A stretch of DNA of 64,000 nucleotides from NCBI RefSeq assembly GCF_027111255.2, contig NZ_CP114285.2, forward strand, positions 1,922,001 through 1,986,000, written 5' to 3'. Positions 1-64,000 of the stretch are shown piece by piece (the first letter of the stretch is position 1; the number at the start of each line of letters is the position of its first letter). A program made the translations under genes and the position numbers. This DNA is from Flavobacterium flavigenum (GTDB lineage Bacteria; Bacteroidota; Bacteroidia; Flavobacteriales; Flavobacteriaceae). Under the pieces are notes generated by a model. That model was not told the DNA's origin. It saw only the letters and a list, made by a program, of their open reading frames with translations, and did no database searches.

Positions 1-396
1 TTTTTCTTTTGGCAGCTCCGAATATAATTCGATTAAATTATGTTCAGGATCTCTAAAATGTACTACTCTAATTCCCCAAGCTGGCATATCTTTAGGTTCA
101 GTTAAAAACTTCACTCCTTTACTTTGTAATAAAATATAAGTTGCATCAACACTCTCCACTTCTATGATGATAGCCATTTTGTCCTGAAAAGTTTCATTTT
201 TTTCCGCTTTTTCATTGATGGCAAGACTCATTAGTTCTGCCTTAAACAAAGCAAGGCCTGAGGGGATACCGATATTAAAACTGGCAAAATTATCACCTGG
301 TTTTCCCCACGTACATTCTAAGCCAAGAATATCATTGTAAAAAGTAAAACAATTATCAAAGTCATTTACTAAAAGTCTAATATTGCTAAATTTCAT
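1..396 (-). CDS. VOC/glyoxalase-family protein (3' end cut by window)
   Basis: Reading the minus strand from an ATG at 394-396 gives a protein beginning MKFSNIRLLVNDFDNC and containing a VOC-like second half (VHFRDPEHNLIELYSELP) before the window ends. This is the paired beta-alpha-beta layout of glyoxalase/dioxygenase superfamily proteins. The metal-site pattern is incomplete by eye, so a resistance, dioxygenase or lyase role cannot be assigned. It starts 32 bp beyond the 3' end of the AraC gene and has the same orientation, so the two may be co-transcribed. The C-terminus lies outside the window. Confidence 0.8.
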   Translation of the reverse strand, partial: MKFSNIRLLVNDFDNCFTFYNDILGLECTWGKPGDNFASFNIGIPSGLALFKAELMSLAINEKAEKNETFQDKMAIIIEVESVDATYILLQSKGVKFLTEPKDMPAWGIRVVHFRDPEHNLIELYSELPKEK

Positions 397-428
397 TTTG
401 CTTATTTTATTTATTTATAAATGCAAAA

Positions 429-1178
429 CTACTTTTCACTTATCGTTGTCAATTGTAAAAATCGGTCGTTTTTATTCTCAAACAATTCAGTTGGCTTATT
501 CCCTGTTACTTTTTTCAGGTCTTTTATAAAATGTGACTGATCAAAATAATTATGTTCAGGGTAAAGCTGTCCCTTCTTGATATGTTTGTAAGAAGCATAA
601 CATTTTAAAATTTTACAATAGGACTTTAGAGAAATACCAAATCTGCTTTTAAAATAGCGATTAATTTGCCGACTCGTCCAAAAAACCTGTTTTGAATAAT
701 CTTCAACTGTCAGTTCACCATTTGTTTGATACAATAGAGAGAAAAGCTTTTGCTTTCTACTATCAATTTCTTTTTGACCATTTAAAATCGAAAGCATTCT
801 TTTATCCAATTTGTCTGTTACACTTTCCAAATCTTCAAATGAAGTTTTATCTAATTCCCAAAAACTGCTTTCTTTTATTTCTTCACTATCACAAAATGAT
901 GCAACACTTTGCTGTATAATATAATCAGCCGCCAATAGCTTAAAACGGATTCCGAAAAGCTGAACATTGGGATCAATGGATATTTCTACTTGTTTTGTCC
1001 ACAATCCGGTTAATGAAATTTCTTCCTGCTGCTGGTTATTAAATGAAACAATTAAATCAAAACAGCCGTCCGGCAGAATAGTAAAATCAAGTTGCTGATC
1101 TGTTGAATTATCAAACCACCAATAGTTCTTAACAAAATCACTTAGCACTACATCGGGCTGAAATTCTTTATAAATCAT
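429..1178 (-). CDS. AraC-family transcriptional regulator
   Basis: The 249-residue protein has a C-terminal AraC/XylS double helix-turn-helix (about residues 150-240), recognisable from YSKQVFWTSRQINRYFKSRF and then FDQSHFIKDLKKVTGNKP. The N-terminal half (ILPDGCFDLIVSF) resembles the small sensor domain (DUF6597 type) found in many Bacteroidota AraC proteins, whose ligand is unknown. Its first 11 bases overlap the end of the upstream 383-residue gene, which suggests translational coupling. The adjacent downstream VOC gene is a plausible target. The family call is firm; the inducer and regulon are unknown. Confidence 0.88.
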   Translation of the reverse strand: MIYKEFQPDVVLSDFVKNYWWFDNSTDQQLDFTILPDGCFDLIVSFNNQQQEEISLTGLWTKQVEISIDPNVQLFGIRFKLLAADYIIQQSVASFCDSEEIKESSFWELDKTSFEDLESVTDKLDKRMLSILNGQKEIDSRKQKLFSLLYQTNGELTVEDYSKQVFWTSRQINRYFKSRFGISLKSYCKILKCYASYKHIKKGQLYPEHNYFDQSHFIKDLKKVTGNKPTELFENKNDRFLQLTTISEK

Positions 1179-2319
1179 TTATTTTTTTGTCTGTTAGTTT
1201 ACAAGATCCTTCTTTCACGTACTTATCAATAATATATTTTGTTACGGGTCTTAATGGTTTTTTATTATTTTCAGGATGCATTCCGTGTGTGTTAAAAAAT
1301 TCTATCCCATCTCCTACTTTAGCATACCATATAACAGCTTCTCCGTTTTTAAAAAAAGTAGTGGTATCACACACCTTAATTTTTCGAAGGTTAATTATTC
1401 TTTCATCAAAAGGTTCGACTACATTGTAGGTTCCTATTCCCTGTATTTCTAAATCACAGCTTACTTCTTCATAATGATCTCCTGACCATTGCATGCATTC
1501 GTTTTTTTGTGTGAAGTAATAATAAGCTAAAAGTCCTAGAAAAGAAAGTATTCCCATCCCAACCCATTTATTCCGTTTTATCCAATCACCCTTTTCTTGG
1601 CCTGGATCACCTTCAATGCCCAAAAATAATTCTACTGGCTTAAGAACTTGTGTTATTTTAACTTCTTTTAAAATATTTTCTTCTTTTGGAATTCCATGAT
1701 CGATGATTAATTTCTCTTCTTCATTAAATAGTGCTGTTTTATCTAAATTTTCTTCTTCCAATAAATTACTCTCCTCACTTAATTTTTCTATTTGAATTGA
1801 ATCTTCATTTTTAACTTCGCTTTCAATTTGAAACTCTTGAGCAGTTTCTATTTCATACATCAAATCATTTTCTTCTTCCGTATTTTTCTGACCATTGGTA
1901 TAATGCTTTTTAAACTTCGCAAAAGGTCTAAATTCAAAATCAACTAAAACTGCCGCAAAATTTATAGTATCAATTTTTGCTGGTTTCGTTTCTCCTTTAA
2001 AAAACCTTCCAACTTTTTTAAATTTATCAGTATAAGTAGTTGAAGTATCTTCATTATTTGAATCAAATTTAAATTTAAAAAAATCACTGTATGCATTTAA
2101 ATCATCTGTGTTTTCATTTGATTTAAAAATCTTCCAACACAAATCCCTCAAGTTAGCTTGAGACGGATTATTCAAATAATTAGAATAAATCCCCTCTTTT
2201 TCTTTTTCAAATTTACTTCTAACTGCTTCTTTATAATCATCTTCATTTAAAGTATTGTTATACATAGGCATCACTTTTATACTATTTTTTTCCGGACATA
2301 ATCGGATTTTTCTGGACAT
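1168..2319 (-). CDS. hypothetical protein with one central transmembrane segment
   Basis: I do not recognise this 383-residue protein. The N-terminal 250 residues are hydrophilic and acidic (many E and N). A single hydrophobic segment (WVGMGILSFLGLLAYYYF, about residues 250-268) follows and is preceded by KRNK, consistent with a cytoplasmic N-terminus. The C-terminal 115 residues would then be periplasmic and contain two or three cysteines. In-frame Met codons at residues 17 and 19 (2271 and 2265) are alternative starts and may be better, because the first 16 residues look unstructured. It overlaps the AraC gene by 11 bp. No function is inferred. Confidence 0.7.
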   Translation of the reverse strand: MSRKIRLCPEKNSIKVMPMYNNTLNEDDYKEAVRSKFEKEKEGIYSNYLNNPSQANLRDLCWKIFKSNENTDDLNAYSDFFKFKFDSNNEDTSTTYTDKFKKVGRFFKGETKPAKIDTINFAAVLVDFEFRPFAKFKKHYTNGQKNTEEENDLMYEIETAQEFQIESEVKNEDSIQIEKLSEESNLLEEENLDKTALFNEEEKLIIDHGIPKEENILKEVKITQVLKPVELFLGIEGDPGQEKGDWIKRNKWVGMGILSFLGLLAYYYFTQKNECMQWSGDHYEEVSCDLEIQGIGTYNVVEPFDERIINLRKIKVCDTTTFFKNGEAVIWYAKVGDGIEFFNTHGMHPENNKKPLRPVTKYIIDKYVKEGSCKLTDKKINDL

Positions 2320-2627
2320 CTCAAACCTTTATAGGATTTAAATCGACTTTTCAGGGCGTCCCGGAATTCCGTATCAATTCAGGTTTGCAATGGTTGTTAC
2401 TTTGCCTCAGAATCAAGTTAACGTTTTGATCTGCAGGTTAAAACAAAAGTACAAAACTAGTTCAATTAAAAGTGCGGAAAACCGTAAGACGGACTTTATC
2501 CGGGAAGTATAAATAAAATTTTACTGTTCTACGCACTTCACTTCCCAACCAAAATTTGGTATTGCCAAACAAGATCTGGACAGAATCCGGACAGCAATAC
2601 CCATGTCTAATTTTAAATCACAAAAAG
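2320..2627. other. 308-bp intergenic region with a structured leader
   Basis: This region separates divergent genes. Its right half, before the lipoprotein gene, holds a nested inverted repeat: GGTATTGC at 2558-2565 pairs with GCAATACC at 2594-2601. Inside it TCTGGA and TCCGGA pair with one G-U. In RNA this would be a hairpin ending about 26 nt upstream of the start codon. An upstream segment (2470-2510) is GC-richer, with CGGAAAACCG. No gene was found. Confidence 0.6.
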
Positions 2628-2792
2628 ATGAAAACTTTATTTTTAATGGGAGCGTTTGCGCTATTGACAACTACATTATTTTCCTGCACAGCAGATGAAT
2701 ATGAAACTCAGACTAAAAAAGATGTCGCACCAGCTTATGCTGATGGCCCTGGAGATCAGCCTATCATTGTACCGCCACCGCCAACTAAATAA
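2628..2792 (+). CDS. small proline-tailed lipoprotein (54 aa)
   Basis: The ORF can be extended upstream from a TTG, but the sensible start is the ATG at 2628 after an A-rich stretch. It gives a 54-residue product with a classical lipoprotein signal (MKTLFLMGAFALLTTTLFSC, lipobox Cys 20). The mature part is only 35 residues and ends in GPGDQPIIVPPPPTK. A sensor kinase and response regulator follow 60 bp downstream in the same direction. Small lipoproteins of this make occur beside such kinases in flavobacteria, as far as I recall. Its role is unknown; a structural or signalling partner of the kinase is inference. Confidence 0.8.
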   Translation: MKTLFLMGAFALLTTTLFSCTADEYETQTKKDVAPAYADGPGDQPIIVPPPPTK

Positions 2793-2852
2793 TTAATCAA
2801 TTAAAAATCTGTAATTTATATTTAATTACTAATTTCGGGGAAAGTAAATTCT

Positions 2853-4553
2853 ATGTTACGATCCCCGTTTTTTTGTTTCGTCATTTTCCTTTTACTCCTT
2901 TCGTGCACGAAAAAAGCTCCTATTGCCCTTAATCAGGAAGCTATAAAAAAGGAAGCCGTTAACTTAAGAAATAAAGGAATCTCAAACATGGAGAAAAAAA
3001 ACTTTAATACGGCTTTCTACAATTTCAACAAATCAAAAATAATCTTTGAAAGAGTAAAAGACAGTGGCAATGTTGTCTTCAATCTTATTCAGATGGCTTC
3101 CATTCAACAAGTTAATGGCGATTATTACGGAAGTAAGGAAACCTTAACAGAGGCATTGCCTTATATCAAAAAAAAAGATGTTTACAGTGCTTCTGTCAAT
3201 AACTCTTTTGGCATTGCAGATAAGGAGCTTTCTATTTACAATGATGCCATTCATTATTACAAAGAAGCAATAAAAGAATGCACAGATTCTGTTTCAAGAC
3301 AAGGACCGCTAAATAATATTGCAGTCGTATACATCCATCAAAAAAAATACGATAACGCAATCCGTATATTAGAAACTATTGTTGATTCAGAAACATTAGA
3401 CAATCAATCTCTAATAAACAATAAAGCAAGAGTTTTAGACAATTTAGGTTATGCTTATTTTAAAAAAGACATCCCTGAAAAAGGTCTTATTCTAATGACA
3501 GAAAGTTTTAAACTAAGAAATAAGATTAATGATACATACGGAGCTATCGAAAGCAATTTGCATCTGGCAGAATATTACTCAAAAACTGACACAGGAAAAT
3601 CAAATAATTATGCTATAAATGCTTATAAAATCGCGACTAAATGTAATAGTATAGATGAACGTTTAAAATCTTTAGCAATCTTAATAGCCAATGGTTCGGG
3701 AACTAAATATGCAAAAAAGTACCTTACCCTAAACGACAGCATAATTAAAATCAGAAATAATTATAAAAATAAATTTGCTAAAATAAAATACGATTCAAAA
3801 AAAGAAAAAGACGAAAACCAGAAACTGCGCTTAGAAAAAGCAGAAAATTTATTGGCTCTTCAGGAAGTTAAATACCAAAGAATCTTTTTTATAATTGGAA
3901 TTATTTCCCTGTTCTGTTTAATGGCCTATCTAAAAAAACGGTATGAGAACCGAAACCGAATTGAAAAAATAAAAACAGCCTACGATACCGAAACCAGAAT
4001 TGCCAAAGATATCCATGATGAACTGGCCAATGATGTTTTTCATACTATTACTTACGCACAAACCCAGTCTTTAACTTCCGGGAACAATAAAGAAACCTTA
4101 TTACAAAACCTCGACCATATTTATTCACGCGTTCGCGGAATTTCCAGAGAGAATAGCAATGTTGATACCGGTCCTAATTATGCTGCCAACTTAAAAGAAA
4201 TGCTTTCGAATTATAATAGCAGCAATACCAACGTTATTATTACAAACATTGAAAAGATAAACTGGGAGAACCTGGATGATGAAAAAAAGGTTACCATCCA
4301 TAGAGTACTTCAGGAATTAATGGTCAACATGAAAAAACACAGTGAAGCTTCTTTGGTCGCTATTAAATTTGATAGTAAATCGAATTTGGTGTCTATCAAT
4401 TATTCGGACAACGGAAAAGGCTGTGAAAAATCAAAAATCATACAAAATGGTTTGCAAAATATGGAAAACCGTATTCTGGCCATAAAAGGAACTATTACTT
4501 TTGATACTGAACCCGATAAAGGTTTCAAAGCACAAATAACAATGCCTAAATAA
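2853..4553 (+). CDS. TPR-containing sensor histidine kinase
   Basis: The 566-residue protein starts with a lipoprotein-like signal (Cys 18 in LLLLSCTKK). Tetratricopeptide repeats fill about residues 30-290 (for example GNTKGAI-like units such as YNDAIHYYKEAIKE and YDNAIRILETIV). A coiled coil, one membrane helix (about 343-362, IFFIIGIISLFCLMAYL), an H-box KDIHDELAND (His 388) and a HATPase_c domain with DNGKGC and a C-terminal GFKAQITMP follow. The H-box and short kinase core match NarL-type (HisKA_3-like) kinases paired with LuxR regulators. The TPR region would lie outside the inner membrane. It sits 6 bp from its response regulator. The stimulus is unknown. Confidence 0.9.
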   Translation: MLRSPFFCFVIFLLLLSCTKKAPIALNQEAIKKEAVNLRNKGISNMEKKNFNTAFYNFNKSKIIFERVKDSGNVVFNLIQMASIQQVNGDYYGSKETLTEALPYIKKKDVYSASVNNSFGIADKELSIYNDAIHYYKEAIKECTDSVSRQGPLNNIAVVYIHQKKYDNAIRILETIVDSETLDNQSLINNKARVLDNLGYAYFKKDIPEKGLILMTESFKLRNKINDTYGAIESNLHLAEYYSKTDTGKSNNYAINAYKIATKCNSIDERLKSLAILIANGSGTKYAKKYLTLNDSIIKIRNNYKNKFAKIKYDSKKEKDENQKLRLEKAENLLALQEVKYQRIFFIIGIISLFCLMAYLKKRYENRNRIEKIKTAYDTETRIAKDIHDELANDVFHTITYAQTQSLTSGNNKETLLQNLDHIYSRVRGISRENSNVDTGPNYAANLKEMLSNYNSSNTNVIITNIEKINWENLDDEKKVTIHRVLQELMVNMKKHSEASLVAIKFDSKSNLVSINYSDNGKGCEKSKIIQNGLQNMENRILAIKGTITFDTEPDKGFKAQITMPK

Positions 4554-4559
4554 AAGCCT

Positions 4560-5228
4560 ATGTTTAAAAAAGTAATAATAGCAGAAGATTTTGAAGAATT
4601 CAATTTAGCAGTCAAACAAACTTTAACTGATTTCAACATTGTCAATTTTCAACATGCAAAATATTGTGATGATGCTTTTCTAAAAATAAGAAAAGCTATT
4701 CAGGATAATGAACCTTACGATTTATTAATTAGTGATCTTTCATTTAAAAAAGACCATCGTGAGGTAAAAATAATTAGCGGAGATGAACTAATTCAAAAAG
4801 TTCGGGAGGTACAGCCTAATATTAAAATCATCGTCTACTCAATCGAAGACAAAGGAATTCGCATCAAATCACTTTTTGAAAATGATGAAATTGATGCCTT
4901 TGTATTAAAAGGACGAAACAGTATCGAAGAATTTAAGAAAGCAATCAGCATTATTTCGACTTCAGACCAAAAGTTCATTTCTCCGGAAGTAGCATCTGCC
5001 CTTCAGGAAAAAAATAATTACGAAATTGACGATGTAGATATTCAGATTCTAAAACACCTGTCTGCTGGCACTTCGCAGGATGAAATCATAGAAATTTTTA
5101 AAAACTCAGATATTAAGCCCAACAGCAAAAGTGCTGTCGAAAAAAGGCTTTCAAAACTCAAAGACTTTTTTAAAGCAAATAATACGGTTCATCTGGTTTC
5201 GATTACAAAAGATATGGGTATTATTTAA
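4560..5228 (+). CDS. response regulator, LuxR/NarL-like
   Basis: The 222-residue protein has an N-terminal receiver domain with the acidic pair E9/D10 and the phospho-acceptor in YDLLISDLSF (Asp 59). The C-terminal region (about 155-222) is helical and ends KSAVEKRLSKLKDFF, a helix-turn-helix diverged from standard LuxR. The partner kinase is directly upstream with 6 bp between, so the pair forms one two-component system. A clear hairpin terminator follows. The DNA target is not visible; the small lipoprotein gene upstream is one candidate. Confidence 0.88.
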   Translation: MFKKVIIAEDFEEFNLAVKQTLTDFNIVNFQHAKYCDDAFLKIRKAIQDNEPYDLLISDLSFKKDHREVKIISGDELIQKVREVQPNIKIIVYSIEDKGIRIKSLFENDEIDAFVLKGRNSIEEFKKAISIISTSDQKFISPEVASALQEKNNYEIDDVDIQILKHLSAGTSQDEIIEIFKNSDIKPNSKSAVEKRLSKLKDFFKANNTVHLVSITKDMGII

Positions 5229-5250
5229 ACTCATGTATAATACAATTTAT

Positions 5251-5273
5251 AAGCTCCTTCAGGGGCTTTTTTT
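5251..5273 (+). terminator. intrinsic terminator after the two-component operon
   Basis: AAGCTCC (5251-5257), loop TTCA, GGGGCTT (5262-5268) forms a 7-bp stem with one G-T pair, followed by a run of T to 5273. It lies 22 bp after the response-regulator stop. Confidence 0.85.
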
Positions 5274-5368
5274 ATTGCCAAGATTTAAAATTTACGGATT
5301 ATGGTTTTCCGTAAAACACTGATTTAAAATAGGTTTAAGTTTGAATAATTAATTTAAACCACCAACTA

Positions 5369-6433
5369 ATGGAAATCAATATTCAACTAAAATCATTAGC
5401 CGATAAAATCAATCAGCTAAAAAACAAAATTGATACAGAAGAATCTACCAAACACGCTTTTGTACTGCCTTTTATACACGTTCTCGGATACGATGCTTTT
5501 AATCCGCTTGAAGTTGTGCCTGAGTTTACTGCTGACCTTGGCTTAAAAAAAGGAGAAAAAGTAGATTATGCTATTTTCCAGAACGGCGAACCCATTATAA
5601 TTGTAGAATGCAAAAGCTGGAAAGAAAAACTAACCATTCATAATTCGCAGTTATTCCGCTATTTCCATGTTACCAAAACCAGATTCGCTCTTTTGACCAA
5701 CGGAATCAATTATCAGTTCTTTACCGATCTGGATGCTCCGAATAAAATGGATGAAAAACCATTTCTGGAATTTGACATCACAAATCTTAAAGAAAATACG
5801 ATTAATGAAATCAACAAATTTCACAAGTCTAATTTTAATGTCGATAATATTGTGAGCAATGCGAGTTCCTTAAAATATATTAAGGAAATCAAAAAGCAGA
5901 TCAACGCAGAGCTTGAAAATCCATCCAATGATTTCACTAAGCTTTTTGCCAGTAAAGTTTATACCGGAAGATTAACTGAAAAAGTAGTGGATGAGTTTAA
6001 AGATTTGGTTCAGAAATCATTGAGTCAATACATAAACGACCGTATTAATGACAGATTGAATGCCGCCCTTACGAAAGAGACAATCAAGCAACAGGATGAA
6101 GAAATAGTAACTGCTGAAGAAGAAGGCAAAATTGTAACCACTGAAGAAGAACTGGAAGCGTACCGAATCGTTGTGGCGATTTTGAGAAGAAAAATTCCAA
6201 TTAAAAGAATTGTCCATCGTGACACGCAATCGTATTTCGGAATCCTCTTAGACGATAATAATCGGAAACCGCTTTGCAGGCTACATCTTAATGGAGGAAA
6301 AAAATACATCAGTCTTTTTAATGATAACAAAACAGAGTCAAAAACTGCCATTTTATCAATTGATGACATCTACCATTTTGAAAAAGAATTGCTGGATACT
6401 GTAGAAATTTATGATGGTCAAAATCAAGTATAA
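5369..6433 (+). CDS. type I restriction enzyme R N-terminal-like nuclease (orphan)
   Basis: The 354-residue protein carries a PD-(D/E)XK nuclease core like the N-terminus of HsdR (HSDR_N family): KKGEKVDYAIFQNGEPIIIVECKSW gives Asp about residue 68 and E-x-K about 81-83. Upstream residues FVLPFIHVLGYD match the conserved family opening. The rest is helical and ends in a small beta-rich domain (residues 270-350). There is no helicase domain and no HsdM/HsdS nearby, so it is not a complete restriction system. Solo proteins of this type are common in Bacteroidota and their substrates are undefined. Confidence 0.82.
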   Translation: MEINIQLKSLADKINQLKNKIDTEESTKHAFVLPFIHVLGYDAFNPLEVVPEFTADLGLKKGEKVDYAIFQNGEPIIIVECKSWKEKLTIHNSQLFRYFHVTKTRFALLTNGINYQFFTDLDAPNKMDEKPFLEFDITNLKENTINEINKFHKSNFNVDNIVSNASSLKYIKEIKKQINAELENPSNDFTKLFASKVYTGRLTEKVVDEFKDLVQKSLSQYINDRINDRLNAALTKETIKQQDEEIVTAEEEGKIVTTEEELEAYRIVVAILRRKIPIKRIVHRDTQSYFGILLDDNNRKPLCRLHLNGGKKYISLFNDNKTESKTAILSIDDIYHFEKELLDTVEIYDGQNQV

Positions 6434-6539
6434 GTACTCATTTTAAAATACCGAATTGTATTTAGATTTATCAGACATTCATCAAAAACAATTCTAAAGT
6501 ACTGACTTAAGCCAGCTTTACTTTAAAGCCACGTCGCCT

Positions 6540-6953
6540 ATGCTAAAAAACTACTCCATCCTGTTATTACTATTGTCTACATTTTCCTGTAAAAAAACTT
6601 GCATAAAGTCACATTCACCGCAAATCAACTCTTTTTACAAGGAAGTTATCTCAGCAGATGACCGTAAAACCATTACACCCGAAGAAGCCAAAACGTATCA
6701 TGTGGACAAAACCTATCAATACGAATACAGAACCGGATATTCAGGAAATTACGAGTATAATTATGATGTAAAAGGAATTAATAATAAAGGTGATTCGGTT
6801 TTTGGTAATATAAATGTTGAAGGAAAATACGGTGCCGGAATTTTAATAAACGATAGCATTGGAGATATCGAAATTAATACCGAATGGATTTCTTATGGAA
6901 AGCTAAAAGGGTATGATAAAAAAAGAAACGAATATTATTTAATGGTCAAATAA
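6540..6953 (+). CDS. hypothetical lipoprotein
   Basis: The 137-residue protein has a lipoprotein signal (LLLLLSTFSCKK, Cys 17). The mature part contains many Tyr/Gly residues (YEYRTGYSGNYEYNYDVKG) and looks like a small beta-structured domain. No family is recognised. It is followed 13 bp later by another small secreted protein and may be co-transcribed with it. Confidence 0.75.
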   Translation: MLKNYSILLLLLSTFSCKKTCIKSHSPQINSFYKEVISADDRKTITPEEAKTYHVDKTYQYEYRTGYSGNYEYNYDVKGINNKGDSVFGNINVEGKYGAGILINDSIGDIEINTEWISYGKLKGYDKKRNEYYLMVK

Positions 6954-6966
6954 ACAAACACTTCAC

Positions 6967-7182
6967 ATGAAATATAACTTATTATTAATTCTCATGGTTG
7001 TTTTACTTTCTTCTTTTCAACCTGTCGAAAACAGTATTTTTATATGCGGACCAAGAGGTGCTAAAAAATATCACTATTCTGAAAATTGCCGCGGACTTAC
7101 TGCCTGCAGACATGAAATTATAAAAACCTCCTTGAAACAGGCCCAGGGTTATGGACTCACACTTTGCGGTTGGGAAGATTAA
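6967..7182 (+). CDS. small secreted cysteine-containing protein
   Basis: The 71-residue protein has a signal peptide of about 20 residues, then ICGPRGAKKYHYSENCRGL, a second Cys-containing stretch (TACRHEIIKTSLKQAQ) and a terminal LCGWED. The four Cys and several His could bind a metal or form disulfides. The YHYSENCRGL pattern recurs in small Bacteroidota proteins of unknown function, from memory. I assign no activity. Confidence 0.72.
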   Translation: MKYNLLLILMVVLLSSFQPVENSIFICGPRGAKKYHYSENCRGLTACRHEIIKTSLKQAQGYGLTLCGWED

Positions 7183-7232
7183 AAACAACAACCTCTCAGC
7201 ATATATCTGAGAGGTTTATAACTAATAGAATA

Positions 7233-7643
7233 CTAAGCTGGCTCCCAAAGTTCAATTTTATTTCCTTCAGCATCCATAATATGCACAAATTTCCCGTAAT
7301 CATATGTTGCGATATCGTCCAGTATCGTTACTCCATTTTCTGTAAGCTGAGCTACTAATCCTTCAATGTTCTGAACGCGATAATTAATCATAAAATCTTT
7401 TTTCGACGGAGAAAAATAGTCATCTCCTTTTTTGAAAGGACTCCATTGAAGCGAGTTTATTTCCTCTGGTTTATTGAGATCCCGGGATTCAAAACTGGAA
7501 GTGCCCCAATCACTGATTTCAAAACCTAAATTTTTAGCATACCAGTCTTTGGTTTTCTGCGGATCATCTGAAAAGAAAAAAATCCCGCCAATTCCTGTGA
7601 CCTTAGGTATTAAATTATCTGCATTACTTTTTTGATCTTCCAT
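7233..7643 (-). CDS. VOC family protein
   Basis: The 136-residue protein has two VOC half-modules: GIGGIFFFSDDPQKTKDWYAKNLGF near the N-terminus and HIMDAEGNKIELWEP at the C-terminus. The WYxxxLGF and G-N-KIELWEP motifs are typical of glyoxalase/bleomycin-resistance-fold proteins in Bacteroidota. The substrate is unknown. It converges on the small secreted gene at 6967-7182, with 50 bp between. Confidence 0.88.
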   Translation of the reverse strand: MEDQKSNADNLIPKVTGIGGIFFFSDDPQKTKDWYAKNLGFEISDWGTSSFESRDLNKPEEINSLQWSPFKKGDDYFSPSKKDFMINYRVQNIEGLVAQLTENGVTILDDIATYDYGKFVHIMDAEGNKIELWEPA

Positions 7644-7751
7644 ATTTATTGTTTTGAGTTAGTCAAAATCATCAACTAATATAATCAAAATCAATTATAT
7701 ATTAATTTGTTTAAAAACAAATTCGATCATAACCTGCTTAATTTTATAAAT

Positions 7752-7792
7752 AAAAAACGGCAATAACATCGATGTGTTATTGCCGTTTTTTT
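7752..7792. terminator. bidirectional intrinsic terminator
   Basis: A perfect 12-bp stem, ACGGCAATAACA (7757-7768) and TGTTATTGCCGT (7775-7786) with a 6-nt loop, is flanked by an A-run on the left and a T-run on the right. It lies downstream of the minus-strand lipoprotein gene and would stop leftward transcription before the VOC gene. Confidence 0.9.
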
Positions 7793-7831
7793 AATACTAA
7801 TTCAAATAAATGTTTTTGACTTAAGACATAA

Positions 7832-8251
7832 TTATCTTTTATAAACTGTAATCGCGCCAGTCAATTTGTCTTTTAATTTCAACTCTTTATTAGTAAGGTT
7901 CATGATATCAGAAGTTGTACTTAGATTACCAAAAGTGAGAGTCAAATCATTATGAGATCTTACGTAAGTTCCTGTTGTTTCAGTTTTGTTACACTCTGTT
8001 CCGCTATAGTCTCCAATAACTGCAACATTACTCAATTTTAATTCTAAATAATCTTTGGAGCATCCACTTTGATTTTGCGCTGCATCAATTAAAACCTCTT
8101 TCCCATTAACTATCTCTCCAGTTTGGCTTAACTCATATTTTCCCTGAATTGGTACAATTGTTTCTCCGTCATTGTCTTCGTTGCTGCATGATGTTGTTGC
8201 GAATAATCCAAAACTTAAGGCTAATACATATAAAAAATTTCTAGTTTTCAT
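7832..8251 (-). CDS. lipocalin-like lipoprotein
   Basis: The 139-residue product has a lipoprotein signal (LSFGLFATTSCSNED, Cys 22). Its mature part starts IQGKYELSQTG and has alternating beta-strands (DYLELKLSNVAVIGDYSGT, TGTYVRSHNDLTLTFG), the pattern of small lipocalin-like domain proteins in Bacteroidota. It is a single-gene unit with its own terminator. The ligand is unknown. Confidence 0.75.
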   Translation of the reverse strand: MKTRNFLYVLALSFGLFATTSCSNEDNDGETIVPIQGKYELSQTGEIVNGKEVLIDAAQNQSGCSKDYLELKLSNVAVIGDYSGTECNKTETTGTYVRSHNDLTLTFGNLSTTSDIMNLTNKELKLKDKLTGAITVYKR

Positions 8252-8835
8252 GTTTTTTGTTTTTAAAAATTATAATTTGATTTGTTTTTACGAATTTACA
8301 TTCGACTTGATTCAAATCTGTTTCAAAATTTTCAAAATAACTTACATAATTGCTGTTTAAATGAAAAATCATAATTTTACACTAACATGTCCTCAGAATA
8401 ATCAAAAAAAACCTTCTAAAACTACTTCAGAATGTTTTTGATCTACGATCAATTTATACTAATTATTACAATATCTTTTTAACTAATGATAGAGAGAAAT
8501 TGTAACTTTTAATCTTTGAATTAGCTATACTACTTTATTAAATAAATAATTGGATTCTTTAAAAATGTTATTCGAAATAGAAAAAATGTGTAATACAAAG
8601 CTTTTTAAAGATTAAAATTTTAAAAGTCTCAACTGTTTCTAAAGCTTATTTAAGTATCAATAATCATAAATCAGTTTCTTTGAATAAAATTCAAGAAAGA
8701 TTAACGAACTAGATAATAAATAATTGAAAGTCATTTTTTAGACTGTATCTTCCTAAGAACTAGTGTTACAGAATAATTATTAATTTGATTAGACAGATTT
8801 TCCTTTTTTTAGGCAGAAAAACTTTATTTAATTTT

Positions 8836-8866
8836 ATTTTAACAAAAGTGTTGTATTTGTTAAAAT
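8836..8866. promoter_or_regulatory. 11-bp inverted repeat, possible operator
   Basis: ATTTTAACAAA (8836-8846) and TTTGTTAAAAT (8856-8866) are exact reverse complements with a 9-bp spacer. There is no following T-run on either side, which argues against a terminator. A regulator-binding site for the RHS locus is inference. Confidence 0.45.
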
Positions 8867-8950
8867 TAACCTAATATTTCAATACATATTTGCCATATAA
8901 GTATTTAATCGATTATATATACATTTTTAACGATTATTTTGATATTTAAA

Positions 8951-8970
8951 CAATACTTATGTAAGTATTG
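8951..8970. promoter_or_regulatory. 9-bp palindrome upstream of RHS locus, possible operator
   Basis: CAATACTTA and TAAGTATTG are exact reverse complements separated by TG. The palindrome lies 48 bp before the first start codon of the toxin locus, close to where a promoter would be expected. No T-run follows, so it looks like a protein-binding site and not a terminator. Confidence 0.5.
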
Positions 8971-9017
8971 TACTAAATATTTATTTCTGTTTTATTTGCA
9001 TAAACATAAAAGAAGAA

Positions 9018-9476
9018 ATGATGAAAATAATATGTGCAATTATTTTTTTGGGAATTACAAATTTTGCCCATGCTCAAAATGATCTGGTAAAATTCACTTA
9101 CGATAGTGCTGGTAATCAGACGCAACGTATAATATGTATAAACTGTTTATCAGCAAAAAAAACTAATGACAGTATCAAAGAAGTTTCTGTATTGCAGGAA
9201 GAAGATTTACAAAAGTTTATACCAGACGATGATATCTCCTATTATCCAAATCCGGTAAGGGAAGAACTGTATCTTCAATGGCATTTTTTTGAGGGGACTC
9301 AAATCTCTTCTATTAACGTGCATGACTTGAATGGTCGCTTACTTCAATCTTTAAATGGCATGAGTAAAGTAACTAATCAAAATATTTCTTTTCAAAATTA
9401 CCCAAGAGGAGTGTATGCTATTGTACTAACTTATAATAATGGTGAACAAAAATCAATCAAAATCATTAAGGAATAA
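9018..9476 (+). CDS. short YD-motif protein with T9SS type A sorting domain
   Basis: The 152-residue protein has a signal peptide (ending NFAHAQ), one RHS/YD-like motif (VKFTYDSAGNQTQR, residues 24-37), a short acidic linker and a C-terminal type IX secretion sorting domain of about 75 residues (YYPNPVREELYLQW ... RGVYAIVLTYNNGEQKSIKIIKE region). Such domains direct export through T9SS and are normally cleaved at the surface. The stop codon is 3 bp before the start of the giant RHS gene, so the two are translated from one message. A second ATG at 9021 is equally possible as start. Its proposed adaptor role is inference. Confidence 0.85.
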   Translation: MMKIICAIIFLGITNFAHAQNDLVKFTYDSAGNQTQRIICINCLSAKKTNDSIKEVSVLQEEDLQKFIPDDDISYYPNPVREELYLQWHFFEGTQISSINVHDLNGRLLQSLNGMSKVTNQNISFQNYPRGVYAIVLTYNNGEQKSIKIIKE

Positions 9477-9479
9477 AAT

Positions 9480-12400
9480 ATGAAACATTTTTACTTTACC
9501 CTATTCTTTTTAGGTTTATCTTTTTTGTTATCTGCACAGGAAATGGGAGGCACTCCAGTGGAAGGTTTATTACCTATCAAAAAAATAGACAATTCTGAAG
9601 GAGCATCAATCTCTAAGACAAGTGACTTAGGTTCAGCCTCGAATAGAATACTAACAACCTCAGCAATAACTCCTACAGGAAGTTCTTCTGAAGTTGGAAT
9701 CACTGAAGGTCTATTATCAGTGTCGCTTTCTGGATCAGCAAATTATAATATTCCTATTTTAGTTCCCCCTGGCATTAATGGTGTAGTCCCTCAGGTAAGT
9801 TTAGCTTATAGCAGCCAGGGAGGCAATTCCATAGCTGGATATGGTTGGAATATTACAGGAGTTTCTAAAATTACAAGGATACCTGCAACAAAATTTCATG
9901 ATGGAATTATCGATGGAGTTGATTTTGACAATTTAGATCGTTTTGCACTTGATGGCCAACGATTGGTCATAAAAAGCGGTACATATGGAGCAAGTGGTGC
10001 AGTATATGAAACGGAAAACTTTTCTAATATAAAGGTTACTTCATATGGAATTCACCCAAATGGTGTCTCTTATGGACCTGCTTATTTTATAGTTGAATAC
10101 CCTGATGGCTCCAAAGCTTATTACGGTAATTCTACAGATTCCAGAAGTATAATGGAATACTCCATTACTTATTGGGAAAATCCACAGGGAGTTCGTATCA
10201 GTTATACATATAATAATGTCAATAACAGCTTAAGCATTGCTACTATTAATTATGGGACATTAGGAGCAACAACTGGTATAAACAAAATCCAGTTTAATTA
10301 CGGTACAGCTAATCAGAAGGAAGAATTGTATGTAGGAAATCAAAAAATTTTACAGGACAAAATTTTATACAGCATTGTTGTGACAGCTAATAGTATTGGT
10401 TATAGAAGCTATCAATTGGCACATTGGCCAACCTCTCAGGGCTATCAACGACTAATTAGTATTACTGAAAAATCAGGAGATGGTTCAAAAAGCTATAATC
10501 CTACCATTTTTACTTATGAAGATACTACTCAATCTATTTCCTATGCTGACATCACTACTAATTTGAATATTGGAAATATTACATCATTAAATGCAGGAAC
10601 TGTATCGGGAGATTTTGATGGAAATGAAAAAATGGAATTCATACTTTATCCAACTACCGGTACTGACAGCAAAGCTAAATACTGGTTGTTTTCAAGTATA
10701 GATTCAGATAATTACGTAAATTTTGGCACTCAGCATAATGTAGGAGCATTTGAAGAAATTTTTGCAACCACCTGGTTGAGTTGGAATAATCATCTTATGC
10801 CTAAACAAGGATGGACAGTCGTTAAAAAAGCAAATACTAATTATACTTTTACGGTTTATAGTGCTTCAGCTACTTACCCTATTCTTTATCAATATGAGCG
10901 GGTTGTTAATTTTCCAGTGGAGCCAATGGCTGGTTTATGCTACAAAAACCAAATGGTTCCTAAAAAGATAATTTCAGGAGATTTTAATGGTGATGGATTA
11001 ACTGATGTAATTGCAATTGACAATCCTTCTTCTTGCACTAAAAAGAAAGTCTATTTTGTTGATTTAAAAAGAGATAATACCTCTAATTATTTAACCTATT
11101 CAGGGGAATTGCTAGTTAATCTGAGTTCTACTTCACGAGTGGATGTGGCTGATATGGATGGAGATGGGAAATCAGATTTTATGGTGTTTGAAAATGGAAA
11201 AGTAACTTGTTATACTTTAGATAACGCCAATCAATTGGTTTTATTGTGCAATTATTCTGATACCAATATCTCCGTTGCTACTACTAAAACAATTATACTT
11301 GGGGATTATAATGGTGATGGAAAAACTGATTTTATGATTCCAAAAGCATATGATTCGTATGATTGGTATAAATATTCCTCTACAGCAACGGGCTTTTATA
11401 AACAAATAGTTTCATCAGTACCATACTATAGAAATATTTCAACAGAAACCCACAATTATATAGCATCTGATTACGATAAAGATGGAAAATCCGATATAAT
11501 TCGAGCAACGAATACCCGAAACTCAGCAAATACTTCTGGAAAAATACTAATAGTATGTTACGTGAATACCAATGGTTCTTTCGGTTATACTTCAGTTGAA
11601 GCAGTTAGTCCATTTCTATCCGATATAAATCTCAATACACTTCCTATTTATCTACCTACAGGAAAAGGATTTCAAAGCAAAGATAAACCTTATAATCCAA
11701 CATTAGAAATAGCATTTTTAAGTAACAATAAAATTTTCTATTTTAATTCTGGCAAGGATAATACTAAGGATCAATTATTACGCTCTATTACTACTGGTAA
11801 TGGTGTAAAAGAGTTCATCACTTACAAACCTTTAAACTCAGATGTTGATTATGAAAATGGTTTTTATAATCCTATTTATAATAGCTCTTATTCCGAGAGT
11901 TACCCTAATTCAAATATTGAATCGGCTTCCAGCATGCAGGTGGTTTCTATGTTGGAAAAACAAAGTGCTACAGATTATAAAAAACAGTTGTATTCTTATT
12001 ATGATGCTATTTCAAACACAGAAGGATTAGGATTTTTAGGTTTCAAATCAACTGCTAATACCAATTGGTTTGACAATAATAATCCAACTATTTCAACAAT
12101 ATCTAAATTTGATACGAACTTGCGCGGAGCAAATATAGAAAGCTATAGTGTTATTGGACAGTACAATGCCAGTAATTATGCTGCACCAAGTGATTTTATT
12201 AGTAAAACAACATCAACATACATTAGTTCATTAAGTGCTACTAAAGTATTCAATCTCAAACTGACCAATTCTCAACAATACAACGGTTTGGAAAATACCA
12301 GCATAGAAACTTCCTCCATCGTATATGATGCTTTTAATAATCCAACAACATCAACAGTTACAACAAAAGAAGGAGGTGCAACCCAACAAACTACAGTAAC

Positions 12401-15400
12401 TAATTTGGCGTATGCTGCACCTACAAGCTCTCCTTATGTTGTAGGCAGGCCCACGAATAAAACCCAAAGTGTGACAGTTTCAGGAGACACTATGACTACT
12501 GAAGAACAATACGTTTACAATACAGGGGGTTTATTAACTCAAGTGAAGAAAAAAGGACATAATACTAACTTTATTACCGAAAACAATGTCTATGACTCCT
12601 TTGGCAACATTACCAAAAAAATAATTTCAGCTAACAATGTTTATCCAAGAGAAACAATTTATGAATATGATCCATCGGGAAGATTTTTAACCAAAAGTAT
12701 TGATGTAGAAGGACTAGCAACCAATTATAATTACAATACAGCTAATGGCGTATTAAATTCAGAAACAAATCCGTATGGATTAACAACTTCTTATTTATAT
12801 GACGCCTGGTTCAAGAAAACAAAAACTACCGATTATCTAGGGAAGAATAATACTTATACCTATACCCAAATTAACGAAAAAACAAAAATAACTACCACCG
12901 GAGATGACGGCAGTTTTAATGAAGAACTCTACGATGATTTAGGACGAAAAATAACCACTACTGCAAAAGACTTAAATGGCAATGTATCTAGCGTTTCTTA
13001 TCTTTATGATATTTACGACAGAAACTATAAAATAAGTGAACCTTATAGTGGCAGTAGTGCAACTCAATGGAACGAAACGCAATATGATGTATATGGAAGA
13101 CCAACTCAAAATATATCTTTTACAGGCAAAACGACAAGTTTCAGTTATTCTGGTTTGACCACAACCATTAATGATGGCACTAAAACAAAATCAGTAACTA
13201 AAAATGCGTTAGGCAATACAGTATCTTTAACCGACACCCCAGGTGGAACAATTACCTATACTCATTTTGCCAATGGTAATCTAAAATCATCCAATTATAA
13301 TGGAGAAGTAACCACGATTGAGCAGAATGGCTGGGGCAGAAAAACTAAACTTACTGACCCATCGGCTGGTGAATATAATTATACTTATAATGATGTAGGG
13401 CAGGTCTTAACAGAAACGACACCCAATGGCACCACAACTTACGCCATAAACACAGTAGGCAAATTAACGCAAAAAAAAATTGTAGGAACGAATACTAACA
13501 CTACGACTACATATACGTATGATGTTGCCAGCAAATTACTAACATCAAGTACTTTTGTTGATGCCTTAGAAAATAATGCAACCACTACAACTGTTTACAC
13601 GTATGACAGTAATAAAAGGTTGACATCTTCAGTTGAAACAACTCCATATGCAAGCTTTACCAAACAACTAACTTATGATGCCTTTGGCAGGGTAAATACT
13701 GAAACCTCAACAGCTACTGCAGCTGGAAAATCAAGTACTAAAACCGTACAGCATACCTATAAAAACGGACAGCCATGGCAAATAATAGACACATCCAATT
13801 CTCAGGTATTATGGCAAACTAATACCATTAACGCCAGAGGACAGCTTACTGGTGCGACTATGGCCAATGGAAATATTGCCATCAGTAATACTTATGATTC
13901 TTATGGATTTATTTCTCAAAGTAAACAGGACCGATTGATTGTTTCCCCGGGAAACATCATGACCCTTAATACGGTGTTTGAATCTCAAAAAGCAAATTTA
14001 ACCAGCAGGACCAATAATTTATTTAACTGGAATGAAAGTTTTACTTATGATGCCTTAGACCGTCTTACTTCGTTTAAAAACACCGCAGGTATAACCGAAA
14101 CCCAAAGCTATGATGACCGAGGAAGGATTACCCAAAATGCAGTAGGAACTTATAATTATACCAATACTGCCAAAGCATACCAAAATACCTCGATAGCAGT
14201 TACACCTGAAGCTTTAACTCATTATCAGGTAAATCAGCAACAAGATATTACCTATAATGTCTTTAAAAGTCCTTACCAGATTGAGGAAACAGGCAAGGAT
14301 AAAATTAGTTTTACATACAACGATGCTAACAGCCGTAGTACCGTATTTTATGGTAGTACCGATAACGACAAACTATTAAGACCATTACGTAAATACTACT
14401 CTGCCGATGGCAGCATGGAAATTAAACACACCATTCAGACTGGAGCAGTTGAGTTTGTAACGTATATAGGTGGCGATGGCTATAGCGCTCCTGTAGTATT
14501 AAAAAGTGATGGCGCTACCCAGAATTATTTATATTTACAAAGAGATTACCAGGGAAGTATTGTTGGTATTAGCGATGCTACAGGCCAATTGCTGGAAAAA
14601 CGTTTGTTTGATGCTTGGGGCAATGTGTTAGTACAGGATGGGGCAGGAAATGCATTAAACGGTCTTACTTTGTTAGATAGAGGTTATACCGGTCATGAAC
14701 ATTTGCAAAGTGTAGCGTTGATACACATGAACGGGCGTTTGTATGATCCTAAACTTCACCGTTTCTTACAGCCGGATAATTATGTGCAAGATCCTACCGA
14801 TACGCAAAATTATAACCGTTACAGTTATGTGCTAAACAATCCATTAAAATACACAGATCCTAGTGGGGAATTATCATGGAGATCTGTAGGGGGATGGATT
14901 AAGAGAAATTCACAAGCCATTACTATTGTAGCAACAGTTGTGGTAGCTGTCGGTTTAACTGTAGTAACGGCAGGTATGGCTAGTCCACTAGCAGCAGCAG
15001 CCATTGTTGGGGCTGGAGCAGGCTTTACATCAGGTGCAGTAGGTACATGGACACAGGGAGGAAGTTTCGCAGACGGTCTTCTTAATGGTGCTATACAAGG
15101 TGCTATTGGTGCTGCTTCAGGCTATGCCGGAGCATATATGAGTACCGCTATAAATGCAGTTGGAATTATTCCGGGTGCCTTATCTGGCGCGGCTACTTCT
15201 ACTTCTTTAGGAGCAATGACCAATTTGATATCAGGCAACGATTGGAATGCCGGTTTGGGAATGGCAGCAGTGTTTGGCGGAATTGGCGGTGGTATTTCCG
15301 GATTTTCAGCAGCTAAAGCAAGTGGTTCTGGTATTTGGTTTGGAACAGAAGTTAAGCCTTCTGCTACAGTTATTGCAGGAAATATTAATAATGCAACTGC

Positions 15401-15785
15401 AGAAGCTCGAGTGGAATATAATAAATCTACACAGGTTCAGACTGAACCTACGAGTATGTCTAATTCTAGCAGTGCGACACAGTTCGATGAATTACCTTCT
15501 GATGTATTAAATAAAACAGCTGAATACCCTAGTGCATATTTAGATTATCCAAGCCAAACAGGTACTCCAAATAGTATTCATCAATATACAACTAATAGTG
15601 GTAAACCTCTCCAAAATACTATTTATAATGGTGATGGAAAAGCAGTAATGCAACTCGATTTTAAACCACATGGAACTGGAAATATAAATGGTGTTCCTCA
15701 CGGACATATAATGGAAGTTCCTGGAGTAATTTCAACAGGACATCAAGGAAATCATATTCCATTTATGTTATTAAAATTTAAATAA
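9480..15785 (+). CDS. SpvB/FG-GAP/RHS-repeat polymorphic toxin-like protein
   Basis: This 2101-residue protein has a signal peptide (cleavage near residue 19, LLSAQ). An SpvB-like N-terminal domain follows (about 75-170, with IPILVPPGINGVVPQVSLAY and GYGWNITG). FG-GAP/VCBS calcium-loop repeats come next (GDFNGDGLTD, ADMDGDGKSD, GDYNGDGKTD, SDYDKDGKSD, about 370-680). Many YD/RHS repeats occupy about 1050-1740. The RHS core (RFLQPDNYVQDP to LKYTDPSGE) lies at about 1761-1800. After the core comes a Gly/Ala-rich hydrophobic stretch (1810-1955) and a tip of about 110 residues ending with PHGHIMEVPG and TGHQGNHIPF. That layout is the polymorphic toxin plan: an RHS shell plus a variable C-terminal effector. 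There is no T9SS domain of its own. The tip is reminiscent of small toxin domains with clustered His but was not identified. Confidence 0.9.
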   Translation: MKHFYFTLFFLGLSFLLSAQEMGGTPVEGLLPIKKIDNSEGASISKTSDLGSASNRILTTSAITPTGSSSEVGITEGLLSVSLSGSANYNIPILVPPGINGVVPQVSLAYSSQGGNSIAGYGWNITGVSKITRIPATKFHDGIIDGVDFDNLDRFALDGQRLVIKSGTYGASGAVYETENFSNIKVTSYGIHPNGVSYGPAYFIVEYPDGSKAYYGNSTDSRSIMEYSITYWENPQGVRISYTYNNVNNSLSIATINYGTLGATTGINKIQFNYGTANQKEELYVGNQKILQDKILYSIVVTANSIGYRSYQLAHWPTSQGYQRLISITEKSGDGSKSYNPTIFTYEDTTQSISYADITTNLNIGNITSLNAGTVSGDFDGNEKMEFILYPTTGTDSKAKYWLFSSIDSDNYVNFGTQHNVGAFEEIFATTWLSWNNHLMPKQGWTVVKKANTNYTFTVYSASATYPILYQYERVVNFPVEPMAGLCYKNQMVPKKIISGDFNGDGLTDVIAIDNPSSCTKKKVYFVDLKRDNTSNYLTYSGELLVNLSSTSRVDVADMDGDGKSDFMVFENGKVTCYTLDNANQLVLLCNYSDTNISVATTKTIILGDYNGDGKTDFMIPKAYDSYDWYKYSSTATGFYKQIVSSVPYYRNISTETHNYIASDYDKDGKSDIIRATNTRNSANTSGKILIVCYVNTNGSFGYTSVEAVSPFLSDINLNTLPIYLPTGKGFQSKDKPYNPTLEIAFLSNNKIFYFNSGKDNTKDQLLRSITTGNGVKEFITYKPLNSDVDYENGFYNPIYNSSYSESYPNSNIESASSMQVVSMLEKQSATDYKKQLYSYYDAISNTEGLGFLGFKSTANTNWFDNNNPTISTISKFDTNLRGANIESYSVIGQYNASNYAAPSDFISKTTSTYISSLSATKVFNLKLTNSQQYNGLENTSIETSSIVYDAFNNPTTSTVTTKEGGATQQTTVTNLAYAAPTSSPYVVGRPTNKTQSVTVSGDTMTTEEQYVYNTGGLLTQVKKKGHNTNFITENNVYDSFGNITKKIISANNVYPRETIYEYDPSGRFLTKSIDVEGLATNYNYNTANGVLNSETNPYGLTTSYLYDAWFKKTKTTDYLGKNNTYTYTQINEKTKITTTGDDGSFNEELYDDLGRKITTTAKDLNGNVSSVSYLYDIYDRNYKISEPYSGSSATQWNETQYDVYGRPTQNISFTGKTTSFSYSGLTTTINDGTKTKSVTKNALGNTVSLTDTPGGTITYTHFANGNLKSSNYNGEVTTIEQNGWGRKTKLTDPSAGEYNYTYNDVGQVLTETTPNGTTTYAINTVGKLTQKKIVGTNTNTTTTYTYDVASKLLTSSTFVDALENNATTTTVYTYDSNKRLTSSVETTPYASFTKQLTYDAFGRVNTETSTATAAGKSSTKTVQHTYKNGQPWQIIDTSNSQVLWQTNTINARGQLTGATMANGNIAISNTYDSYGFISQSKQDRLIVSPGNIMTLNTVFESQKANLTSRTNNLFNWNESFTYDALDRLTSFKNTAGITETQSYDDRGRITQNAVGTYNYTNTAKAYQNTSIAVTPEALTHYQVNQQQDITYNVFKSPYQIEETGKDKISFTYNDANSRSTVFYGSTDNDKLLRPLRKYYSADGSMEIKHTIQTGAVEFVTYIGGDGYSAPVVLKSDGATQNYLYLQRDYQGSIVGISDATGQLLEKRLFDAWGNVLVQDGAGNALNGLTLLDRGYTGHEHLQSVALIHMNGRLYDPKLHRFLQPDNYVQDPTDTQNYNRYSYVLNNPLKYTDPSGELSWRSVGGWIKRNSQAITIVATVVVAVGLTVVTAGMASPLAAAAIVGAGAGFTSGAVGTWTQGGSFADGLLNGAIQGAIGAASGYAGAYMSTAINAVGIIPGALSGAATSTSLGAMTNLISGNDWNAGLGMAAVFGGIGGGISGFSAAKASGSGIWFGTEVKPSATVIAGNINNATAEARVEYNKSTQVQTEPTSMSNSSSATQFDELPSDVLNKTAEYPSAYLDYPSQTGTPNSIHQYTTNSGKPLQNTIYNGDGKAVMQLDFKPHGTGNINGVPHGHIMEVPGVISTGHQGNHIPFMLLKFK

Positions 15786-15792
15786 ACAAGAT

Positions 15793-16155
15793 ATGTTAGA
15801 AAAGATCACACCAAGGTATGGCAATTTTCCTGATAGCCTTATTGAAAGAATTATTTTTTATCCAATTACAGGAAGTACCGAGAGCAATGTAGAGGTTCTT
15901 TTAAGTTGTTATAATATAAAAAATGAAATGAAGAAAGAAATGATAAAATTATCCTTTAAAAAAATAAAACAAATAAAACTAAGTCAACTTAATGATAATC
16001 CTAGTTTATTTTTGAATGAAATTTATATTGAGAATAAAAACGATTTAATTACATTCGATTTTTTTCCCATTGATCATTTTGATTATTTAGAAGAAAATCC
16101 TAATTCAAGTTTTATTATAAAATGCAGCGAGATTGATTTTGAGGTTTTAGAATAA
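15793..16155 (+). CDS. candidate immunity protein for the RHS toxin
   Basis: The 120-residue cytosolic-looking protein has no signal peptide and starts 7 bp after the toxin stop codon. It is acidic toward the C-terminus (HFDYLEENPNSS, CSEIDFEVLE), which is usual for immunity proteins. No immunity family is recognised. The assignment rests on position, size and composition and is inference. Confidence 0.7.
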   Translation: MLEKITPRYGNFPDSLIERIIFYPITGSTESNVEVLLSCYNIKNEMKKEMIKLSFKKIKQIKLSQLNDNPSLFLNEIYIENKNDLITFDFFPIDHFDYLEENPNSSFIIKCSEIDFEVLE

Positions 16156-16538
16156 GTCAAAATAGGAGATTACTTGTGGCGAGAAGGATAATCAATGGGT
16201 AGGCGCATGCCTGTAGCTTGTAACCACAAACAAGGTAACTTAATAAAATTTAATTATAACACATATTAGGGATTTCAAAAAAAATAGTATTTTAAATTAG
16301 AATAATAGCTAATTTACAAAATCTAAACGTTCCAAATTATATTATGACAGACTTAGTGCAGCTATTTACGTACGTTATAAAAATTATAGTACTAAAAAAC
16401 TGTATTTTTTTTGGTTATAAATAAAACAATATTCTTCAGAATTTTCTGCAATAATTGATATTGGCACTAAAAAACCTCCCGAAAATTTAAACTTTTCCGG
16501 GAGGTTCAATCCTACAACTATTAATAAAAAAAATGATA
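16156..16538. other. 383-bp non-coding region after the toxin cassette
   Basis: There is no intact ORF. A short segment at about 16165-16215 can be read as TCGEKDNQWVGACL before a stop, which could be a scrap of an older toxin tip but is too short to claim. The right end holds the terminator of the RND operon. The middle is featureless AT-rich DNA. Confidence 0.4.
16473..16506 (-). terminator. intrinsic terminator of the RND efflux operon
   Basis: On the minus strand AACCTCCCG (complement of 16498-16506) pairs with CGGGAGGTT (complement of 16473-16481), continued by AAAA/TTTT with one bulged base, followed by a T-run. It lies 33 bp after the outer membrane factor stop codon. Confidence 0.85.
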
Positions 16539-17990
16539 CTATTTCCAGCCGCCGCCTAAGTCTTTATAAACATAGACTGCTGCATTGAGCTGTTCTTTTT
16601 TGGTATCTATCAATTCTAATTTTGATTCTAACGCATCACGCTGTGTCATCAAAACTTCGAAATAATCTACTCTTGCCGATTTAAACAAGTCATTCGAAAC
16701 CTCAATCGATTTATTTAAGGCATCTACCTGCTGTGATTTTAAATCGTAGCTTTTCTGTAAATTATCAATTTTAGAAAGTTGATTCGAAACTTCCAGATAC
16801 GCATTCAAAATTGTACGGTCGTAGTTGTACAATGCCTGAAGCTGTCTGGCATTAGCACTTGAAAACTCGGCTTTGATAGCATTTCTGTTAATCAGCGGCG
16901 CTGCTAAATCTCCTGCCAGCGAATACAAAATAGATTCAGGAAACGTAAACAAATAAGACGGTTTAAAAGCCTGCACGCCAAAAGCTGCCGAAATATCAAG
17001 CGAAGGATAGAATTCGGCACGGGCAACTTTTACATCCAGTTTTGCTGCCACCAATTCTAATTCGGCTTGTTTCACATCCGGGCGGTTCATTAGTAACTGA
17101 GACGGAATTCCGGAGTTTACTTCAGCAGGCAATAACGTTAAAAAGTTAGTATTGGTTCTCTTTACTTCCTGAGGATATCTTCCTAATAAGAAATTGATTT
17201 TATTCTCGTTTTCTTTAATTTTCTGAAGAATATCAAACTCTAAACTTTTAGAAGTCAGCACCTCAGCCTGAAACTTCTGCACACCTAATTCTGTAGCTCT
17301 GGCTGCCTGTTTCTGAATTTTTACAATTTCTAAAGCATTTGTCTGTAACTCAATGGTCTGTTTTACAATATCCAGCTGACTGTCTAAAGCCAATAACTCG
17401 TAATAGGAATCGGCTACCTCAGCAATCAGATTGGTGATTACAAAGTTTTTGCCTTCTACAGTTGCCAGATAGCGGTTTAATGCGGCTTTTTTAGAATTGC
17501 GCAATTTTTTCCAGATATCTACTTCCCAATTGGCGTAAGCAGCAATGGTAAAATCTCCTAAAGGGTCCGGCATTTCTACACCTGGTTTAATTTCTGTAGT
17601 GGCATCACCCGCACCCTGACTGGTGTATCGCCCTACTTTTTCTACTCCTGCTCCGGCACGTACGCCTACAGACGGCAGTAAAAGCCCTTTTTTAACACGG
17701 ATATCATTTTTTGCAATTTCGATTTCCTGCAGTGTAATGTTTAGTTCCTGATTGTTTTTTAAGGCTGCATCAATTAAGTCAATTAGATTTTGATCCTTAA
17801 AAAATGTTCTCCATTTCATAGAACCGGTATTGACTGTGTCCAGATTTTTGACTGCTCCAAAAGATTCCGGAACAGGGGAACTTGCCGTTGCAGTCTCGGC
17901 TACAGGGGCTTTACAGCCCACTACAGCAAGACAAATACCTAATGCAATACTATATTGATATGCTTTGAATTTATACATGATTGTTGTCAA
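16539..17990 (-). CDS. RND efflux outer membrane factor (TolC/NodT family lipoprotein)
   Basis: The 483-residue protein begins with a lipoprotein signal (ALGICLAVVGCKAP). It has the two outer-membrane-efflux repeats, with LIDLIDAALKNNQELNITLQ opening the first and the RPDVKQAELELVAAKLDV segment typical of NodT/OprM proteins. It forms the trimeric outer membrane channel of a tripartite pump. Its first 20 bases overlap the end of the RND permease gene, so the two are coupled. Met 5 (17978) is an equally good start. Pump substrates cannot be told from sequence. Confidence 0.94.
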   Translation of the reverse strand: MTTIMYKFKAYQYSIALGICLAVVGCKAPVAETATASSPVPESFGAVKNLDTVNTGSMKWRTFFKDQNLIDLIDAALKNNQELNITLQEIEIAKNDIRVKKGLLLPSVGVRAGAGVEKVGRYTSQGAGDATTEIKPGVEMPDPLGDFTIAAYANWEVDIWKKLRNSKKAALNRYLATVEGKNFVITNLIAEVADSYYELLALDSQLDIVKQTIELQTNALEIVKIQKQAARATELGVQKFQAEVLTSKSLEFDILQKIKENENKINFLLGRYPQEVKRTNTNFLTLLPAEVNSGIPSQLLMNRPDVKQAELELVAAKLDVKVARAEFYPSLDISAAFGVQAFKPSYLFTFPESILYSLAGDLAAPLINRNAIKAEFSSANARQLQALYNYDRTILNAYLEVSNQLSKIDNLQKSYDLKSQQVDALNKSIEVSNDLFKSARVDYFEVLMTQRDALESKLELIDTKKEQLNAAVYVYKDLGGGWK

Positions 17991-20900
17991 TTTCTTCAGT
18001 TAATGGATTCTCTTCTTCATGTTTTACCAGTTTATGTTTCTCGGCAATTTTAGCAAAGATGTAATACAAGCCCGGAATTACGAATACTCCGCAAATCGTC
18101 CCGATTAACATACCTCCTGCTGCTGCAGTACCAATAGTTCGGTTACCAATTTTTCCCGGACCAGTAGCAAAAACAAGCGGTATTAATCCGGCAATAAATG
18201 CGAATGAAGTCATCAAAATAGGACGGAACCTTGCCTTTGCACCTTCCATAGCAGCTTCTAAAACCGTTTTGCCTGCAGCATGTCTCTGGATTGCAAACTC
18301 TACAATCAATACGGCATTTTTACCTAATAATCCAATAAGCATAACCATCGCTACCTGCGCATAAATGTTGTTTTCTAATCCTGCAATCTGCAATAAAAGG
18401 AAAGCACCAAAAATACCGGCAGGAAGAGAAAGAATTACTGATAATGGCAAAATAAAACTTTCGTACTGAGCTGCAAGAACCAGGTATACGAATCCTAAAC
18501 AAATTAAGAACACCCAGATTGCCTGATTGCCCTGTGCTACCTCATCGGCAGAGATTCCCGCCCAGTCAATATCATATCCTCTTGGTAATTTTTTCGCAGC
18601 TACTTCCTGAATCACCTTAATCGCAGTACCGGAACTGTAACCCGCAGCTGGAGAACCACTGATCTGTGTAGAAGTGTACATATTATGACGTGTAATCTCT
18701 GAAAGTCCATATACTTTTTCCAGTTTCATAAAAGCAGAATACGGCACCATCTCATCACGATTGTTTTTTACATACAACTTCAAAATATCATCTGGCTGTG
18801 CACGATATTCCGGTGAAGCCTGAACGATTACTTTATAATTAATTCCAAATTTGATAAAACTGATTTCATAATTACTACCCACAAGAGTCGACAGGGAATT
18901 CATGGCGTTTTCGATTGAAACCCCCTTCTGCTGTGCAAGGTCATTGTCTACTTTCATCATAAATTGAGGAAAACTGGCACTGTAAAAACTAAACACATTG
19001 GATAATTCAGGCTGTTTGTTTAATTCAGCCACAAAATCGTTGTTTACCTGCTCCATTCTCTTGTAATCGCCAGAACCTGTTTTATCTAACAAACGAAGCT
19101 CAAATCCTCCGGCAGCTCCATAACCAGGAACAGCTGGCGGTTGGAAAAACTCGATATTAGCTCCTGCGATATCTTTGCATTCTTCCTCCATTTCATGCAT
19201 AATCTCCAGAACAGATTCTTTTCTTTCACTCCAGTCTTTTAGATTCACCAAACAAGTACCTGAGTTTGCTCCTGTACCCTCTGAAAGGATTTCATAACCT
19301 GCTAATGAAGAAACCGATTTTACGCCATCAATATGTTCTGCAATTTTTTGAACTCTCTCTGCAATATTGTTGGTTCTTTCTAGTGAAGATCCTGGTGGTG
19401 TCTGGATAACCGCATAAAACATTCCCTGGTCCTCATTTGGAATAAATCCGGAAGGCACGTTACTGCTTATTAGCCATGTTCCCGCACAAAATCCTAAAAG
19501 CGCCACTATGGTAACCACTCTTCTGTTGACAATTTTACCTAATAAATTTTGGTACTTGCCCTGCGCCAGATTAAACTTGTTGTTGAAACCATCGATAAAC
19601 CGGTCAGCAAGAGTTTTTTTCTTAGGTTTACCATGATTGTTTTTTAACATCATTGCACACAAAGCCGGAGTCAGGGTCAATGCCACAATACCCGAAAGAA
19701 TAATTGCTGTGGCCATGGTAACTGAAAATTGTCTGTAAAATACTCCAACTGGTCCTGACATAAAGGCTACCGGAATAAATACTGCCGCCATAAGAAAAGT
19801 AATTGCAATGATTGCCCCCGCAATTTCGTGCATTGCTTTTTTAGTAGCCTTAAATGGCGACAGATGTTCTTCTTCCATCTTGGCGTGAACGGCTTCGATA
19901 ACCACAATCGCATCATCGACGACGACCCCGATTGCTAGTACCAAAGCAAATAAAGTAATTAAGTTCAGCGAAATATCAAAAAATGTCATGAACACAAAGG
20001 TTCCTACCAGCGATACCGGAACCGCAATGGCCGGAATAACCGTTGAACGCCAGTCTCCTAAGAAAAGGAAAACTACTAATCCTACCAGAATAAACGCTTC
20101 AACCAATGTGTGAATTACCTTTTCAATAGAAGCGTCAAGGAATTTAGAAACGTCATACGAAATTTCATAATCCATTCCTTTTGGAAATCTTTGTTTGATT
20201 TTTTCCAGCTTGGCTTTTACTTCTTCGATAACCTGATTGGCATTACTTCCAAAAGATTGTTTCAATACAATCGCCGCTGATGGTTTTCCGTTCAAATTCG
20301 AATAAATATCATACATCGAACTTCCAAATTCAACTTTTGCAATATCTTTCAAACGTAAAAGCTCTCCATTTGGATTTGATTTTACGACAATGTTCTCATA
20401 TTGTTCTTTTGTAGTAAAACGTCCGGAATATTTCAATACATATTCAAATGCCTGAGAACGTTTTCCTGAGCTTTCCCCTGTTTTACCCGGGGAAGCCTCC
20501 AAACTCTGACTTGATAAAGCTTCCATTACCTCATCTGCAGAAATTTTATAAGCCAGCATACGATCTGGTTTCAGCCAAATACGCATGGCATATTCACGTG
20601 TTCCTAAGATATCTCCGGAACCAATACCGTTTACCCTTTTTAATTCAGAAAGTACGTTAATATCAGCATAGTTGTATAAAAACTTCATGTCGGTATTTGG
20701 GTCTGTACTGTAAAGGTTCACGTACATCAGCATACTTGGTACCTCTCTGGTAATTTTGATACCTTCACGAATTACCAAAGGAGGAAGTTTATTGGTAACA
20801 GAAGCCACACGGTTCTGAACGTTAATTGCTGCCTGGTTAGGATCAGTACCTAAGTTAAAAACTACTTTTATTGTTGCTTCACCATCGTTTCCGGCATCTG

Positions 20901-21138
20901 AAGCCATATATTTCATTCCGGGAACTCCGTTTAAGGCTCTTTCCAAAGGAATAACAACCGCCTTAACCATCAATTCTCCGTTAGACCCAGGATAGTCTGC
21001 AGTAACATTCACCATTGGAGGTGAAATGGTAGGGAATTGGGTAATTGGCAAACTTAATACCGATAAGACCCCTAAAAAGACAATTATCAACGATATTACT
21101 ATCGAAAGAACAGGTCTTTGAATAAATTTATTAAACAT
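17971..21138 (-). CDS. RND efflux permease (AcrB/HAE1 family)
   Basis: The 1055-residue protein has the full HAE1 layout: a start MFNKFIQRPVLSIVISLIIVFLG with TM1, two large periplasmic loops, and twelve membrane helices. The proton-relay acid pair sits in TM4 (LAIGVVVDDAIVVIEAV). A GLLGKNAVLIVEFA motif precedes the last helices. It drives proton-coupled export of hydrophobic compounds through the outer membrane factor. Length matches AcrB/MexB (about 1040-1050). Substrate range is not predictable. Confidence 0.96.
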   Translation of the reverse strand: MFNKFIQRPVLSIVISLIIVFLGVLSVLSLPITQFPTISPPMVNVTADYPGSNGELMVKAVVIPLERALNGVPGMKYMASDAGNDGEATIKVVFNLGTDPNQAAINVQNRVASVTNKLPPLVIREGIKITREVPSMLMYVNLYSTDPNTDMKFLYNYADINVLSELKRVNGIGSGDILGTREYAMRIWLKPDRMLAYKISADEVMEALSSQSLEASPGKTGESSGKRSQAFEYVLKYSGRFTTKEQYENIVVKSNPNGELLRLKDIAKVEFGSSMYDIYSNLNGKPSAAIVLKQSFGSNANQVIEEVKAKLEKIKQRFPKGMDYEISYDVSKFLDASIEKVIHTLVEAFILVGLVVFLFLGDWRSTVIPAIAVPVSLVGTFVFMTFFDISLNLITLFALVLAIGVVVDDAIVVIEAVHAKMEEEHLSPFKATKKAMHEIAGAIIAITFLMAAVFIPVAFMSGPVGVFYRQFSVTMATAIILSGIVALTLTPALCAMMLKNNHGKPKKKTLADRFIDGFNNKFNLAQGKYQNLLGKIVNRRVVTIVALLGFCAGTWLISSNVPSGFIPNEDQGMFYAVIQTPPGSSLERTNNIAERVQKIAEHIDGVKSVSSLAGYEILSEGTGANSGTCLVNLKDWSERKESVLEIMHEMEEECKDIAGANIEFFQPPAVPGYGAAGGFELRLLDKTGSGDYKRMEQVNNDFVAELNKQPELSNVFSFYSASFPQFMMKVDNDLAQQKGVSIENAMNSLSTLVGSNYEISFIKFGINYKVIVQASPEYRAQPDDILKLYVKNNRDEMVPYSAFMKLEKVYGLSEITRHNMYTSTQISGSPAAGYSSGTAIKVIQEVAAKKLPRGYDIDWAGISADEVAQGNQAIWVFLICLGFVYLVLAAQYESFILPLSVILSLPAGIFGAFLLLQIAGLENNIYAQVAMVMLIGLLGKNAVLIVEFAIQRHAAGKTVLEAAMEGAKARFRPILMTSFAFIAGLIPLVFATGPGKIGNRTIGTAAAGGMLIGTICGVFVIPGLYYIFAKIAEKHKLVKHEEENPLTEEIDNNHV

Positions 21139-21178
21139 TTGTTATATTTTTTATGATTGGATCAATTCAGAGTTTCAG

Positions 21179-21213
21179 GTTTCAGGTTTCGCTCTAAATT
21201 TGAAACCTGAAAC
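21179..21213. repeat. 12-bp inverted repeat between mfp and RND genes
   Basis: GTTTCAGGTTTC (21179-21190) and GAAACCTGAAAC (21202-21213) are exact reverse complements with an 11-nt loop, and the left arm is part of a tandem GTTTCAG run. In the direction of transcription (leftward) there is no T-run after it, so it is not a normal terminator. It could stabilise or process the operon mRNA, or be a dispersed repeat. Confidence 0.6.
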
Positions 21214-21216
21214 TTT

Positions 21217-22296
21217 TTACTCCGCTTTTAGTCTTAAATTGTTGATTACCTTTTGCGGGGCGATATAAACGTAATTGATTTTATCTCCTTCTTTTACTTT
21301 CTGAACACCTTCAAGTAAAATTTTATTATTTTCTGTCAGTCCGCTGCTTACAACATATAAATCCGGAATTTCACCAGTAATCGTGATTTCTTTTGCGCTT
21401 ACCTTATTGTTCTTATCGACAATAAACACATATTTTTTATCCTGAATTTCGTAAGTCGCTTTTTGTGGAATCACAATAGCATTTTTCAAAGGAACCAACA
21501 TCTGAACCTTCCCGGTTTCTCCGTTTCTAAGTAATTTTGAATTATTAGCGAACCTTGCCCTAAAAGCAATATTTCCGGTTTCGTTATTAAATTCACTTTC
21601 GATAACCTCAACATTTCCTTTGTACTTAAAAGGTTCACCGTTGGCCAAAAGCAGCCCTACTTTTGTTTCTGCACGGTCTTTTACATCGGTTTGATATTGC
21701 AGGTATTCCGGCTCAGAGACATTAAAATAAGCAAACATCTGAGAGTTATCTGAAAGGCTGGTCATCAATTCTCCTTCATCAATAAGACTTCCTAATTTTA
21801 ACGGAATACGGTCGATCGTTCCGTCAAAAGGCGCTTTGATTTCGGTAAATGACAAATGAAGTTTAGCCAGTGCCACCTCAGCTTTTGCCGACTGCAGTTT
21901 TGCCTGGGCAACACTTAGTTCGTTTTTAGAAACGATATTTTTATCTGCCAGGGTCTTCGCGTTTAAAACCTCAATTTCTGCAGATTTTTGTTCTGCCTGG
22001 GCTTTTAGCAATTCTGCCTGATACATGTTGGGCATGATTCTGAATAATAACTGACCTGCTTTTACAAACTGTCCTTCATCCACATAAATATTTTGTAAAA
22101 ACCCTTTTTCCTGGGCGCGGATTTCGATGTTTCGTACAGAACGAATCTGCGAAACATATTCTTTGGTAAATGAAGTGTCAATTTTTACAGGATTGGTTAC
22201 TGTAAATTTTTCTGCTTCCTCTTTTTCTTCTTTTTTAGATGTACAACTGGTTAGGCACACTAAGGCAATTAAGCCTGTGAAAACAATTCTTTTCAT
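21217..22296 (-). CDS. RND efflux periplasmic adaptor (AcrA/MexA family)
   Basis: The 359-residue lipoprotein (signal LIALVCLTSCTS, Cys 18) has a membrane-fusion layout. A barrel-sandwich half-motif comes first (EIRAQEKGFLQNIYVDEGQFVKAG), then a helical hairpin (residues 90-140), the second lipoyl half (FTEIKAPFDGTIDRIPLKLGSLIDEG) and beta-barrel/membrane-proximal domains. It links the permease to the outer membrane channel. It is first in the operon, 78 bp before the permease gene. No regulator gene is adjacent. Confidence 0.94.
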   Translation of the reverse strand: MKRIVFTGLIALVCLTSCTSKKEEKEEAEKFTVTNPVKIDTSFTKEYVSQIRSVRNIEIRAQEKGFLQNIYVDEGQFVKAGQLLFRIMPNMYQAELLKAQAEQKSAEIEVLNAKTLADKNIVSKNELSVAQAKLQSAKAEVALAKLHLSFTEIKAPFDGTIDRIPLKLGSLIDEGELMTSLSDNSQMFAYFNVSEPEYLQYQTDVKDRAETKVGLLLANGEPFKYKGNVEVIESEFNNETGNIAFRARFANNSKLLRNGETGKVQMLVPLKNAIVIPQKATYEIQDKKYVFIVDKNNKVSAKEITITGEIPDLYVVSSGLTENNKILLEGVQKVKEGDKINYVYIAPQKVINNLRLKAE

Positions 22297-22466
22297 GATT
22301 TAAGTATGGAAATTAAGCGATTGAATGCTTGGAATAAAAAATTCCTTTAGAGGTAAAAAGCATCAGTAACCATAGTCAGAACAGAACTGTCCCATGTGAA
22401 GAAGTAAAAATATACATCACGAGATATGAATGCTCATAACTCAGGCAACCGATGTATAAGTATTTA

Positions 22467-22847
22467 TCAGATTCTTAAAACGCGCTGCGTAATGTAAATA
22501 GGATTTGAATAGCCACAGAATGGCACAAAGAATTTGAAATAACGGTGATAATTTACAGTAATCTGATCTGAGAATGTCAGATACCAATTATCAAGCAGAC
22601 TATAATTTGCAGCAAAAATTTTGCCGCCTAAATCATTTTTAAGAGCATCGCCTCCCAGAAATTCCTCATCCAGATCAAGGTCGGCTTCTTCAATTATAGA
22701 AGTTCCCTGTTCGTGGGTGATGTATTTTACACGGTGTTTATGCTCATAATTGTGAGAAGAATTTTGATGGGTACCGGCATTGATATATTGCCCTCCGCCC
22801 AGCAGAAGGAAATTCATGAATACCAAAAATAAAATTATTCTTCTCAT
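22467..22847 (-). CDS. small secreted hypothetical protein upstream of RND operon
   Basis: The start was set at MRRIILFLVF (ATG at 22845-22847); a longer version from 22868 adds seven unlikely residues. The 126-residue product has an N-terminal hydrophobic signal (LFLVFMNFLLLGGGQYINAG), a His-rich stretch (SHNYEHKHRVKYITHEQG) and an aromatic C-terminus. No family is recognised. It lies 170 bp before the efflux operon on the same strand. The His cluster could bind metal, which is speculation. Confidence 0.62.
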   Translation of the reverse strand: MRRIILFLVFMNFLLLGGGQYINAGTHQNSSHNYEHKHRVKYITHEQGTSIIEEADLDLDEEFLGGDALKNDLGGKIFAANYSLLDNWYLTFSDQITVNYHRYFKFFVPFCGYSNPIYITQRVLRI

Positions 22848-23172
22848 ATTGGTTGCGAAAGTAAGCAAAGAATTGAAACAAAAAAATAAATTTTAATAAG
22901 GTTTAACAACTATAAACCAACTAAAACGTTTTCTTTCACCCATTAAAAATTTAACAAATTAATTTTCAGATTTAATTTGTAAAAAATAGAAGACTTTTTT
23001 CATTATCAAATAAATCTTTTTTCATTTTTTAACCACTGGTTATCATTTAAATAACTCAAAAACACAAAATTATTTCTTCAATTCAGTCTAATTTTGGGTA
23101 AAAGAACTTCTCTTACAAATAAATATTTCTATATTCGTTTAACAAATATCAATTAACCCCAAATTAGTTTTT
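22848..23172. other. 325-bp divergent intergenic region with inverted repeat
   Basis: AT-rich promoter region between divergent genes. It contains a perfect 9-bp inverted repeat, ACAAATTAA (22954-22962) and TTAATTTGT (22972-22980), spaced by 9 bp, which may be an operator. No ORF is present. Confidence 0.45.
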
Positions 23173-23673
23173 ATGAAACACGTATTACTTACTTTATTTT
23201 TTATGGCGACCTGTTCAGTATGGTCACAATCAGCAACTGCTTATTTCGACAAAGCAATGAAAAAAGCCGAAGCCGGCAACACAAAAGGCGCAATTGCAGA
23301 CTACACAAAAGCAATCAGTATGAATTCAAAATTTGTAGAAGCCTATCAGAACCGTGGTGTAGCCAAATTCAAGCTAAACGATTTCACAGGTGCTTTGGCT
23401 GATTTTAACAAAACCATCGAGTTAGATAACATGAATGCTGATGCCTATACAGGGAGAGCAAACGTAAATTACAAACTATTAAATTATCCTGATGTTATTA
23501 AAGATTGTTCTTATTCGATTATGTTAAACCCAAAAGATTATGTGTCTTATAATCTTAGGGCATTAGCCTATAACAAATCAGGCGACAAAAAAAATTGCTG
23601 CAAGGATTTCTCTAAAGCGATAGAATTAGGAAGCCAAAGTGCGATTAAGAACAGAGCAACTTTTTGTAAATAA
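23173..23673 (+). CDS. secreted TPR-repeat protein
   Basis: The 166-residue protein has a signal peptide (ATCSVWSQ) and three to four tetratricopeptide repeats: GNTKGAIADYTKAISMNSKF, FTGALADFNKTIELDNMN, LNYPDVIKDCSYSIMLNPKD and a last unit ending with NCCKDFSKAIELG. It would act in the periplasm as a protein-protein interaction scaffold. It is a single-gene unit with a strong terminator. Confidence 0.85.
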   Translation: MKHVLLTLFFMATCSVWSQSATAYFDKAMKKAEAGNTKGAIADYTKAISMNSKFVEAYQNRGVAKFKLNDFTGALADFNKTIELDNMNADAYTGRANVNYKLLNYPDVIKDCSYSIMLNPKDYVSYNLRALAYNKSGDKKNCCKDFSKAIELGSQSAIKNRATFCK

Positions 23674-23696
23674 ACATTAGCTAAAAAATAATATCG

Positions 23697-23737
23697 GCAA
23701 TCTGTAGAATTCAAATTTTACAGGTTGCTTTTTTTTT
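23697..23737 (+). terminator. intrinsic terminator after TPR gene
   Basis: GCAATCTGTA (23697-23706) pairs with TACAGGTTGC (ending 23728) apart from one G-U, and a run of nine T follows. Confidence 0.82.
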
Positions 23738-23798
23738 GTAAAAAGAAGCACATTTTTAACTCCAGAAGATATTCTTACATTTGCTCAAAATAAATGAA

Positions 23799-24758
23799 AT
23801 GGCTCTTTTAAAGAAAATAAATAATAAGGCACAAACAGATCAAAATTCAGGTTTTGGCACAAATGCTAACAGCTATGGCGGAAGATTTGTGAACAAAAAC
23901 GGAACGCCAAACATCGAGAAAAGAGGCATGCATATGTTGCGCAGGATCAGCTGGTACCATACCATGATAAATATGCCCAACTGGAAATTCATGTTGATTT
24001 TATTTATTTTTTATATTGCCATCAATTTTGTTTTTGCAATGCTATATTATGCAATCGGAATTGAACATCTTGACGGAATATCTCAATCGCAAAATGTTTG
24101 GACACAATTTGGACAGGCTTATTTTTTCAGCGCACAGACTTTTACAACTGTTGGTTACGGACATATCAGTCCAATCGGATTTTTGACCAGCGCCCTTTCT
24201 GCTGCAGAAGCTTTAATCGGACTTTTAAGTTTTGCCATAGCGACAGGTTTATTCTTTGGAAGATTCAGCAAACCAACCGCTTTTTTAAAATTTTCCCATC
24301 ATGCCCTGATTTCTCCATATAAAAATGGCAAAGGTTTAATGATAAGGCTTGTCCCTTTTAAAAACACCAATTTTACTGATGCAAAAGCAAAAGTAACACT
24401 TGGGATGAGCATAGAAGAAAACGGAGTAATGACCAATAAGTTTTATAATCTTGATTTAGAACTAGACAGAATTAATGCACTTTCCTTAAGCTGGACGCTG
24501 GTTCATCCAATAACAGAAAACAGCCCTTTGTATAATTTTACCGAAGAAGATTTCATGAAGGTCAATGGAGAAATCCTGGTCTTTATTACTACTTTCGATG
24601 ATATGTTCAGCAATACCGTCGCTGCAAGGACTTCTTATACATTTAATGAAATTATATATGGAGCCAAATTCAAAACCATGTACAACCGAAGCAAAGACGG
24701 TTCCAGAACAATTTTACACTTAGATTTATTAAACAGTGTAGAACAGGCAACTTTCTAA
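23799..24758 (+). CDS. inward-rectifier type potassium channel (KirBac-like)
   Basis: The start was set at MALLKKINNK (23799); the extended ORF from 23781 adds six residues. The 319-residue protein has an amphipathic slide region (LRRISWYHTMINMPNW), TM1 (FMLILFIFYIAINFVFAML), a pore helix and the K+ selectivity filter TTVGYGHISP (about residue 115). TM2 follows, then a cytoplasmic immunoglobulin-like domain (residues 170-310), the standard KirBac plan. It conducts K+ across the inner membrane, gated by the cytoplasmic domain. It is followed by the MerR-type regulator but no functional link is evident. Confidence 0.92.
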   Translation: MALLKKINNKAQTDQNSGFGTNANSYGGRFVNKNGTPNIEKRGMHMLRRISWYHTMINMPNWKFMLILFIFYIAINFVFAMLYYAIGIEHLDGISQSQNVWTQFGQAYFFSAQTFTTVGYGHISPIGFLTSALSAAEALIGLLSFAIATGLFFGRFSKPTAFLKFSHHALISPYKNGKGLMIRLVPFKNTNFTDAKAKVTLGMSIEENGVMTNKFYNLDLELDRINALSLSWTLVHPITENSPLYNFTEEDFMKVNGEILVFITTFDDMFSNTVAARTSYTFNEIIYGAKFKTMYNRSKDGSRTILHLDLLNSVEQATF

Positions 24759-24806
24759 TAATCTATCATTTTGATGAGGTTTTAGACGTAATCTCAGATT
24801 TTATTC

Positions 24807-24814
24807 TATTTTTG
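24807..24814 (+). promoter_or_regulatory. TAnnTTTG-type -7 box before the MerR/B12 regulator
   Basis: TATTTTTG matches the Bacteroidota -7 consensus exactly, 18 bp before the ATG of the regulator. Downstream, TTTGTT (24811-24816) and AACAAA (24825-24830) form a 6-bp inverted repeat spaced by 8 bp, which may be an autoregulatory site. No good -33 TTG lies at the usual distance. Confidence 0.5.
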
Positions 24815-24832
24815 TTTATCCAATAACAAAGA

Positions 24833-25732
24833 ATGATAAACAATATAAAAACAGTTTTCAATATAAAAGATCTTGAAAACTTATCCGGAATAAAAGCACA
24901 CACTATTCGCATCTGGGAAAAGAGGTACAATATCCTTGAACCTATGCGGACTGATACTAATATCAGACTATACGATTTAGCCAGTTTACAAAAGCTGCTC
25001 AATATTACCCTGCTTCATGAATACGGATACAAGATATCTAAAATCGCCACTTTTCCTGAAGAAAAAATTCCGGAGTTGGTCCGCGAAATTATTTCAATGA
25101 AAAATTCACAGAATTACGCCATCAATTCGTTTAAGATGTCTATGATGAATTTCGATCAGGAGCTTTTTTTTAACACCTTCGACTGGCTGATTTCTGAAAA
25201 ATCATTTCAACAGGTTTTTAAGGAACACTTTCTTCCACTTTTGAAAGAATTAGGACTTTTATGGCAATCACAAACCATCAGTCCGGCAAACGAACACTTC
25301 ATGAGCCACCTGATTAAGCAAAAAATATTAATTTATACCGAGGGGCTTCAAATTGTTAAGCCTACCAAAACAGATAAAGTATTTGTGCTTTCTTTACCGC
25401 TGAATGAAATTCATCAAATAGGATTGCTGTATCTTCAATACGAAATCGTACTCAAAGGCTACAAAAGTATTTATCTGGGCGAAAGCATGCCTATAGAAAA
25501 CCTGGAGGACCTCACCAGACATTTCAACAAAATTACTTTTGTTACCTTTATGACTGTACAGCCAGATCGCGGCGTTGTAAATCAGTATGTAAAAACAATG
25601 GAGAAAAAACTGCTTTTAAAAACCAACGAAATCTGGCTGATTGGAAAAATGGTTGAACATATTGACCGAAAAAACTTATCAGAAAGAACATTTGTTTTTG
25701 ACACAATGGAAGAAACTATTCAAAGAATATAA
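24833..25732 (+). CDS. MerR-type regulator with B12-binding domain (CarH/LitR-like)
   Basis: The 299-residue protein has a MerR winged helix (IKDLENLSGIKAHTIRIWEKRY, residues 6-75), a four-helix cap (85-165) and a cobalamin-binding Rossmann domain (180-290). The cap keeps W144-x9-E154-H155, the pattern that surrounds adenosylcobalamin in characterised CarH. The B12 domain keeps the axial His in NEIHQIG (His 194). In that family the dark AdoCbl tetramer represses carotenoid genes and light breaks it. Its position 34 bp before crtI and upstream of a photolyase fits that role. Light response itself is inferred. Confidence 0.9.
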   Translation: MINNIKTVFNIKDLENLSGIKAHTIRIWEKRYNILEPMRTDTNIRLYDLASLQKLLNITLLHEYGYKISKIATFPEEKIPELVREIISMKNSQNYAINSFKMSMMNFDQELFFNTFDWLISEKSFQQVFKEHFLPLLKELGLLWQSQTISPANEHFMSHLIKQKILIYTEGLQIVKPTKTDKVFVLSLPLNEIHQIGLLYLQYEIVLKGYKSIYLGESMPIENLEDLTRHFNKITFVTFMTVQPDRGVVNQYVKTMEKKLLLKTNEIWLIGKMVEHIDRKNLSERTFVFDTMEETIQRI

Positions 25733-25750
25733 TTTTGTCTAAAGTTTTTG

Positions 25751-25768
25751 TATATTTGTTAAACAAAT
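25751..25768 (+). promoter_or_regulatory. -7 box and palindrome overlapping the crtI start codon
   Basis: TATATTTG (25751-25758) fits TAnnTTTG. Overlapping it, ATTTGTT (25754-25760) and AACAAAT (25762-25768) form a palindrome with a one-base centre that runs into the ATG at 25767. If this is the promoter, the mRNA would be almost leaderless. A binding site for the upstream CarH-like regulator is a natural inference. Confidence 0.45.
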
Positions 25769-27227
25769 GAAAAAAACTATCTCCATAATAGGTTCTGGGT
25801 TTTCTGCTTTAGCAGCTTCATGCTACATGGCAAAGCTTGGACATGACGTAACTATATACGAAAAAAACGATTCGATTGGCGGAAGGGCAAGACAATTTAA
25901 AAGCAACGGTTTTACCTTTGATATGGGGCCAAGCTGGTACTGGATGCCGGATGTTTTTGAACGATTCTTTCAGGATTTCGACAAAAAACAATCGGATTAT
26001 TATGAGCTTATCAAATTAAATCCTGCCTATCGGGTTTATTTTGGCATTGATGATTTTATAAATATCTGCGACAATCTTGAAGCAATAAAATCTACTTTCG
26101 AAAACATCGAAAAAGGAAGCGGACAAAAGCTTCAGACTTTTATCAATGAGGCTAAAAGCAATTACGATATTGCCATAAAAGATCTGGTATATCGTCCCGG
26201 GGTTTCTCCTTTAGAATTAATAACACCAAAAACTGTTTTAAAACTTAACGAGTTTCTTAGCACAGTCAGTTCTGATATCCGGAAAGAATTCAAAAATGAA
26301 AGACTGATCCAGATTTTGGAATTCCCCGTTTTGTTTCTGGGTGCGAAGCCTTCCAAAACCCCTTCGTTTTACAATTTCATGAATTACGCCGATTTTGGTT
26401 TAGGCACCTGGCATCCTAAAACCGGGATGTTTGATGTGGTTCGCGGGATCGAAAAACTGGCTTTAGAATTAGGCGTGACAATTAAAACCAACTCGGGAAT
26501 TGAAAAAATAATTGTAGAAAATAAAACGGCTACCGGAATTGTAATTAACGGAAAAACAATCCAGTCGGACATTATTTTAAGCGGTGCCGATTACCAGCAT
26601 ACCGAAACTTTACTCGAAAAAGAATATCGCGCCTATTCTGACAACTATTGGGAGAGCCGTGTTTTTGCCCCTTCTTCCCTGCTGTTCTTTGTAGGTTTTG
26701 ATAAAAAAATAGAAAACATAACGCATCATGCCTTATTCTTTGATGTTGATTTCAATCAGCATGCAGCTGATATTTATGATGACCCAAAATGGCCTGATGC
26801 CCCATTGTTTTATGCTAACTTTCCATCAAAAACAGATCCGACAGCAGCACCTGAAGGAATGGAAACGGGTTTCTTTTTAATTCCGCTAGCACCGGGAATA
26901 AATGACAGTGAAGCACTTAGGGAAAAATATTTTGAGAAAATCATCACTCGTTTTGAGCAGATTACGCAACAAAAAATAAAAAATAATATTATATTTAAGA
27001 AATCATTCTGTAAAAACGATTTTGTAGCGGATTATAATGCTTACAAAGGAAATGCTTACGGAATGGCAAATACCTTATTACAAACTGCTTTTTTAAGGCC
27101 AAAATTAAAAAGCAAAAAAGTACGTAATTTATATTTTACAGGACAATTAACAGTTCCTGGTCCAGGGGTTCCGCCTGCTTTAATTTCAGGAAAACTGGTT
27201 GCTGAGTTAATTCAAAAATCACTTTAG
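25767..27227 (+). CDS. crtI: phytoene desaturase
   Basis: The 486-residue protein has an N-terminal FAD dinucleotide fold (IIGSGFSALAASCYMAKLGH, then EKNDSIGGRA) and the C-terminal carotenoid-oxidoreductase motif (YFTGQLTVPGPGVPPALISGK). The length is normal for bacterial CrtI. It converts phytoene to lycopene with FAD at the membrane. The phytoene synthase gene starts 10 bp downstream, so the two form an operon. Confidence 0.95.
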   Translation: MKKTISIIGSGFSALAASCYMAKLGHDVTIYEKNDSIGGRARQFKSNGFTFDMGPSWYWMPDVFERFFQDFDKKQSDYYELIKLNPAYRVYFGIDDFINICDNLEAIKSTFENIEKGSGQKLQTFINEAKSNYDIAIKDLVYRPGVSPLELITPKTVLKLNEFLSTVSSDIRKEFKNERLIQILEFPVLFLGAKPSKTPSFYNFMNYADFGLGTWHPKTGMFDVVRGIEKLALELGVTIKTNSGIEKIIVENKTATGIVINGKTIQSDIILSGADYQHTETLLEKEYRAYSDNYWESRVFAPSSLLFFVGFDKKIENITHHALFFDVDFNQHAADIYDDPKWPDAPLFYANFPSKTDPTAAPEGMETGFFLIPLAPGINDSEALREKYFEKIITRFEQITQQKIKNNIIFKKSFCKNDFVADYNAYKGNAYGMANTLLQTAFLRPKLKSKKVRNLYFTGQLTVPGPGVPPALISGKLVAELIQKSL

Positions 27228-27237
27228 ATCTTAAAAA

Positions 27238-28077
27238 ATGAAATCATTATTCGACACCGTTTCTTTCAAATGCAGTAAGCTGGTTACCAAAAACTACAGC
27301 ACTTCTTTTTCGCTTGCCGTACACATGCTGGCACCAAGCATTCGCGATGCCATTTACAGCATTTATGGTTTTGTGCGATTTGCTGATGAAATTGTAGATT
27401 CTTTTCATGATTATGAGAAAGAATACCTTATTGACGATTTCGAAAAAGAATATTACAAAGCGATGCAATTAGGAATAAGCCTCAATCCTATTCTTAATTC
27501 TTTTCAGCATACTGTAAAAGAGTATAACATCACAGACGATCTGGTTCAGGCGTTTTTAAAAAGCATGAAACTTGACCTCATCAAATCAAATTATAACACC
27601 CAGACTGAATATGAAGATTACATTTATGGATCAGCGGATGTGGTGGGTTTAATGTGCCTGAAGGTTTTCGTAAAGGGAAATAATCAAAAATACGAGCAGC
27701 TTAAAAATGAAGCGATGCGATTGGGATCAGCTTTTCAAAAAGTGAATTTCCTGCGGGATTTAAAAGACGACAATCTGGTTTTAAACCGAAATTATTTTCC
27801 GGGTGTCAATCTGAATTCATTCGATGAAAATACAAAAACTGCTATCATCAACGAAATCGAAGAAGATTTCAGAGTGGCCTATCAGGGAATCGTTAAACTG
27901 CCAATTGAAGCTAAATTTGGGGTTTACACCGCGTTTATCTATTATAAAAAACTACTGAAAAAGCTTAAAAATACTCCCTGCTCCGAAATTGGAAATTCAA
28001 GAATCCGTGTTTCAAATTATACTAAAGCAGGTCTTTTGGCCCAGTCTTTTGTAACTTACAAATTAAAATTAGTCTAA
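27238..28077 (+). CDS. crtB: phytoene synthase
   Basis: The 279-residue protein belongs to the squalene/phytoene synthase family. The first aspartate-rich site is FADEIVDSF, the second is KVNFLRDLKDD. It condenses two geranylgeranyl diphosphates into phytoene, using Mg2+. It follows crtI by 10 bp and precedes crtZ by 23 bp. Confidence 0.95.
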   Translation: MKSLFDTVSFKCSKLVTKNYSTSFSLAVHMLAPSIRDAIYSIYGFVRFADEIVDSFHDYEKEYLIDDFEKEYYKAMQLGISLNPILNSFQHTVKEYNITDDLVQAFLKSMKLDLIKSNYNTQTEYEDYIYGSADVVGLMCLKVFVKGNNQKYEQLKNEAMRLGSAFQKVNFLRDLKDDNLVLNRNYFPGVNLNSFDENTKTAIINEIEEDFRVAYQGIVKLPIEAKFGVYTAFIYYKKLLKKLKNTPCSEIGNSRIRVSNYTKAGLLAQSFVTYKLKLV

Positions 28078-28100
28078 GGACTCAATCAAAAAAATACAAA

Positions 28101-28541
28101 ATGATTTCTTTTTTAATCTTTTTAGGGGTTTTTCTGTTCATGGAATGCGTTACCTGGCTTACGCACAAATACATTATGCATGGGCTGATGTGGTATTTCC
28201 ACGCAGATCATCACCAGCCAAAATACGAACATACTTTTGAGCGTAATGATATCTTTTTTGTCATTTTCGCCATTCCAAGCATCATTCTTTTTTACTTTGG
28301 AGTCCAGGGCGGTTTCAATTATTTGTTTTTTGTGGCATGTGGCATTACCACTTACGGAATATGCTATTTTCTGATTCACGATGTATTGATCCACCAACGT
28401 TTTAAATGGTTTAAAAACACCAAAAACAGATATCTTATCGGCCTACGAAAAGCACATAAAATCCACCATAAACATTTAGGAAAAGAACACGGCGAATGTT
28501 TCGGAATGTTATTCGTGCCTTTCAAATATTATAAAATGTAG
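28101..28541 (+). CDS. crtZ: beta-carotene hydroxylase (fatty acid hydroxylase superfamily)
   Basis: The 146-residue membrane protein carries the di-iron histidine motifs of CrtZ: HKYIMH, HADHHQPKYEH, HDVLIHQRF and HKIHHKHLGKEHGECFG. It has about four hydrophobic segments. It would hydroxylate beta-ionone rings to give zeaxanthin. A lycopene cyclase (crtY) is needed upstream in the pathway and is not in the window. Confidence 0.93.
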   Translation: MISFLIFLGVFLFMECVTWLTHKYIMHGLMWYFHADHHQPKYEHTFERNDIFFVIFAIPSIILFYFGVQGGFNYLFFVACGITTYGICYFLIHDVLIHQRFKWFKNTKNRYLIGLRKAHKIHHKHLGKEHGECFGMLFVPFKYYKM

Positions 28542-28548
28542 CAAAATT

Positions 28549-28629
28549 TGGGCGTTCCCCAAGGGTCGGGCTTTCCGTTCCCGCTTCCCGATAAAAAATC
28601 GGGAGAGCTCCACTTTAATCCCTAACGCA
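28549..28629 (-). repeat. dispersed structured repeat, family B, copy 1
   Basis: Read on the minus strand this starts TGCGTTAGGGAT and ends GGGGAACGCCCA, sharing both ends with the copy at 57067-57163. The ends pair (GCGTT with AACGC). Between them lies a hairpin, TCCCGAT pairing with ATCGGGA, that differs completely from the other copy. It sits between crtZ and the SRPBCC gene. Confidence 0.75.
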
Positions 28630-28663
28630 TTCGTAAATCAGGAAATTTCCCTAATCCAAGTCT

Positions 28664-29131
28664 ATGAAAATCTATAAACTAGAAACCGTTCAGCATCTTA
28701 ATGCCACTATTGAAGAATGCTGGGACTTTTTCTCAAGTCCTCAAAACCTTCAAACCATCACACCCAAAGACATGAGCTTCGAAATCCAGGATTTTGATGG
28801 AAAGCGCATGTATCCCGGACAAATCATAACCTATACGCTGAAACCTTTGTTCGGAATTAAAATGAATTGGGTAACCATCATTACCGTTTCTCAGGAAAAC
28901 CAGTATTTCATAGACGAACAACGTTTCGGTCCTTACGCTTTATGGCATCACAAACACTTTTTTGAACCGGCAGAAAATGGCGGAACTAAAATGACCGACA
29001 TCGTGCATTATGCCATTCCATTTGGATTTCTCGGACAAATCATGAATACGTTAGTGGTAAATAAAAAGATCAGGGGCATCTTTGATTTTCGTCGTACCAA
29101 AATCGACGAATTGTTCAATTCGAAATTATAA
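28664..29131 (+). CDS. SRPBCC-family protein
   Basis: The 155-residue protein starts KIYKLETVQHLNATIEECWDFFSSP and continues with ITPKDMSFEIQ, the usual opening of SRPBCC ligand-binding proteins found next to carotenoid and photolyase genes. It has no signal peptide. The lipid or pigment ligand and the reaction, if any, are unknown. It lies between crtZ and the photolyase gene on the same strand. Confidence 0.85.
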   Translation: MKIYKLETVQHLNATIEECWDFFSSPQNLQTITPKDMSFEIQDFDGKRMYPGQIITYTLKPLFGIKMNWVTIITVSQENQYFIDEQRFGPYALWHHKHFFEPAENGGTKMTDIVHYAIPFGFLGQIMNTLVVNKKIRGIFDFRRTKIDELFNSKL

Positions 29132-29148
29132 TTGCAAACTTTATGTTT

Positions 29149-29282
29149 AAACACATGGAAACATAGATTCAATTTGTGCTTAAAGGCGTTTCACTTTTAT
29201 AAAAACACATAGTTATGTGTTGAGAAATGTGTTTCTCTTTTTACACCCTCTTGAAAATCAAAATCTATGTATCTATGTGTTA
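29149..29282. repeat. imperfect inverted repeat with internal palindrome (family D)
   Basis: The left arm at 29149-29169 (AAACACATGGAAACATAGAT...) and the right arm at 29262-29282 match as reverse complements at 18 of 21 positions. In between, AACACATA (29204-29211) and TATGTGTT (29214-29221) form a perfect 8-bp palindrome. The whole 134-bp unit fills the gap before the photolyase gene. Similar ACATAG/CTATGT repeats are known to me from other Flavobacterium intergenic regions. Confidence 0.7.
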
Positions 29283-29308
29283 AAAAATAAACAGTGAAAA
29301 CCCATATA

Positions 29309-30604
29309 ATGGCAAAACAAAAAGTTACTTTTTTCTGGTTCCGACGCGATTTGCGTTTAGAAGACAATACTGGATTATTTCACGCCTTACAATCCGGTTT
29401 TCCTGTTATTCCGCTTTTTATTTTTGATGACTCAATTCTGGAAAGCCTCCCAAAAAATGATGCCAGAGTGAATTTCATCTATGATTCACTTGAAAAGATA
29501 AACACTGAATTGCATGCTGTACCATCTTCAATCTTAATCAAAAAAGGAAACACTAAAAACGTCTGGCAGTCACTTATCGAAGAATTTGATATTCAAACTG
29601 TTTTCTTCAACAAAGATTACGAACCTTATGCCATTAAGCGTGATTTAGCCATTACCAAAGTATTAAAAGAAAACAATATTGAATCTTTCTCCTTCAAAGA
29701 TCACGTTATTTTTGAAGAAAAAGAAATCACAAAAACTGATGGTCTCCCATATACAGTTTACACACCCTACAAAAACAAATGGCTGGAGAAATATAAAATG
29801 GCAGGACAAGTTCCTGAATACGATACCAAACCATTATTGAGCAACTTTGCGAAAACTTCATGTCCATTTCCTGCATTACCTGAAATTGGTTTTGAAAGAA
29901 GCTCGATAAAAGTCCAGCCACACAACTTAAGCCAGATTGGAAATTATAAAGAAACCCGTGATTTCCCGGCTTTAGACAGTACTTCGTATCTTTCACCGCA
30001 TTTGCGTTTTGGAACCGTTAGTATTCGGAAATTAGTGAATTGGGCCAACCGAAAAAACCAGATTTTTTTGAGCGAATTAATCTGGAGGGAATTCTTTATT
30101 CAGATTCTGTTTAGCTTTCCGAAATGTGTCAATCACAATTTCAAACCAGCTTATGACGGAATTGAGTGGCGCAATAACGAAGACGATTTCAAGCGCTGGT
30201 GCTCCGGAACAACAGGTTATCCCATGGTCGATGCCGGAATGCGTCAACTCAACGAGACCGGTTATATGCACAATCGCGTACGTATGGTGGTAGCGAGTTT
30301 TTTATGCAAACATCTATTGATCAACTGGCAATGGGGCGAAGCTTATTTTGCAGAGAAATTATTAGATTTTGAATTAGCCTCCAACGTTGGCAACTGGCAA
30401 TGGGCAGCCGGAACGGGCTGTGATGCTGCTCCGTATTTCAGGGTTTTTAATCCGGAAATCCAGCAAAAGAAATTCGACGAAAAAGGAACCTACATCCGCA
30501 AATGGATTCCTGAATTTGATTTGGGTTATAATGAACCAATGATTGATCATGCTTTTGCGAGGGATCGTGCAATTGCGACTTACAAGACGGGGATTTTGAA
30601 GTAA
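29309..30604 (+). CDS. phrB: deoxyribodipyrimidine photolyase/cryptochrome family protein
   Basis: The start was set at the ATG at 29309 (MAKQKVTFFWFRRDLRLEDN); the longer frame uses a GTG at 29294. The 431-residue protein has an N-terminal alpha/beta antenna-binding domain and a C-terminal FAD domain with WREFFIQILFSFP, GYPMVDAGMRQLNETGYMHNR and GNWQWAAGTGCDAAPYFRVF. The Trp-rich FAD motif and DAAPYFR match class I CPD photolyases. It splits UV dimers with blue light. Placement after carotenoid genes fits a photoprotection cluster. Confidence 0.93.
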   Translation: MAKQKVTFFWFRRDLRLEDNTGLFHALQSGFPVIPLFIFDDSILESLPKNDARVNFIYDSLEKINTELHAVPSSILIKKGNTKNVWQSLIEEFDIQTVFFNKDYEPYAIKRDLAITKVLKENNIESFSFKDHVIFEEKEITKTDGLPYTVYTPYKNKWLEKYKMAGQVPEYDTKPLLSNFAKTSCPFPALPEIGFERSSIKVQPHNLSQIGNYKETRDFPALDSTSYLSPHLRFGTVSIRKLVNWANRKNQIFLSELIWREFFIQILFSFPKCVNHNFKPAYDGIEWRNNEDDFKRWCSGTTGYPMVDAGMRQLNETGYMHNRVRMVVASFLCKHLLINWQWGEAYFAEKLLDFELASNVGNWQWAAGTGCDAAPYFRVFNPEIQQKKFDEKGTYIRKWIPEFDLGYNEPMIDHAFARDRAIATYKTGILK

Positions 30605-30737
30605 TGTTACCTTGTTATTTTCGACTTATGAAAAATGAGTATTTCAGTGAAATGCAAAATTGTTAATATAAAATACAAAACCAACTTCCCATTAAGTTTA
30701 TTGCCTCAAATCCGTTGTAGCTTTTAATAGTTCGTTT

Positions 30738-31184
30738 TTATTTTTTAACAAGGAATCTCAGTTTTTCTTTTTTAAATTGATATTCAATTTCCTCAAAATT
30801 TCTATTTTCAATTATTTCTCTTTCTTTGATGTCAATAATAAAACTTACTTTAGTAATCCAAGTATTAGAAACATTTGAAAAGTCAGAGTCAATTTCTTTT
30901 TCATCAGAGTCAATTTCAATTTCATAATCTTTGGTCAGTAAGGTTATTTTAGTTCCACGAGATGTTTTTAAATTCAAATGACTCAGAATTGTAGAATTCA
31001 TAAATAAAAATCCATTTAATTCCTGAAAGTCTAACCAAAATTGACCTTGTTTTGATTCTGCAATTTTAATACCTGAAATATTTTTAATTTTCTCTTCAGT
31101 GTGAGTATCAACGTGTAATTTTTCAATTGCCCTAATATTTCCAAGAGCTGCTAAAATTTCATCTTTTTTTCTTAAAATATTCAT
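30738..31184 (-). CDS. hypothetical protein
   Basis: The 148-residue protein is Ile/Lys/Glu-rich, has no signal peptide and starts MNILRKKDEILAALGNIRAIEK. It appears helical at the N-terminus and beta-rich afterwards (TKITLLTKDYEIEIDSDEK). No family is recognised. It follows the broken antitoxin-like gene by 29 bp, in the place where a toxin gene would stand, but it does not look like a RelE/ParE toxin. Confidence 0.6.
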   Translation of the reverse strand: MNILRKKDEILAALGNIRAIEKLHVDTHTEEKIKNISGIKIAESKQGQFWLDFQELNGFLFMNSTILSHLNLKTSRGTKITLLTKDYEIEIDSDEKEIDSDFSNVSNTWITKVSFIIDIKEREIIENRNFEEIEYQFKKEKLRFLVKK

Positions 31185-31213
31185 TTACTCGATTTTTATT
31201 TTTAGTAAAAACT

Positions 31214-31470
31214 CTAAAAGTTAATAGAAATGATTTTATCCCATTTTTCTATTTCGGAAATTAGTTTACTGTTCTCGGTCAGTTTTCCATTTTCAGAATC
31301 TTCGGCTGACTTATCAATTCTTTTCTGAAACTCTTTTATTGTCATTGGTTTCAACTCACAACTATTTTGTTTTTTTTCTGTAATAGTTTTTCTAAATGAG
31401 AAATTGCTTTCTCACTTTCTAGTTTGAGAAAATCTTTTATAAAATTTAATTTTCGAGTTTGCAAATCCAT
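31214..31470 (-). pseudogene. antitoxin-like gene split by a frameshift in an A8 run
   Basis: Two short minus-strand ORFs lie end to end. The first (31351-31470, 39 aa) starts MDLQTRKLNFIKDFLKLE; the second (31214-31345, 43 aa) starts MTIKEFQKRIDKSAEDSENG. Together they match the plan of about 75-residue Bacteroidota antitoxin-like proteins, in which the second part follows a -ELKPM- linker. Here CELKPMTIKEF is readable in the -1 frame directly upstream of the second ORF. The break falls on A AAA AAC (A8 run, 31370-31377). One lost A, or -1 slippage, would explain it. No cognate toxin gene is adjacent. Confidence 0.6.
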
Positions 31471-31696
31471 TTTTTCTGTCTTTCTTTTTTCTAAACTACA
31501 AATTAACTTTAAACGATTGTTTTATTTTATACAGATTTTGCCAAACCAGAGTTTTGGCGTATATCTTTTTTGACTCGTCATAAGATACTAAACTCAATCT
31601 GTCTGTCGTTTGTAACTAATGCCTATTTTAAAACGAGTTTCATTGTTCGTGCTACGCACGCAACGAAATTATAGCTGTTAACAGTAGTAATTTCTT

Positions 31697-32425
31697 TCAA
31701 AATCTACTGTCAATTTCAACATCTCTATTGAGTCCATTTAGTAGGTTTTCAAATGCTTCATTTGGTGTCTTTCCACCTGTCAATTTATATATTAAACTCT
31801 TAATATTGAATTTACAATAAACTCCTTTTCTTGGATTATATAAGCCTGCAAATTTCCAATTTTCTTCTCCGCTTACTTGTCTTAAAGCGATGTAAATAAA
31901 TAGTTGTTTTAAGTCACTTGATTTGAAATTTCTGTTTACTGTTTTTATCTCAAATAATGAATCTCCAATTGAAATGTCTGCAAACAAATCAGGTATAAAG
32001 CTATATCCTTTTAACTTTGGCTTGAATATGACGTCTTTTCCGCCCAATTTTTCAATAAATTCAAGTGTGTTGTCTGCGATAGAAATTATTTCTAGTTTCT
32101 CGATTTCTGAAATACTTAAATCATTTTCAGAATAATTGCCAGACCTCCAAATACTTCTTGCGGTTTCTTCTATAATTATATCTTGTTCCTTTTCGGTGAA
32201 TGCGTTCAAAGGAGTTACCTTGTTCAAAAAGGCAAATTCAGAAAGGTTAAAAGCAGCTTCTGAAACTAAATCATACCTTACTTCATCTAAAGCAATTACT
32301 TGTTTTGCATTTATCGCTGTAATTTGGGTATCATTAAACACGCGAATGAAAGTTGGTGTAAGTAATGGAAAATGCTGTTTCCATATTGCACTGAATTTTT
32401 CAGATATATCTCTTTCACTTATCAT
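31697..32425 (-). CDS. PD-(D/E)XK nuclease-like partner of the reverse transcriptase
   Basis: The 242-residue protein has a clear PD-(D/E)XK signature: Asp 146 in FIPDLFADISIG, Glu 159 and Lys 161 in LFEIKTV, and a following helix with Gln 174 (DLKQLFIYIAL). The N-terminal 130 residues are helical and unrecognised. The start codon overlaps the stop region of the reverse transcriptase gene by 4 bp (32422-32425), so the two are coupled and probably work together. No signal peptide or membrane segment is present. A role in phage defence is inferred from the pairing; the catalytic residues are seen directly. Confidence 0.8.
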   Translation of the reverse strand: MISERDISEKFSAIWKQHFPLLTPTFIRVFNDTQITAINAKQVIALDEVRYDLVSEAAFNLSEFAFLNKVTPLNAFTEKEQDIIIEETARSIWRSGNYSENDLSISEIEKLEIISIADNTLEFIEKLGGKDVIFKPKLKGYSFIPDLFADISIGDSLFEIKTVNRNFKSSDLKQLFIYIALRQVSGEENWKFAGLYNPRKGVYCKFNIKSLIYKLTGGKTPNEAFENLLNGLNRDVEIDSRF

Positions 32426-34014
32426 ACTAATATGTTTTGATTAGCTTGTTTTCTCATAGCACACCAGTCTCTAAAAAGTTTTTCTTCCTTACTGAATAGT
32501 TTTTTGTTATCGCCTCTCCAATGATTACCCTCATCATCTAAGAAATATGATGCATAAATAACTGCTCTTCTTTCCCAAGCCGTCAATGTTGTAAAGTTGT
32601 TTTTTATATCAACAAGCCAATAATGACAGTTCCAATTTGACATTGCAATAATTATTTGCCTCTTAATAAAGTGGTTTATTGGCATTTCAAATAGTTTGAC
32701 GAACAAATACTCTTTTTCAGCTGAGTGTCTTATAGATAATATTTGTATGATATAACTGATATTCATTTCTATTTTAGTTAGAAAACTTTCAATGTTGAAT
32801 AAGTTAATTAGTGAGCTATCAACCAAATCTTTACCCTCATTAATCAAGTCATCATAAACACTTCTTACAGATCGCATAATTGAAGTGAAAACAGGAGAGA
32901 GTGTTACCAAATTATTTTGGTCAAGTAAAATTTTTACTGCTTGCACTTGATTTTCAGGTATCAATGCTTTTATAGCGTTGATAGCTTGCTTTGTAACCGT
33001 TTGGTCAATTCTCGTTTTGTTAACCTCTCTAGAAAGAATACCGATAATATCAATTTCTCTTACGGCTTCCTTTAGAGTTTCATAATCTTCGACTGCTGTA
33101 GCTGAGTAAGGGTCGAATCGTATCGAAATATTTAGTAGTTTTTGTTCATCTTCTGCAACTTCCGAATTTGGTTGTGGGTCAAGAAATAGGTGTATTTCTT
33201 TGAATTCTTCGGATGCCATAATTTTAGTTTTATCTTTTTGCAATCCAAGTTGGTCGTTAGATAACTTTTCAGAAAGCAGAATTAGTTTTTTATATGCATC
33301 AGATTCACTTTCACAAAATATTGTGTAGTCATCTGCATACCTGCAAAAAACAACTCCTTTTGATTTTAAATGTTTGTCTGTATGATTAAGAGCGAGTTCT
33401 GCTAAAATTCTTGAAGCAGGACCACCAACTGGAAGTCCATAAGAAATTGTTCCAGAGAACTTGCTAAGTATTTTCATTATTTTGCCTTGAACTTTGTTGT
33501 TTGGGTCAATTCGTTTTAATTCATTCTCTAATTTATGATGGTTAATTCTGGGATAAAAATTTGATATGTCAGTTTGTAAAACATAGTTGTAATTTTTCGA
33601 ATACTCAATGCACTGTTTTTTATAATCTATCCAAGTAGTATCCTTGAATAATGACCCAGTTGATTCATTCCATTGATAACGATATGAGAATACATTTTTT
33701 TCTTGTTCATTTAGTCTTTTGTTTTCAATGTCTTCAGCTATTGATATAACAAGTCCTAAGAAATATGCATTCCAAAAAGGTTCAATTAATGTTGCTTGTC
33801 TGAAGCCATAATATCCAACTTGGCTTAGTTCAACTATAGTCAAAGGTGGCGATTGTGCAATTGCTTCATCAATATTATTGTGATAAGCCTCTAAAATATC
33901 TAGAGTTTCTTCCAACTTTTGTTCAAAAAGATTTCGTTCAAATGGAAACGGGAAAATGTCTGTGTCACCGTGTCGAACTATATTTTCCAATGCTTTTTTA
34001 AAATTGTCTCTCAT
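32422..34014 (-). CDS. reverse transcriptase, unknown-group/defence type
   Basis: The 530-residue protein has the RT palm motifs: motif A QTDISNFYPRIN (Asp 149), motif B YGLPVGGPASRILAELAL (192-208), motif C RYADD (Asp 228 and 229), motif D LGLQKDKTKI and motif E IHLFLD. An N-terminal 140-residue region and a C-terminal 250-residue helical region flank them. There is no maturase or HNH domain, so it is not a group II intron protein. The GLPVGGPASRILAE form of motif B and helical C-terminal part resemble the Abi/UG-type (DRT) reverse transcriptases used in phage defence. The subclass was not determined. Confidence 0.85.
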   Translation of the reverse strand: MRDNFKKALENIVRHGDTDIFPFPFERNLFEQKLEETLDILEAYHNNIDEAIAQSPPLTIVELSQVGYYGFRQATLIEPFWNAYFLGLVISIAEDIENKRLNEQEKNVFSYRYQWNESTGSLFKDTTWIDYKKQCIEYSKNYNYVLQTDISNFYPRINHHKLENELKRIDPNNKVQGKIMKILSKFSGTISYGLPVGGPASRILAELALNHTDKHLKSKGVVFCRYADDYTIFCESESDAYKKLILLSEKLSNDQLGLQKDKTKIMASEEFKEIHLFLDPQPNSEVAEDEQKLLNISIRFDPYSATAVEDYETLKEAVREIDIIGILSREVNKTRIDQTVTKQAINAIKALIPENQVQAVKILLDQNNLVTLSPVFTSIMRSVRSVYDDLINEGKDLVDSSLINLFNIESFLTKIEMNISYIIQILSIRHSAEKEYLFVKLFEMPINHFIKRQIIIAMSNWNCHYWLVDIKNNFTTLTAWERRAVIYASYFLDDEGNHWRGDNKKLFSKEEKLFRDWCAMRKQANQNILV

Positions 34015-34267
34015 TTATCTTGATGTATTGTGGTCGTCTTTAAAATTGGTGCTAACTCATTTATATCAGCCATAAAATGACTTAAATAAACTTATTTTGT
34101 GTTCGCTTTGTGCCATAAATTGCTTAGCGAATATAGGAAAAACTTTCATAAATCTTTAAATATAATTTTATACCTCAGAGAACTTCTATACCGTTTAGCC
34201 TGACCGCTATTTTAATTTCAACAAATGGATTATTAACACTAAAAATATACTTATGAAACCTAAACCC
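34015..34267. other. 253-bp non-coding region upstream of the reverse transcriptase
   Basis: No ORF was found. Read on the minus strand, this is the leader of the RT gene. It contains an inverted repeat TTCGCT (34102-34107) with AGCGAA (34126-34131). No clean TAnnTTTG box is present. Some defence RTs use a non-coding RNA encoded next to them, so a template RNA here is possible but unproven. Confidence 0.4.
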
Positions 34268-34387
34268 CTAGCCCAGATGGAAACGGCATCCTTTTGTGGC
34301 GGTCCCGATAACTATCGGGAGCAAACAAAAGATACAGTGTACAGCTGGACACGAGCGATATCGAACTGACGAAGTAAATAGCTCCTG
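34268..34387. repeat. dispersed structured repeat, family A, copy 1
   Basis: Begins CTAGCCCAGATGGAAACGGC and ends TAGCTCCTG, with both ends shared with the copy at 53451-53530. The base pairs CTAG-CCAG with CTGG and TAG. The centre carries TTTTGT/ACAAAA and a hairpin TCCCGATA/TATCGGGA. A 25-nt extra segment lies near the right end. It abuts the stop codon of the SDR gene. Confidence 0.75.
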
Positions 34388-34390
34388 AAA

Positions 34391-35809
34391 CTACTTAATG
34401 AGTTTATTCAGCATTCCGTTGAAGATAAAGCCATGAAAAGGCAGAACGGAATACCAGTACAATTTTCCTAAGATTCCTTTTGGCTTAAAAGTTGCTGCCT
34501 GATACAACGTATTGTGAATGATTTTAAATTCGAGCCAGGCTTCGCCGGGGAGTTTCATTTCGGCATATAAAATCAGTTTTCCTTCTTTTTTATTGGCGTA
34601 CAGAACGCGCCAAAAATCGAGTGCGTCTCCGGGATAAATATTGTGTTTATTGGTCCTGCCGCGACGGGAACCAACGCCTCCAAACAGCTTATCGATAAAA
34701 CCTCTCAAGCTCCAGAGCCAGTCACCATAATACCAGCCGGTATCGCCTCCAATAGACCAAATCTGATTAATGGTATAATCCCGATCCAGAATTTCTTTTT
34801 TTCGCCGGTCAATGTAACAGCCTTTTTTAGGCACTTTTATATGTGAAGAAAGTCTTTGGCTCAACCTGCCGCTAATGAGTGAATCCTTCCAGCTTGAAGC
34901 CACTTTATCTTCATCCACTTTTAACAAGGCTCTTGAAAGCGCTTCTTTGTAACTGATTGGCTGTACACCTAAAAGGTCATTGATGCGGTGATCGCTGCAA
35001 ATTACCTCCACTTTCATACTGCTTACCAAAGCGGTTGCCAGTTTATAGGAAGTCGAGGTTACAAAATACAGCCAGTAGGATGACAGTTTGGGTGTCATTA
35101 CCGGAATGGTAAAAATATACCTTTTTAGATTTTTTGCTTCGGCGAAAGCCAGTAGCATTTGTTTGTAGGTTAGAATATCCGGACCTCCAATATCAAAACT
35201 TTGATTATAGGTAAGGGTATTAAAAAGTGATTTTGAAAGGAATTCCAATACATCATTGATGGCAATTGGCTGGCATTTTGTATTGAGCCATTTAGGCGTA
35301 ATCATGACAGGAAGTTTGTTGACCAGATCACGGATAATTTCGAAAGAAGCACTTCCGGATCCTACTATAATTCCTGCTCTTAACGTCGTCAATGGCACTT
35401 TTGATTTTGCTAAAATACTTTCGACATTTTTGCGTGAAGACAGATGTTTTGAGAGTGATTTATCATTTACGATTCCGCTCAAATATAAAATTTGCTGCGC
35501 CTGGGTTTGATTGATCCTCTCTGAAAAATTCGCTGCCGAAATACTTTCGAGTTCATCATAATTGGTATCAGAACCCGACATGGAATGGATGAGATAAAAT
35601 GCAGCATCAATATCTGCCGGAATATTTACCAGGGTTGATTTATCTAAAAAATCAACTTCAACAACCTGTATTTTTCCCTGGAAATCTTCAGGTACATAAA
35701 ATCTGTTTTTATCCCTTACAGAACAAACTACATCATGACCTTGTGCTAACAAAATAGGTAAAATCCGTTTACCGATATAACCTGTAGCGCCTGTTAGCAG
35801 AATTTTCAT
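34391..35809 (-). CDS. SDR-family NAD(P)-binding protein with DUF2867 C-terminus
   Basis: The 472-residue protein has an N-terminal atypical SDR fold (LLTGATGYIGKRILPILLAQGH) of about 290 residues. A C-terminal domain with PGDALDFWRVLYANK and LPGEAWLEFKI (DUF2867-like) follows. It is the last gene of a five-gene operon, 5 bp after the second SDR. Genes of this type occur with photolyase clusters in flavobacteria, from memory. The substrate is unknown. Confidence 0.85.
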   Translation of the reverse strand: MKILLTGATGYIGKRILPILLAQGHDVVCSVRDKNRFYVPEDFQGKIQVVEVDFLDKSTLVNIPADIDAAFYLIHSMSGSDTNYDELESISAANFSERINQTQAQQILYLSGIVNDKSLSKHLSSRKNVESILAKSKVPLTTLRAGIIVGSGSASFEIIRDLVNKLPVMITPKWLNTKCQPIAINDVLEFLSKSLFNTLTYNQSFDIGGPDILTYKQMLLAFAEAKNLKRYIFTIPVMTPKLSSYWLYFVTSTSYKLATALVSSMKVEVICSDHRINDLLGVQPISYKEALSRALLKVDEDKVASSWKDSLISGRLSQRLSSHIKVPKKGCYIDRRKKEILDRDYTINQIWSIGGDTGWYYGDWLWSLRGFIDKLFGGVGSRRGRTNKHNIYPGDALDFWRVLYANKKEGKLILYAEMKLPGEAWLEFKIIHNTLYQAATFKPKGILGKLYWYSVLPFHGFIFNGMLNKLIK

Positions 35810-35814
35810 CGCCC

Positions 35815-36498
35815 TTAGATTTTAAAAGTCACGAGACCATAATCCATTTCGAAAATCTGACCTGAAATAGAATTTGCTTTTTCTGAAATAAGGAAATCAA
35901 CCATGTTCGCTACTTCATCAGGCTTTAAATAACTTTTCATTGGATGTCTTTCGATCATATTTTCTTTCATGCGATCGTTTCGGAGTATGGAAGCTGAGAG
36001 TGAAGTATCCGTTATAGTAGGCGCAATCGCATTAATGCGTACAACAGGAGCCAATTCTGCTCCAAGTGATTTTACCAAACCTTCAACCCCTGCTTTTGCA
36101 GTTGCAATACTGGCGTGAAAAGGCATTCCTAATTTAGCAGCAACTGTACTAAATAAAACGACAGAAGGCTGGTTGCCTTTTTTTAAAACAGGTAAATATT
36201 TCTGGATTGCTTTTACGGCACCTATCACATTAATTTCAAAGTCATTTCTGAAATCATCAACACTTAATCCCGAGATAGGCTTTAAATTAATAGAACCCGG
36301 ACAATAAATCAAGGTATCAATGCTTTCGACAGGAGGAAGTTCGTCCTTCAAAATATCTAAACCAAAATGAGTCAGGTTTGGATGGGAAAAATCAGGTTCT
36401 GTCCTACTGATATTTAATACTTTGTTATTTTCTAACTGCTGCATTAAAATACCTCTTCCAATACCTTTACTTCCGCCAACAATTAGAATGTTTTTCAT
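35815..36498 (-). CDS. short-chain dehydrogenase/reductase
   Basis: The 227-residue protein has a classical SDR cofactor motif (ILIVGGSKGIGRGIL). The usual catalytic YxxxK is not obvious: the ATAKAGVEGLVKSLGAELAP segment carries K but has T-A in place of the Tyr, so the dehydrogenase activity may be altered. It overlaps the TIGR03643 gene by 4 bp. The substrate is unknown. Confidence 0.85.
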   Translation of the reverse strand: MKNILIVGGSKGIGRGILMQQLENNKVLNISRTEPDFSHPNLTHFGLDILKDELPPVESIDTLIYCPGSINLKPISGLSVDDFRNDFEINVIGAVKAIQKYLPVLKKGNQPSVVLFSTVAAKLGMPFHASIATAKAGVEGLVKSLGAELAPVVRINAIAPTITDTSLSASILRNDRMKENMIERHPMKSYLKPDEVANMVDFLISEKANSISGQIFEMDYGLVTFKI

Positions 36499-36773
36499 CT
36501 TTTCGAAATTTTATTATGGGTTATATGTCTTTGTCGGGAACATTTAAAACGACCTTCTCTAAAGTCTCTCAATTTTTCATGCTTGGTTTTCCTACCCTGA
36601 ACACGTTCCCGCCACATTTTAAAACTTGAAGCTTTCATTTCGATTCGCATTAAATCGATAACTTCCTGTTCTTTTAAACCAAATTGCATAAAGATAGCCT
36701 CAAAAGTAGTCCTGTCTTCCCAAGCCATTTCTATGATTCTGTCTTTTTCCAGATCTGTCATTTCTTTTATCAT
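36495..36773 (-). CDS. TIGR03643-family small protein
   Basis: The 92-residue basic protein has a helix-turn-helix-like N-terminus (DRIIEMAWEDRTTFEAIFMQFGLKEQ) and MWRERVQGRKTKHEKLR. This matches the TIGR03643 family, found beside cryptochrome/photolyase genes. It overlaps both neighbours by 4 bp. Its function is unknown, although a nucleic-acid-binding role would suit its charge. Confidence 0.82.
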   Translation of the reverse strand: MIKEMTDLEKDRIIEMAWEDRTTFEAIFMQFGLKEQEVIDLMRIEMKASSFKMWRERVQGRKTKHEKLRDFREGRFKCSRQRHITHNKISKR

Positions 36774-38077
36774 TTGTATTTTTGAAATTCGTTCACTACA
36801 ATTTTTGCTTTCAGATCAAACATTAAATTATAAAGCCCAAAGAACGTACGGTTCATGTAAATAAAATGTTTGGATCCGCGGTTTCCGTTCATTTTTTTCA
36901 GGTTGGTATCTTCTGAGAAACGTTTTCCTAATTCGGCAATAGCGTTGAAAAATTCCTCATCAGCAAAATCGAAAGTTTCGTTTTGAAAAGGTTTGGTAAA
37001 CAATGATAACAAATCATGAAACATTGTTGTAAAATATTCAATTTCAGCAGCAGTATCGTCTGTGCGAAGGATTTCTAATTCGAATAATTTATCATTGAAA
37101 AGATCTTTATCAGTAATAACATTTTTGTTTATCAGTTCGAAATACGGAATATAAAACTCATTCGGAATTTGTTTCATACAGCCAAAATCCAATGCAATCA
37201 GTCGGTTTTGATCGTCAACCAGAAAATTTCCGGGATGCGGATCTGCGTGCACTTTTCGTAACACATGAATCTGATACATATAGAAATCCCAAAGCGCCTG
37301 ACCAATTTTATTTCCTGTTTCACGATCAAAATCTTTGGCCGTAAACTCAGAAAGGTGAATTCCGGTCATCCAGTCCATCGTAATGATTTTCTCTGATGAA
37401 AATTCAGGATAATAGCTTGGAAAAAGAATGTTTTCTATTTTACTGCAGGCTTCTACAACTTCCTGACTTTGTTTTAACTCCAGCAAATAATTCGTTTCTT
37501 CGATGAGTTTGTCTTCAACCTCCTTAAAATATTTATCAGAATCTTTTCCCTGCAGGTTAAACATTCGGATGGCGATTGGTTTTACCAAAGCCAGATCTGA
37601 TGAAATGCTGTTGGCAACACCAGGATACTGAATTTTAACGGCAAGCTTCTTCCCGTCTTTCTTCGCCAGATGCACTTGCCCGATACTGGCTGCATTAACC
37701 GAATTGGCATTGAATTCATCAAAAATTTCATAAGGAGTTTTGCCAAAATTATTCTTGAAGGTTTTTAAAACCAAAGGCGCCGAAAGTGGCGGAACAGAAA
37801 ATTGCGACAAAGAAAATTTCTCTACATACGCCTGAGGCAAAAAGTTTTTGTCCATACTCAGCATCTGGGCGACTTTGAGTGCACTTCCTTTTAAGCTTTT
37901 TAGTCCGTCGTAAATGTCTTCGGCATTATTTTCATTGAGTTTATCGCGCGTCAAATCAGGATTGACTATTTTTTCCGCATAATGCTTTACATAGTTTACG
38001 CCAATTTTAGCTCCTGTTTGCACGAGTTTTCCAGCTCGTTCTATTTTTGACGTTGGTATATAATCGATTGTTTTCAT
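36770..38077 (-). CDS. ABC1/AarF-family kinase-like protein
   Basis: The 435-residue protein has the ABC1/UbiB features: KGSALKVAQMLSMDK (the K-x-G-Q-like N-terminal motif), LAVKIQYPGV (ATP-binding Lys), VHADPHPGNFLV and IALDFGCMKQIP. Characterised family members are atypical kinases in ubiquinone or lipid-linked metabolism. It overlaps the neighbouring genes by 4 bp at each end. The substrate is unknown. Confidence 0.93.
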   Translation of the reverse strand: MKTIDYIPTSKIERAGKLVQTGAKIGVNYVKHYAEKIVNPDLTRDKLNENNAEDIYDGLKSLKGSALKVAQMLSMDKNFLPQAYVEKFSLSQFSVPPLSAPLVLKTFKNNFGKTPYEIFDEFNANSVNAASIGQVHLAKKDGKKLAVKIQYPGVANSISSDLALVKPIAIRMFNLQGKDSDKYFKEVEDKLIEETNYLLELKQSQEVVEACSKIENILFPSYYPEFSSEKIITMDWMTGIHLSEFTAKDFDRETGNKIGQALWDFYMYQIHVLRKVHADPHPGNFLVDDQNRLIALDFGCMKQIPNEFYIPYFELINKNVITDKDLFNDKLFELEILRTDDTAAEIEYFTTMFHDLLSLFTKPFQNETFDFADEEFFNAIAELGKRFSEDTNLKKMNGNRGSKHFIYMNRTFFGLYNLMFDLKAKIVVNEFQKYK

Positions 38078-38736
38078 TGTTTGCTGTATATTTTTTCTTT
38101 GAAGAGAAATTTTCCTAAATCTATAAGATGGTTCATTGGCGCCACATTCATTAATTCGAAGGAAGCATTAACCGATTTTTCGATAAAAATATCTGTTTTT
38201 TCAAAAGCTGCAGATTCATCATCTTTCCAGAATTTTATGGTCAGCATCAATTGCAGCCAGGCGCTTTCCTGAATGGTTTTCTCCTGAAACTTCTGCAGTT
38301 TTTCAACTTCAAGTCTATAATCATCCGTCAGGATTTCAGCAACATATGCTTTAAAACTATCCCTGAGCGAAGTAAGCTGCGTTAAGTTTTTCAATGGATT
38401 TCTGTCGGTTTTCAGTGATTGTAATACATAACTTCTGTTGGCTGTCAGGATTTCGAAGAAGGTAAAATAAAAACTCAGCATTTTGTTTTTCATATCATAT
38501 TCCGGATAGTCCTCGTGCTGATGCAATAACTTCAAAGTGTTATCAAAAAACAATCTGAAAATTTCTTTTTCCAAACCTTCGAGCGTTCCAAAAAATGAAT
38601 AAAATTCAGCCTCCGTAAAATCCTTATCTTTAACAAAATGATAAACGGATTTTGGCTTTTCGCCTTTTTCCAGTACTTCATTCATATATATTGAAACAAT
38701 ATCTTCTTTAGTGATTATCTTATTTTTAGGAGCCAT
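38074..38736 (-). CDS. TetR-family transcriptional regulator
   Basis: The 220-residue protein has an N-terminal TetR-like HTH (KEDIVSIYMNEVLEKGEKPKSVYH and FTEAEFYSFFGTLEGLEKEI) and a helical ligand-binding C-terminus. It is the first gene of the operon, divergent from the TIGR01777 oxidoreductase. A perfect inverted repeat in the shared promoter region is its likely operator. Confidence 0.88.
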   Translation of the reverse strand: MAPKNKIITKEDIVSIYMNEVLEKGEKPKSVYHFVKDKDFTEAEFYSFFGTLEGLEKEIFRLFFDNTLKLLHQHEDYPEYDMKNKMLSFYFTFFEILTANRSYVLQSLKTDRNPLKNLTQLTSLRDSFKAYVAEILTDDYRLEVEKLQKFQEKTIQESAWLQLMLTIKFWKDDESAAFEKTDIFIEKSVNASFELMNVAPMNHLIDLGKFLFKEKIYSKQ

Positions 38737-38774
38737 TTCTTTTAAATTTAGAATTTGCCTTAAAGGTAAGGAAT

Positions 38775-38802
38775 GTTTAACTATCTTTACGGATAGTTAA
38801 AC
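38775..38802. promoter_or_regulatory. candidate TetR operator in divergent promoter region
   Basis: GTTTAACTATC (38775-38785) and GATAGTTAAAC (38792-38802) are exact reverse complements separated by 6 bp. The site lies 39 bp upstream of the TetR gene and 33 bp upstream of the TIGR01777 gene, so binding could control both. Confidence 0.72.
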
Positions 38803-38834
38803 AAAAGTTACTGTTAAATATTTGATAAACTATT

Positions 38835-39746
38835 ATGGCTAAAAACGTATTACTTACAGGAGGGACGGGATTCATTGGTAAACATCTTACCAGCGTACTA
38901 CTCGCAAATGGTTTTTCGGTATCCATTTTAAGCAGATCACCCCGAAATAACAGGGATCAAATTACCTATTACAAATGGAATCCTGACCAAAATTATATTG
39001 ACGATGAAGCTATTATTTCTGCAGATTATATCATTCATCTCGCGGGCGAAGGAATTGTCGAGAAAAGATGGACTGCTAAACGTAAAAAAGACATTTTAGA
39101 AAGCCGCATAAAACCTGTCGAACTTATTTATTCGGTTTTAGAAAAAAAGAATAAATCCCTAAAAGCCTTTATTTCTGCTTCAGCAGTTGGGATTTACGGA
39201 GCTGAAACATCGGATGAAATTTGTACGGAAGACAGTCCTCACGCCAATGACTTTTTAGGTACTACCTGCCAAAAATGGGAAGATGAAGTAACTAAAATCG
39301 AATCTTTAGGCATCAGATCAGTAAAAATCAGGACTGGAATTGTTTTAGGCAGAAACGAAGGCTTCCTTAAAAAACTGCTGCCTGGTTTTAAAATGGGTTT
39401 CGGAACCATATTAGGAACAGGTAAACAATATTTGCCCTGGATACACATTGAAGATTTGTGCGGTATCTATTTAAAAGCCATTGAGGATGAAGAACTAAAG
39501 GGTTCATATAATGCAACTGTTTTAGATAACACTACAAATGAGATATTATCTAAAACACTTGCAAACGCACTCGGTTATGCTATCTGGTTACCAAAGGTTC
39601 CGGCTTTTGTACTTAAAATAGTTCTTGGCGAAATGAGCATTGCTGTACTGACAGGAAAAAGGGTATCAGCTGAAAAAATAAAGCAAAAAGGTTTCCATTT
39701 TCTGTTTGAAGACCTGAAAACGGCACTATCAAACTGTGTTTCCTGA
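38835..39746 (+). CDS. TIGR01777-family NAD(P)-dependent epimerase/oxidoreductase
   Basis: The 303-residue protein has VLLTGGTGFIGKHLTSVLLANG, IIHLAGEGIVEKRWTAKRK and ASAVGIYGA, the hallmarks of the TIGR01777 (YfcH-like) atypical SDR family. The C-terminal part carries the short DUF1731 region. It is divergent from the TetR operon and probably part of the same regulon. The substrate is unknown. Confidence 0.92.
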   Translation: MAKNVLLTGGTGFIGKHLTSVLLANGFSVSILSRSPRNNRDQITYYKWNPDQNYIDDEAIISADYIIHLAGEGIVEKRWTAKRKKDILESRIKPVELIYSVLEKKNKSLKAFISASAVGIYGAETSDEICTEDSPHANDFLGTTCQKWEDEVTKIESLGIRSVKIRTGIVLGRNEGFLKKLLPGFKMGFGTILGTGKQYLPWIHIEDLCGIYLKAIEDEELKGSYNATVLDNTTNEILSKTLANALGYAIWLPKVPAFVLKIVLGEMSIAVLTGKRVSAEKIKQKGFHFLFEDLKTALSNCVS

Positions 39747-39752
39747 AATTAT

Positions 39753-40322
39753 TTATTTTAAAGTCAGCAGCATCGTTTCATCATTTCCTATAATACCGTT
39801 TAGCTCGGTATTGACTGTTTTCGCAATTTTAGAAGCGATTCTCTCCGGGATTGCAATATCAAAATCGGCAACAGCAATTGGGAAATCAGATTTGATTTGT
39901 ATTCCTCCGTATACTTTTTTCAGAAAAGCTTTTACTTCAATATCTTTGTATTTACCGCGAATCATCAGCCTTCCTTTGATTACGTATTCTTTTTCGGTTT
40001 CATCAATATCTTTTAAGTCAAATTTTGCGATTTTGCCTTTAAAAACAGCTTTTGGATACCGATCACTTTCAAGATAATTTTCATTAAAATGCTGTTCCAT
40101 CAAATCCAGCTTAAAATGAAAATCACGCATAGGAACAGTACATAAAAAAGTACTCGCTTTAGGATCTAAAACAATCATAACCGATTTGTTTACCGCTTTA
40201 ATTTCTTCAAAACAAGGTACAGTAGCTTCAAAATTGATTATTGCCTTATTTGTAGAAATTTTTTCCTGCCCCATTATTGAACAGGCAGTAAACATTAAAA
40301 TAAAAAATATAGTTCTTTTCAT
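39753..40322 (-). CDS. YceI-family secreted protein
   Basis: Start set at MKRTIFFILMF (Met 5 of the longest frame, 40322). The 189-residue protein has a signal peptide (ACSIMGQ) and a YceI-like lipocalin fold (MRDFHFKLDLMEQHFNENYLESDRYPKAVFKGK). YceI proteins bind isoprenoid-like lipids in the periplasm. Its 3' end lies 6 bp from the convergent TIGR01777 gene. Confidence 0.9.
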   Translation of the reverse strand: MKRTIFFILMFTACSIMGQEKISTNKAIINFEATVPCFEEIKAVNKSVMIVLDPKASTFLCTVPMRDFHFKLDLMEQHFNENYLESDRYPKAVFKGKIAKFDLKDIDETEKEYVIKGRLMIRGKYKDIEVKAFLKKVYGGIQIKSDFPIAVADFDIAIPERIASKIAKTVNTELNGIIGNDETMLLTLK

Positions 40323-40520
40323 AATCGTCATCATTTAAACAATTATGTCATTCGATTTTTTAAGAAAGAAAACTAAGATTAAAAAACGAATGGCGTACTC
40401 CGTAAAATAATATGGTAATTCAGTGATTATACACTTAAATTTACGAATTATTCAGGAGCATGTTTAATGATTTTATGCTAAAATTTTGTGAAATTTAAAC
40501 GAAAACGATTGAATCAAAGT

Positions 40521-40916
40521 TTAATTTTCAACTGCTGTACAGATTTCAATTAAAAACCCATTCAGATCCCTCACATAAGCCACAATTTGCCCCCATGGTT
40601 TCTGTTTAGGCTCTGAAACTAAAACAGCTCCTAACGAAGTTGCCTTTTGTACCAATTCACCAACATTATCGGTTATAAAACCTAATTCTATTGCAAAAGG
40701 CTTATCTTCTAAGCTGCTTTCAACAAAACCTTCAGGTAAATTTTGTGAAGCCAGTTTTTTGGAAGCAAATGAAATTGTAGTTTCTCCTGTGCTTAATTCC
40801 CCATAATCATTTTCAGGAGTTATAAATTTCCTTGAAAACCCAAAAGCGTTCTCGTAAAATGCAAGGGATATCTCCACATCTTCAACATATAAAATTGTAT
40901 AGCCAAACTTTACCAT
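40521..40916 (-). CDS. VOC family protein
   Basis: The 131-residue protein has two VOC modules, with TILYVEDVEISLAFYENAFGF at the N-terminus and AYVRDLNGFLIEICT at the C-terminus. The E-I-C ending and G-x-L-I-E motif match the glyoxalase/bleomycin-resistance superfamily. It lies 18 bp after the thioesterase gene on the same strand. The substrate is unknown. Confidence 0.88.
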   Translation of the reverse strand: MVKFGYTILYVEDVEISLAFYENAFGFSRKFITPENDYGELSTGETTISFASKKLASQNLPEGFVESSLEDKPFAIELGFITDNVGELVQKATSLGAVLVSEPKQKPWGQIVAYVRDLNGFLIEICTAVEN

Positions 40917-40934
40917 CTTATTTTTATTTATTTA

Positions 40935-41483
40935 TTATCCAATCTCTACCAATACATTGTACTTGTCTAAATTTGCCAAATCTTCAATTGAGTTTACTTT
41001 GGCTTCTTTTGCATGTTCTTCTATTTCTTTTTTAGTTTCAATTTGCTTGATGCATTTTCTGAAACGGCGCACTTCATCCAGATTGGTTAAAATTAATCCG
41101 GGAACCTGAACACTTTTACCTTCTTTATCTTTGGCAACCATCGTAAAATATGAGGAGTTGCAATGTTTGACAACACCAGTCTGAATATGCTCTGCCTCTA
41201 CTCTAATGCCTACTACCATAGAGCTTCTTCCGACATAATTTACAGAGGCTTTCATGGTAACAAGTTCTCCTACTTCAATAGGTTTTAAAAAGTTTACCGT
41301 ATCTACTGAAGCCGTTACACAATAATTGCCGCAAAATTTAGAGGCACAGGCAAAAGCAATCTGATCCAGCAATTGCAAAATATAGCCTCCATGAATTTTG
41401 CCGCTAAAATTGGTATGCGACGGAAGCATTAATTCGGAAATACTAATCTTTGATGAAGAAACGGGTTTAAAATCTGTAGTCAT
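40935..41483 (-). CDS. acyl-CoA thioesterase (hotdog fold)
   Basis: The 182-residue protein has the YciA/BFIT-type hotdog motifs: MLPSHTNFSGKIHGGYILQ with the catalytic N and HGG, FACASKFCG, ASVDTVNFLKPIEVGE, and SSMVVGIRVEAE. It hydrolyses acyl-CoA to free acid and CoA. A C-terminal extension (residues 140-182) is highly charged. Confidence 0.9.
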   Translation of the reverse strand: MTTDFKPVSSSKISISELMLPSHTNFSGKIHGGYILQLLDQIAFACASKFCGNYCVTASVDTVNFLKPIEVGELVTMKASVNYVGRSSMVVGIRVEAEHIQTGVVKHCNSSYFTMVAKDKEGKSVQVPGLILTNLDEVRRFRKCIKQIETKKEIEEHAKEAKVNSIEDLANLDKYNVLVEIG

Positions 41484-41530
41484 TTATTATTGTAATTTAT
41501 GGTTTTGGTTCGTTTTATTTAAAATGAAAA

Positions 41531-42904
41531 TTAATTTACTAATTGATTTTCATCCGAATTAGAAGCTCTGGCAATAATATTTTCCGGAAGTGTCTTTTTA
41601 GCCTTGGCTCCCATTTTTCTTAGTTTTTCAACACTGGAAATCAGGTTTCCTCTTCCTTCAACCAGTTTGTTCATCGCATTTTCATATTCTGTTTTGGTAT
41701 CTTTTATTTTGTTCCCGATTCTTAGCAAATCCGTTACAAATCCTTCGAACTTATCATACAATGCGCCGGCCTGACGTGCAATTTCAAAAGCATTTTCCTG
41801 TTGTTTCTGGTTCGCCCACATACTGTCGATTGTGCGTAAAGTAGCCAGTAAAGTCGTTGGTGTCACAATCACGATATTTCGTGCAAAAGCTTTATTGTAC
41901 AATTCCGGATCTTGGTTTAGCGCTATAGCAAAGGCAGGTTCTATTGGAACAAACAGCAAAACAAAATCCGGGCTTTCAATCTGGTACAAATCGTGGTAGT
42001 TTTTGCTTCCAAGCTGTTCCACATGCCTTTTTAAAGAGTTTACATGTTCTTTTAAGAATTCATTTTTAAAGATTTCATCTTCTTCATTTGACCATTTTTC
42101 ATAAGCCGTTAAAGAAACTTTTGAATCCACAATCATTTTTTTTCCATCGGGCAGATTAATTACCACATCCGGAAATACACGATTTCCATCTGCATTTGCA
42201 AAACTTTGCTGCACTTCGTATTCCCTTCCTTTTTCAAGCCCCGATTTTTCCAGCACACGTTCCAGAACCAGCTCTCCCCAATTGCCCTGCATTTTACTGT
42301 CGCCTTTCAGCGCTTTTGTCAAATTCAAAGTTTCTTTGCTCATTTGCATATTCATTTCGCTTAAACCTAAAATCTGCTGACGAAGGGCTGCATGGTAATC
42401 AATACTTTCTTTATGGGTTTGTTCTACTTTTTGTTCAAATCCCTGAATTTTATCCTGAAGAGGCAACAGGATGTTTTTCATATTTACAGAATTTTGCTCA
42501 GTAAATTTTGCCGACTTTTCTTCAAGAATTTTATTGGCAAGATTTTCAAATTCTTTGGTAAATTTTTCCTGTAAAGCTGTTATTTCTGCTTTTTGCTCTT
42601 TATGACGCTCCCACAAATTTTCAAAATCGACTTCTTTTTTAGAAAGCTGAATTGCCAGGCTGTCTTTTTCGTTTCGGATATTTTCTTTCTCAGAATTTAA
42701 TAAATGAAGCTGTTTTTCGAAACTGCTTTTTTCACTTAAAAATTGTTCTTTCTGAAGCAAAAGCTGAGAATTTGCCGCACTCAGTTTTTCATTCAAACTT
42801 ACTTTTTGTGATTCAAATTTAGCCGAAGACACTATTCTTCCTAAATAAATACCTAAGAATACAGCAACTACAAAAACTAATAAAAGCGGAAGAATGTCCA
42901 ACAT
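41531..42904 (-). CDS. rmuC: DNA recombination protein RmuC
   Basis: The 457-residue protein has an N-terminal membrane anchor (LLLVFVVAVFLGIYLG), a long coiled coil (25-170) and the RmuC domain (about 185-420) with QGNWGELVLERVLEKSGL, VFPDVVINLPDGKKMIVDSK and ESPDFVLLFVPIEPAFA. RmuC limits inversions and rearrangements; the core is a PD-(D/E)XK-like fold. It is 47 bp upstream (in transcription order) of the thioesterase gene. Confidence 0.94.
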   Translation of the reverse strand: MLDILPLLLVFVVAVFLGIYLGRIVSSAKFESQKVSLNEKLSAANSQLLLQKEQFLSEKSSFEKQLHLLNSEKENIRNEKDSLAIQLSKKEVDFENLWERHKEQKAEITALQEKFTKEFENLANKILEEKSAKFTEQNSVNMKNILLPLQDKIQGFEQKVEQTHKESIDYHAALRQQILGLSEMNMQMSKETLNLTKALKGDSKMQGNWGELVLERVLEKSGLEKGREYEVQQSFANADGNRVFPDVVINLPDGKKMIVDSKVSLTAYEKWSNEEDEIFKNEFLKEHVNSLKRHVEQLGSKNYHDLYQIESPDFVLLFVPIEPAFAIALNQDPELYNKAFARNIVIVTPTTLLATLRTIDSMWANQKQQENAFEIARQAGALYDKFEGFVTDLLRIGNKIKDTKTEYENAMNKLVEGRGNLISSVEKLRKMGAKAKKTLPENIIARASNSDENQLVN

Positions 42905-43091
42905 AACTACGTTAATTTTTACGTAAAAGTACGCAATAATACGTAGTTTTAATCCTTAAGAATAAAATTTCACGAATTAGTAACCATTCTAAATTAAATA
43001 AACAATCAAGCTAATTTTTTTTTTAAAAAGAGATTTTCAACGCAACCTTTTTAAAATCATTACATCTACTATTTATAAACCTAAAAATAAA

Positions 43092-43955
43092 ATGATGAAA
43101 AAGTTAATACTAAGCTTATTTATAGCTTTTGGATTCAGTGCCTGCTCGCTGAATGATGATTTACCTCAGGATACTTGTGGCGTATATACGAATGTTTCCT
43201 TTACCGGCTATCCTCTTGCTTGTAATTATACTCTTAAACAACAATTTACTAATCCTTCCGCTTTAATTATAAACACACAGGAAAAATTAAACCAGTATTT
43301 TACACAAAATACTACTAATCCTTGTCCTGGAAGCGATCCAAATATTAATTTTGCCAATAATTTTCTGGTTGGAATTTTTTCAGGGCAAACAACAACAACA
43401 GGTTATGGCATAAAGATTACTTCAATTGTAGAAAACAATTGTCAGATTGTTGTCAATTTTTATGAGCACGGACCACAAACAGGAGAGACAACTACTCCGG
43501 GTGCAAACTATCCTTCTGATTATGTTTTGATACCTAAAACGACAAAACCTATCTATTTTAATAAAACTACAGAAAACAAAGACAATATTGTAATTGGAAC
43601 TTTTGGAGCAGCAAATGACTTTTTCCAGTTAAACGATTATAATATTCTTAAATTCTTAAATGTTACTACCGGAAATTATGAATTTGGTAAGTATAAAAAT
43701 ACTGCTACAATAAAAAGAGGTGAATACACGCTGTTCCTGAAAAGTGTACCAACTGAAATCTTAAACTTAAAAGGTCAGACCAAAACCTATGGAACTCCTG
43801 ACCCGGCAAATCAGGGCGGTGTTTATTTTGAACTACATCAAGGTGCCAGTACAACAAAAATCTATATTGACAATGTTGATACAGCAGATCAGAGTACAGA
43901 AGTAAAAGCATTTAAGAAAGCTATTAAAGACAAAATCTTACTCTTAAAAGCTTAA
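43092..43955 (+). CDS. hypothetical lipoprotein
   Basis: The 287-residue protein (ATG at 43092 or 43095) has a lipoprotein signal (IAFGFSACSLNDD). The mature region is beta-rich (DYVLIPKTTKPIYFNK, TKTYGTPDPANQGGVYFE). I do not recognise it. It is a single-gene unit upstream of the ECF sigma gene. Confidence 0.75.
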   Translation: MMKKLILSLFIAFGFSACSLNDDLPQDTCGVYTNVSFTGYPLACNYTLKQQFTNPSALIINTQEKLNQYFTQNTTNPCPGSDPNINFANNFLVGIFSGQTTTTGYGIKITSIVENNCQIVVNFYEHGPQTGETTTPGANYPSDYVLIPKTTKPIYFNKTTENKDNIVIGTFGAANDFFQLNDYNILKFLNVTTGNYEFGKYKNTATIKRGEYTLFLKSVPTEILNLKGQTKTYGTPDPANQGGVYFELHQGASTTKIYIDNVDTADQSTEVKAFKKAIKDKILLLKA

Positions 43956-44060
43956 ACGAATAAAGGAAAAAACAAAATAAAACCTTGATAATCAATGACT
44001 AAAAATAACTAAAAACACATACACTATCTATAAAAAATAGGTTAAGAGTATAAAAAAAGT

Positions 44061-44068
44061 TATTTTTG
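44061..44068 (+). promoter_or_regulatory. -7 box before the ECF sigma gene
   Basis: TATTTTTG matches TAnnTTTG exactly and lies 22 bp before the TTG start codon. No TTG at the usual -33 distance is evident. Confidence 0.5.
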
Positions 44069-44090
44069 CCAAAACCAACCACCTCTATTT

Positions 44091-44642
44091 TTGAAAGACA
44101 ATTTAGACATATATATTAAACAATGTATCCAAAATGACAGAGCAGGACAACTGAAAATTTATCAGTTGTTCTCGCCTGTTTTATATGGTATTTGCTTAAA
44201 ATATATGAAAAATGAAGACGATGCCAAGGATGTTTTTCAGGAAGCGTTTGTCATTGTTTTTCAAAAAATCCATCAGTATAAATTTGAAGGCAGCTTTGAA
44301 GGCTGGCTAAAACGAATCTTCATCAATAAACTAATCGAAACATTAAATAAGAAGAAGAAAGAAAGTTTCTTTTTGGATGTTTTTGATCCTGATACCGATT
44401 TTGTAGAGGAAGAAGAATTAGATATTATTCCGATACCCCAGGAAAAGTTACTCGAATATATAAGAGAATTACCAGATCAGTACCGCATGGTTTTTAACTT
44501 ATATGTTTTTGAAAAAATGAAACACAGAGAAATTGCGGAAAAGCTCAAAATTTCAGAAGGAACTTCGAAATCCAATTTAAACAGGGCGAAACGAATTTTA
44601 CAAAAAAGAATTTTGAGTATTAAAAATTTTAAAACGGCATGA
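44091..44642 (+). CDS. ECF RNA polymerase sigma factor
   Basis: The 183-residue protein has sigma region 2 (YGICLKYMKNEDDAKDVFQEAFVIVF and YKFEGSFEGWLKRIFINK) and region 4 (LPDQYRMVFNLYVFEKMKHREIAEKLKISEGTSK). The start codon is TTG at 44091; no ATG occurs before residue 39, so TTG is required. Its last 4 bases overlap the next gene, which has an anti-sigma-like N-terminus. Confidence 0.93.
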   Translation: MKDNLDIYIKQCIQNDRAGQLKIYQLFSPVLYGICLKYMKNEDDAKDVFQEAFVIVFQKIHQYKFEGSFEGWLKRIFINKLIETLNKKKKESFFLDVFDPDTDFVEEEELDIIPIPQEKLLEYIRELPDQYRMVFNLYVFEKMKHREIAEKLKISEGTSKSNLNRAKRILQKRILSIKNFKTA

Positions 44643-46558
44643 AAAAGCAAAAAATAGAAGATATTTTTTCATCAATCGAAAATTTCTCAAGTGTACCACC
44701 ACCTGAGTTATGGGCTAAAATTGAAGAAGAACTTGATAAACCAAAAAAGAAAAAGAGAGCAATTCTTTGGTGGTCAGCTGCTGCATGCCTGTTATTAGGA
44801 TTATTGCTTCCTACTGTTTCAAATTTCAATTCGAATTCAGGAATTGAAAAAATAAATAATGGATCTACTGAAAAAAATGTTGTTATCGATGAAAACAATG
44901 GCCTAAACAACCAGACAAGATCTATTGAAAAAAACAACCTCGAAATTAAACCTGGGATTATTGAAAATCCATCTGTAGAAAATGGAGAAAATCCACCTAA
45001 TAATGCGCACAGAAACAATACGCACAGAACATCAATCACTCATACCGACTCTAAAAAGAAAATCAATTCCGGAATTACTAAACAAAATCCGAACATTGAT
45101 ACAGAAAATGTGAATAAGGCTGTAGCCGAAAAAACATATATTGGAGGAAAGCAAAACTCATTTAATTCTCTTTCAAACAATTCTATACCAACTGAAAAAG
45201 CAAATGAAAATCAGCATATAGCTGAGAAAACTTTCGCTACTGAAAAACAACACTCATCCAGTTCTTTTTCGAACAATCCAATACCAACTGAAAAAGCAAA
45301 CATAAATCAGAATATAGCTGAGAAAACTTTGGCTGCAGAAAAACAGCACTCATCCAATTCTTTTTCAACTAATCCAATACCAACTGAGAAAGCAAACATA
45401 AATCAGAATATAGCTGAGAAAACTTTGGCTGCAGAAAAACAGCACTCATCCAGTTCTTTTTCAAATAATCCGATATCAACTGAAAAAGCAAACATGAATC
45501 AGGATGTAGCTCAAAAAACTTCTGCTCTGGGAAAACAAAATTCGTTCAGTTCTTTTTCAAACAATGATATGCCAAATTCAGTTTTAGAAGATAAAGCGAG
45601 TTCTAAAAACACTACTGGTGTTGCTTTAAATTCTTCAAATGTAACTTCATATCCTTACACAAAAAACACTCAAAAAGACGCTGCTAATACAACAGCAAAT
45701 GAATCGATCCTCGCTGATAATTTTCAAAAGAACAACTCTATATCTGCCAATTCATTGAGCAGTAAAGATTCTGTTCAACTAGCAGAATTACAGAATTTAG
45801 AAAAAGGCATTGCCGAAGTTAAAACAGAAAAAGAAAAAGATATCAATAGTGTCAATGATTCTGAAAAATGGTCTTTGGATGTTTTTGCAGGAATAGCAAA
45901 TTCTGAAAACTACAATAATCAAAAAACACTTGGAAATGTTAATGAATCAAAACAAACAAATTCATACGGTGTAAAAGCAAATTATAAACTCAATAAAAAG
46001 TGGGCTGTTAGTTCTGGTTTAAAAATTAACGAATTAGGACAAAGTATTGCTAATGTTTCTTATTACAATCATTATGAAACATCAGCATACCCATTAACAA
46101 ACAGCTATTCATATGATAGTCCTTCAGTAATTGCACCACAAATTACAAGTAATTCTAATTATGTTTTTGTTTCAAAAAATACGCAAGCCGCATTAAAAAG
46201 CGATAATTTAGAAAATGGGAATATGGATCAAAGTTTAAAATATATTGAAATGCCTCTTGAGGTCTCTTATTCCATACTTAATAAAAACAAAACAAATATT
46301 AGTCTGAATACAGGCGGGTTTGTTGGAAAATTGATTTCAAACAATGTGACTTTAAATGGAAATTCTATAGGAGGAAATTTAAATGCAAATGATTTTGTTT
46401 ACGGCTCTTTGCTAAGCAGTACTTTTCAATACCAATTATATAAAAAAACAAATGTTTTTGTTGAGCCTGGCATGAATTATTATATCAATCCGCTGAACAA
46501 TCAAACCTTTAACCAATTTCAATGGTCATTCAATTTTGGTCTGAATGTTTCATTTTAA
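44639..46558 (+). CDS. anti-sigma-like/outer-membrane beta-barrel protein with 32-residue repeats
   Basis: The 639-residue protein starts with a short cytoplasmic region (residues 1-39, VPPPELWAKIEEELDKPKKKK) and one membrane helix (41-60), followed by a long low-complexity periplasmic stretch. Five 32-residue units, typified by IAEKTLAAEKQHSS, lie at residues 162-313. The C-terminus (about 405-639) has beta-barrel strands (WSLDVFAGIAN, YGVKANYKLNKKWAVSSGL, FNFGLNVSF) like small OMP proteins. Overlap by 4 bp with the ECF sigma gene suggests it regulates that sigma factor; this is inference. No close family is recognised. Confidence 0.75.
   Translation: MKKQKIEDIFSSIENFSSVPPPELWAKIEEELDKPKKKKRAILWWSAAACLLLGLLLPTVSNFNSNSGIEKINNGSTEKNVVIDENNGLNNQTRSIEKNNLEIKPGIIENPSVENGENPPNNAHRNNTHRTSITHTDSKKKINSGITKQNPNIDTENVNKAVAEKTYIGGKQNSFNSLSNNSIPTEKANENQHIAEKTFATEKQHSSSSFSNNPIPTEKANINQNIAEKTLAAEKQHSSNSFSTNPIPTEKANINQNIAEKTLAAEKQHSSSSFSNNPISTEKANMNQDVAQKTSALGKQNSFSSFSNNDMPNSVLEDKASSKNTTGVALNSSNVTSYPYTKNTQKDAANTTANESILADNFQKNNSISANSLSSKDSVQLAELQNLEKGIAEVKTEKEKDINSVNDSEKWSLDVFAGIANSENYNNQKTLGNVNESKQTNSYGVKANYKLNKKWAVSSGLKINELGQSIANVSYYNHYETSAYPLTNSYSYDSPSVIAPQITSNSNYVFVSKNTQAALKSDNLENGNMDQSLKYIEMPLEVSYSILNKNKTNISLNTGGFVGKLISNNVTLNGNSIGGNLNANDFVYGSLLSSTFQYQLYKKTNVFVEPGMNYYINPLNNQTFNQFQWSFNFGLNVSF
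45122..45577 (+). repeat. tandem 96-bp coding repeats
   Basis: About five copies of a 96-bp unit (32 residues each) run in frame through the periplasmic linker of the anti-sigma-like protein. Copies 2-4 are very similar, copies 1 and 5 are diverged, as expected of an expanding array. Confidence 0.85.
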
Positions 46559-46573
46559 GGACATTAAATAATT

Positions 46574-47107
46574 ATGGCAATTCATGACAATTGGATTACT
46601 CCAAAAACATTTCCTGATGATTTAATTCTGGCTAAAAATCTTTTATACAACTGCTGCGGTTTCGATTGCAGCCAGCCCTTTCCGGAAACTGAAAGTGCAG
46701 CATATAGTGCTTATCGTTTCAGTATCAATAAAAAAACAGTCTGTTACAGGGAAGCTAAAATTACGCCAACAAAAACAGGGCAATTTGTAACTTTATGGAA
46801 ACGTAATAGCTCCGGAACGATTGAACCATTTGATTATTTGGACCTGATAGATTTTATCATCATAAGTGTCCGAAGAGAAAATAATTTTGGACAATTTATT
46901 TTTCCGAAGGCTATTTTATTAGAGAAAGGAATTTTCTCTACCTCAGCCAAAGAAGGAAAAAGAGCCATGAGGGTTTATCCTCCATGGGATATTACTAGCA
47001 GCAAACAAGCTCAAAAAACGCAGCAATGGCAGCTGGATTATTTTTTAGAAATATCAGAAAATGATTTTAATGTTTCAGGAGCCAAAAAAATATTTGGGAT
47101 AGAATAG
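46574..47107 (+). CDS. MepB-family protein
   Basis: The 177-residue protein starts NWITPKTFPDDLILAKNLLYNCCGFD and has YSAYRFSINKKTVCYREAKITPTKTGQFVTLWKR, then FGQFIFPKAILLEKGIFS and GKRAMRVYPPWD, all hallmarks of the MepB family. The founding member is in a multidrug-efflux operon in Staphylococcus, but its function is unknown. It is a single gene with a strong terminator. Confidence 0.92.
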   Translation: MAIHDNWITPKTFPDDLILAKNLLYNCCGFDCSQPFPETESAAYSAYRFSINKKTVCYREAKITPTKTGQFVTLWKRNSSGTIEPFDYLDLIDFIIISVRRENNFGQFIFPKAILLEKGIFSTSAKEGKRAMRVYPPWDITSSKQAQKTQQWQLDYFLEISENDFNVSGAKKIFGIE

Positions 47108-47110
47108 AAA

Positions 47111-47145
47111 AAAAACAGGCAGCCTAAATTAAGCTGCCTGTTTTT
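47111..47145. terminator. bidirectional terminator between convergent genes
   Basis: AAAAACAGGCAGC (47111-47123) and GCTGCCTGTTTTT (47133-47145) form a perfect 13-bp stem with a 9-nt loop, with A-runs to the left and T to the right. It terminates mepB and the convergent nuclease gene. Confidence 0.92.
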
Positions 47146-47160
47146 CGATTTCAATTTGGT

Positions 47161-50100
47161 TTATTTTTTTATAACCTTGCCTTTAAATATTACCTTATTA
47201 TTGTCTGTCAAAGTATAAATATAGATTCCGGAATGCAAATGGCTCACCGGAATTTCGGTCGTGCTTATTTCCTGCCCCGCTTTTACATCAATTGAATTTC
47301 CTGTCAAACGCCCGTTGATATCATAAAATCTTAATTTCAGATTTTTATCTGAATTGCTTTTTACAAGAACATTTACTATATCTGTTGCAGGATTAGGAAA
47401 CAATTTGGCTGCGAAACTTTGGCTTTCAAAATCAATTGTACCTAAATTATCCGATTTTAATTCAAAACGTGCAATTACAGGTCCATGGTCTGAAGTATTG
47501 GTGGTATAATTTGAAATATCTGCTCTTGGATCATAAACTGCGATTGAGTTTGGTATGTATTCATCTGTCAACTCATTAGAAATAATAATATGATCTAGAA
47601 AGCCTCCCGAACTCAAAAAGCTGTAAGCACCTCCCTGGCTGATACCCAAAGTAAGCGCATTGTATCTGCTTGTATCATTTACAAACGCCTCATAAGAAGA
47701 AGGATTCGGAGTAATTACAGATGCTTTTACATCATCATTAAAATCTCCTAAAATCATGAAATTTGCATCAGGATATTCCGTATCTAAAGCTTGTTTCAGA
47801 TACTCAACATCATATTTACGCTGATTGTACTTTTTTATATCTGTTCCGCTGTTCGCACGGGCATGAAGATCAATCAGGTTGATTTCTTTTGTTACACCGC
47901 CAATATTAGTTTCTATCTGAACCAAATAAGGAAGACGTCCTGATGAGAAAAAACTATCGTCGTTAACATCTGGTGCATCAGTACCTGGATATCCAGGTAA
48001 AACTACAGTGTTAGCCCTAACCTGATCGTATAAATCTTTAAATAATACTTTTGTATTTTTAACAGTAGTGGTCTGCGTATTATAAAGTACTACTAATTTT
48101 TGAGGAGGAAAATTTGGGTCTGGTGCATTAAATGAATAGGACCATGATGTAGAAATTGTTTTATCGAATATTTTACCATTGACATTTAATTTTTGTATTA
48201 AAGCATCAATTGACGGATCATCCGATACCTCCTGAACTACATACACATCTGCATTCAGTTTGTTCATCACCTTTGCCACATTCTCGATTTGCAAAGCATC
48301 ATCTGTTGGACCAAATTCCTTACCGTCTGTCCCTTTTACATCAGTACCAAAAAACTCTAAATTATAGGTTACCACATCAAAAGTATCTGCTTTTGGAAGT
48401 GAAGAGCCAGTTAAAGAACCTACTTGTTTGTTTAATGAAGTTCCTGTAACTGTCAGCGGGCCTGCAATTTTAAATTCTTTCGCAGTCGGTGCAAATCTCG
48501 CATATAATGTTTTTCCAGCAAAAGCATCAGCTTCTGTCAAAGCAACACTGTTTTGGAATGTATTATTATCTAAAGATAACTGATAACCAGCAGGTGCAGT
48601 AATTGTTACATCTCCATATCCCTTGGCTTTAAAAGCAAAAGATTGTGAGGTAGAAATAGTATTTTGATCTACAGTTCCAAAATCTAAAACAGGGCTTGAA
48701 GCCACATAACCTGACTCATTAACAATAGCATAATCATCAAACGACCATTCAGCAGCATTTCCTGTACCACCGCCTATTGCCGTTTCATAAACCCAAGCCA
48801 AATAAGTTTGACTTGTTTTAAAAGCTGATAAATCGATATACTGAGATTGAACATACGACTCTGTTGTAGTTGGAAAGTTACCATCTATTTCTGTCCATGT
48901 TGCTGTTTCTGGACTGCTTACCCCATCATAATTGGTAGAAACCATTAATTTTAAAGCTGGTCCCGGAAAAAATTTACGAGAATAAAAAGATAATAAGGGT
49001 AATTTATCAAAAGTATCTAAACGTAATTTTGGCGAAATCAACCAGTCTTTACTTGCTCCGCTGTCCGAATATCCATTCATAAGAACCGCTCCAGTCCCAG
49101 AATTTACATTTCGCGCTGTTGTAGTGTATGTCCATTTGTTCGCAGTTCCTGCCACATTGTACTGTGTCCATCCACTGTTGCTTAACACATTTGGATCATC
49201 AAAATTTTGAACGTAAGGATCGATTCCTCTTCCTGCTAAAGATAAATTTTTAATTACAGAAGTAGATTCATGTGTAATCTGGCCTGTAAAAGCCCCTGCT
49301 AAATTTGGATTAAACCTTACATAAACTGTCTGCGATGCATTTGAAGCAAAATCAGCAGCAGCATAAGTCAACGTTGAAGCAAATGTTACATTATCTTTTG
49401 AGATTGAAAAATTTGATGTAACACTAACCGTTAAATCACTTAGAAGATCTGTTGCCTGAATTTGATAACTTTTAGATGCGGATTCAAAGTTTATTTCATT
49501 AGCACCTAAATCAACAGCACCTACAGAGGTTGTAACTACTGGTAATGCAATTACAGCTGTTGTAACATCTACTTTATTTACTGCTGTTTGTAAATTTCCA
49601 TATTGATCTTCAGAAACAGAAAATACAGTATAAGCCGTTGATAGCGTTAAACCAGCAATATTTTTAGTGTAATCTAATGCAGGATCAGCTATAGTTAAAG
49701 ATCCAGCCTGTAAAGCAGCAGTTCCGTTTGCATCTACTCCTGATTTAACCTGAGCTGGAGTTGGTGATGTGCTTCCTCCTGCAAGCAAAACATAATATGT
49801 TTTACCTATCTCATTCAACTTATTCAAAAAGTCAAAATGAGTGGAAGATATATTAGCCGATTTTGGAAATCCAGTTTCATTTACCGGCGCTGTGTGATCG
49901 CTGTTTATATCAATATTGTCAATCGCGAAAGAAGGACGAGAACCTGCTCCCGAAACTTGTCTGGAAATCCATCTGATTTGCACTACAGGTTGATTATTAC
50001 ATATTGCAGGCAAGATCGTTTTGATAACAACATTATTTTGAGGATCTGTAATGGCAGTTATTTGCTGCACTGTATTATTACTATAAACTGTTTCTGGAAG

Positions 50101-50589
50101 CGTTGTAAAAGAATCTGTAGTACCTACTCTATATTGAAGAACCATTTCGTTTACACGGCTGGATACTGGGCTTCCTGCAAGTCCATATGGATTACGAATT
50201 GTCATCGCATCATACTGAACCTGAATTCCTGTCATTCCTGTTGTAGAAAATGCAAGACCAATTGTATAATCTGCACTACTTGTGTTTAAGAATCCCAGCT
50301 TCTCATTATAATTATAAACATTTCCAGTACCAACAGCTGCGGTTCCAACAACAATTGGTTTATCAGTTAAAACTATATTGGTACTAAAATTTGCTGATGG
50401 AGATCCAGTAACTGTCCAAGCTCTAAAACCTGATGGATAAGTTGTTGGATTTTGAGTTAAATCTTTAAAATCCTGTTTGTAAGGAAGTGGTTTTACTTCC
50501 GGCATTGTCTGTGCTTTTAAACTTAAAGAAAAGCAATAAAAAAAACTTAAAAAAGCCATTAAATGGCGTACCGTGTAGATCTTTTTCAT
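47161..50589 (-). CDS. T9SS-exported endonuclease/exonuclease/phosphatase-domain protein
   Basis: The start was set at MKKIYTVRHLM (ATG at 50587-50589); the longer frame adds ten residues without a plausible signal. The 1142-residue protein has a signal peptide (SLSLKAQ), beta-sandwich adhesion-like regions (including FDDPNVLSNSGWTQY), and an EEP nuclease domain (about 735-1045) with VVTYNLEFFG, DLHARANSGTD, MILGDFNDDV and SDHGPVIARF. A T9SS type A sorting domain ends it (KLFPNPATDIVNVLV ... GIYIYTL). It is a probable surface or secreted nuclease that degrades DNA for phosphate or nutrients. A candidate -7 box (TAAATTTG) lies upstream on the minus strand at 50617-50624. Confidence 0.9.
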   Translation of the reverse strand: MKKIYTVRHLMAFLSFFYCFSLSLKAQTMPEVKPLPYKQDFKDLTQNPTTYPSGFRAWTVTGSPSANFSTNIVLTDKPIVVGTAAVGTGNVYNYNEKLGFLNTSSADYTIGLAFSTTGMTGIQVQYDAMTIRNPYGLAGSPVSSRVNEMVLQYRVGTTDSFTTLPETVYSNNTVQQITAITDPQNNVVIKTILPAICNNQPVVQIRWISRQVSGAGSRPSFAIDNIDINSDHTAPVNETGFPKSANISSTHFDFLNKLNEIGKTYYVLLAGGSTSPTPAQVKSGVDANGTAALQAGSLTIADPALDYTKNIAGLTLSTAYTVFSVSEDQYGNLQTAVNKVDVTTAVIALPVVTTSVGAVDLGANEINFESASKSYQIQATDLLSDLTVSVTSNFSISKDNVTFASTLTYAAADFASNASQTVYVRFNPNLAGAFTGQITHESTSVIKNLSLAGRGIDPYVQNFDDPNVLSNSGWTQYNVAGTANKWTYTTTARNVNSGTGAVLMNGYSDSGASKDWLISPKLRLDTFDKLPLLSFYSRKFFPGPALKLMVSTNYDGVSSPETATWTEIDGNFPTTTESYVQSQYIDLSAFKTSQTYLAWVYETAIGGGTGNAAEWSFDDYAIVNESGYVASSPVLDFGTVDQNTISTSQSFAFKAKGYGDVTITAPAGYQLSLDNNTFQNSVALTEADAFAGKTLYARFAPTAKEFKIAGPLTVTGTSLNKQVGSLTGSSLPKADTFDVVTYNLEFFGTDVKGTDGKEFGPTDDALQIENVAKVMNKLNADVYVVQEVSDDPSIDALIQKLNVNGKIFDKTISTSWSYSFNAPDPNFPPQKLVVLYNTQTTTVKNTKVLFKDLYDQVRANTVVLPGYPGTDAPDVNDDSFFSSGRLPYLVQIETNIGGVTKEINLIDLHARANSGTDIKKYNQRKYDVEYLKQALDTEYPDANFMILGDFNDDVKASVITPNPSSYEAFVNDTSRYNALTLGISQGGAYSFLSSGGFLDHIIISNELTDEYIPNSIAVYDPRADISNYTTNTSDHGPVIARFELKSDNLGTIDFESQSFAAKLFPNPATDIVNVLVKSNSDKNLKLRFYDINGRLTGNSIDVKAGQEISTTEIPVSHLHSGIYIYTLTDNNKVIFKGKVIKK

Positions 50590-50616
50590 GTTTAAAAAAA
50601 TAGAGTTTTTAGAAGT

Positions 50617-50624
50617 CAAATTTA
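50617..50624 (-). promoter_or_regulatory. -7 box before the T9SS nuclease gene
   Basis: On the minus strand the complement of 50617-50624 reads TAAATTTG, an exact TAnnTTTG, 28 bp before the chosen ATG. No well-spaced -33 TTG was found. Confidence 0.5.
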
Positions 50625-50809
50625 TACTCTTTAAAGTTAAGGGAATATTACAAAACCATCAACTTAAAACCCTACAACTTATAAACATTTAACAATGAAA
50701 CTCTATTTTAAAACAAATTTTGTTGAATATTATTAACAAAAAAGCTATTAAGCAATCAAATTAACAGATTCTTCTTGAGAGGTTTGTTAATAAGATACAT
50801 GCTATAAAA

Positions 50810-50836
50810 AAGGCCATCTGAAAAACAGACAGCCTT
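50810..50836 (-). terminator. intrinsic terminator of the SDR gene
   Basis: AAGGC/GCCTT and TCTG/CAGA pair around a symmetric 2-nt internal loop. The A-run left of 50810 is a T-run on the transcribed minus strand. It lies 32 bp after the SDR stop codon. Confidence 0.75.
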
Positions 50837-50867
50837 AAATTAATCAATTAATCGCTTTAAAAAATCC

Positions 50868-51620
50868 TTAAACGGCAGTATAAGCTCCGTCGGCAATTAT
50901 GTAACTTCCGGTAGTGAAGGAAGATTTTTCAGAACTCAGAAATACAACCAGCTCTGCAATTTCTTCTGATGTACCTAAACGATTCATTGGCGCTTTTGCA
51001 GCCACAGCATTCATCATACTTTTATCTAAATTGTCTTTTAACAGGGCGGTTTCGATATATCCAGGCCCTACTGCATTACAGCGAATATTTTTTTGAGCGT
51101 ATTCTGCTGCTATGTTTTTTGTTAATCCTACAACGCCATGTTTTGAAGCAGTGTAGGCAGGACTGTTTGGAGCCGCAACCTGTCCGTGAATCGAAGCAAT
51201 GTTGACAATGTTGCCCCCACCATTTTTCTCCATTTGTTCTAATTGATAACGACAGGCATAAAATACACCATTCAAATTAAGGGCAATTACCTTATCCCAC
51301 GCATCCGGTTCATATTCCCCAGTTGGTTTTGCGGGACCGCCCATTCCGGCATTATTACACGCAATATCCAATCGGCCATATTTCGATACCGCAACTTCAA
51401 CCATATGTTTATTATCAACAGAACTCGAAGAATCGCCTTTTATAAAAAAAGCTTCTCCTCCGTTATCCTTTATAATTTTTACAGTTTCTTCACCATGTTC
51501 AACATTAATATCTGAGACCACTACTTTTGCCCCTTCACGGGCGTACGCTTCTGCTACAGCGCGTCCAATTCCTGAACCGCCTCCTGAAACAAAAGCCACC
51601 TTATTTTCTAAAAGTGCCAT
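50868..51620 (-). CDS. short-chain dehydrogenase/reductase (FabG-like)
   Basis: The start is at MALLENKVAF (51620); a version from 51626 adds two residues. The 250-residue protein has the classical SDR pattern: FVSGGGSGIGRAVAEAYAREGA, NNAGMGG, INIASIHGQV-like (NIVNIASIHG), catalytic YTASKHG, and the C-terminal FTTGSYIIADGAYTAV. It would use NAD(P)H to reduce or oxidise a small alcohol or keto substrate. The substrate is unknown. It is a single-gene unit. Confidence 0.92.
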   Translation of the reverse strand: MALLENKVAFVSGGGSGIGRAVAEAYAREGAKVVVSDINVEHGEETVKIIKDNGGEAFFIKGDSSSSVDNKHMVEVAVSKYGRLDIACNNAGMGGPAKPTGEYEPDAWDKVIALNLNGVFYACRYQLEQMEKNGGGNIVNIASIHGQVAAPNSPAYTASKHGVVGLTKNIAAEYAQKNIRCNAVGPGYIETALLKDNLDKSMMNAVAAKAPMNRLGTSEEIAELVVFLSSEKSSFTTGSYIIADGAYTAV

Positions 51621-51768
51621 ATTCATAAATTTTAAAATTGTCTTTTAAATTTACGAAGCCATTCTTTAGTTACCTCCACAAAACCTGGGTTTATCATAAC
51701 ATTAACCACATATGCTAATCAAATGTTATTTTCTAAAAAAGCCTGTGAAATCTGTCATTTTTTCATTA

Positions 51769-52143
51769 TTATTTATCTTCATCTAATTTCATATTCCCTC
51801 TGTCTTCATGACTTTCAGGATTTGAATTCGAATAACGGTTTGCCGTAACATCCGAATTATGATCTTTGTTTTCAACGGTTTTTTTTGCCTCTTCTTCTGT
51901 AGAAACTCCTCTGTTCGAATTTGGATTATCAGGATTTATATCACCTTTAACTTTTCTAATATCCTCGTTTTCATTTCTTGCTCTTTCAACAACTGTTTCA
52001 TTACCACTGGCATCGGCAACTACTTCTTTTTTTAAATTTGCATCATCGGATTTTCCGTCATGTGAACTATTTTTCCCTTTTTGTTCGTCTATATTTTTTT
52101 GTACTCCGTTTATTTTTTTAGAGCCTAAATTATTAGTTTCCAT
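51769..52143 (-). CDS. hydrophilic low-complexity protein
   Basis: The 124-residue protein is almost entirely charged and polar (about a third Asp/Glu/Lys/Asn), lacks hydrophobic segments and looks intrinsically disordered (KDHNSDVTANRYSNSNPESH). Such small proteins are common in Bacteroidota and may be stress-related, but no function is assigned. Confidence 0.65.
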   Translation of the reverse strand: METNNLGSKKINGVQKNIDEQKGKNSSHDGKSDDANLKKEVVADASGNETVVERARNENEDIRKVKGDINPDNPNSNRGVSTEEEAKKTVENKDHNSDVTANRYSNSNPESHEDRGNMKLDEDK

Positions 52144-52262
52144 AGTCTTTATTTTTAAAATTCTTCATATATAATATTACGAATTCTAAATTTTAAAACT
52201 AAAGGGTTTAACATTGCTTTGGGTTTATTCGCTGATTAATTTTCAATGAAGGTGAAACAAAC

Positions 52263-52270
52263 TATCTTTG
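52263..52270 (+). promoter_or_regulatory. -7 box before the pseudouridine synthase gene
   Basis: TATCTTTG fits TAnnTTTG exactly and lies 13 bp before the ATG, implying a very short leader. No TTG at a standard -33 distance was seen. Confidence 0.5.
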
Positions 52271-52283
52271 CAAAAAATTAAAA

Positions 52284-52859
52284 ATGCACAGACACTTCCT
52301 TCTTTTTAAACCTTATGGTTACCTCAGCCAGTTTATTTATGAATTGAAAAGAAAGAAAAAGCTTTTAGGTGAATTATACGATTTCCCCGAAGGAACAATG
52401 GCGATAGGAAGACTGGATGAAGACTCTGAAGGACTGCTTCTACTCACTACTGACGGAATGGTAAGCGAAATAGTCAGAAGCAAAAAAGTCGAAAAGGAAT
52501 ATTATGTTCAGGTTGACGGAATCATAACTCCTGAAGCCATTGAGCAACTACAAAAAGGCGTAGAAATAGGTTTTGAAGGCGGCAAATACAAAACCAAACC
52601 CTGCAATGCATTTATTGTTACTGAAATTCCTGATTTCGGTCCGCGTGCAAAAAAAATCAGGGATGAACGTCATGGTCCAACTTCATGGGCTTCCATAACG
52701 ATTAGCGAAGGAAAGTTTCGGCAGGTTCGAAAAATGACTGCAGCAGTTGGTTTTCCAACTTTAAGACTTGTAAGGGTTCGAATAGGAAATGTATATTTGC
52801 AAAACTTAAAAGCGGGGGAAGTACTTGAAGTTCCCGATTTCGAATTAGAAAATTTATAA
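52284..52859 (+). CDS. rluE: 23S rRNA pseudouridine synthase, RluE/RsuA type
   Basis: The 191-residue protein is an S4-less RsuA-family synthase: LFKPYGYLSQF, the active-site motif MAIGRLDEDSEGLLLLTTDG with the catalytic Asp, and EGKFRQVRKMTAAVGFPTLRLVRVRIG. The short form fits RluE of E. coli, which modifies one 23S uridine. The exact target base is not provable by eye. Confidence 0.9.
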   Translation: MHRHFLLFKPYGYLSQFIYELKRKKKLLGELYDFPEGTMAIGRLDEDSEGLLLLTTDGMVSEIVRSKKVEKEYYVQVDGIITPEAIEQLQKGVEIGFEGGKYKTKPCNAFIVTEIPDFGPRAKKIRDERHGPTSWASITISEGKFRQVRKMTAAVGFPTLRLVRVRIGNVYLQNLKAGEVLEVPDFELENL

Positions 52860-52940
52860 TTTGATAATGTAGCAATTAGTCAGTGAGATAATTATTTCAA
52901 AACTTCTAACATTTAACCTCTAACATTTAACTTTAAAAAC

Positions 52941-53399
52941 ATGCTAAACGTTGTTCTCGTAGAACCAGAAATACCAAATAATACCGGAAATATAGGCCGC
53001 TTATGTGTAGGCACCGAAAGCCGTCTACATTTAATTCATCCTTTTGGATTCGTGATTAATGATAAAAACCTCAAACGTTCCGGACTGGATTACTGGGTAC
53101 ATCTTGACGTAACCGAATATCAAAATATTGAGGAATGGATGCAGCAGATTCCTGATCAATCGCGAGTGTTTTTAATGAGTTCGCATGCTGAAAAATCATA
53201 TCTGGAAACCGAATTTCAGGATGGTGACTGGCTTGTTTTTGGAAAAGAAAGTGTTGGATTGAGCAAGGAGTTTATGGCCAGGTTCGAAAACCACCTGACT
53301 ATTCCGATGTCTCCGCTGATTCGTTCTTTTAATATTGCGAATTCTGTTGCTTTTATAATTGGCGAGGCTAAGAGACAGATTGGATTGAAAAAGGTTTAA
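52941..53399 (+). CDS. trmL: tRNA (cytidine/uridine-2'-O-)-methyltransferase TrmL-like
   Basis: The 152-residue protein has the SPOUT trefoil-knot motifs: PEIPNNTGNIGRLCVG, FGKESVGLSKEFM and PMSPLIRSFNIANSVAFIIGEA. That is the TrmL (YibK) family, which methylates the wobble base 2'-O in certain tRNAs with SAM. Length matches the family. It is 81 bp after the pseudouridine synthase gene; the two RNA-modification genes probably share a transcript. Confidence 0.93.
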   Translation: MLNVVLVEPEIPNNTGNIGRLCVGTESRLHLIHPFGFVINDKNLKRSGLDYWVHLDVTEYQNIEEWMQQIPDQSRVFLMSSHAEKSYLETEFQDGDWLVFGKESVGLSKEFMARFENHLTIPMSPLIRSFNIANSVAFIIGEAKRQIGLKKV

Positions 53400-53450
53400 T
53401 CATATTATTTGCTTACTTCTCTTTGAAAAGTCGTTCTGGAAACAGAATTT

Positions 53451-53530
53451 CTAGCCCTGATGGAAGCGACATCCTTTTTTGCCGGGGTTCGGCAAAAAAG
53501 ATATAGCGGACAGCAGGATTAGCTCCTGAA
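53451..53530. repeat. dispersed structured repeat, family A, copy 2
   Basis: Begins CTAGCCCTGATGGAAGCGAC and ends TAGCTCCTG, matching the ends of the copy at 34268-34387. The base pairs CTAG-CCTG with CAGG and TAG. The apical hairpin is a perfect 10-bp stem (TTTTTTGCCG with CGGCAAAAAA). It lies between convergent genes, next to the stop of the ABC gene. Confidence 0.78.
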
Positions 53531-53533
53531 AAT

Positions 53534-54319
53534 TTAACTCACAATAAACTTCCCTTTTTCGGCATCAAAAACAATATGCTCATTTTTAAATAAAGTATTA
53601 AAACTTCCTTTTGAGATTAAATTACACGGTTCGTCCTGTATTACCGTTTCCGGAGTCATCATAATCATTTCGTCACTCAACTGAATGGCCAGATCAATGT
53701 CATGGGTCGAAAATAAAATACATTTTTGAGTTTCTTGTGTTAACTTTTTAAGCAATTTGAATAATGAAACTTTATGCAGCAAATCGAGATGTGTTGTGGG
53801 TTCATCTAAAACAATCAACGGTGTGTCTTGTGCAAGTGCTCTTGCAATTAAAACTTTCTGCAATTGTCCATCACTGATTTCAAAATGCCTTTTTGAGGCT
53901 AAATGTTCGATTTGAGTTAATGCTAAAGCTTCATTTACTTTTACGATATCCTCGGGAGTTAAAGTTCCCACCCAATTCGTATAAGGCTGACGCCCCAAAG
54001 CAACCAATTCAAATACGGAAAGATTACTTGGCGGCAATTTTTCAGTTAAAACCAAACTTAGGTTTTGTGCTAAATCTAATGGTTTGTAGGTATTTATATT
54101 TTTATCATTCAGAAAAACACTTCCTGCCAATGGAAATTGAATTCCGGTAATTGTTCTGAGCAAAGTTGATTTCCCTATTCCGTTTGCGCCTATTAAAGCA
54201 ATGAGTTTTCCGGAATCTAAAGTCAGATTTAAATCCTGTGCAATAGTAACAGTTCCTTTACTGGACTTATATCCAATACTTAAATTTGAAGTTGAAAGAA
54301 TAGTGTTATTTTCTATCAT
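53534..54319 (-). CDS. btuD: B12-type ABC transporter ATP-binding protein (BtuD-like)
   Basis: The 261-residue protein has Walker A GANGIGKSTLL, a signature loop ISDGQLQKVLIARALAQ (SDGQ in place of LSGGQ) and Walker B LIVLDEPTTHLD. The FecE/BtuD family energises import of cobalamin or iron siderophores. Grouping with a FecCD permease, a BtuF-like binding protein and the cob genes favours cobalamin. It follows the permease gene by 11 bp. Confidence 0.9.
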   Translation of the reverse strand: MIENNTILSTSNLSIGYKSSKGTVTIAQDLNLTLDSGKLIALIGANGIGKSTLLRTITGIQFPLAGSVFLNDKNINTYKPLDLAQNLSLVLTEKLPPSNLSVFELVALGRQPYTNWVGTLTPEDIVKVNEALALTQIEHLASKRHFEISDGQLQKVLIARALAQDTPLIVLDEPTTHLDLLHKVSLFKLLKKLTQETQKCILFSTHDIDLAIQLSDEMIMMTPETVIQDEPCNLISKGSFNTLFKNEHIVFDAEKGKFIVS

Positions 54320-54330
54320 TGATTAACTAA

Positions 54331-55359
54331 TTACTTAAAATTATTTTTTCGAACCAATAACCAAATCACAACCGGAGCCCCAATTATAGACGTAATGGCA
54401 TTTATAGGAAGCGTAACATCAAATCCCGGCATTTGAGAAACGATATCGCAGAACAACACGATAATAGCACCAAAAAGCAATGTACTCCAAAACAAAATCA
54501 TATGATTACTGGTTTGAAAAGTCAGTTTTGCAATATGCGGAACTGCAAGGCCAATAAAAGCAATTGGACCTGCGAAAGCAGTTATACTTCCTGCCAAAAT
54601 ACTCGTTGCAAAAATAATCATCAATCGAGCCTTTTTTAAATTCAAACCCATGCTTTTAGCATAATTTTCGCCCAGAAGCAAAGCATTTAAAGGCTTGATG
54701 CTCCCAGCGCTCAAAACTAGGCCAAAAACAACACTCACAGCTAAAACTGTAATGGATTTCCAGGAAAGGTTTCCAAGATTTCCTAACGACCAGAAAGTAA
54801 ATTTCTGAAGTTGCTCTGCCGTGCTAAAGTAGGTTAAAACACTCACAATTGCAGTGGTAAAGCTTCCGAACATTAAACCTACAATCAAAATTGCCATTGT
54901 ATCCCTTAACCTTTGTGAGACCAACAAAACTAACAACAGAACAAGCGTACTTCCCAAAGTCGAAGCCAAAACAATTCCGTAAGATGACAAAGCGATTACT
55001 TTTAGAAAAGAGGGCAAAAAACCCGCACCCAAAATTACAAAAGCTACTCCCAGACTTGCACCTGAGCTCAATCCTAAAACATAAGGTCCGGCAAGCGGAT
55101 TTCTGAATAATGTCTGCATTAACAAACCGCTTATTGAAAGTCCGGTACCAACTAAAACCGCTGTTATAGCTTTTGGCAAACGGTAATTAATTATAATATA
55201 CTCCCAGGTTGATTTACTGGCCTGACCGCCTGTTAAACTTGTATAAATATCTCTAAAAGGAATATTTACAGACCCTAAACTAATGCTGGCAAAAAACATC
55301 AGAAGCAAACCTAAGGCCAACAGGAAAAATAAAATTGTATTTCGTTTTTTGTTGACCAA
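54331..55359 (-). CDS. btuC: FecCD-family permease (BtuC-like)
   Basis: The 342-residue protein is hydrophobic throughout, with about nine to ten helices. Family motifs are visible: YRLPKAITAVLVGTGLSISGLLMQTLFRNPLAGPYVLGLSSGA, and GPIAFIGLAVPHIAKL near the C-terminus. It forms the channel of the ABC importer. Only 1 bp separates it from the binding-protein gene, so they are one operon. Confidence 0.92.
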   Translation of the reverse strand: MVNKKRNTILFFLLALGLLLMFFASISLGSVNIPFRDIYTSLTGGQASKSTWEYIIINYRLPKAITAVLVGTGLSISGLLMQTLFRNPLAGPYVLGLSSGASLGVAFVILGAGFLPSFLKVIALSSYGIVLASTLGSTLVLLLVLLVSQRLRDTMAILIVGLMFGSFTTAIVSVLTYFSTAEQLQKFTFWSLGNLGNLSWKSITVLAVSVVFGLVLSAGSIKPLNALLLGENYAKSMGLNLKKARLMIIFATSILAGSITAFAGPIAFIGLAVPHIAKLTFQTSNHMILFWSTLLFGAIIVLFCDIVSQMPGFDVTLPINAITSIIGAPVVIWLLVRKNNFK

Positions 55360-55360
55360 T

Positions 55361-56503
55361 TTAATTCAGTTTTGTTGCAAAAGTAAATTCATAACCCGGT
55401 AGTAAATCCGGATGGAAAATTTTGATATAATCTTTCAGCACCAAATCTGGTCGGCTTGGTGAGACTTCATAATAAATAGTGCCTCCGGTAGCACCAAACT
55501 TACTTTCTAAACAATAAACCGACTTGTTTTTAAAAGCGTCAAACTCACTGTAATGTGGATTCGCTTTTTGTAGTTGGTCCAAGGTTGTAAAGGAGCCTGA
55601 AACAATCCAAAAATTGGCGGTTTTGGCTTTATCGAGAACCTTCTCAAATGATAAACCTTCACTTCCCGTTCCTTTTAAATCTGACCATAAATAATTGGCC
55701 TGGGCATCTTTCATAAATTTGGCAACCCAGCTGTTTCCTTTGGCAACATACCACACATCTTCATACATTGAACCATATAAAACTGTTGATACTGCCGTTT
55801 TTTCAGCGACTAATTTTAATGCCTGATTATAACTCATTACAATCTTATCGAATAATTCTTTCGCTTTGTCTTCTTTACCAAACAAAGCACCGTAGAGTTT
55901 TATCCATTCGGCTTTCCCGAGTGGGGACTGCTCCATCCAGTCTGCCTGAATCAATACATTTAAACCACTTTTTTTCAAATTATCAAGCATCGGATTATTG
56001 TTATCTACGCCAAAAGTCACAATTAAATTCGGTGCTAAATCTATTAGTTGTTCTATATTTAATTTTTCATTCTGTCCTACATCTTTAACGGACCCTTTGT
56101 CAATTAAAGCTCTGGTTTTTTCAGAAGAAATATAATCTGTATGCGGAAAACCGGTCAGTTTGTTTTCGACATCCAGCATTTCAAGAAATGGAATATTGGT
56201 TGTTGAAGTTACCACAATAGACTCCAACGGAATTTTAATTGTTGTATAACTCTTTAAACTATCTGGCACTTCAGCATCTTTTTCCTTTAAAATGTATTTA
56301 AAACTTTTATCTGCATTTGGCCAGGGATTTGAAACTGTAACCACAGAATATCCTTCATGTTTTACGATAGAAAGTCCGGAAGCATATTCGATACTGTTTT
56401 GAGGAATTTCAGAGGTTGTAATTGCTGTATTTTCATTTTTTTTACATCCCGTCAGAAGAAAAAAAGAGATTATCAAAATAAATTTAGGAAATAAATGTTT
56501 CAT
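55361..56503 (-). CDS. btuF: ABC substrate-binding lipoprotein (BtuF-like)
   Basis: The start was set at MKHLFPKFILI (ATG at 56501-56503); the longer frame adds 19 residues with no signal. The 380-residue lipoprotein (SFFLLTGCKKN) has the periplasmic binding-protein fold of the helical-backbone class: STTNIPFLEMLDVENKLTGF, DLAPNLIVTFGV and DYIKIFHPDLLPGYEF. It would hand ligand to BtuC/BtuD. Ligand cobalamin is inferred from the surrounding genes. A -7 box lies upstream on the minus strand at 56577-56584. Confidence 0.88.
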   Translation of the reverse strand: MKHLFPKFILIISFFLLTGCKKNENTAITTSEIPQNSIEYASGLSIVKHEGYSVVTVSNPWPNADKSFKYILKEKDAEVPDSLKSYTTIKIPLESIVVTSTTNIPFLEMLDVENKLTGFPHTDYISSEKTRALIDKGSVKDVGQNEKLNIEQLIDLAPNLIVTFGVDNNNPMLDNLKKSGLNVLIQADWMEQSPLGKAEWIKLYGALFGKEDKAKELFDKIVMSYNQALKLVAEKTAVSTVLYGSMYEDVWYVAKGNSWVAKFMKDAQANYLWSDLKGTGSEGLSFEKVLDKAKTANFWIVSGSFTTLDQLQKANPHYSEFDAFKNKSVYCLESKFGATGGTIYYEVSPSRPDLVLKDYIKIFHPDLLPGYEFTFATKLN

Positions 56504-56576
56504 AGATTGCAGTATTGTTTCAATGAATATGGCATCGTTATTGTTTGCCGTTCTTGCCACCTCTTATCAATAACGA

Positions 56577-56584
56577 CAAAGGTA
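56577..56584 (-). promoter_or_regulatory. -7 box before btuF
   Basis: The complement of 56577-56584 reads TACCTTTG, an exact TAnnTTTG. It lies 73 bp before the chosen btuF start. No riboswitch was seen in this leader. Confidence 0.5.
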
Positions 56585-56651
56585 ACGCAAATTATATTTT
56601 TTTTATCTACCTTTATTCTTACAAATTTAAACAAACCCTTTTTTACATATT

Positions 56652-57014
56652 ATGAATAGTATAAAAACAAAAGTTTGTTCGAGCTGTGAATGCTCTTTTG
56701 GCTGCGGAAATATTTCTGCTGAAAATACTTGCTGGTGCAATGATTTTCCTCCTATTTTCAATGTTTCAGAAGGAGGAGATTGTCTTTGTCCGGAATGCTT
56801 TAAAGAAGCATGTGTTGACAAAATAGACGCTTATGTAGAAACGATTACTCCTAAAAAAGCCCTTCAAAACAAAGCGATATCTCTGCTAAAAACCGACAAA
56901 ATAATTGAAGACATTGACTATTATATCGAAAATGGCAATTATGTTTTTAAAACCTGGTTTCATTTAAAAAGGGGAAGCTGCTGCGGAAATGCGTGCCGCC
57001 ATTGCCCTTACTAA
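56652..57014 (+). CDS. cysteine-rich CWC/DUF5522 two-domain protein
   Basis: The 120-residue protein has a Cys-rich CWC-type zinc-binding N-terminus (VCSSCECSFGCGNISAENTCWC, ending CLCPECFKEAC) and a C-terminal DUF5522-like segment (YYIENGNYVFKTWFHLKRG then SCCGNACRHCPY). In other genomes the two parts are often separate short proteins, and here they are fused. It opens the plus-strand B12 gene series. Its role is unknown. Confidence 0.82.
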   Translation: MNSIKTKVCSSCECSFGCGNISAENTCWCNDFPPIFNVSEGGDCLCPECFKEACVDKIDAYVETITPKKALQNKAISLLKTDKIIEDIDYYIENGNYVFKTWFHLKRGSCCGNACRHCPY

Positions 57015-57066
57015 TTTCCTGAAAAAATAAATCTTCATACATTAGCAGAATTAACAAGGTACCGAT

Positions 57067-57163
57067 TGCGTTAGGGATAGTAGTGGAAAGCCCACAGCAA
57101 AATGAAATGAAATGGAATTTTGCGAGGACTTGAAACGAATAGCCCGACCGGAGGGAACGCCCA
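57067..57163 (+). repeat. dispersed structured repeat, family B, copy 2
   Basis: TGCGTTAGGGAT at the left and GGGAACGCCCA at the right match the copy at 28549-28629 in the opposite orientation. The apex is a hairpin GCAAAAT (57097-57103) with ATTTTGC (57117-57123), unrelated to the apex of the other copy. It lies directly upstream of cobU. Confidence 0.75.
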
Positions 57164-57175
57164 AAATATTAATAA

Positions 57176-57685
57176 ATGATTTACTTAATTACCGGTGGTG
57201 AACGATCAGGAAAAAGCAGTTACGCTCAAAATCTGGCTTTACAACTTTCGAATGCACCAATTTATGTCGCTACGGCCAGAAAATGGGATGCTGATTTCCA
57301 GAACCGAATTGACCGCCACCAACAGGAACGCGACGAACGATGGACCAATATTGAGAAAGAAAAGTTTTTAAGCGAAATTGATTTTTCAGGCAAAACAGCT
57401 TTAATTGACTGTGTAACGCTTTGGCTGACCAATTTTTTTGTTGACACCAAAAATGATGTTTCATTATCACTTGAAGAAGCAAAGACTGAATTTAAAAAAA
57501 TAGCGCTTCAACCTAATACGAACCTGATTATTGTAACAAACGAAATTGGAATGGGAGTTCATGCCGATACTCACATTGGCAGAAAATTTACCGAACTTCA
57601 AGGCTGGATGAATCAGTTTCTGGCGTCAAATGCCGATGAGGTTGTACTGATGGTTTCTGGGATTCCGGTCAAAATAAAAGGATAA
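57176..57685 (+). CDS. cobU: adenosylcobinamide kinase/guanylyltransferase
   Basis: The 169-residue protein has the CobU P-loop GGERSGKSSYAQNLA, the guanylylated-His region DRHQQERDERW and the VTNEIGMGVHADTHIGRKFTELQGWMNQ motif. It phosphorylates adenosylcobinamide and transfers GMP to it. Length fits CobU/CobP. It precedes the bluB-cobT fusion by 208 bp of low-complexity DNA. Confidence 0.94.
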   Translation: MIYLITGGERSGKSSYAQNLALQLSNAPIYVATARKWDADFQNRIDRHQQERDERWTNIEKEKFLSEIDFSGKTALIDCVTLWLTNFFVDTKNDVSLSLEEAKTEFKKIALQPNTNLIIVTNEIGMGVHADTHIGRKFTELQGWMNQFLASNADEVVLMVSGIPVKIKG

Positions 57686-57893
57686 GCAATGGCAAAAATC
57701 AATGGCAATTTCAATGGCAATGGCAATTTCAAAATCAATATCAATATCAATCAATAAATAAATTCCAACATTTTAAATTCCAAATTCCAAAGCTCTGCCT
57801 TAACTTTACATAAATTCAAACATCAAGGTTATTACAATTGATTTTTGACATTCTAATTGATATTGATTTTGACATTCTAATTGATTTTTGAAA
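57686..57893. repeat. low-complexity, partly palindromic spacer before bluB-cobT
   Basis: A CAATGGCAATTTCAA-type motif repeats at 57690-57735. CAAAATCAATATCAAT (57730-57745) and ATTGATATTGATTTTG (57856-57871) form a perfect 16-bp inverted repeat. TTTTGACATTCTAATTGAT occurs twice (57843-57861 and 57867-57885). No gene is present; it looks like slippage-grown DNA. Confidence 0.6.
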
Positions 57894-59573
57894 ATGAGCA
57901 ATCTTGACGATATATTAAAATCACGACGTGATACCCGACATTTTACAGCCGATGAAGTTCCTGATAAGGTGATTGAAAAAGCTTTGCAGGCGGGTCACTG
58001 GGCACCTTCTGTAGGACTAACGGATGCTACGAGATATTACATCATAAAATCGGCAGAAGTAAAAAGTGCTGTTAAAAATCTGTTTTTGGATTACAATAAA
58101 AAGGCGGAAGAACTTACTGATAATCCCGAACAAAAAGAACATTACAGATCACTTAAACTCGAAGCGATTGAAGAAGCTCCAATTGGACTTATCATTGCGT
58201 ATGACCGATCTGTACTAAATCAGTTTACGATTGGAACTGTTGGCAGTAACGAAGCTGTGAAATTCAGTTCGGTTTGTGCAGCTCAAAATATCTGGCTTTC
58301 GCTGACAGAACAAGGCTACGGCATGGGCTGGGTTTCGATTTTGAATTATTATCAGTTCAAAAAAATACTTGATTTACCTGAAAACATTGAACCTCTTGGT
58401 TATTTCTGCATTGGAAAACCGGCAACCAATTACGACAATCAGCCGATGCTGCAGCAATTGCACTGGAAACAAAAGTCGGAAGCACCTAATTGTATTGAAA
58501 TTGAAAATGTTATTGAAAATTGTGTTTCTGATTTTGTTGTAAACCCGAAACCTGATGATAAAAACAAAACAAATTTCAGCAGACTTTTACAGGAAAAGAT
58601 AGATTCGAAAACCAAGCCGGTTGGGGCTTTGGGAACTTTAGAAACCTTAGCTTTTCAACTAGGAACCGTTTTTAAAACTTTAAATCCGAAAATAATAAAT
58701 CCGAATATTGTGGTTTTCGCAGCTGACCACGGAATTGCAAATCATGGAGTCAGCGTTTATCCGCAGGATGTTACCAGACAAATGATCAATAATTTTCTGG
58801 AGGGCGGTGCGGCGATTAATGTTTTTTGCAATCAGCATAATATCAAACTTTCCATAGTAGATTCCGGGGTAAATTATGATTTCCCCACCAATACCAACCT
58901 CATCAATGCGAAAATCGCCAAAGGAACCCAATCTTTTTTACATGCGCCAGCAATGAGTGATACCGAATTGAAGTTGTGCTTTGAAAAAGGAAAAGCCATT
59001 GTAGAAACTATTGCCCAAAAAGGTTCTAATTGTATTGGTTTTGGTGAAATGGGAATTGGGAATACCTCAACAGCTTCAGTCCTAATGAGTATTTTAACCG
59101 GTTTTGCTATTGAAGAATGTGTTGGAAAAGGAACTGGCGTTGCTGATGAGAAATTAATTCAGAAACAAAACCTGCTCAAAAAAGCCATTGAAAATTATTC
59201 CGGTCCAGCCGAATTAATGCAACAGCTCGCCTATTTTGGAGGTTTTGAAATCATACAAATGGCAAGCGGAATGTTGACGGCTTTCGAAAATAATATGATT
59301 ATTCTGGTGGATGGTTTTATTTGTAGCGTTGCTTTTTTAATTGCTTCAAAAATGAATCCCGCAATCATACAAAATGCTGTTTTTTGCCATTGCTCTGCCG
59401 AAAAAGCACATCAAAAATTATTGAATTATCTGCAGGCAAAATCAATTTTAAATTTAGATTTGCGTCTTGGTGAAGGTACTGGCTGTGCTATTGCTTTTCC
59501 AATTTTAAAATCTGCTGAAGCTTTTTTGAACGAAATGGCGAGTTTTGAAAGTGCCGGGGTTAGCAGGAAATAA
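57894..59573 (+). CDS. BluB-CobT fusion: DMB synthase/nicotinate-nucleotide-DMB phosphoribosyltransferase
   Basis: The start was set at MSNLDDILKSRRDTRHFTA (ATG 57894), since 57888 is a TTG. The 559-residue protein has an N-terminal BluB nitroreductase-like domain (1-205), with RDTRHF, AGHWAPSVGLTDATRYYII and GYGMGWVSIL. It makes 5,6-dimethylbenzimidazole from FMNH2. A CobT domain (about 220-559) carries VVFAADHGIANHGVSVYPQ, GFGEMGIGNTSTASVL and RLGEGTGCAIAFP with the catalytic Glu. CobT activates the base as the alpha-ribotide. Fusion places two successive steps of lower-ligand assembly in one protein. Confidence 0.93.
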   Translation: MSNLDDILKSRRDTRHFTADEVPDKVIEKALQAGHWAPSVGLTDATRYYIIKSAEVKSAVKNLFLDYNKKAEELTDNPEQKEHYRSLKLEAIEEAPIGLIIAYDRSVLNQFTIGTVGSNEAVKFSSVCAAQNIWLSLTEQGYGMGWVSILNYYQFKKILDLPENIEPLGYFCIGKPATNYDNQPMLQQLHWKQKSEAPNCIEIENVIENCVSDFVVNPKPDDKNKTNFSRLLQEKIDSKTKPVGALGTLETLAFQLGTVFKTLNPKIINPNIVVFAADHGIANHGVSVYPQDVTRQMINNFLEGGAAINVFCNQHNIKLSIVDSGVNYDFPTNTNLINAKIAKGTQSFLHAPAMSDTELKLCFEKGKAIVETIAQKGSNCIGFGEMGIGNTSTASVLMSILTGFAIEECVGKGTGVADEKLIQKQNLLKKAIENYSGPAELMQQLAYFGGFEIIQMASGMLTAFENNMIILVDGFICSVAFLIASKMNPAIIQNAVFCHCSAEKAHQKLLNYLQAKSILNLDLRLGEGTGCAIAFPILKSAEAFLNEMASFESAGVSRK

Positions 59574-59621
59574 AAAAACAAGTTTTAAATTCAATACAAT
59601 CTTCAAAAGCAAAATCATTAT

Positions 59622-60059
59622 ATGCCATTTACCAAAGTTTATATTCATTGTGTATGGAGTACCAAAAACAGATATCCATTTTTAGATTCTGTTGAACTAC
59701 GTCAAAAAGTTTGGCGTCACATAAAAGAAAATGCTTTAAGTAAAGAAATATGCCTTGATTATATCAATGGATATTCAGATCATTGCCATTGCTTAATTTC
59801 ACTAGGAAATGATCAAACTATTCAAAAAACGATACAATTATTAAAAGGAGAATCTTCCTATTGGATTAATAAAAATCAATTGACTAAAGAAAAATTTGAA
59901 TGGCAGGATGAATATTTTGCAGTTTCTGTTTCAGAATCTATAGTTGACAAAGTTCGTGATTATATCAGAAATCAAGAGGAACATCATAAAAAGAAAACAT
60001 TTCAGGAAGAATATGATGAATTCATGATTAAATTTGGATTTCAAAAAAAATCTAAATAA
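59622..60059 (+). CDS. REP-associated Y1 transposase (RAYT/IS200-like)
   Basis: The 145-residue protein starts FTKVYIHCVWSTKNRYPFL, the opening of IS200/RAYT Y1 transposases. The HUH element is DHCHCLISL (His-Cys-His), with the middle residue Cys and not the usual hydrophobic one. The catalytic Tyr lies in VRDYIRNQEEHH. It sits between bluB-cobT and cobS and is directly followed by a palindrome array (60061-60290), as in REPtrons. It could nick and move REP-like hairpins. Activity is unproven. Confidence 0.88.
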   Translation: MPFTKVYIHCVWSTKNRYPFLDSVELRQKVWRHIKENALSKEICLDYINGYSDHCHCLISLGNDQTIQKTIQLLKGESSYWINKNQLTKEKFEWQDEYFAVSVSESIVDKVRDYIRNQEEHHKKKTFQEEYDEFMIKFGFQKKSK

Positions 60060-60061
60060 AA

Positions 60062-60287
60062 AATTTGGCTAAAGCCTTTCCTGAGACCTAAATTTGTACC
60101 TCCAGATAAATCTGGAGGCAATTCAAAATAATTTCGAATATTTTACCGGATAATCAGTATTAAAATTAATCCTGAATAAAATCTTATCAAAAATTAAAAC
60201 AAATCAAAAATCAAATATAATTTGAATTGCCAACATCTTTAGATGTTGGAAAAAATATTGATCCACAAAAAAGGCTTTAGCCAAATT
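60062..60287. repeat. REP-type palindrome array next to the RAYT gene
   Basis: Nested inverted repeats. Outer 18-bp arms AATTTGGCTAAAGCCTTT (60062-60079) and its exact complement (60270-60287). Next, the pair GGCAATTCAAA (60117-60127) and TTTGAATTGCC (60221-60231). Hairpins CCTCCAGAT-AA-ATCTGGAGG (60099-60118) and CCAACATCT-TT-AGATGTTGG (60230-60249) cap each side. The mirror layout resembles a bacterial interspersed mosaic element. Length 226 bp; no coding sequence. Confidence 0.85.
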
Positions 60288-60300
60288 AACCACATTTAAA

Positions 60301-61086
60301 ATGAAAAAAGAATTACATATTTTCTTTACATGCCTAATGTTTTACACCCGGATTCCATGTCCGAAAAATATCAGTCACGATCCAGAATATTTAAATAAAG
60401 CTACCCGTTATTTCCCTTTCATTGGCTGGATTGTTGGAAGCATTTCATTTCTTGCTTTTTATATTTTTTCTCTTTTTCTTTCTATAGAAACAGCTGTAAT
60501 TTTAGCACTCATCGCTTCAATATTAACAACAGGTGCTTTTCACGAAGATGGCTTTGCCGATGTGTGTGATGGTTTTGGTGGAGGCTGGACGAAAGAAAAA
60601 ATCCTGATGATTATGAAAGACAGTGCCATTGGCGCTTATGGTGCGATTGGCTTGGTTTTGCTTTTTTTATTGAAATTTAAATTGCTTTCAGAATCTGTTC
60701 TGCTTTTTTCTGATCACAATTATTTGATTTTCCTGCTGTTTATTTCTGCTCACTCCGTAAGTCGTTTAGCAGCAATCTCAATTATTTTTACTCATGAATA
60801 TTCACGGGATGATGCTTCAAGTAAAAGTAAACCCATTGCAAAAAATCATAGCAGGAAAGAAATTTCAGGTTCTTTTTTCTTCGGACTGCTTCCGTTATTT
60901 GCACTCTCCTGTTTGCAATATGAACTGCTTTTTATTGTGATTCCGGTTTTCATAACGCGTTATTTCCTGGCCCGTTACTTTCAAAAATGGATTGGCGGCT
61001 ATACAGGTGATTGTCTCGGTGCGACACAGCAGGTTTGCGAAGCGGTTTATTATTTAAGCATTCTTTTGATATGGAAATTTATTTAG
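60301..61086 (+). CDS. cobS: adenosylcobinamide-GDP ribazoletransferase
   Basis: The 261-residue membrane protein has the CobS hallmark GAFHEDGFADVCDGFGGGWTKEKILMIMKDSAIGAYG and several hydrophobic helices. C-terminal FQKWIGGYTGDCLGATQQVCE also fits. It joins adenosylcobinamide-GDP with alpha-ribazole at the inner membrane to give the final cobalamin. Its 3' end overlaps the cobC gene by 16 bp. Confidence 0.95.
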   Translation: MKKELHIFFTCLMFYTRIPCPKNISHDPEYLNKATRYFPFIGWIVGSISFLAFYIFSLFLSIETAVILALIASILTTGAFHEDGFADVCDGFGGGWTKEKILMIMKDSAIGAYGAIGLVLLFLLKFKLLSESVLLFSDHNYLIFLLFISAHSVSRLAAISIIFTHEYSRDDASSKSKPIAKNHSRKEISGSFFFGLLPLFALSCLQYELLFIVIPVFITRYFLARYFQKWIGGYTGDCLGATQQVCEAVYYLSILLIWKFI

Positions 61087-61607
61087 TCCGTCATACCGAA
61101 ACGATCTGTGAAAAAGGAATCTGCTACGGACAATCTGATGTCGATATTGTTGAACCTTTTGATACTGTTTTTAAAAACATCCTTTCGCATTTACCCTCAG
61201 AGGCAATGATATTTTCCAGTCCGCTGAAGCGGTGTGTAACTTTGGCAAAATACATCCAAAACCACATAAAAACCATCTCTTACGAAGAAGACAAACGCCT
61301 CATGGAAATGAATTTTGGCGATTGGGAAATGAAAAACTGGGATAATATTCCACCCGAACAACTTAATCCCTGGATGGAAGATTTCGTGAACATCCAGGTT
61401 TCAAACGGGGAATCTTTTATGGATTTACATCAAAGGACCGGTGATTTTTTATCCGAAAAAGAATCAAAAAAAATAAATTATCCTATTATTATATTGACTC
61501 ATGCAGGCATCATCAGGAGCTTTTTATGCCACAATTCTTCACTGCCTTTGAAAGATGCTTTTCAAAACAAAGTAGCTTTTGGAGAGGTTATCAAAATAGA
61601 TTTTTAA
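61071..61607 (+). CDS. cobC: alpha-ribazole phosphatase
   Basis: The start was set at MEIYLVRHTETICEKGICYG (ATG 61071), because the longer frame only extends into cobS. The 178-residue histidine phosphatase has LVRHTE with catalytic His, FSSPLKRCVTLAKYI and ILTHAGIIRSFL. It removes the phosphate from alpha-ribazole-5'-phosphate. The overlap with cobS indicates coupling. It ends before the riboswitch. Confidence 0.92.
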   Translation: MEIYLVRHTETICEKGICYGQSDVDIVEPFDTVFKNILSHLPSEAMIFSSPLKRCVTLAKYIQNHIKTISYEEDKRLMEMNFGDWEMKNWDNIPPEQLNPWMEDFVNIQVSNGESFMDLHQRTGDFLSEKESKKINYPIIILTHAGIIRSFLCHNSSLPLKDAFQNKVAFGEVIKIDF

Positions 61608-61648
61608 AGTTATCATATTTTATAATTTCTTTTAAAAGATAAAACAAA

Positions 61649-61681
61649 TTTGCCTTTTAGATATTTTTAACTTTATCTTTG
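61649..61681 (+). promoter_or_regulatory. promoter of the riboswitch-btuB unit
   Basis: TTTG at 61649-61652 and TATCTTTG (61674-61681, exact TAnnTTTG) are separated by 21 bp, the best match in the window to the Bacteroidota housekeeping promoter layout. It would start transcription just before the riboswitch at 61693. Confidence 0.75.
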
Positions 61682-61692
61682 CAGCCAATTAA

Positions 61693-61898
61693 GGTTGTGT
61701 TTTAATTACCAAAACACATTAAAAGGGAATCAAGTCACTGATTTTAAATTATTTAAAATCATAAATCTTGAGCTGTACCCGCAACTGTAAGCTTAGTTCT
61801 TTTTAAAGAATGCTTGTTGTTCTCTACAAACCACTGTCATTTTCATGATGGGAAGGTAAACAACAAGACGCAAGCCAGGAGACCTGCCTTATGTAACC
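61693..61898 (+). ncRNA. cobalamin riboswitch
   Basis: The conserved elements are present in order. They are AAAAGGGAAT, GAGCTGTACCCGCAACTGTA (P3-P6 core), CCACTGTCATTTTCATGATG, GGGAAGG, and the B12 box GCCAGGAGACCTGCC at 61874-61888. P1 can pair GGTT (61693-61696) with AACC (61895-61898). A small hairpin ACTCT/AGAGT (61907-61924) ends 9 nt before the btuB ATG and may be the expression platform. It would repress btuB when AdoCbl is plentiful. Confidence 0.95.
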
Positions 61899-61933
61899 AA
61901 TATCGAACTCTCGGGAAAAAGAGTGTAGAAATT

Positions 61934-63787
61934 ATGATTTTTAAAAAACGTTTTACTTTTTGCTTTCTGCTTTTGTGCCAGATTATTTCGGCACAGCATG
62001 ATTCTATTACAAAATTAAAGGAAGTTTTGGTGTCCGACTCTAATCTTAAGAAGTACTCCGATTCTCAGTCTGTTATAAAACTCAATGATTCGATTATCAA
62101 TAAAAACGAGGCTTTATTGACCGATTTATTAAACTTCAATTCAACACTTTATTTTAAAGAATACGGACGCGGAATGCTTTCTACGGTTTCTTTTAGAGGA
62201 ACAACTTCCTCTCAGACAGCTGTGATTTGGAACGGTATCAACATAAATTCCCAAATGAACGGAAGCACTGATTTTAATACAATTTCAGGTTCTGATTATA
62301 ATTCAGTAAGTGTAAAAGCGGGCGGCGGGGCCGTAATCTATGGCAGTGGAGCTATTGGAGGAACAGTACATTTAAATAGCAATTTAGACTTTTATAATCG
62401 TTTTGAGAATAATTTAAAACTAGATTACGGAAGTTTCAATACAATTGGGATTAATTATAAAACCAATATTTCTAATGAAAAATGGAGTGCTCAGATTGGT
62501 TTTTCCAACAACAGTTCTACAAACGATTACAATTACCTGAATAAATACACGTGGAAAGGAGAACAGCGCTGGAACCGAAATGGTGAATACAATATTTTTA
62601 CAATGAGTGCCAATTTAGGTTACAAACTTAATGCAAAGCACATACTTAAATTATACAGTCAAACATCCAATACAGACCGAAACACTTCTTTAATTACAGA
62701 AAGTGAAACCCCAAGTAAATACATCAATGGTTTCAATAGAAATTTATTAGAATACGAGGGTAGTTTTGGCAAACTCACCGCAAATCTCAAAACTGCATAC
62801 ATATTCGAAAACTATCAATATTATGCCGACAATTCAACAAACAATTATACTTACGGAAAAACAGAGAGCTTAATTACAAAGGCTGATTTTGGTTACAGTC
62901 TGTTTAAATCAACTCAGATAAACGCGATTGTAGATTACAATAAAACCACAGGAACAGGAAGCGGTTTTGGAACCAATACCCGTGAAATCAGTTCCGCATC
63001 TTTATTGATAAAACAGAATATTTCTGCTAATTGGATAAATGAATTTGGTGTTCGAAAAGAATTCACAGACAATTACAAATCGCCAGTTTTATTTTCCTTA
63101 GGTTCTTCTTATCAATTTGGGAAATTATATAATTTGAAATTGAATCTGTCACGTAATTTCAGAATCCCGACCTTTAATGATTTATATTGGGAACCAGGCG
63201 GAAATCGTGATTTAAAACCTGAAAGTTCCTATCAGGCTGAAATAGGAAATGTATTTACATTCAGCAATATTACACTAACCCAGACTTTTTATTACATCAA
63301 AATAAATGATTTATTACAATGGGTTCCAGGCAATAATGGTATCTGGACTCCCCAAAACACAGATAAGGTAAACAGTTACGGAGCTGAAACTTTACTAAGC
63401 TGGCAAAAACAATTTAGAAAAAATATTTTTGCGATTAATGCAACCTACGCACATACTATTTCTGAAAATATTGATACCAAAAAACAGCTCTTTTTTGTTC
63501 CTTTTGACAAGACTACAGCAACATTCACTTATTCAAGAAATAGAATTTCTGCCAATTATCAATTTTTATATAACGGTTTTGTTTATACAAGAGAAGATAA
63601 TAATCCTGATGAAATAATTAAAGACTATATGATTTCAAATATAGGGGTAGATTATGATTTTAAATTTCTTAACTCTTTCAAATTAGGCTTTCAGGTACTG
63701 AACATATTTAATGAAGTTTATGAAAGTCTCGAAAACAGACCTATGCCAGGTCGCAATTTTAATATGTATTTAATCTTAAAATTTTAA
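61934..63787 (+). CDS. btuB: TonB-dependent vitamin B12 receptor (BtuB-like)
   Basis: The start was set at MIFKKRFTFCFLLLCQIISAQ (ATG 61934); the frame open from 61814 runs through the riboswitch. The 617-residue protein has a signal peptide, a plug domain (SVIKLNDSIINKNEALLTDLL, GTTSSQTAVIWNGININ, GGGAVIYGSGAIGGTVHL) and a barrel of TonB-receptor type ending LKLGFQVLNIFNEVYE. It carries corrinoids across the outer membrane. The cobalamin riboswitch directly upstream supports B12 as substrate. Confidence 0.93.
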   Translation: MIFKKRFTFCFLLLCQIISAQHDSITKLKEVLVSDSNLKKYSDSQSVIKLNDSIINKNEALLTDLLNFNSTLYFKEYGRGMLSTVSFRGTTSSQTAVIWNGININSQMNGSTDFNTISGSDYNSVSVKAGGGAVIYGSGAIGGTVHLNSNLDFYNRFENNLKLDYGSFNTIGINYKTNISNEKWSAQIGFSNNSSTNDYNYLNKYTWKGEQRWNRNGEYNIFTMSANLGYKLNAKHILKLYSQTSNTDRNTSLITESETPSKYINGFNRNLLEYEGSFGKLTANLKTAYIFENYQYYADNSTNNYTYGKTESLITKADFGYSLFKSTQINAIVDYNKTTGTGSGFGTNTREISSASLLIKQNISANWINEFGVRKEFTDNYKSPVLFSLGSSYQFGKLYNLKLNLSRNFRIPTFNDLYWEPGGNRDLKPESSYQAEIGNVFTFSNITLTQTFYYIKINDLLQWVPGNNGIWTPQNTDKVNSYGAETLLSWQKQFRKNIFAINATYAHTISENIDTKKQLFFVPFDKTTATFTYSRNRISANYQFLYNGFVYTREDNNPDEIIKDYMISNIGVDYDFKFLNSFKLGFQVLNIFNEVYESLENRPMPGRNFNMYLILKF

Positions 63788-63791
63788 TATA

Positions 63792-64000
63792 ATGAAGTTT
63801 AGCAAATTATTTTTAATAGCACTTAGTGCGTCAGTGTTGATTTCCTGTTCTAATGACGAAGAAGAATTTAAAGAGCCAAAAGGTGTTTATGACAATGGGC
63901 TTTTTATTTTGAATGAAGGAAGCGAAGCTCAGGGGAGTATTTCTTTTTTAAGTAATGATTTAATTACATTTAAAAAAGAAATATATGGTCCCGCAAACAA
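63792..64000 (+). CDS. surface lipoprotein, YncE/DUF5074-like (cut by window)
   Basis: The reading frame starts at ATG 63792, 4 bp after btuB, and remains open at the window end. It begins MKFSKLFLIALSASVLISCS, a lipoprotein signal, then GVYDNGLFILNEGSEAQGS, which fits the beta-propeller lipoproteins (YncE/DUF5074 type) found after btuB in Bacteroidota. It is probably a surface or periplasmic helper for corrinoid uptake; that role is inferred. Confidence 0.75.
   Translation, partial: MKFSKLFLIALSASVLISCSNDEEEFKEPKGVYDNGLFILNEGSEAQGSISFLSNDLITFKKEIYGPAN

Follow-up and report, generated by a model that had tools for sequence, protein, structure and literature searches.

One of the questions raised by a 64,000-nucleotide stretch of the Flavobacterium flavigenum genome (5.43 Mb, in a single contig), referred to here as the window, is what a reverse transcriptase (RT) and a nuclease encoded in overlapping genes do together, and whether the two belong to a system that already has a name. 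Both genes lie on the minus strand, with the RT (530 aa) at 32422..34014 and the nuclease (242 aa) at 31697..32425, such that the stop of the first and the start of the second overlap by 4 bp (32422..32425). An earlier note on this DNA had described these open reading frames, with the same coordinates and overlap, and both are borne out here. The same note also took the pairing to be one without a known name, which proves wrong, as RT and nuclease match the PADLOC models of DRT type 8 (see also PMC12596737) and the idea of a novel pairing is rejected. The best model for the RT is Drt8 (PDLC03783), at 539 bits and E 3e-162, with the next family, UG21, at 148 bits; the partner nuclease scores 216 bits against RTasPDDEXK. 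In this model search the RT groups with defence families, as the note had proposed. When both proteins were scanned against Pfam, RVT_1 in the RT was the only match above cut-off, and neither protein exceeded the cut-off of any NCBIfam model. Scores this high against dedicated models (539 and 216 bits), together with the recurrence of the pair in 22 distinct loci, rule out chance. With Drt8 as the best model, an RTasPDDEXK partner next to it and both predicted active sites intact, it is virtually certain that the pair is DRT type 8.

Phage protection has been reported for DRT8 as a type, and this particular locus is known from its sequence. PMC12596737 describes DRT8 as characterised through its PD-(D/E)XK domain, and PMC13213688 and PMC13314766 both describe it as antiphage with a mechanism that is unresolved; a literature search on DRT8, UG7 and the nuclease found, in the library covered, no paper dedicated to DRT8 mechanism. 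As far as its sequence indicates, this member appears to be an ordinary one: both genes fit the dedicated models, they are adjacent, their frames overlap, and no feature was found that would distinguish it from the type. A promoter scan returned 18 sites against 17.0 expected.

The surroundings of the pair give an indication of how it arrived. It is flanked by a photolyase gene (29294-30604, plus strand) and an SDR gene (34391-35809, minus strand). Twenty loci with the SDR gene were compared, one of them being the window, and of the 19 related ones 6 have the photolyase tail to tail with the SDR gene, with 0-277 bp between the stop codons (spacers of 6, 62, 84, 146, 235 and 283 bp when both stop codons are included). 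Of the remaining 13, L052 has a photolyase at a distance, and the fetched flanks of the other 12 contain none. The corresponding spacer in the window measures 3786 bp (30605..34390), against the 0-277 bp of the six relatives, which argues that the cassette is an insertion at a convergent spacer. The earlier picture of a pair set into an otherwise conserved photolyase/SDR block is thus borne out. A 148-aa ORF (30738-31184, minus strand) accompanies the pair in the inserted region. This ORF has no match in Pfam, PADLOC or NCBIfam and was not found in the stretches examined of the 20 SDR loci. At about 31200-31480 (minus strand) there is also a short and seemingly interrupted frame that resembles, by eye, small antitoxin-like proteins.

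Matches are rare among the genomes sampled around this one. With this genome included and with a separate threshold for each count, they occur in 2 of 150 genomes of the genus (E 1e-50), 2 of 397 of the family (E 1e-80), 4 of 395 of the class (E 1e-60) and 6 of 395 of the phylum (E 1e-80). A search of the phylum that started from the nuclease gave 5 of 395 genomes at E 0.001, three of them strong matches with an adjoining RT; the other two, at E 5e-4 and 9e-4, are weak, and their fetched stretches contain no RT. The phages collection contained no match at E 1e-20; viral contigs held two copies with an identical RT, and two further viral scans gave no match.

For comparison, 28 loci were assembled from the window, 13 genome contigs, 2 viral contigs, 5 genomes (G204, G728, G171, G224 and G436) and 7 plasmid loci, leaving aside near-identical plasmid records, two more from R. 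leguminosarum and one more from Caballeronia. The two genes are indeed neighbours in other genomes, a point on which the earlier note had made its reading depend: the nuclease lies 3' of the RT in 22 of the 28 loci, and in all 22 its open frame enters the 3' end of the RT gene. With starts as chosen in this analysis, 14 loci share the 4-bp overlap and the others have a longer one, of 11-23 bp; in a Rhizobium locus (L027) the annotation of the record starts the nuclease gene 110 bp after the RT. In one of the 22, which lies near a contig end (L020), only about the last 230 RT residues are present. The six other Drt8-model RT loci (L029, L030, L056, L057, L058 and L059) have no nuclease in the fetched 4.1-9.5 kb, and the PADLOC Drt8 model gives the RTs of two of these, L029 and L030 (26-28% identical), 454-534 bits, near the scores of paired RTs, so that the presence of a nuclease does not follow from a Drt8 call by itself. 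Within a tree of 24 RTs, where the unpaired rows sit on long branches, one branch divides nuclease-paired from unpaired RTs (support 92/96; 89% of bootstrap trees). The pairing has thus changed at least once and has then been retained across Bacteroidota, Pseudomonadota and an Ignavibacteriota MAG. Over 153 pairs from 18 loci, RT identity correlates with nuclease identity at r 0.96, as is expected of any co-inherited pair.

A few neighbours of these genes are of interest in their own right. Among 10 flanking proteins scanned from 8 loci, 3 at 2 loci (Mucilaginibacter L015 and Longitalea L011) match PADLOC, which is not a general defence-island result. In the Mucilaginibacter locus (1556-4744, minus strand) 256 bp separate DRT8 from a SIR2-Argonaute gene (PADLOC pAgo, 1388 bits). 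On an Aminobacter plasmid (L029; NZ_AP017988.1, 1534-7653) a nuclease-less Drt8-model RT stands between a HerA-like ATPase gene upstream and a retron VII-A1 (RT-DUF3800) gene immediately downstream, which places two RT systems side by side. The nuclease-less RT of L056 is followed, at least 41 bp downstream, by a Hypoth_Ymh (PF09509) frame (623-1450, minus strand), a possible alternative partner. At the five other nuclease-less loci no recognised effector was seen beside the RT among the few flanking ORFs scanned, and in this outgroup the RT may act alone.

What sort of polymerase, then, does the cassette encode? The catalytic aspartates that had been called intact, D149 (33568..33570) and the D228-D229 of the YADD motif (33328..33333), are unchanged in all 158 sequences of an alignment made up of the best matches listed, the window and 7 loci. 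In the predicted model the RT domain is followed by a C-terminal all-helical (alpha-repeat) domain (residues 289-523; 32446..33150), a feature of class 1 UG/Abi enzymes, and structural alignment is full-length with the template-free DRT6, DRT4 and AbiK and confined to the RT domain with DRT9 and DRT2. The fold is accordingly predicted to be of class 1 (AbiK/DRT4/DRT6-like), with the co-encoded nuclease as a feature that sets DRT8 apart from these polymerases. The confinement of the second alignment to the RT domain also counts against an RNA-templated, class 2-like system in which a hidden non-coding RNA would act as the template. Class 2 DRTs encode their RNA in cis, as stated in an excerpt of PMC13174585, and such an RNA could escape detection if it were short, divergent or encoded far away. 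Nevertheless, when the 400-bp upstream and downstream flanks of 11 loci were compared for conserved RNA, blastn matches were found in 3 of 110 pairs, two of them being exact stretches of 15-16 bp, against 218 of 220 for 150-nt pieces of the RT gene, a sensitivity control that consists of the RT gene alone. This difference argues against a conserved RNA adjoining the genes, and the RNA beside the RT that marks class 2 UG systems was thus not seen in the 400-bp flanks of the 11 loci. In Rfam the surroundings of the pair gave a single match, a Flavo-1 element (34266-34355) at the right edge of the insertion; parts of this stretch recur at many sites in the genome, so that it is probably a dispersed element and not an RNA of the DRT system. 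An RNA template is therefore very improbable. The fold and the lack of a flanking RNA make template-free, protein-primed synthesis the likely mode, and of its two elements the independence from a template can be regarded as probable.

Protein priming requires a residue to which the DNA is attached, and the candidate is Y303 (33106-33108), within a DPYS motif formed by RT residues 301-304 (33103..33114). The tyrosine is present in 158 of 158 listed homologues, D301 and P302 in 157 and S304 in 155, and the predicted model has a pLDDT below 50 at residues 302-305, a low-confidence loop between the RT and helical domains. In AbiA the priming tyrosines likewise sit in an inter-domain loop. AbiK, in contrast, primes from Tyr44 in the fingers and not from the linker where the DRT8 candidate lies, so that the priming site cannot be assumed, and the case for priming at Y303 is evenly balanced. 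The residue is found in 16 of 17 of the wider Drt8-model set and so is not universal. DPYS occurs in all 21 readable nuclease-paired RTs and in none of the 6 unpaired ones, and Drt8-model RTs thus form two sets, one with DPYS and a nuclease and the other, more distant, with neither. All six unpaired RTs have a tyrosine within the 45 residues that begin 50 after the DD, a result that chance would often yield, and the L030 RT retains the P-Y of the motif in the absence of a nuclease. DPYS could instead be a docking site for the nuclease; this is kept as no more than a possibility on account of L030 and of the fact that the presence of the nuclease is a single event in the tree, for which reason the correlation between motif and partner counts once.

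The nuclease presents a related question, namely which residues form its active site. The triad put forward in the earlier note was D146, E159 and K161. E159 (31949-31951) and K161 stand, being invariant in 129 of 129 aligned homologues; position 146 does not, as it is D in 115, N in 8, S in 4, R in 1 and Q in 1, and D146 is rejected as the catalytic aspartate in favour of D150 (31976-31978), which is invariant in all 129 and in 14 of 14 members of a divergent set. The same invariance, across the 129 homologues and the 14 divergent members, applies to the whole active-site stretch (31892..32008, minus strand), with G140, D150, E159, K161, Q174 and Y178. The D...ExK and QxxxY motifs, the latter a hallmark of RecB-type nucleases, fall within a fold that is predicted to be RecB/AddAB/MGME1-like. 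The nearest folds to the model are AdnA, AddAB, MGME1, RecE and Dna2; Foldseek returned one match at E <=0.001 (ACE1, TM 0.42), and a sequence search of the PDB one match at E 0.67, which is meaningless. Set against RecB/AddAB/AdnAB, MGME1 and ACE1, the DRT8 nuclease comes without a helicase part. Cas4 needs four cysteines for its 4Fe-4S cluster, and among 18 nuclease sequences no column has 9 or more Cys; in differing from Cas4-type nucleases by the want of these conserved cysteines, the protein is rejected as a Cas4.

How might the two proteins work together? In the proposed mechanism the RT would synthesise single-stranded DNA without a template and carry it on its own Y303. Once loaded with DNA, the RT would activate the nuclease, which would serve during infection as an effector that cuts DNA. 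This reading as a whole, from DRT8 cassette through Y303-primed synthesis to an activated nuclease, is given a little less than an even chance, and the part that makes the nuclease an effector, one that stays inactive until the RT and its DNA license it, is put forward tentatively. The effector role draws on the DRT1 precedent, the Hypoth_Ymh frame in L056, a SLOG-PNP effector mentioned with DRT8 in an excerpt of PMC10952713, the tight coupling of the genes and the intact nuclease ORFs beside broken RTs. DRT1, an RT plus nitrilase of class 3, is of another class and has its nitrilase fused in one chain, but by analogy may share the proposed logic, in which RT-made DNA regulates an effector. 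AbiA, which has a fused HEPN domain where DRT8 has a separate PD-(D/E)XK nuclease, counts against the effector reading in that its defence does not need the HEPN nuclease residues. A further point against it is the outgroup of nuclease-less RTs, in which the RT may act alone.

In retron logic a toxic effector is restrained by the RT and its DNA, and DRT8 might likewise hold its nuclease inactive until infection frees it. A parallel is offered by the DRT1 filament, in which adducts keep the nitrilase dormant according to PMC13275509. At two of the 22 nuclease-bearing loci, however, a broken RT stands beside an intact nuclease ORF, which a free toxin, if expressed, should not allow: in F. fluviatile (L013) the RT is interrupted by an in-frame stop, and in Comamonas (L060) its N-terminus is missing beside an IS3 transposase. 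Restraint of this kind is thus unlikely.

A closer rival to activation of the nuclease by DNA-loaded RT is that the RT makes toxic single-stranded DNA whose free 3' end is continuously degraded or trimmed by the RecB/MGME1-like nuclease; the balance would be tipped, and the cell arrested, by phage proteins able to coat DNA ends or block them. Folds such as AdnA, AddAB, MGME1, RecE and Dna2 process DNA ends, and the predicted end-processing fold would fit the clearing of a product at least as well as an effector. There are precedents in host ExoI and RecBCD, described in an excerpt of PMC13174585, and a search for ExoI in this genome gave no match. Against clearing stand the six distant Drt8-model RTs without an adjoining nuclease, and no direction can be read from just two broken loci. 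Such clearing is possible, with a chance of perhaps a third, and its fullest form, in which DRT8 would be a self-policing DNA writer with a class-1 polymerase, toxic single-stranded DNA from Y303 and its own exonuclease to remove it, is somewhat doubtful. Effector and clearing are close rivals, and the data are undecided between them.

If the self-policing reading is true, DRT8 would carry a built-in version of the safety that host ExoI and RecBCD provide for DRT9 and DRT3, and phage end-binding or nuclease-inhibiting proteins would be the trigger. The locus does not add a new system; what is new is the correction to D150 and a specific hypothesis of priming at Y303 for a system already known. 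The open mechanism of DRT8 is thereby reduced to a few point mutations, at Y303 and at D150, E159 and K161, and to the presence of the nuclease.
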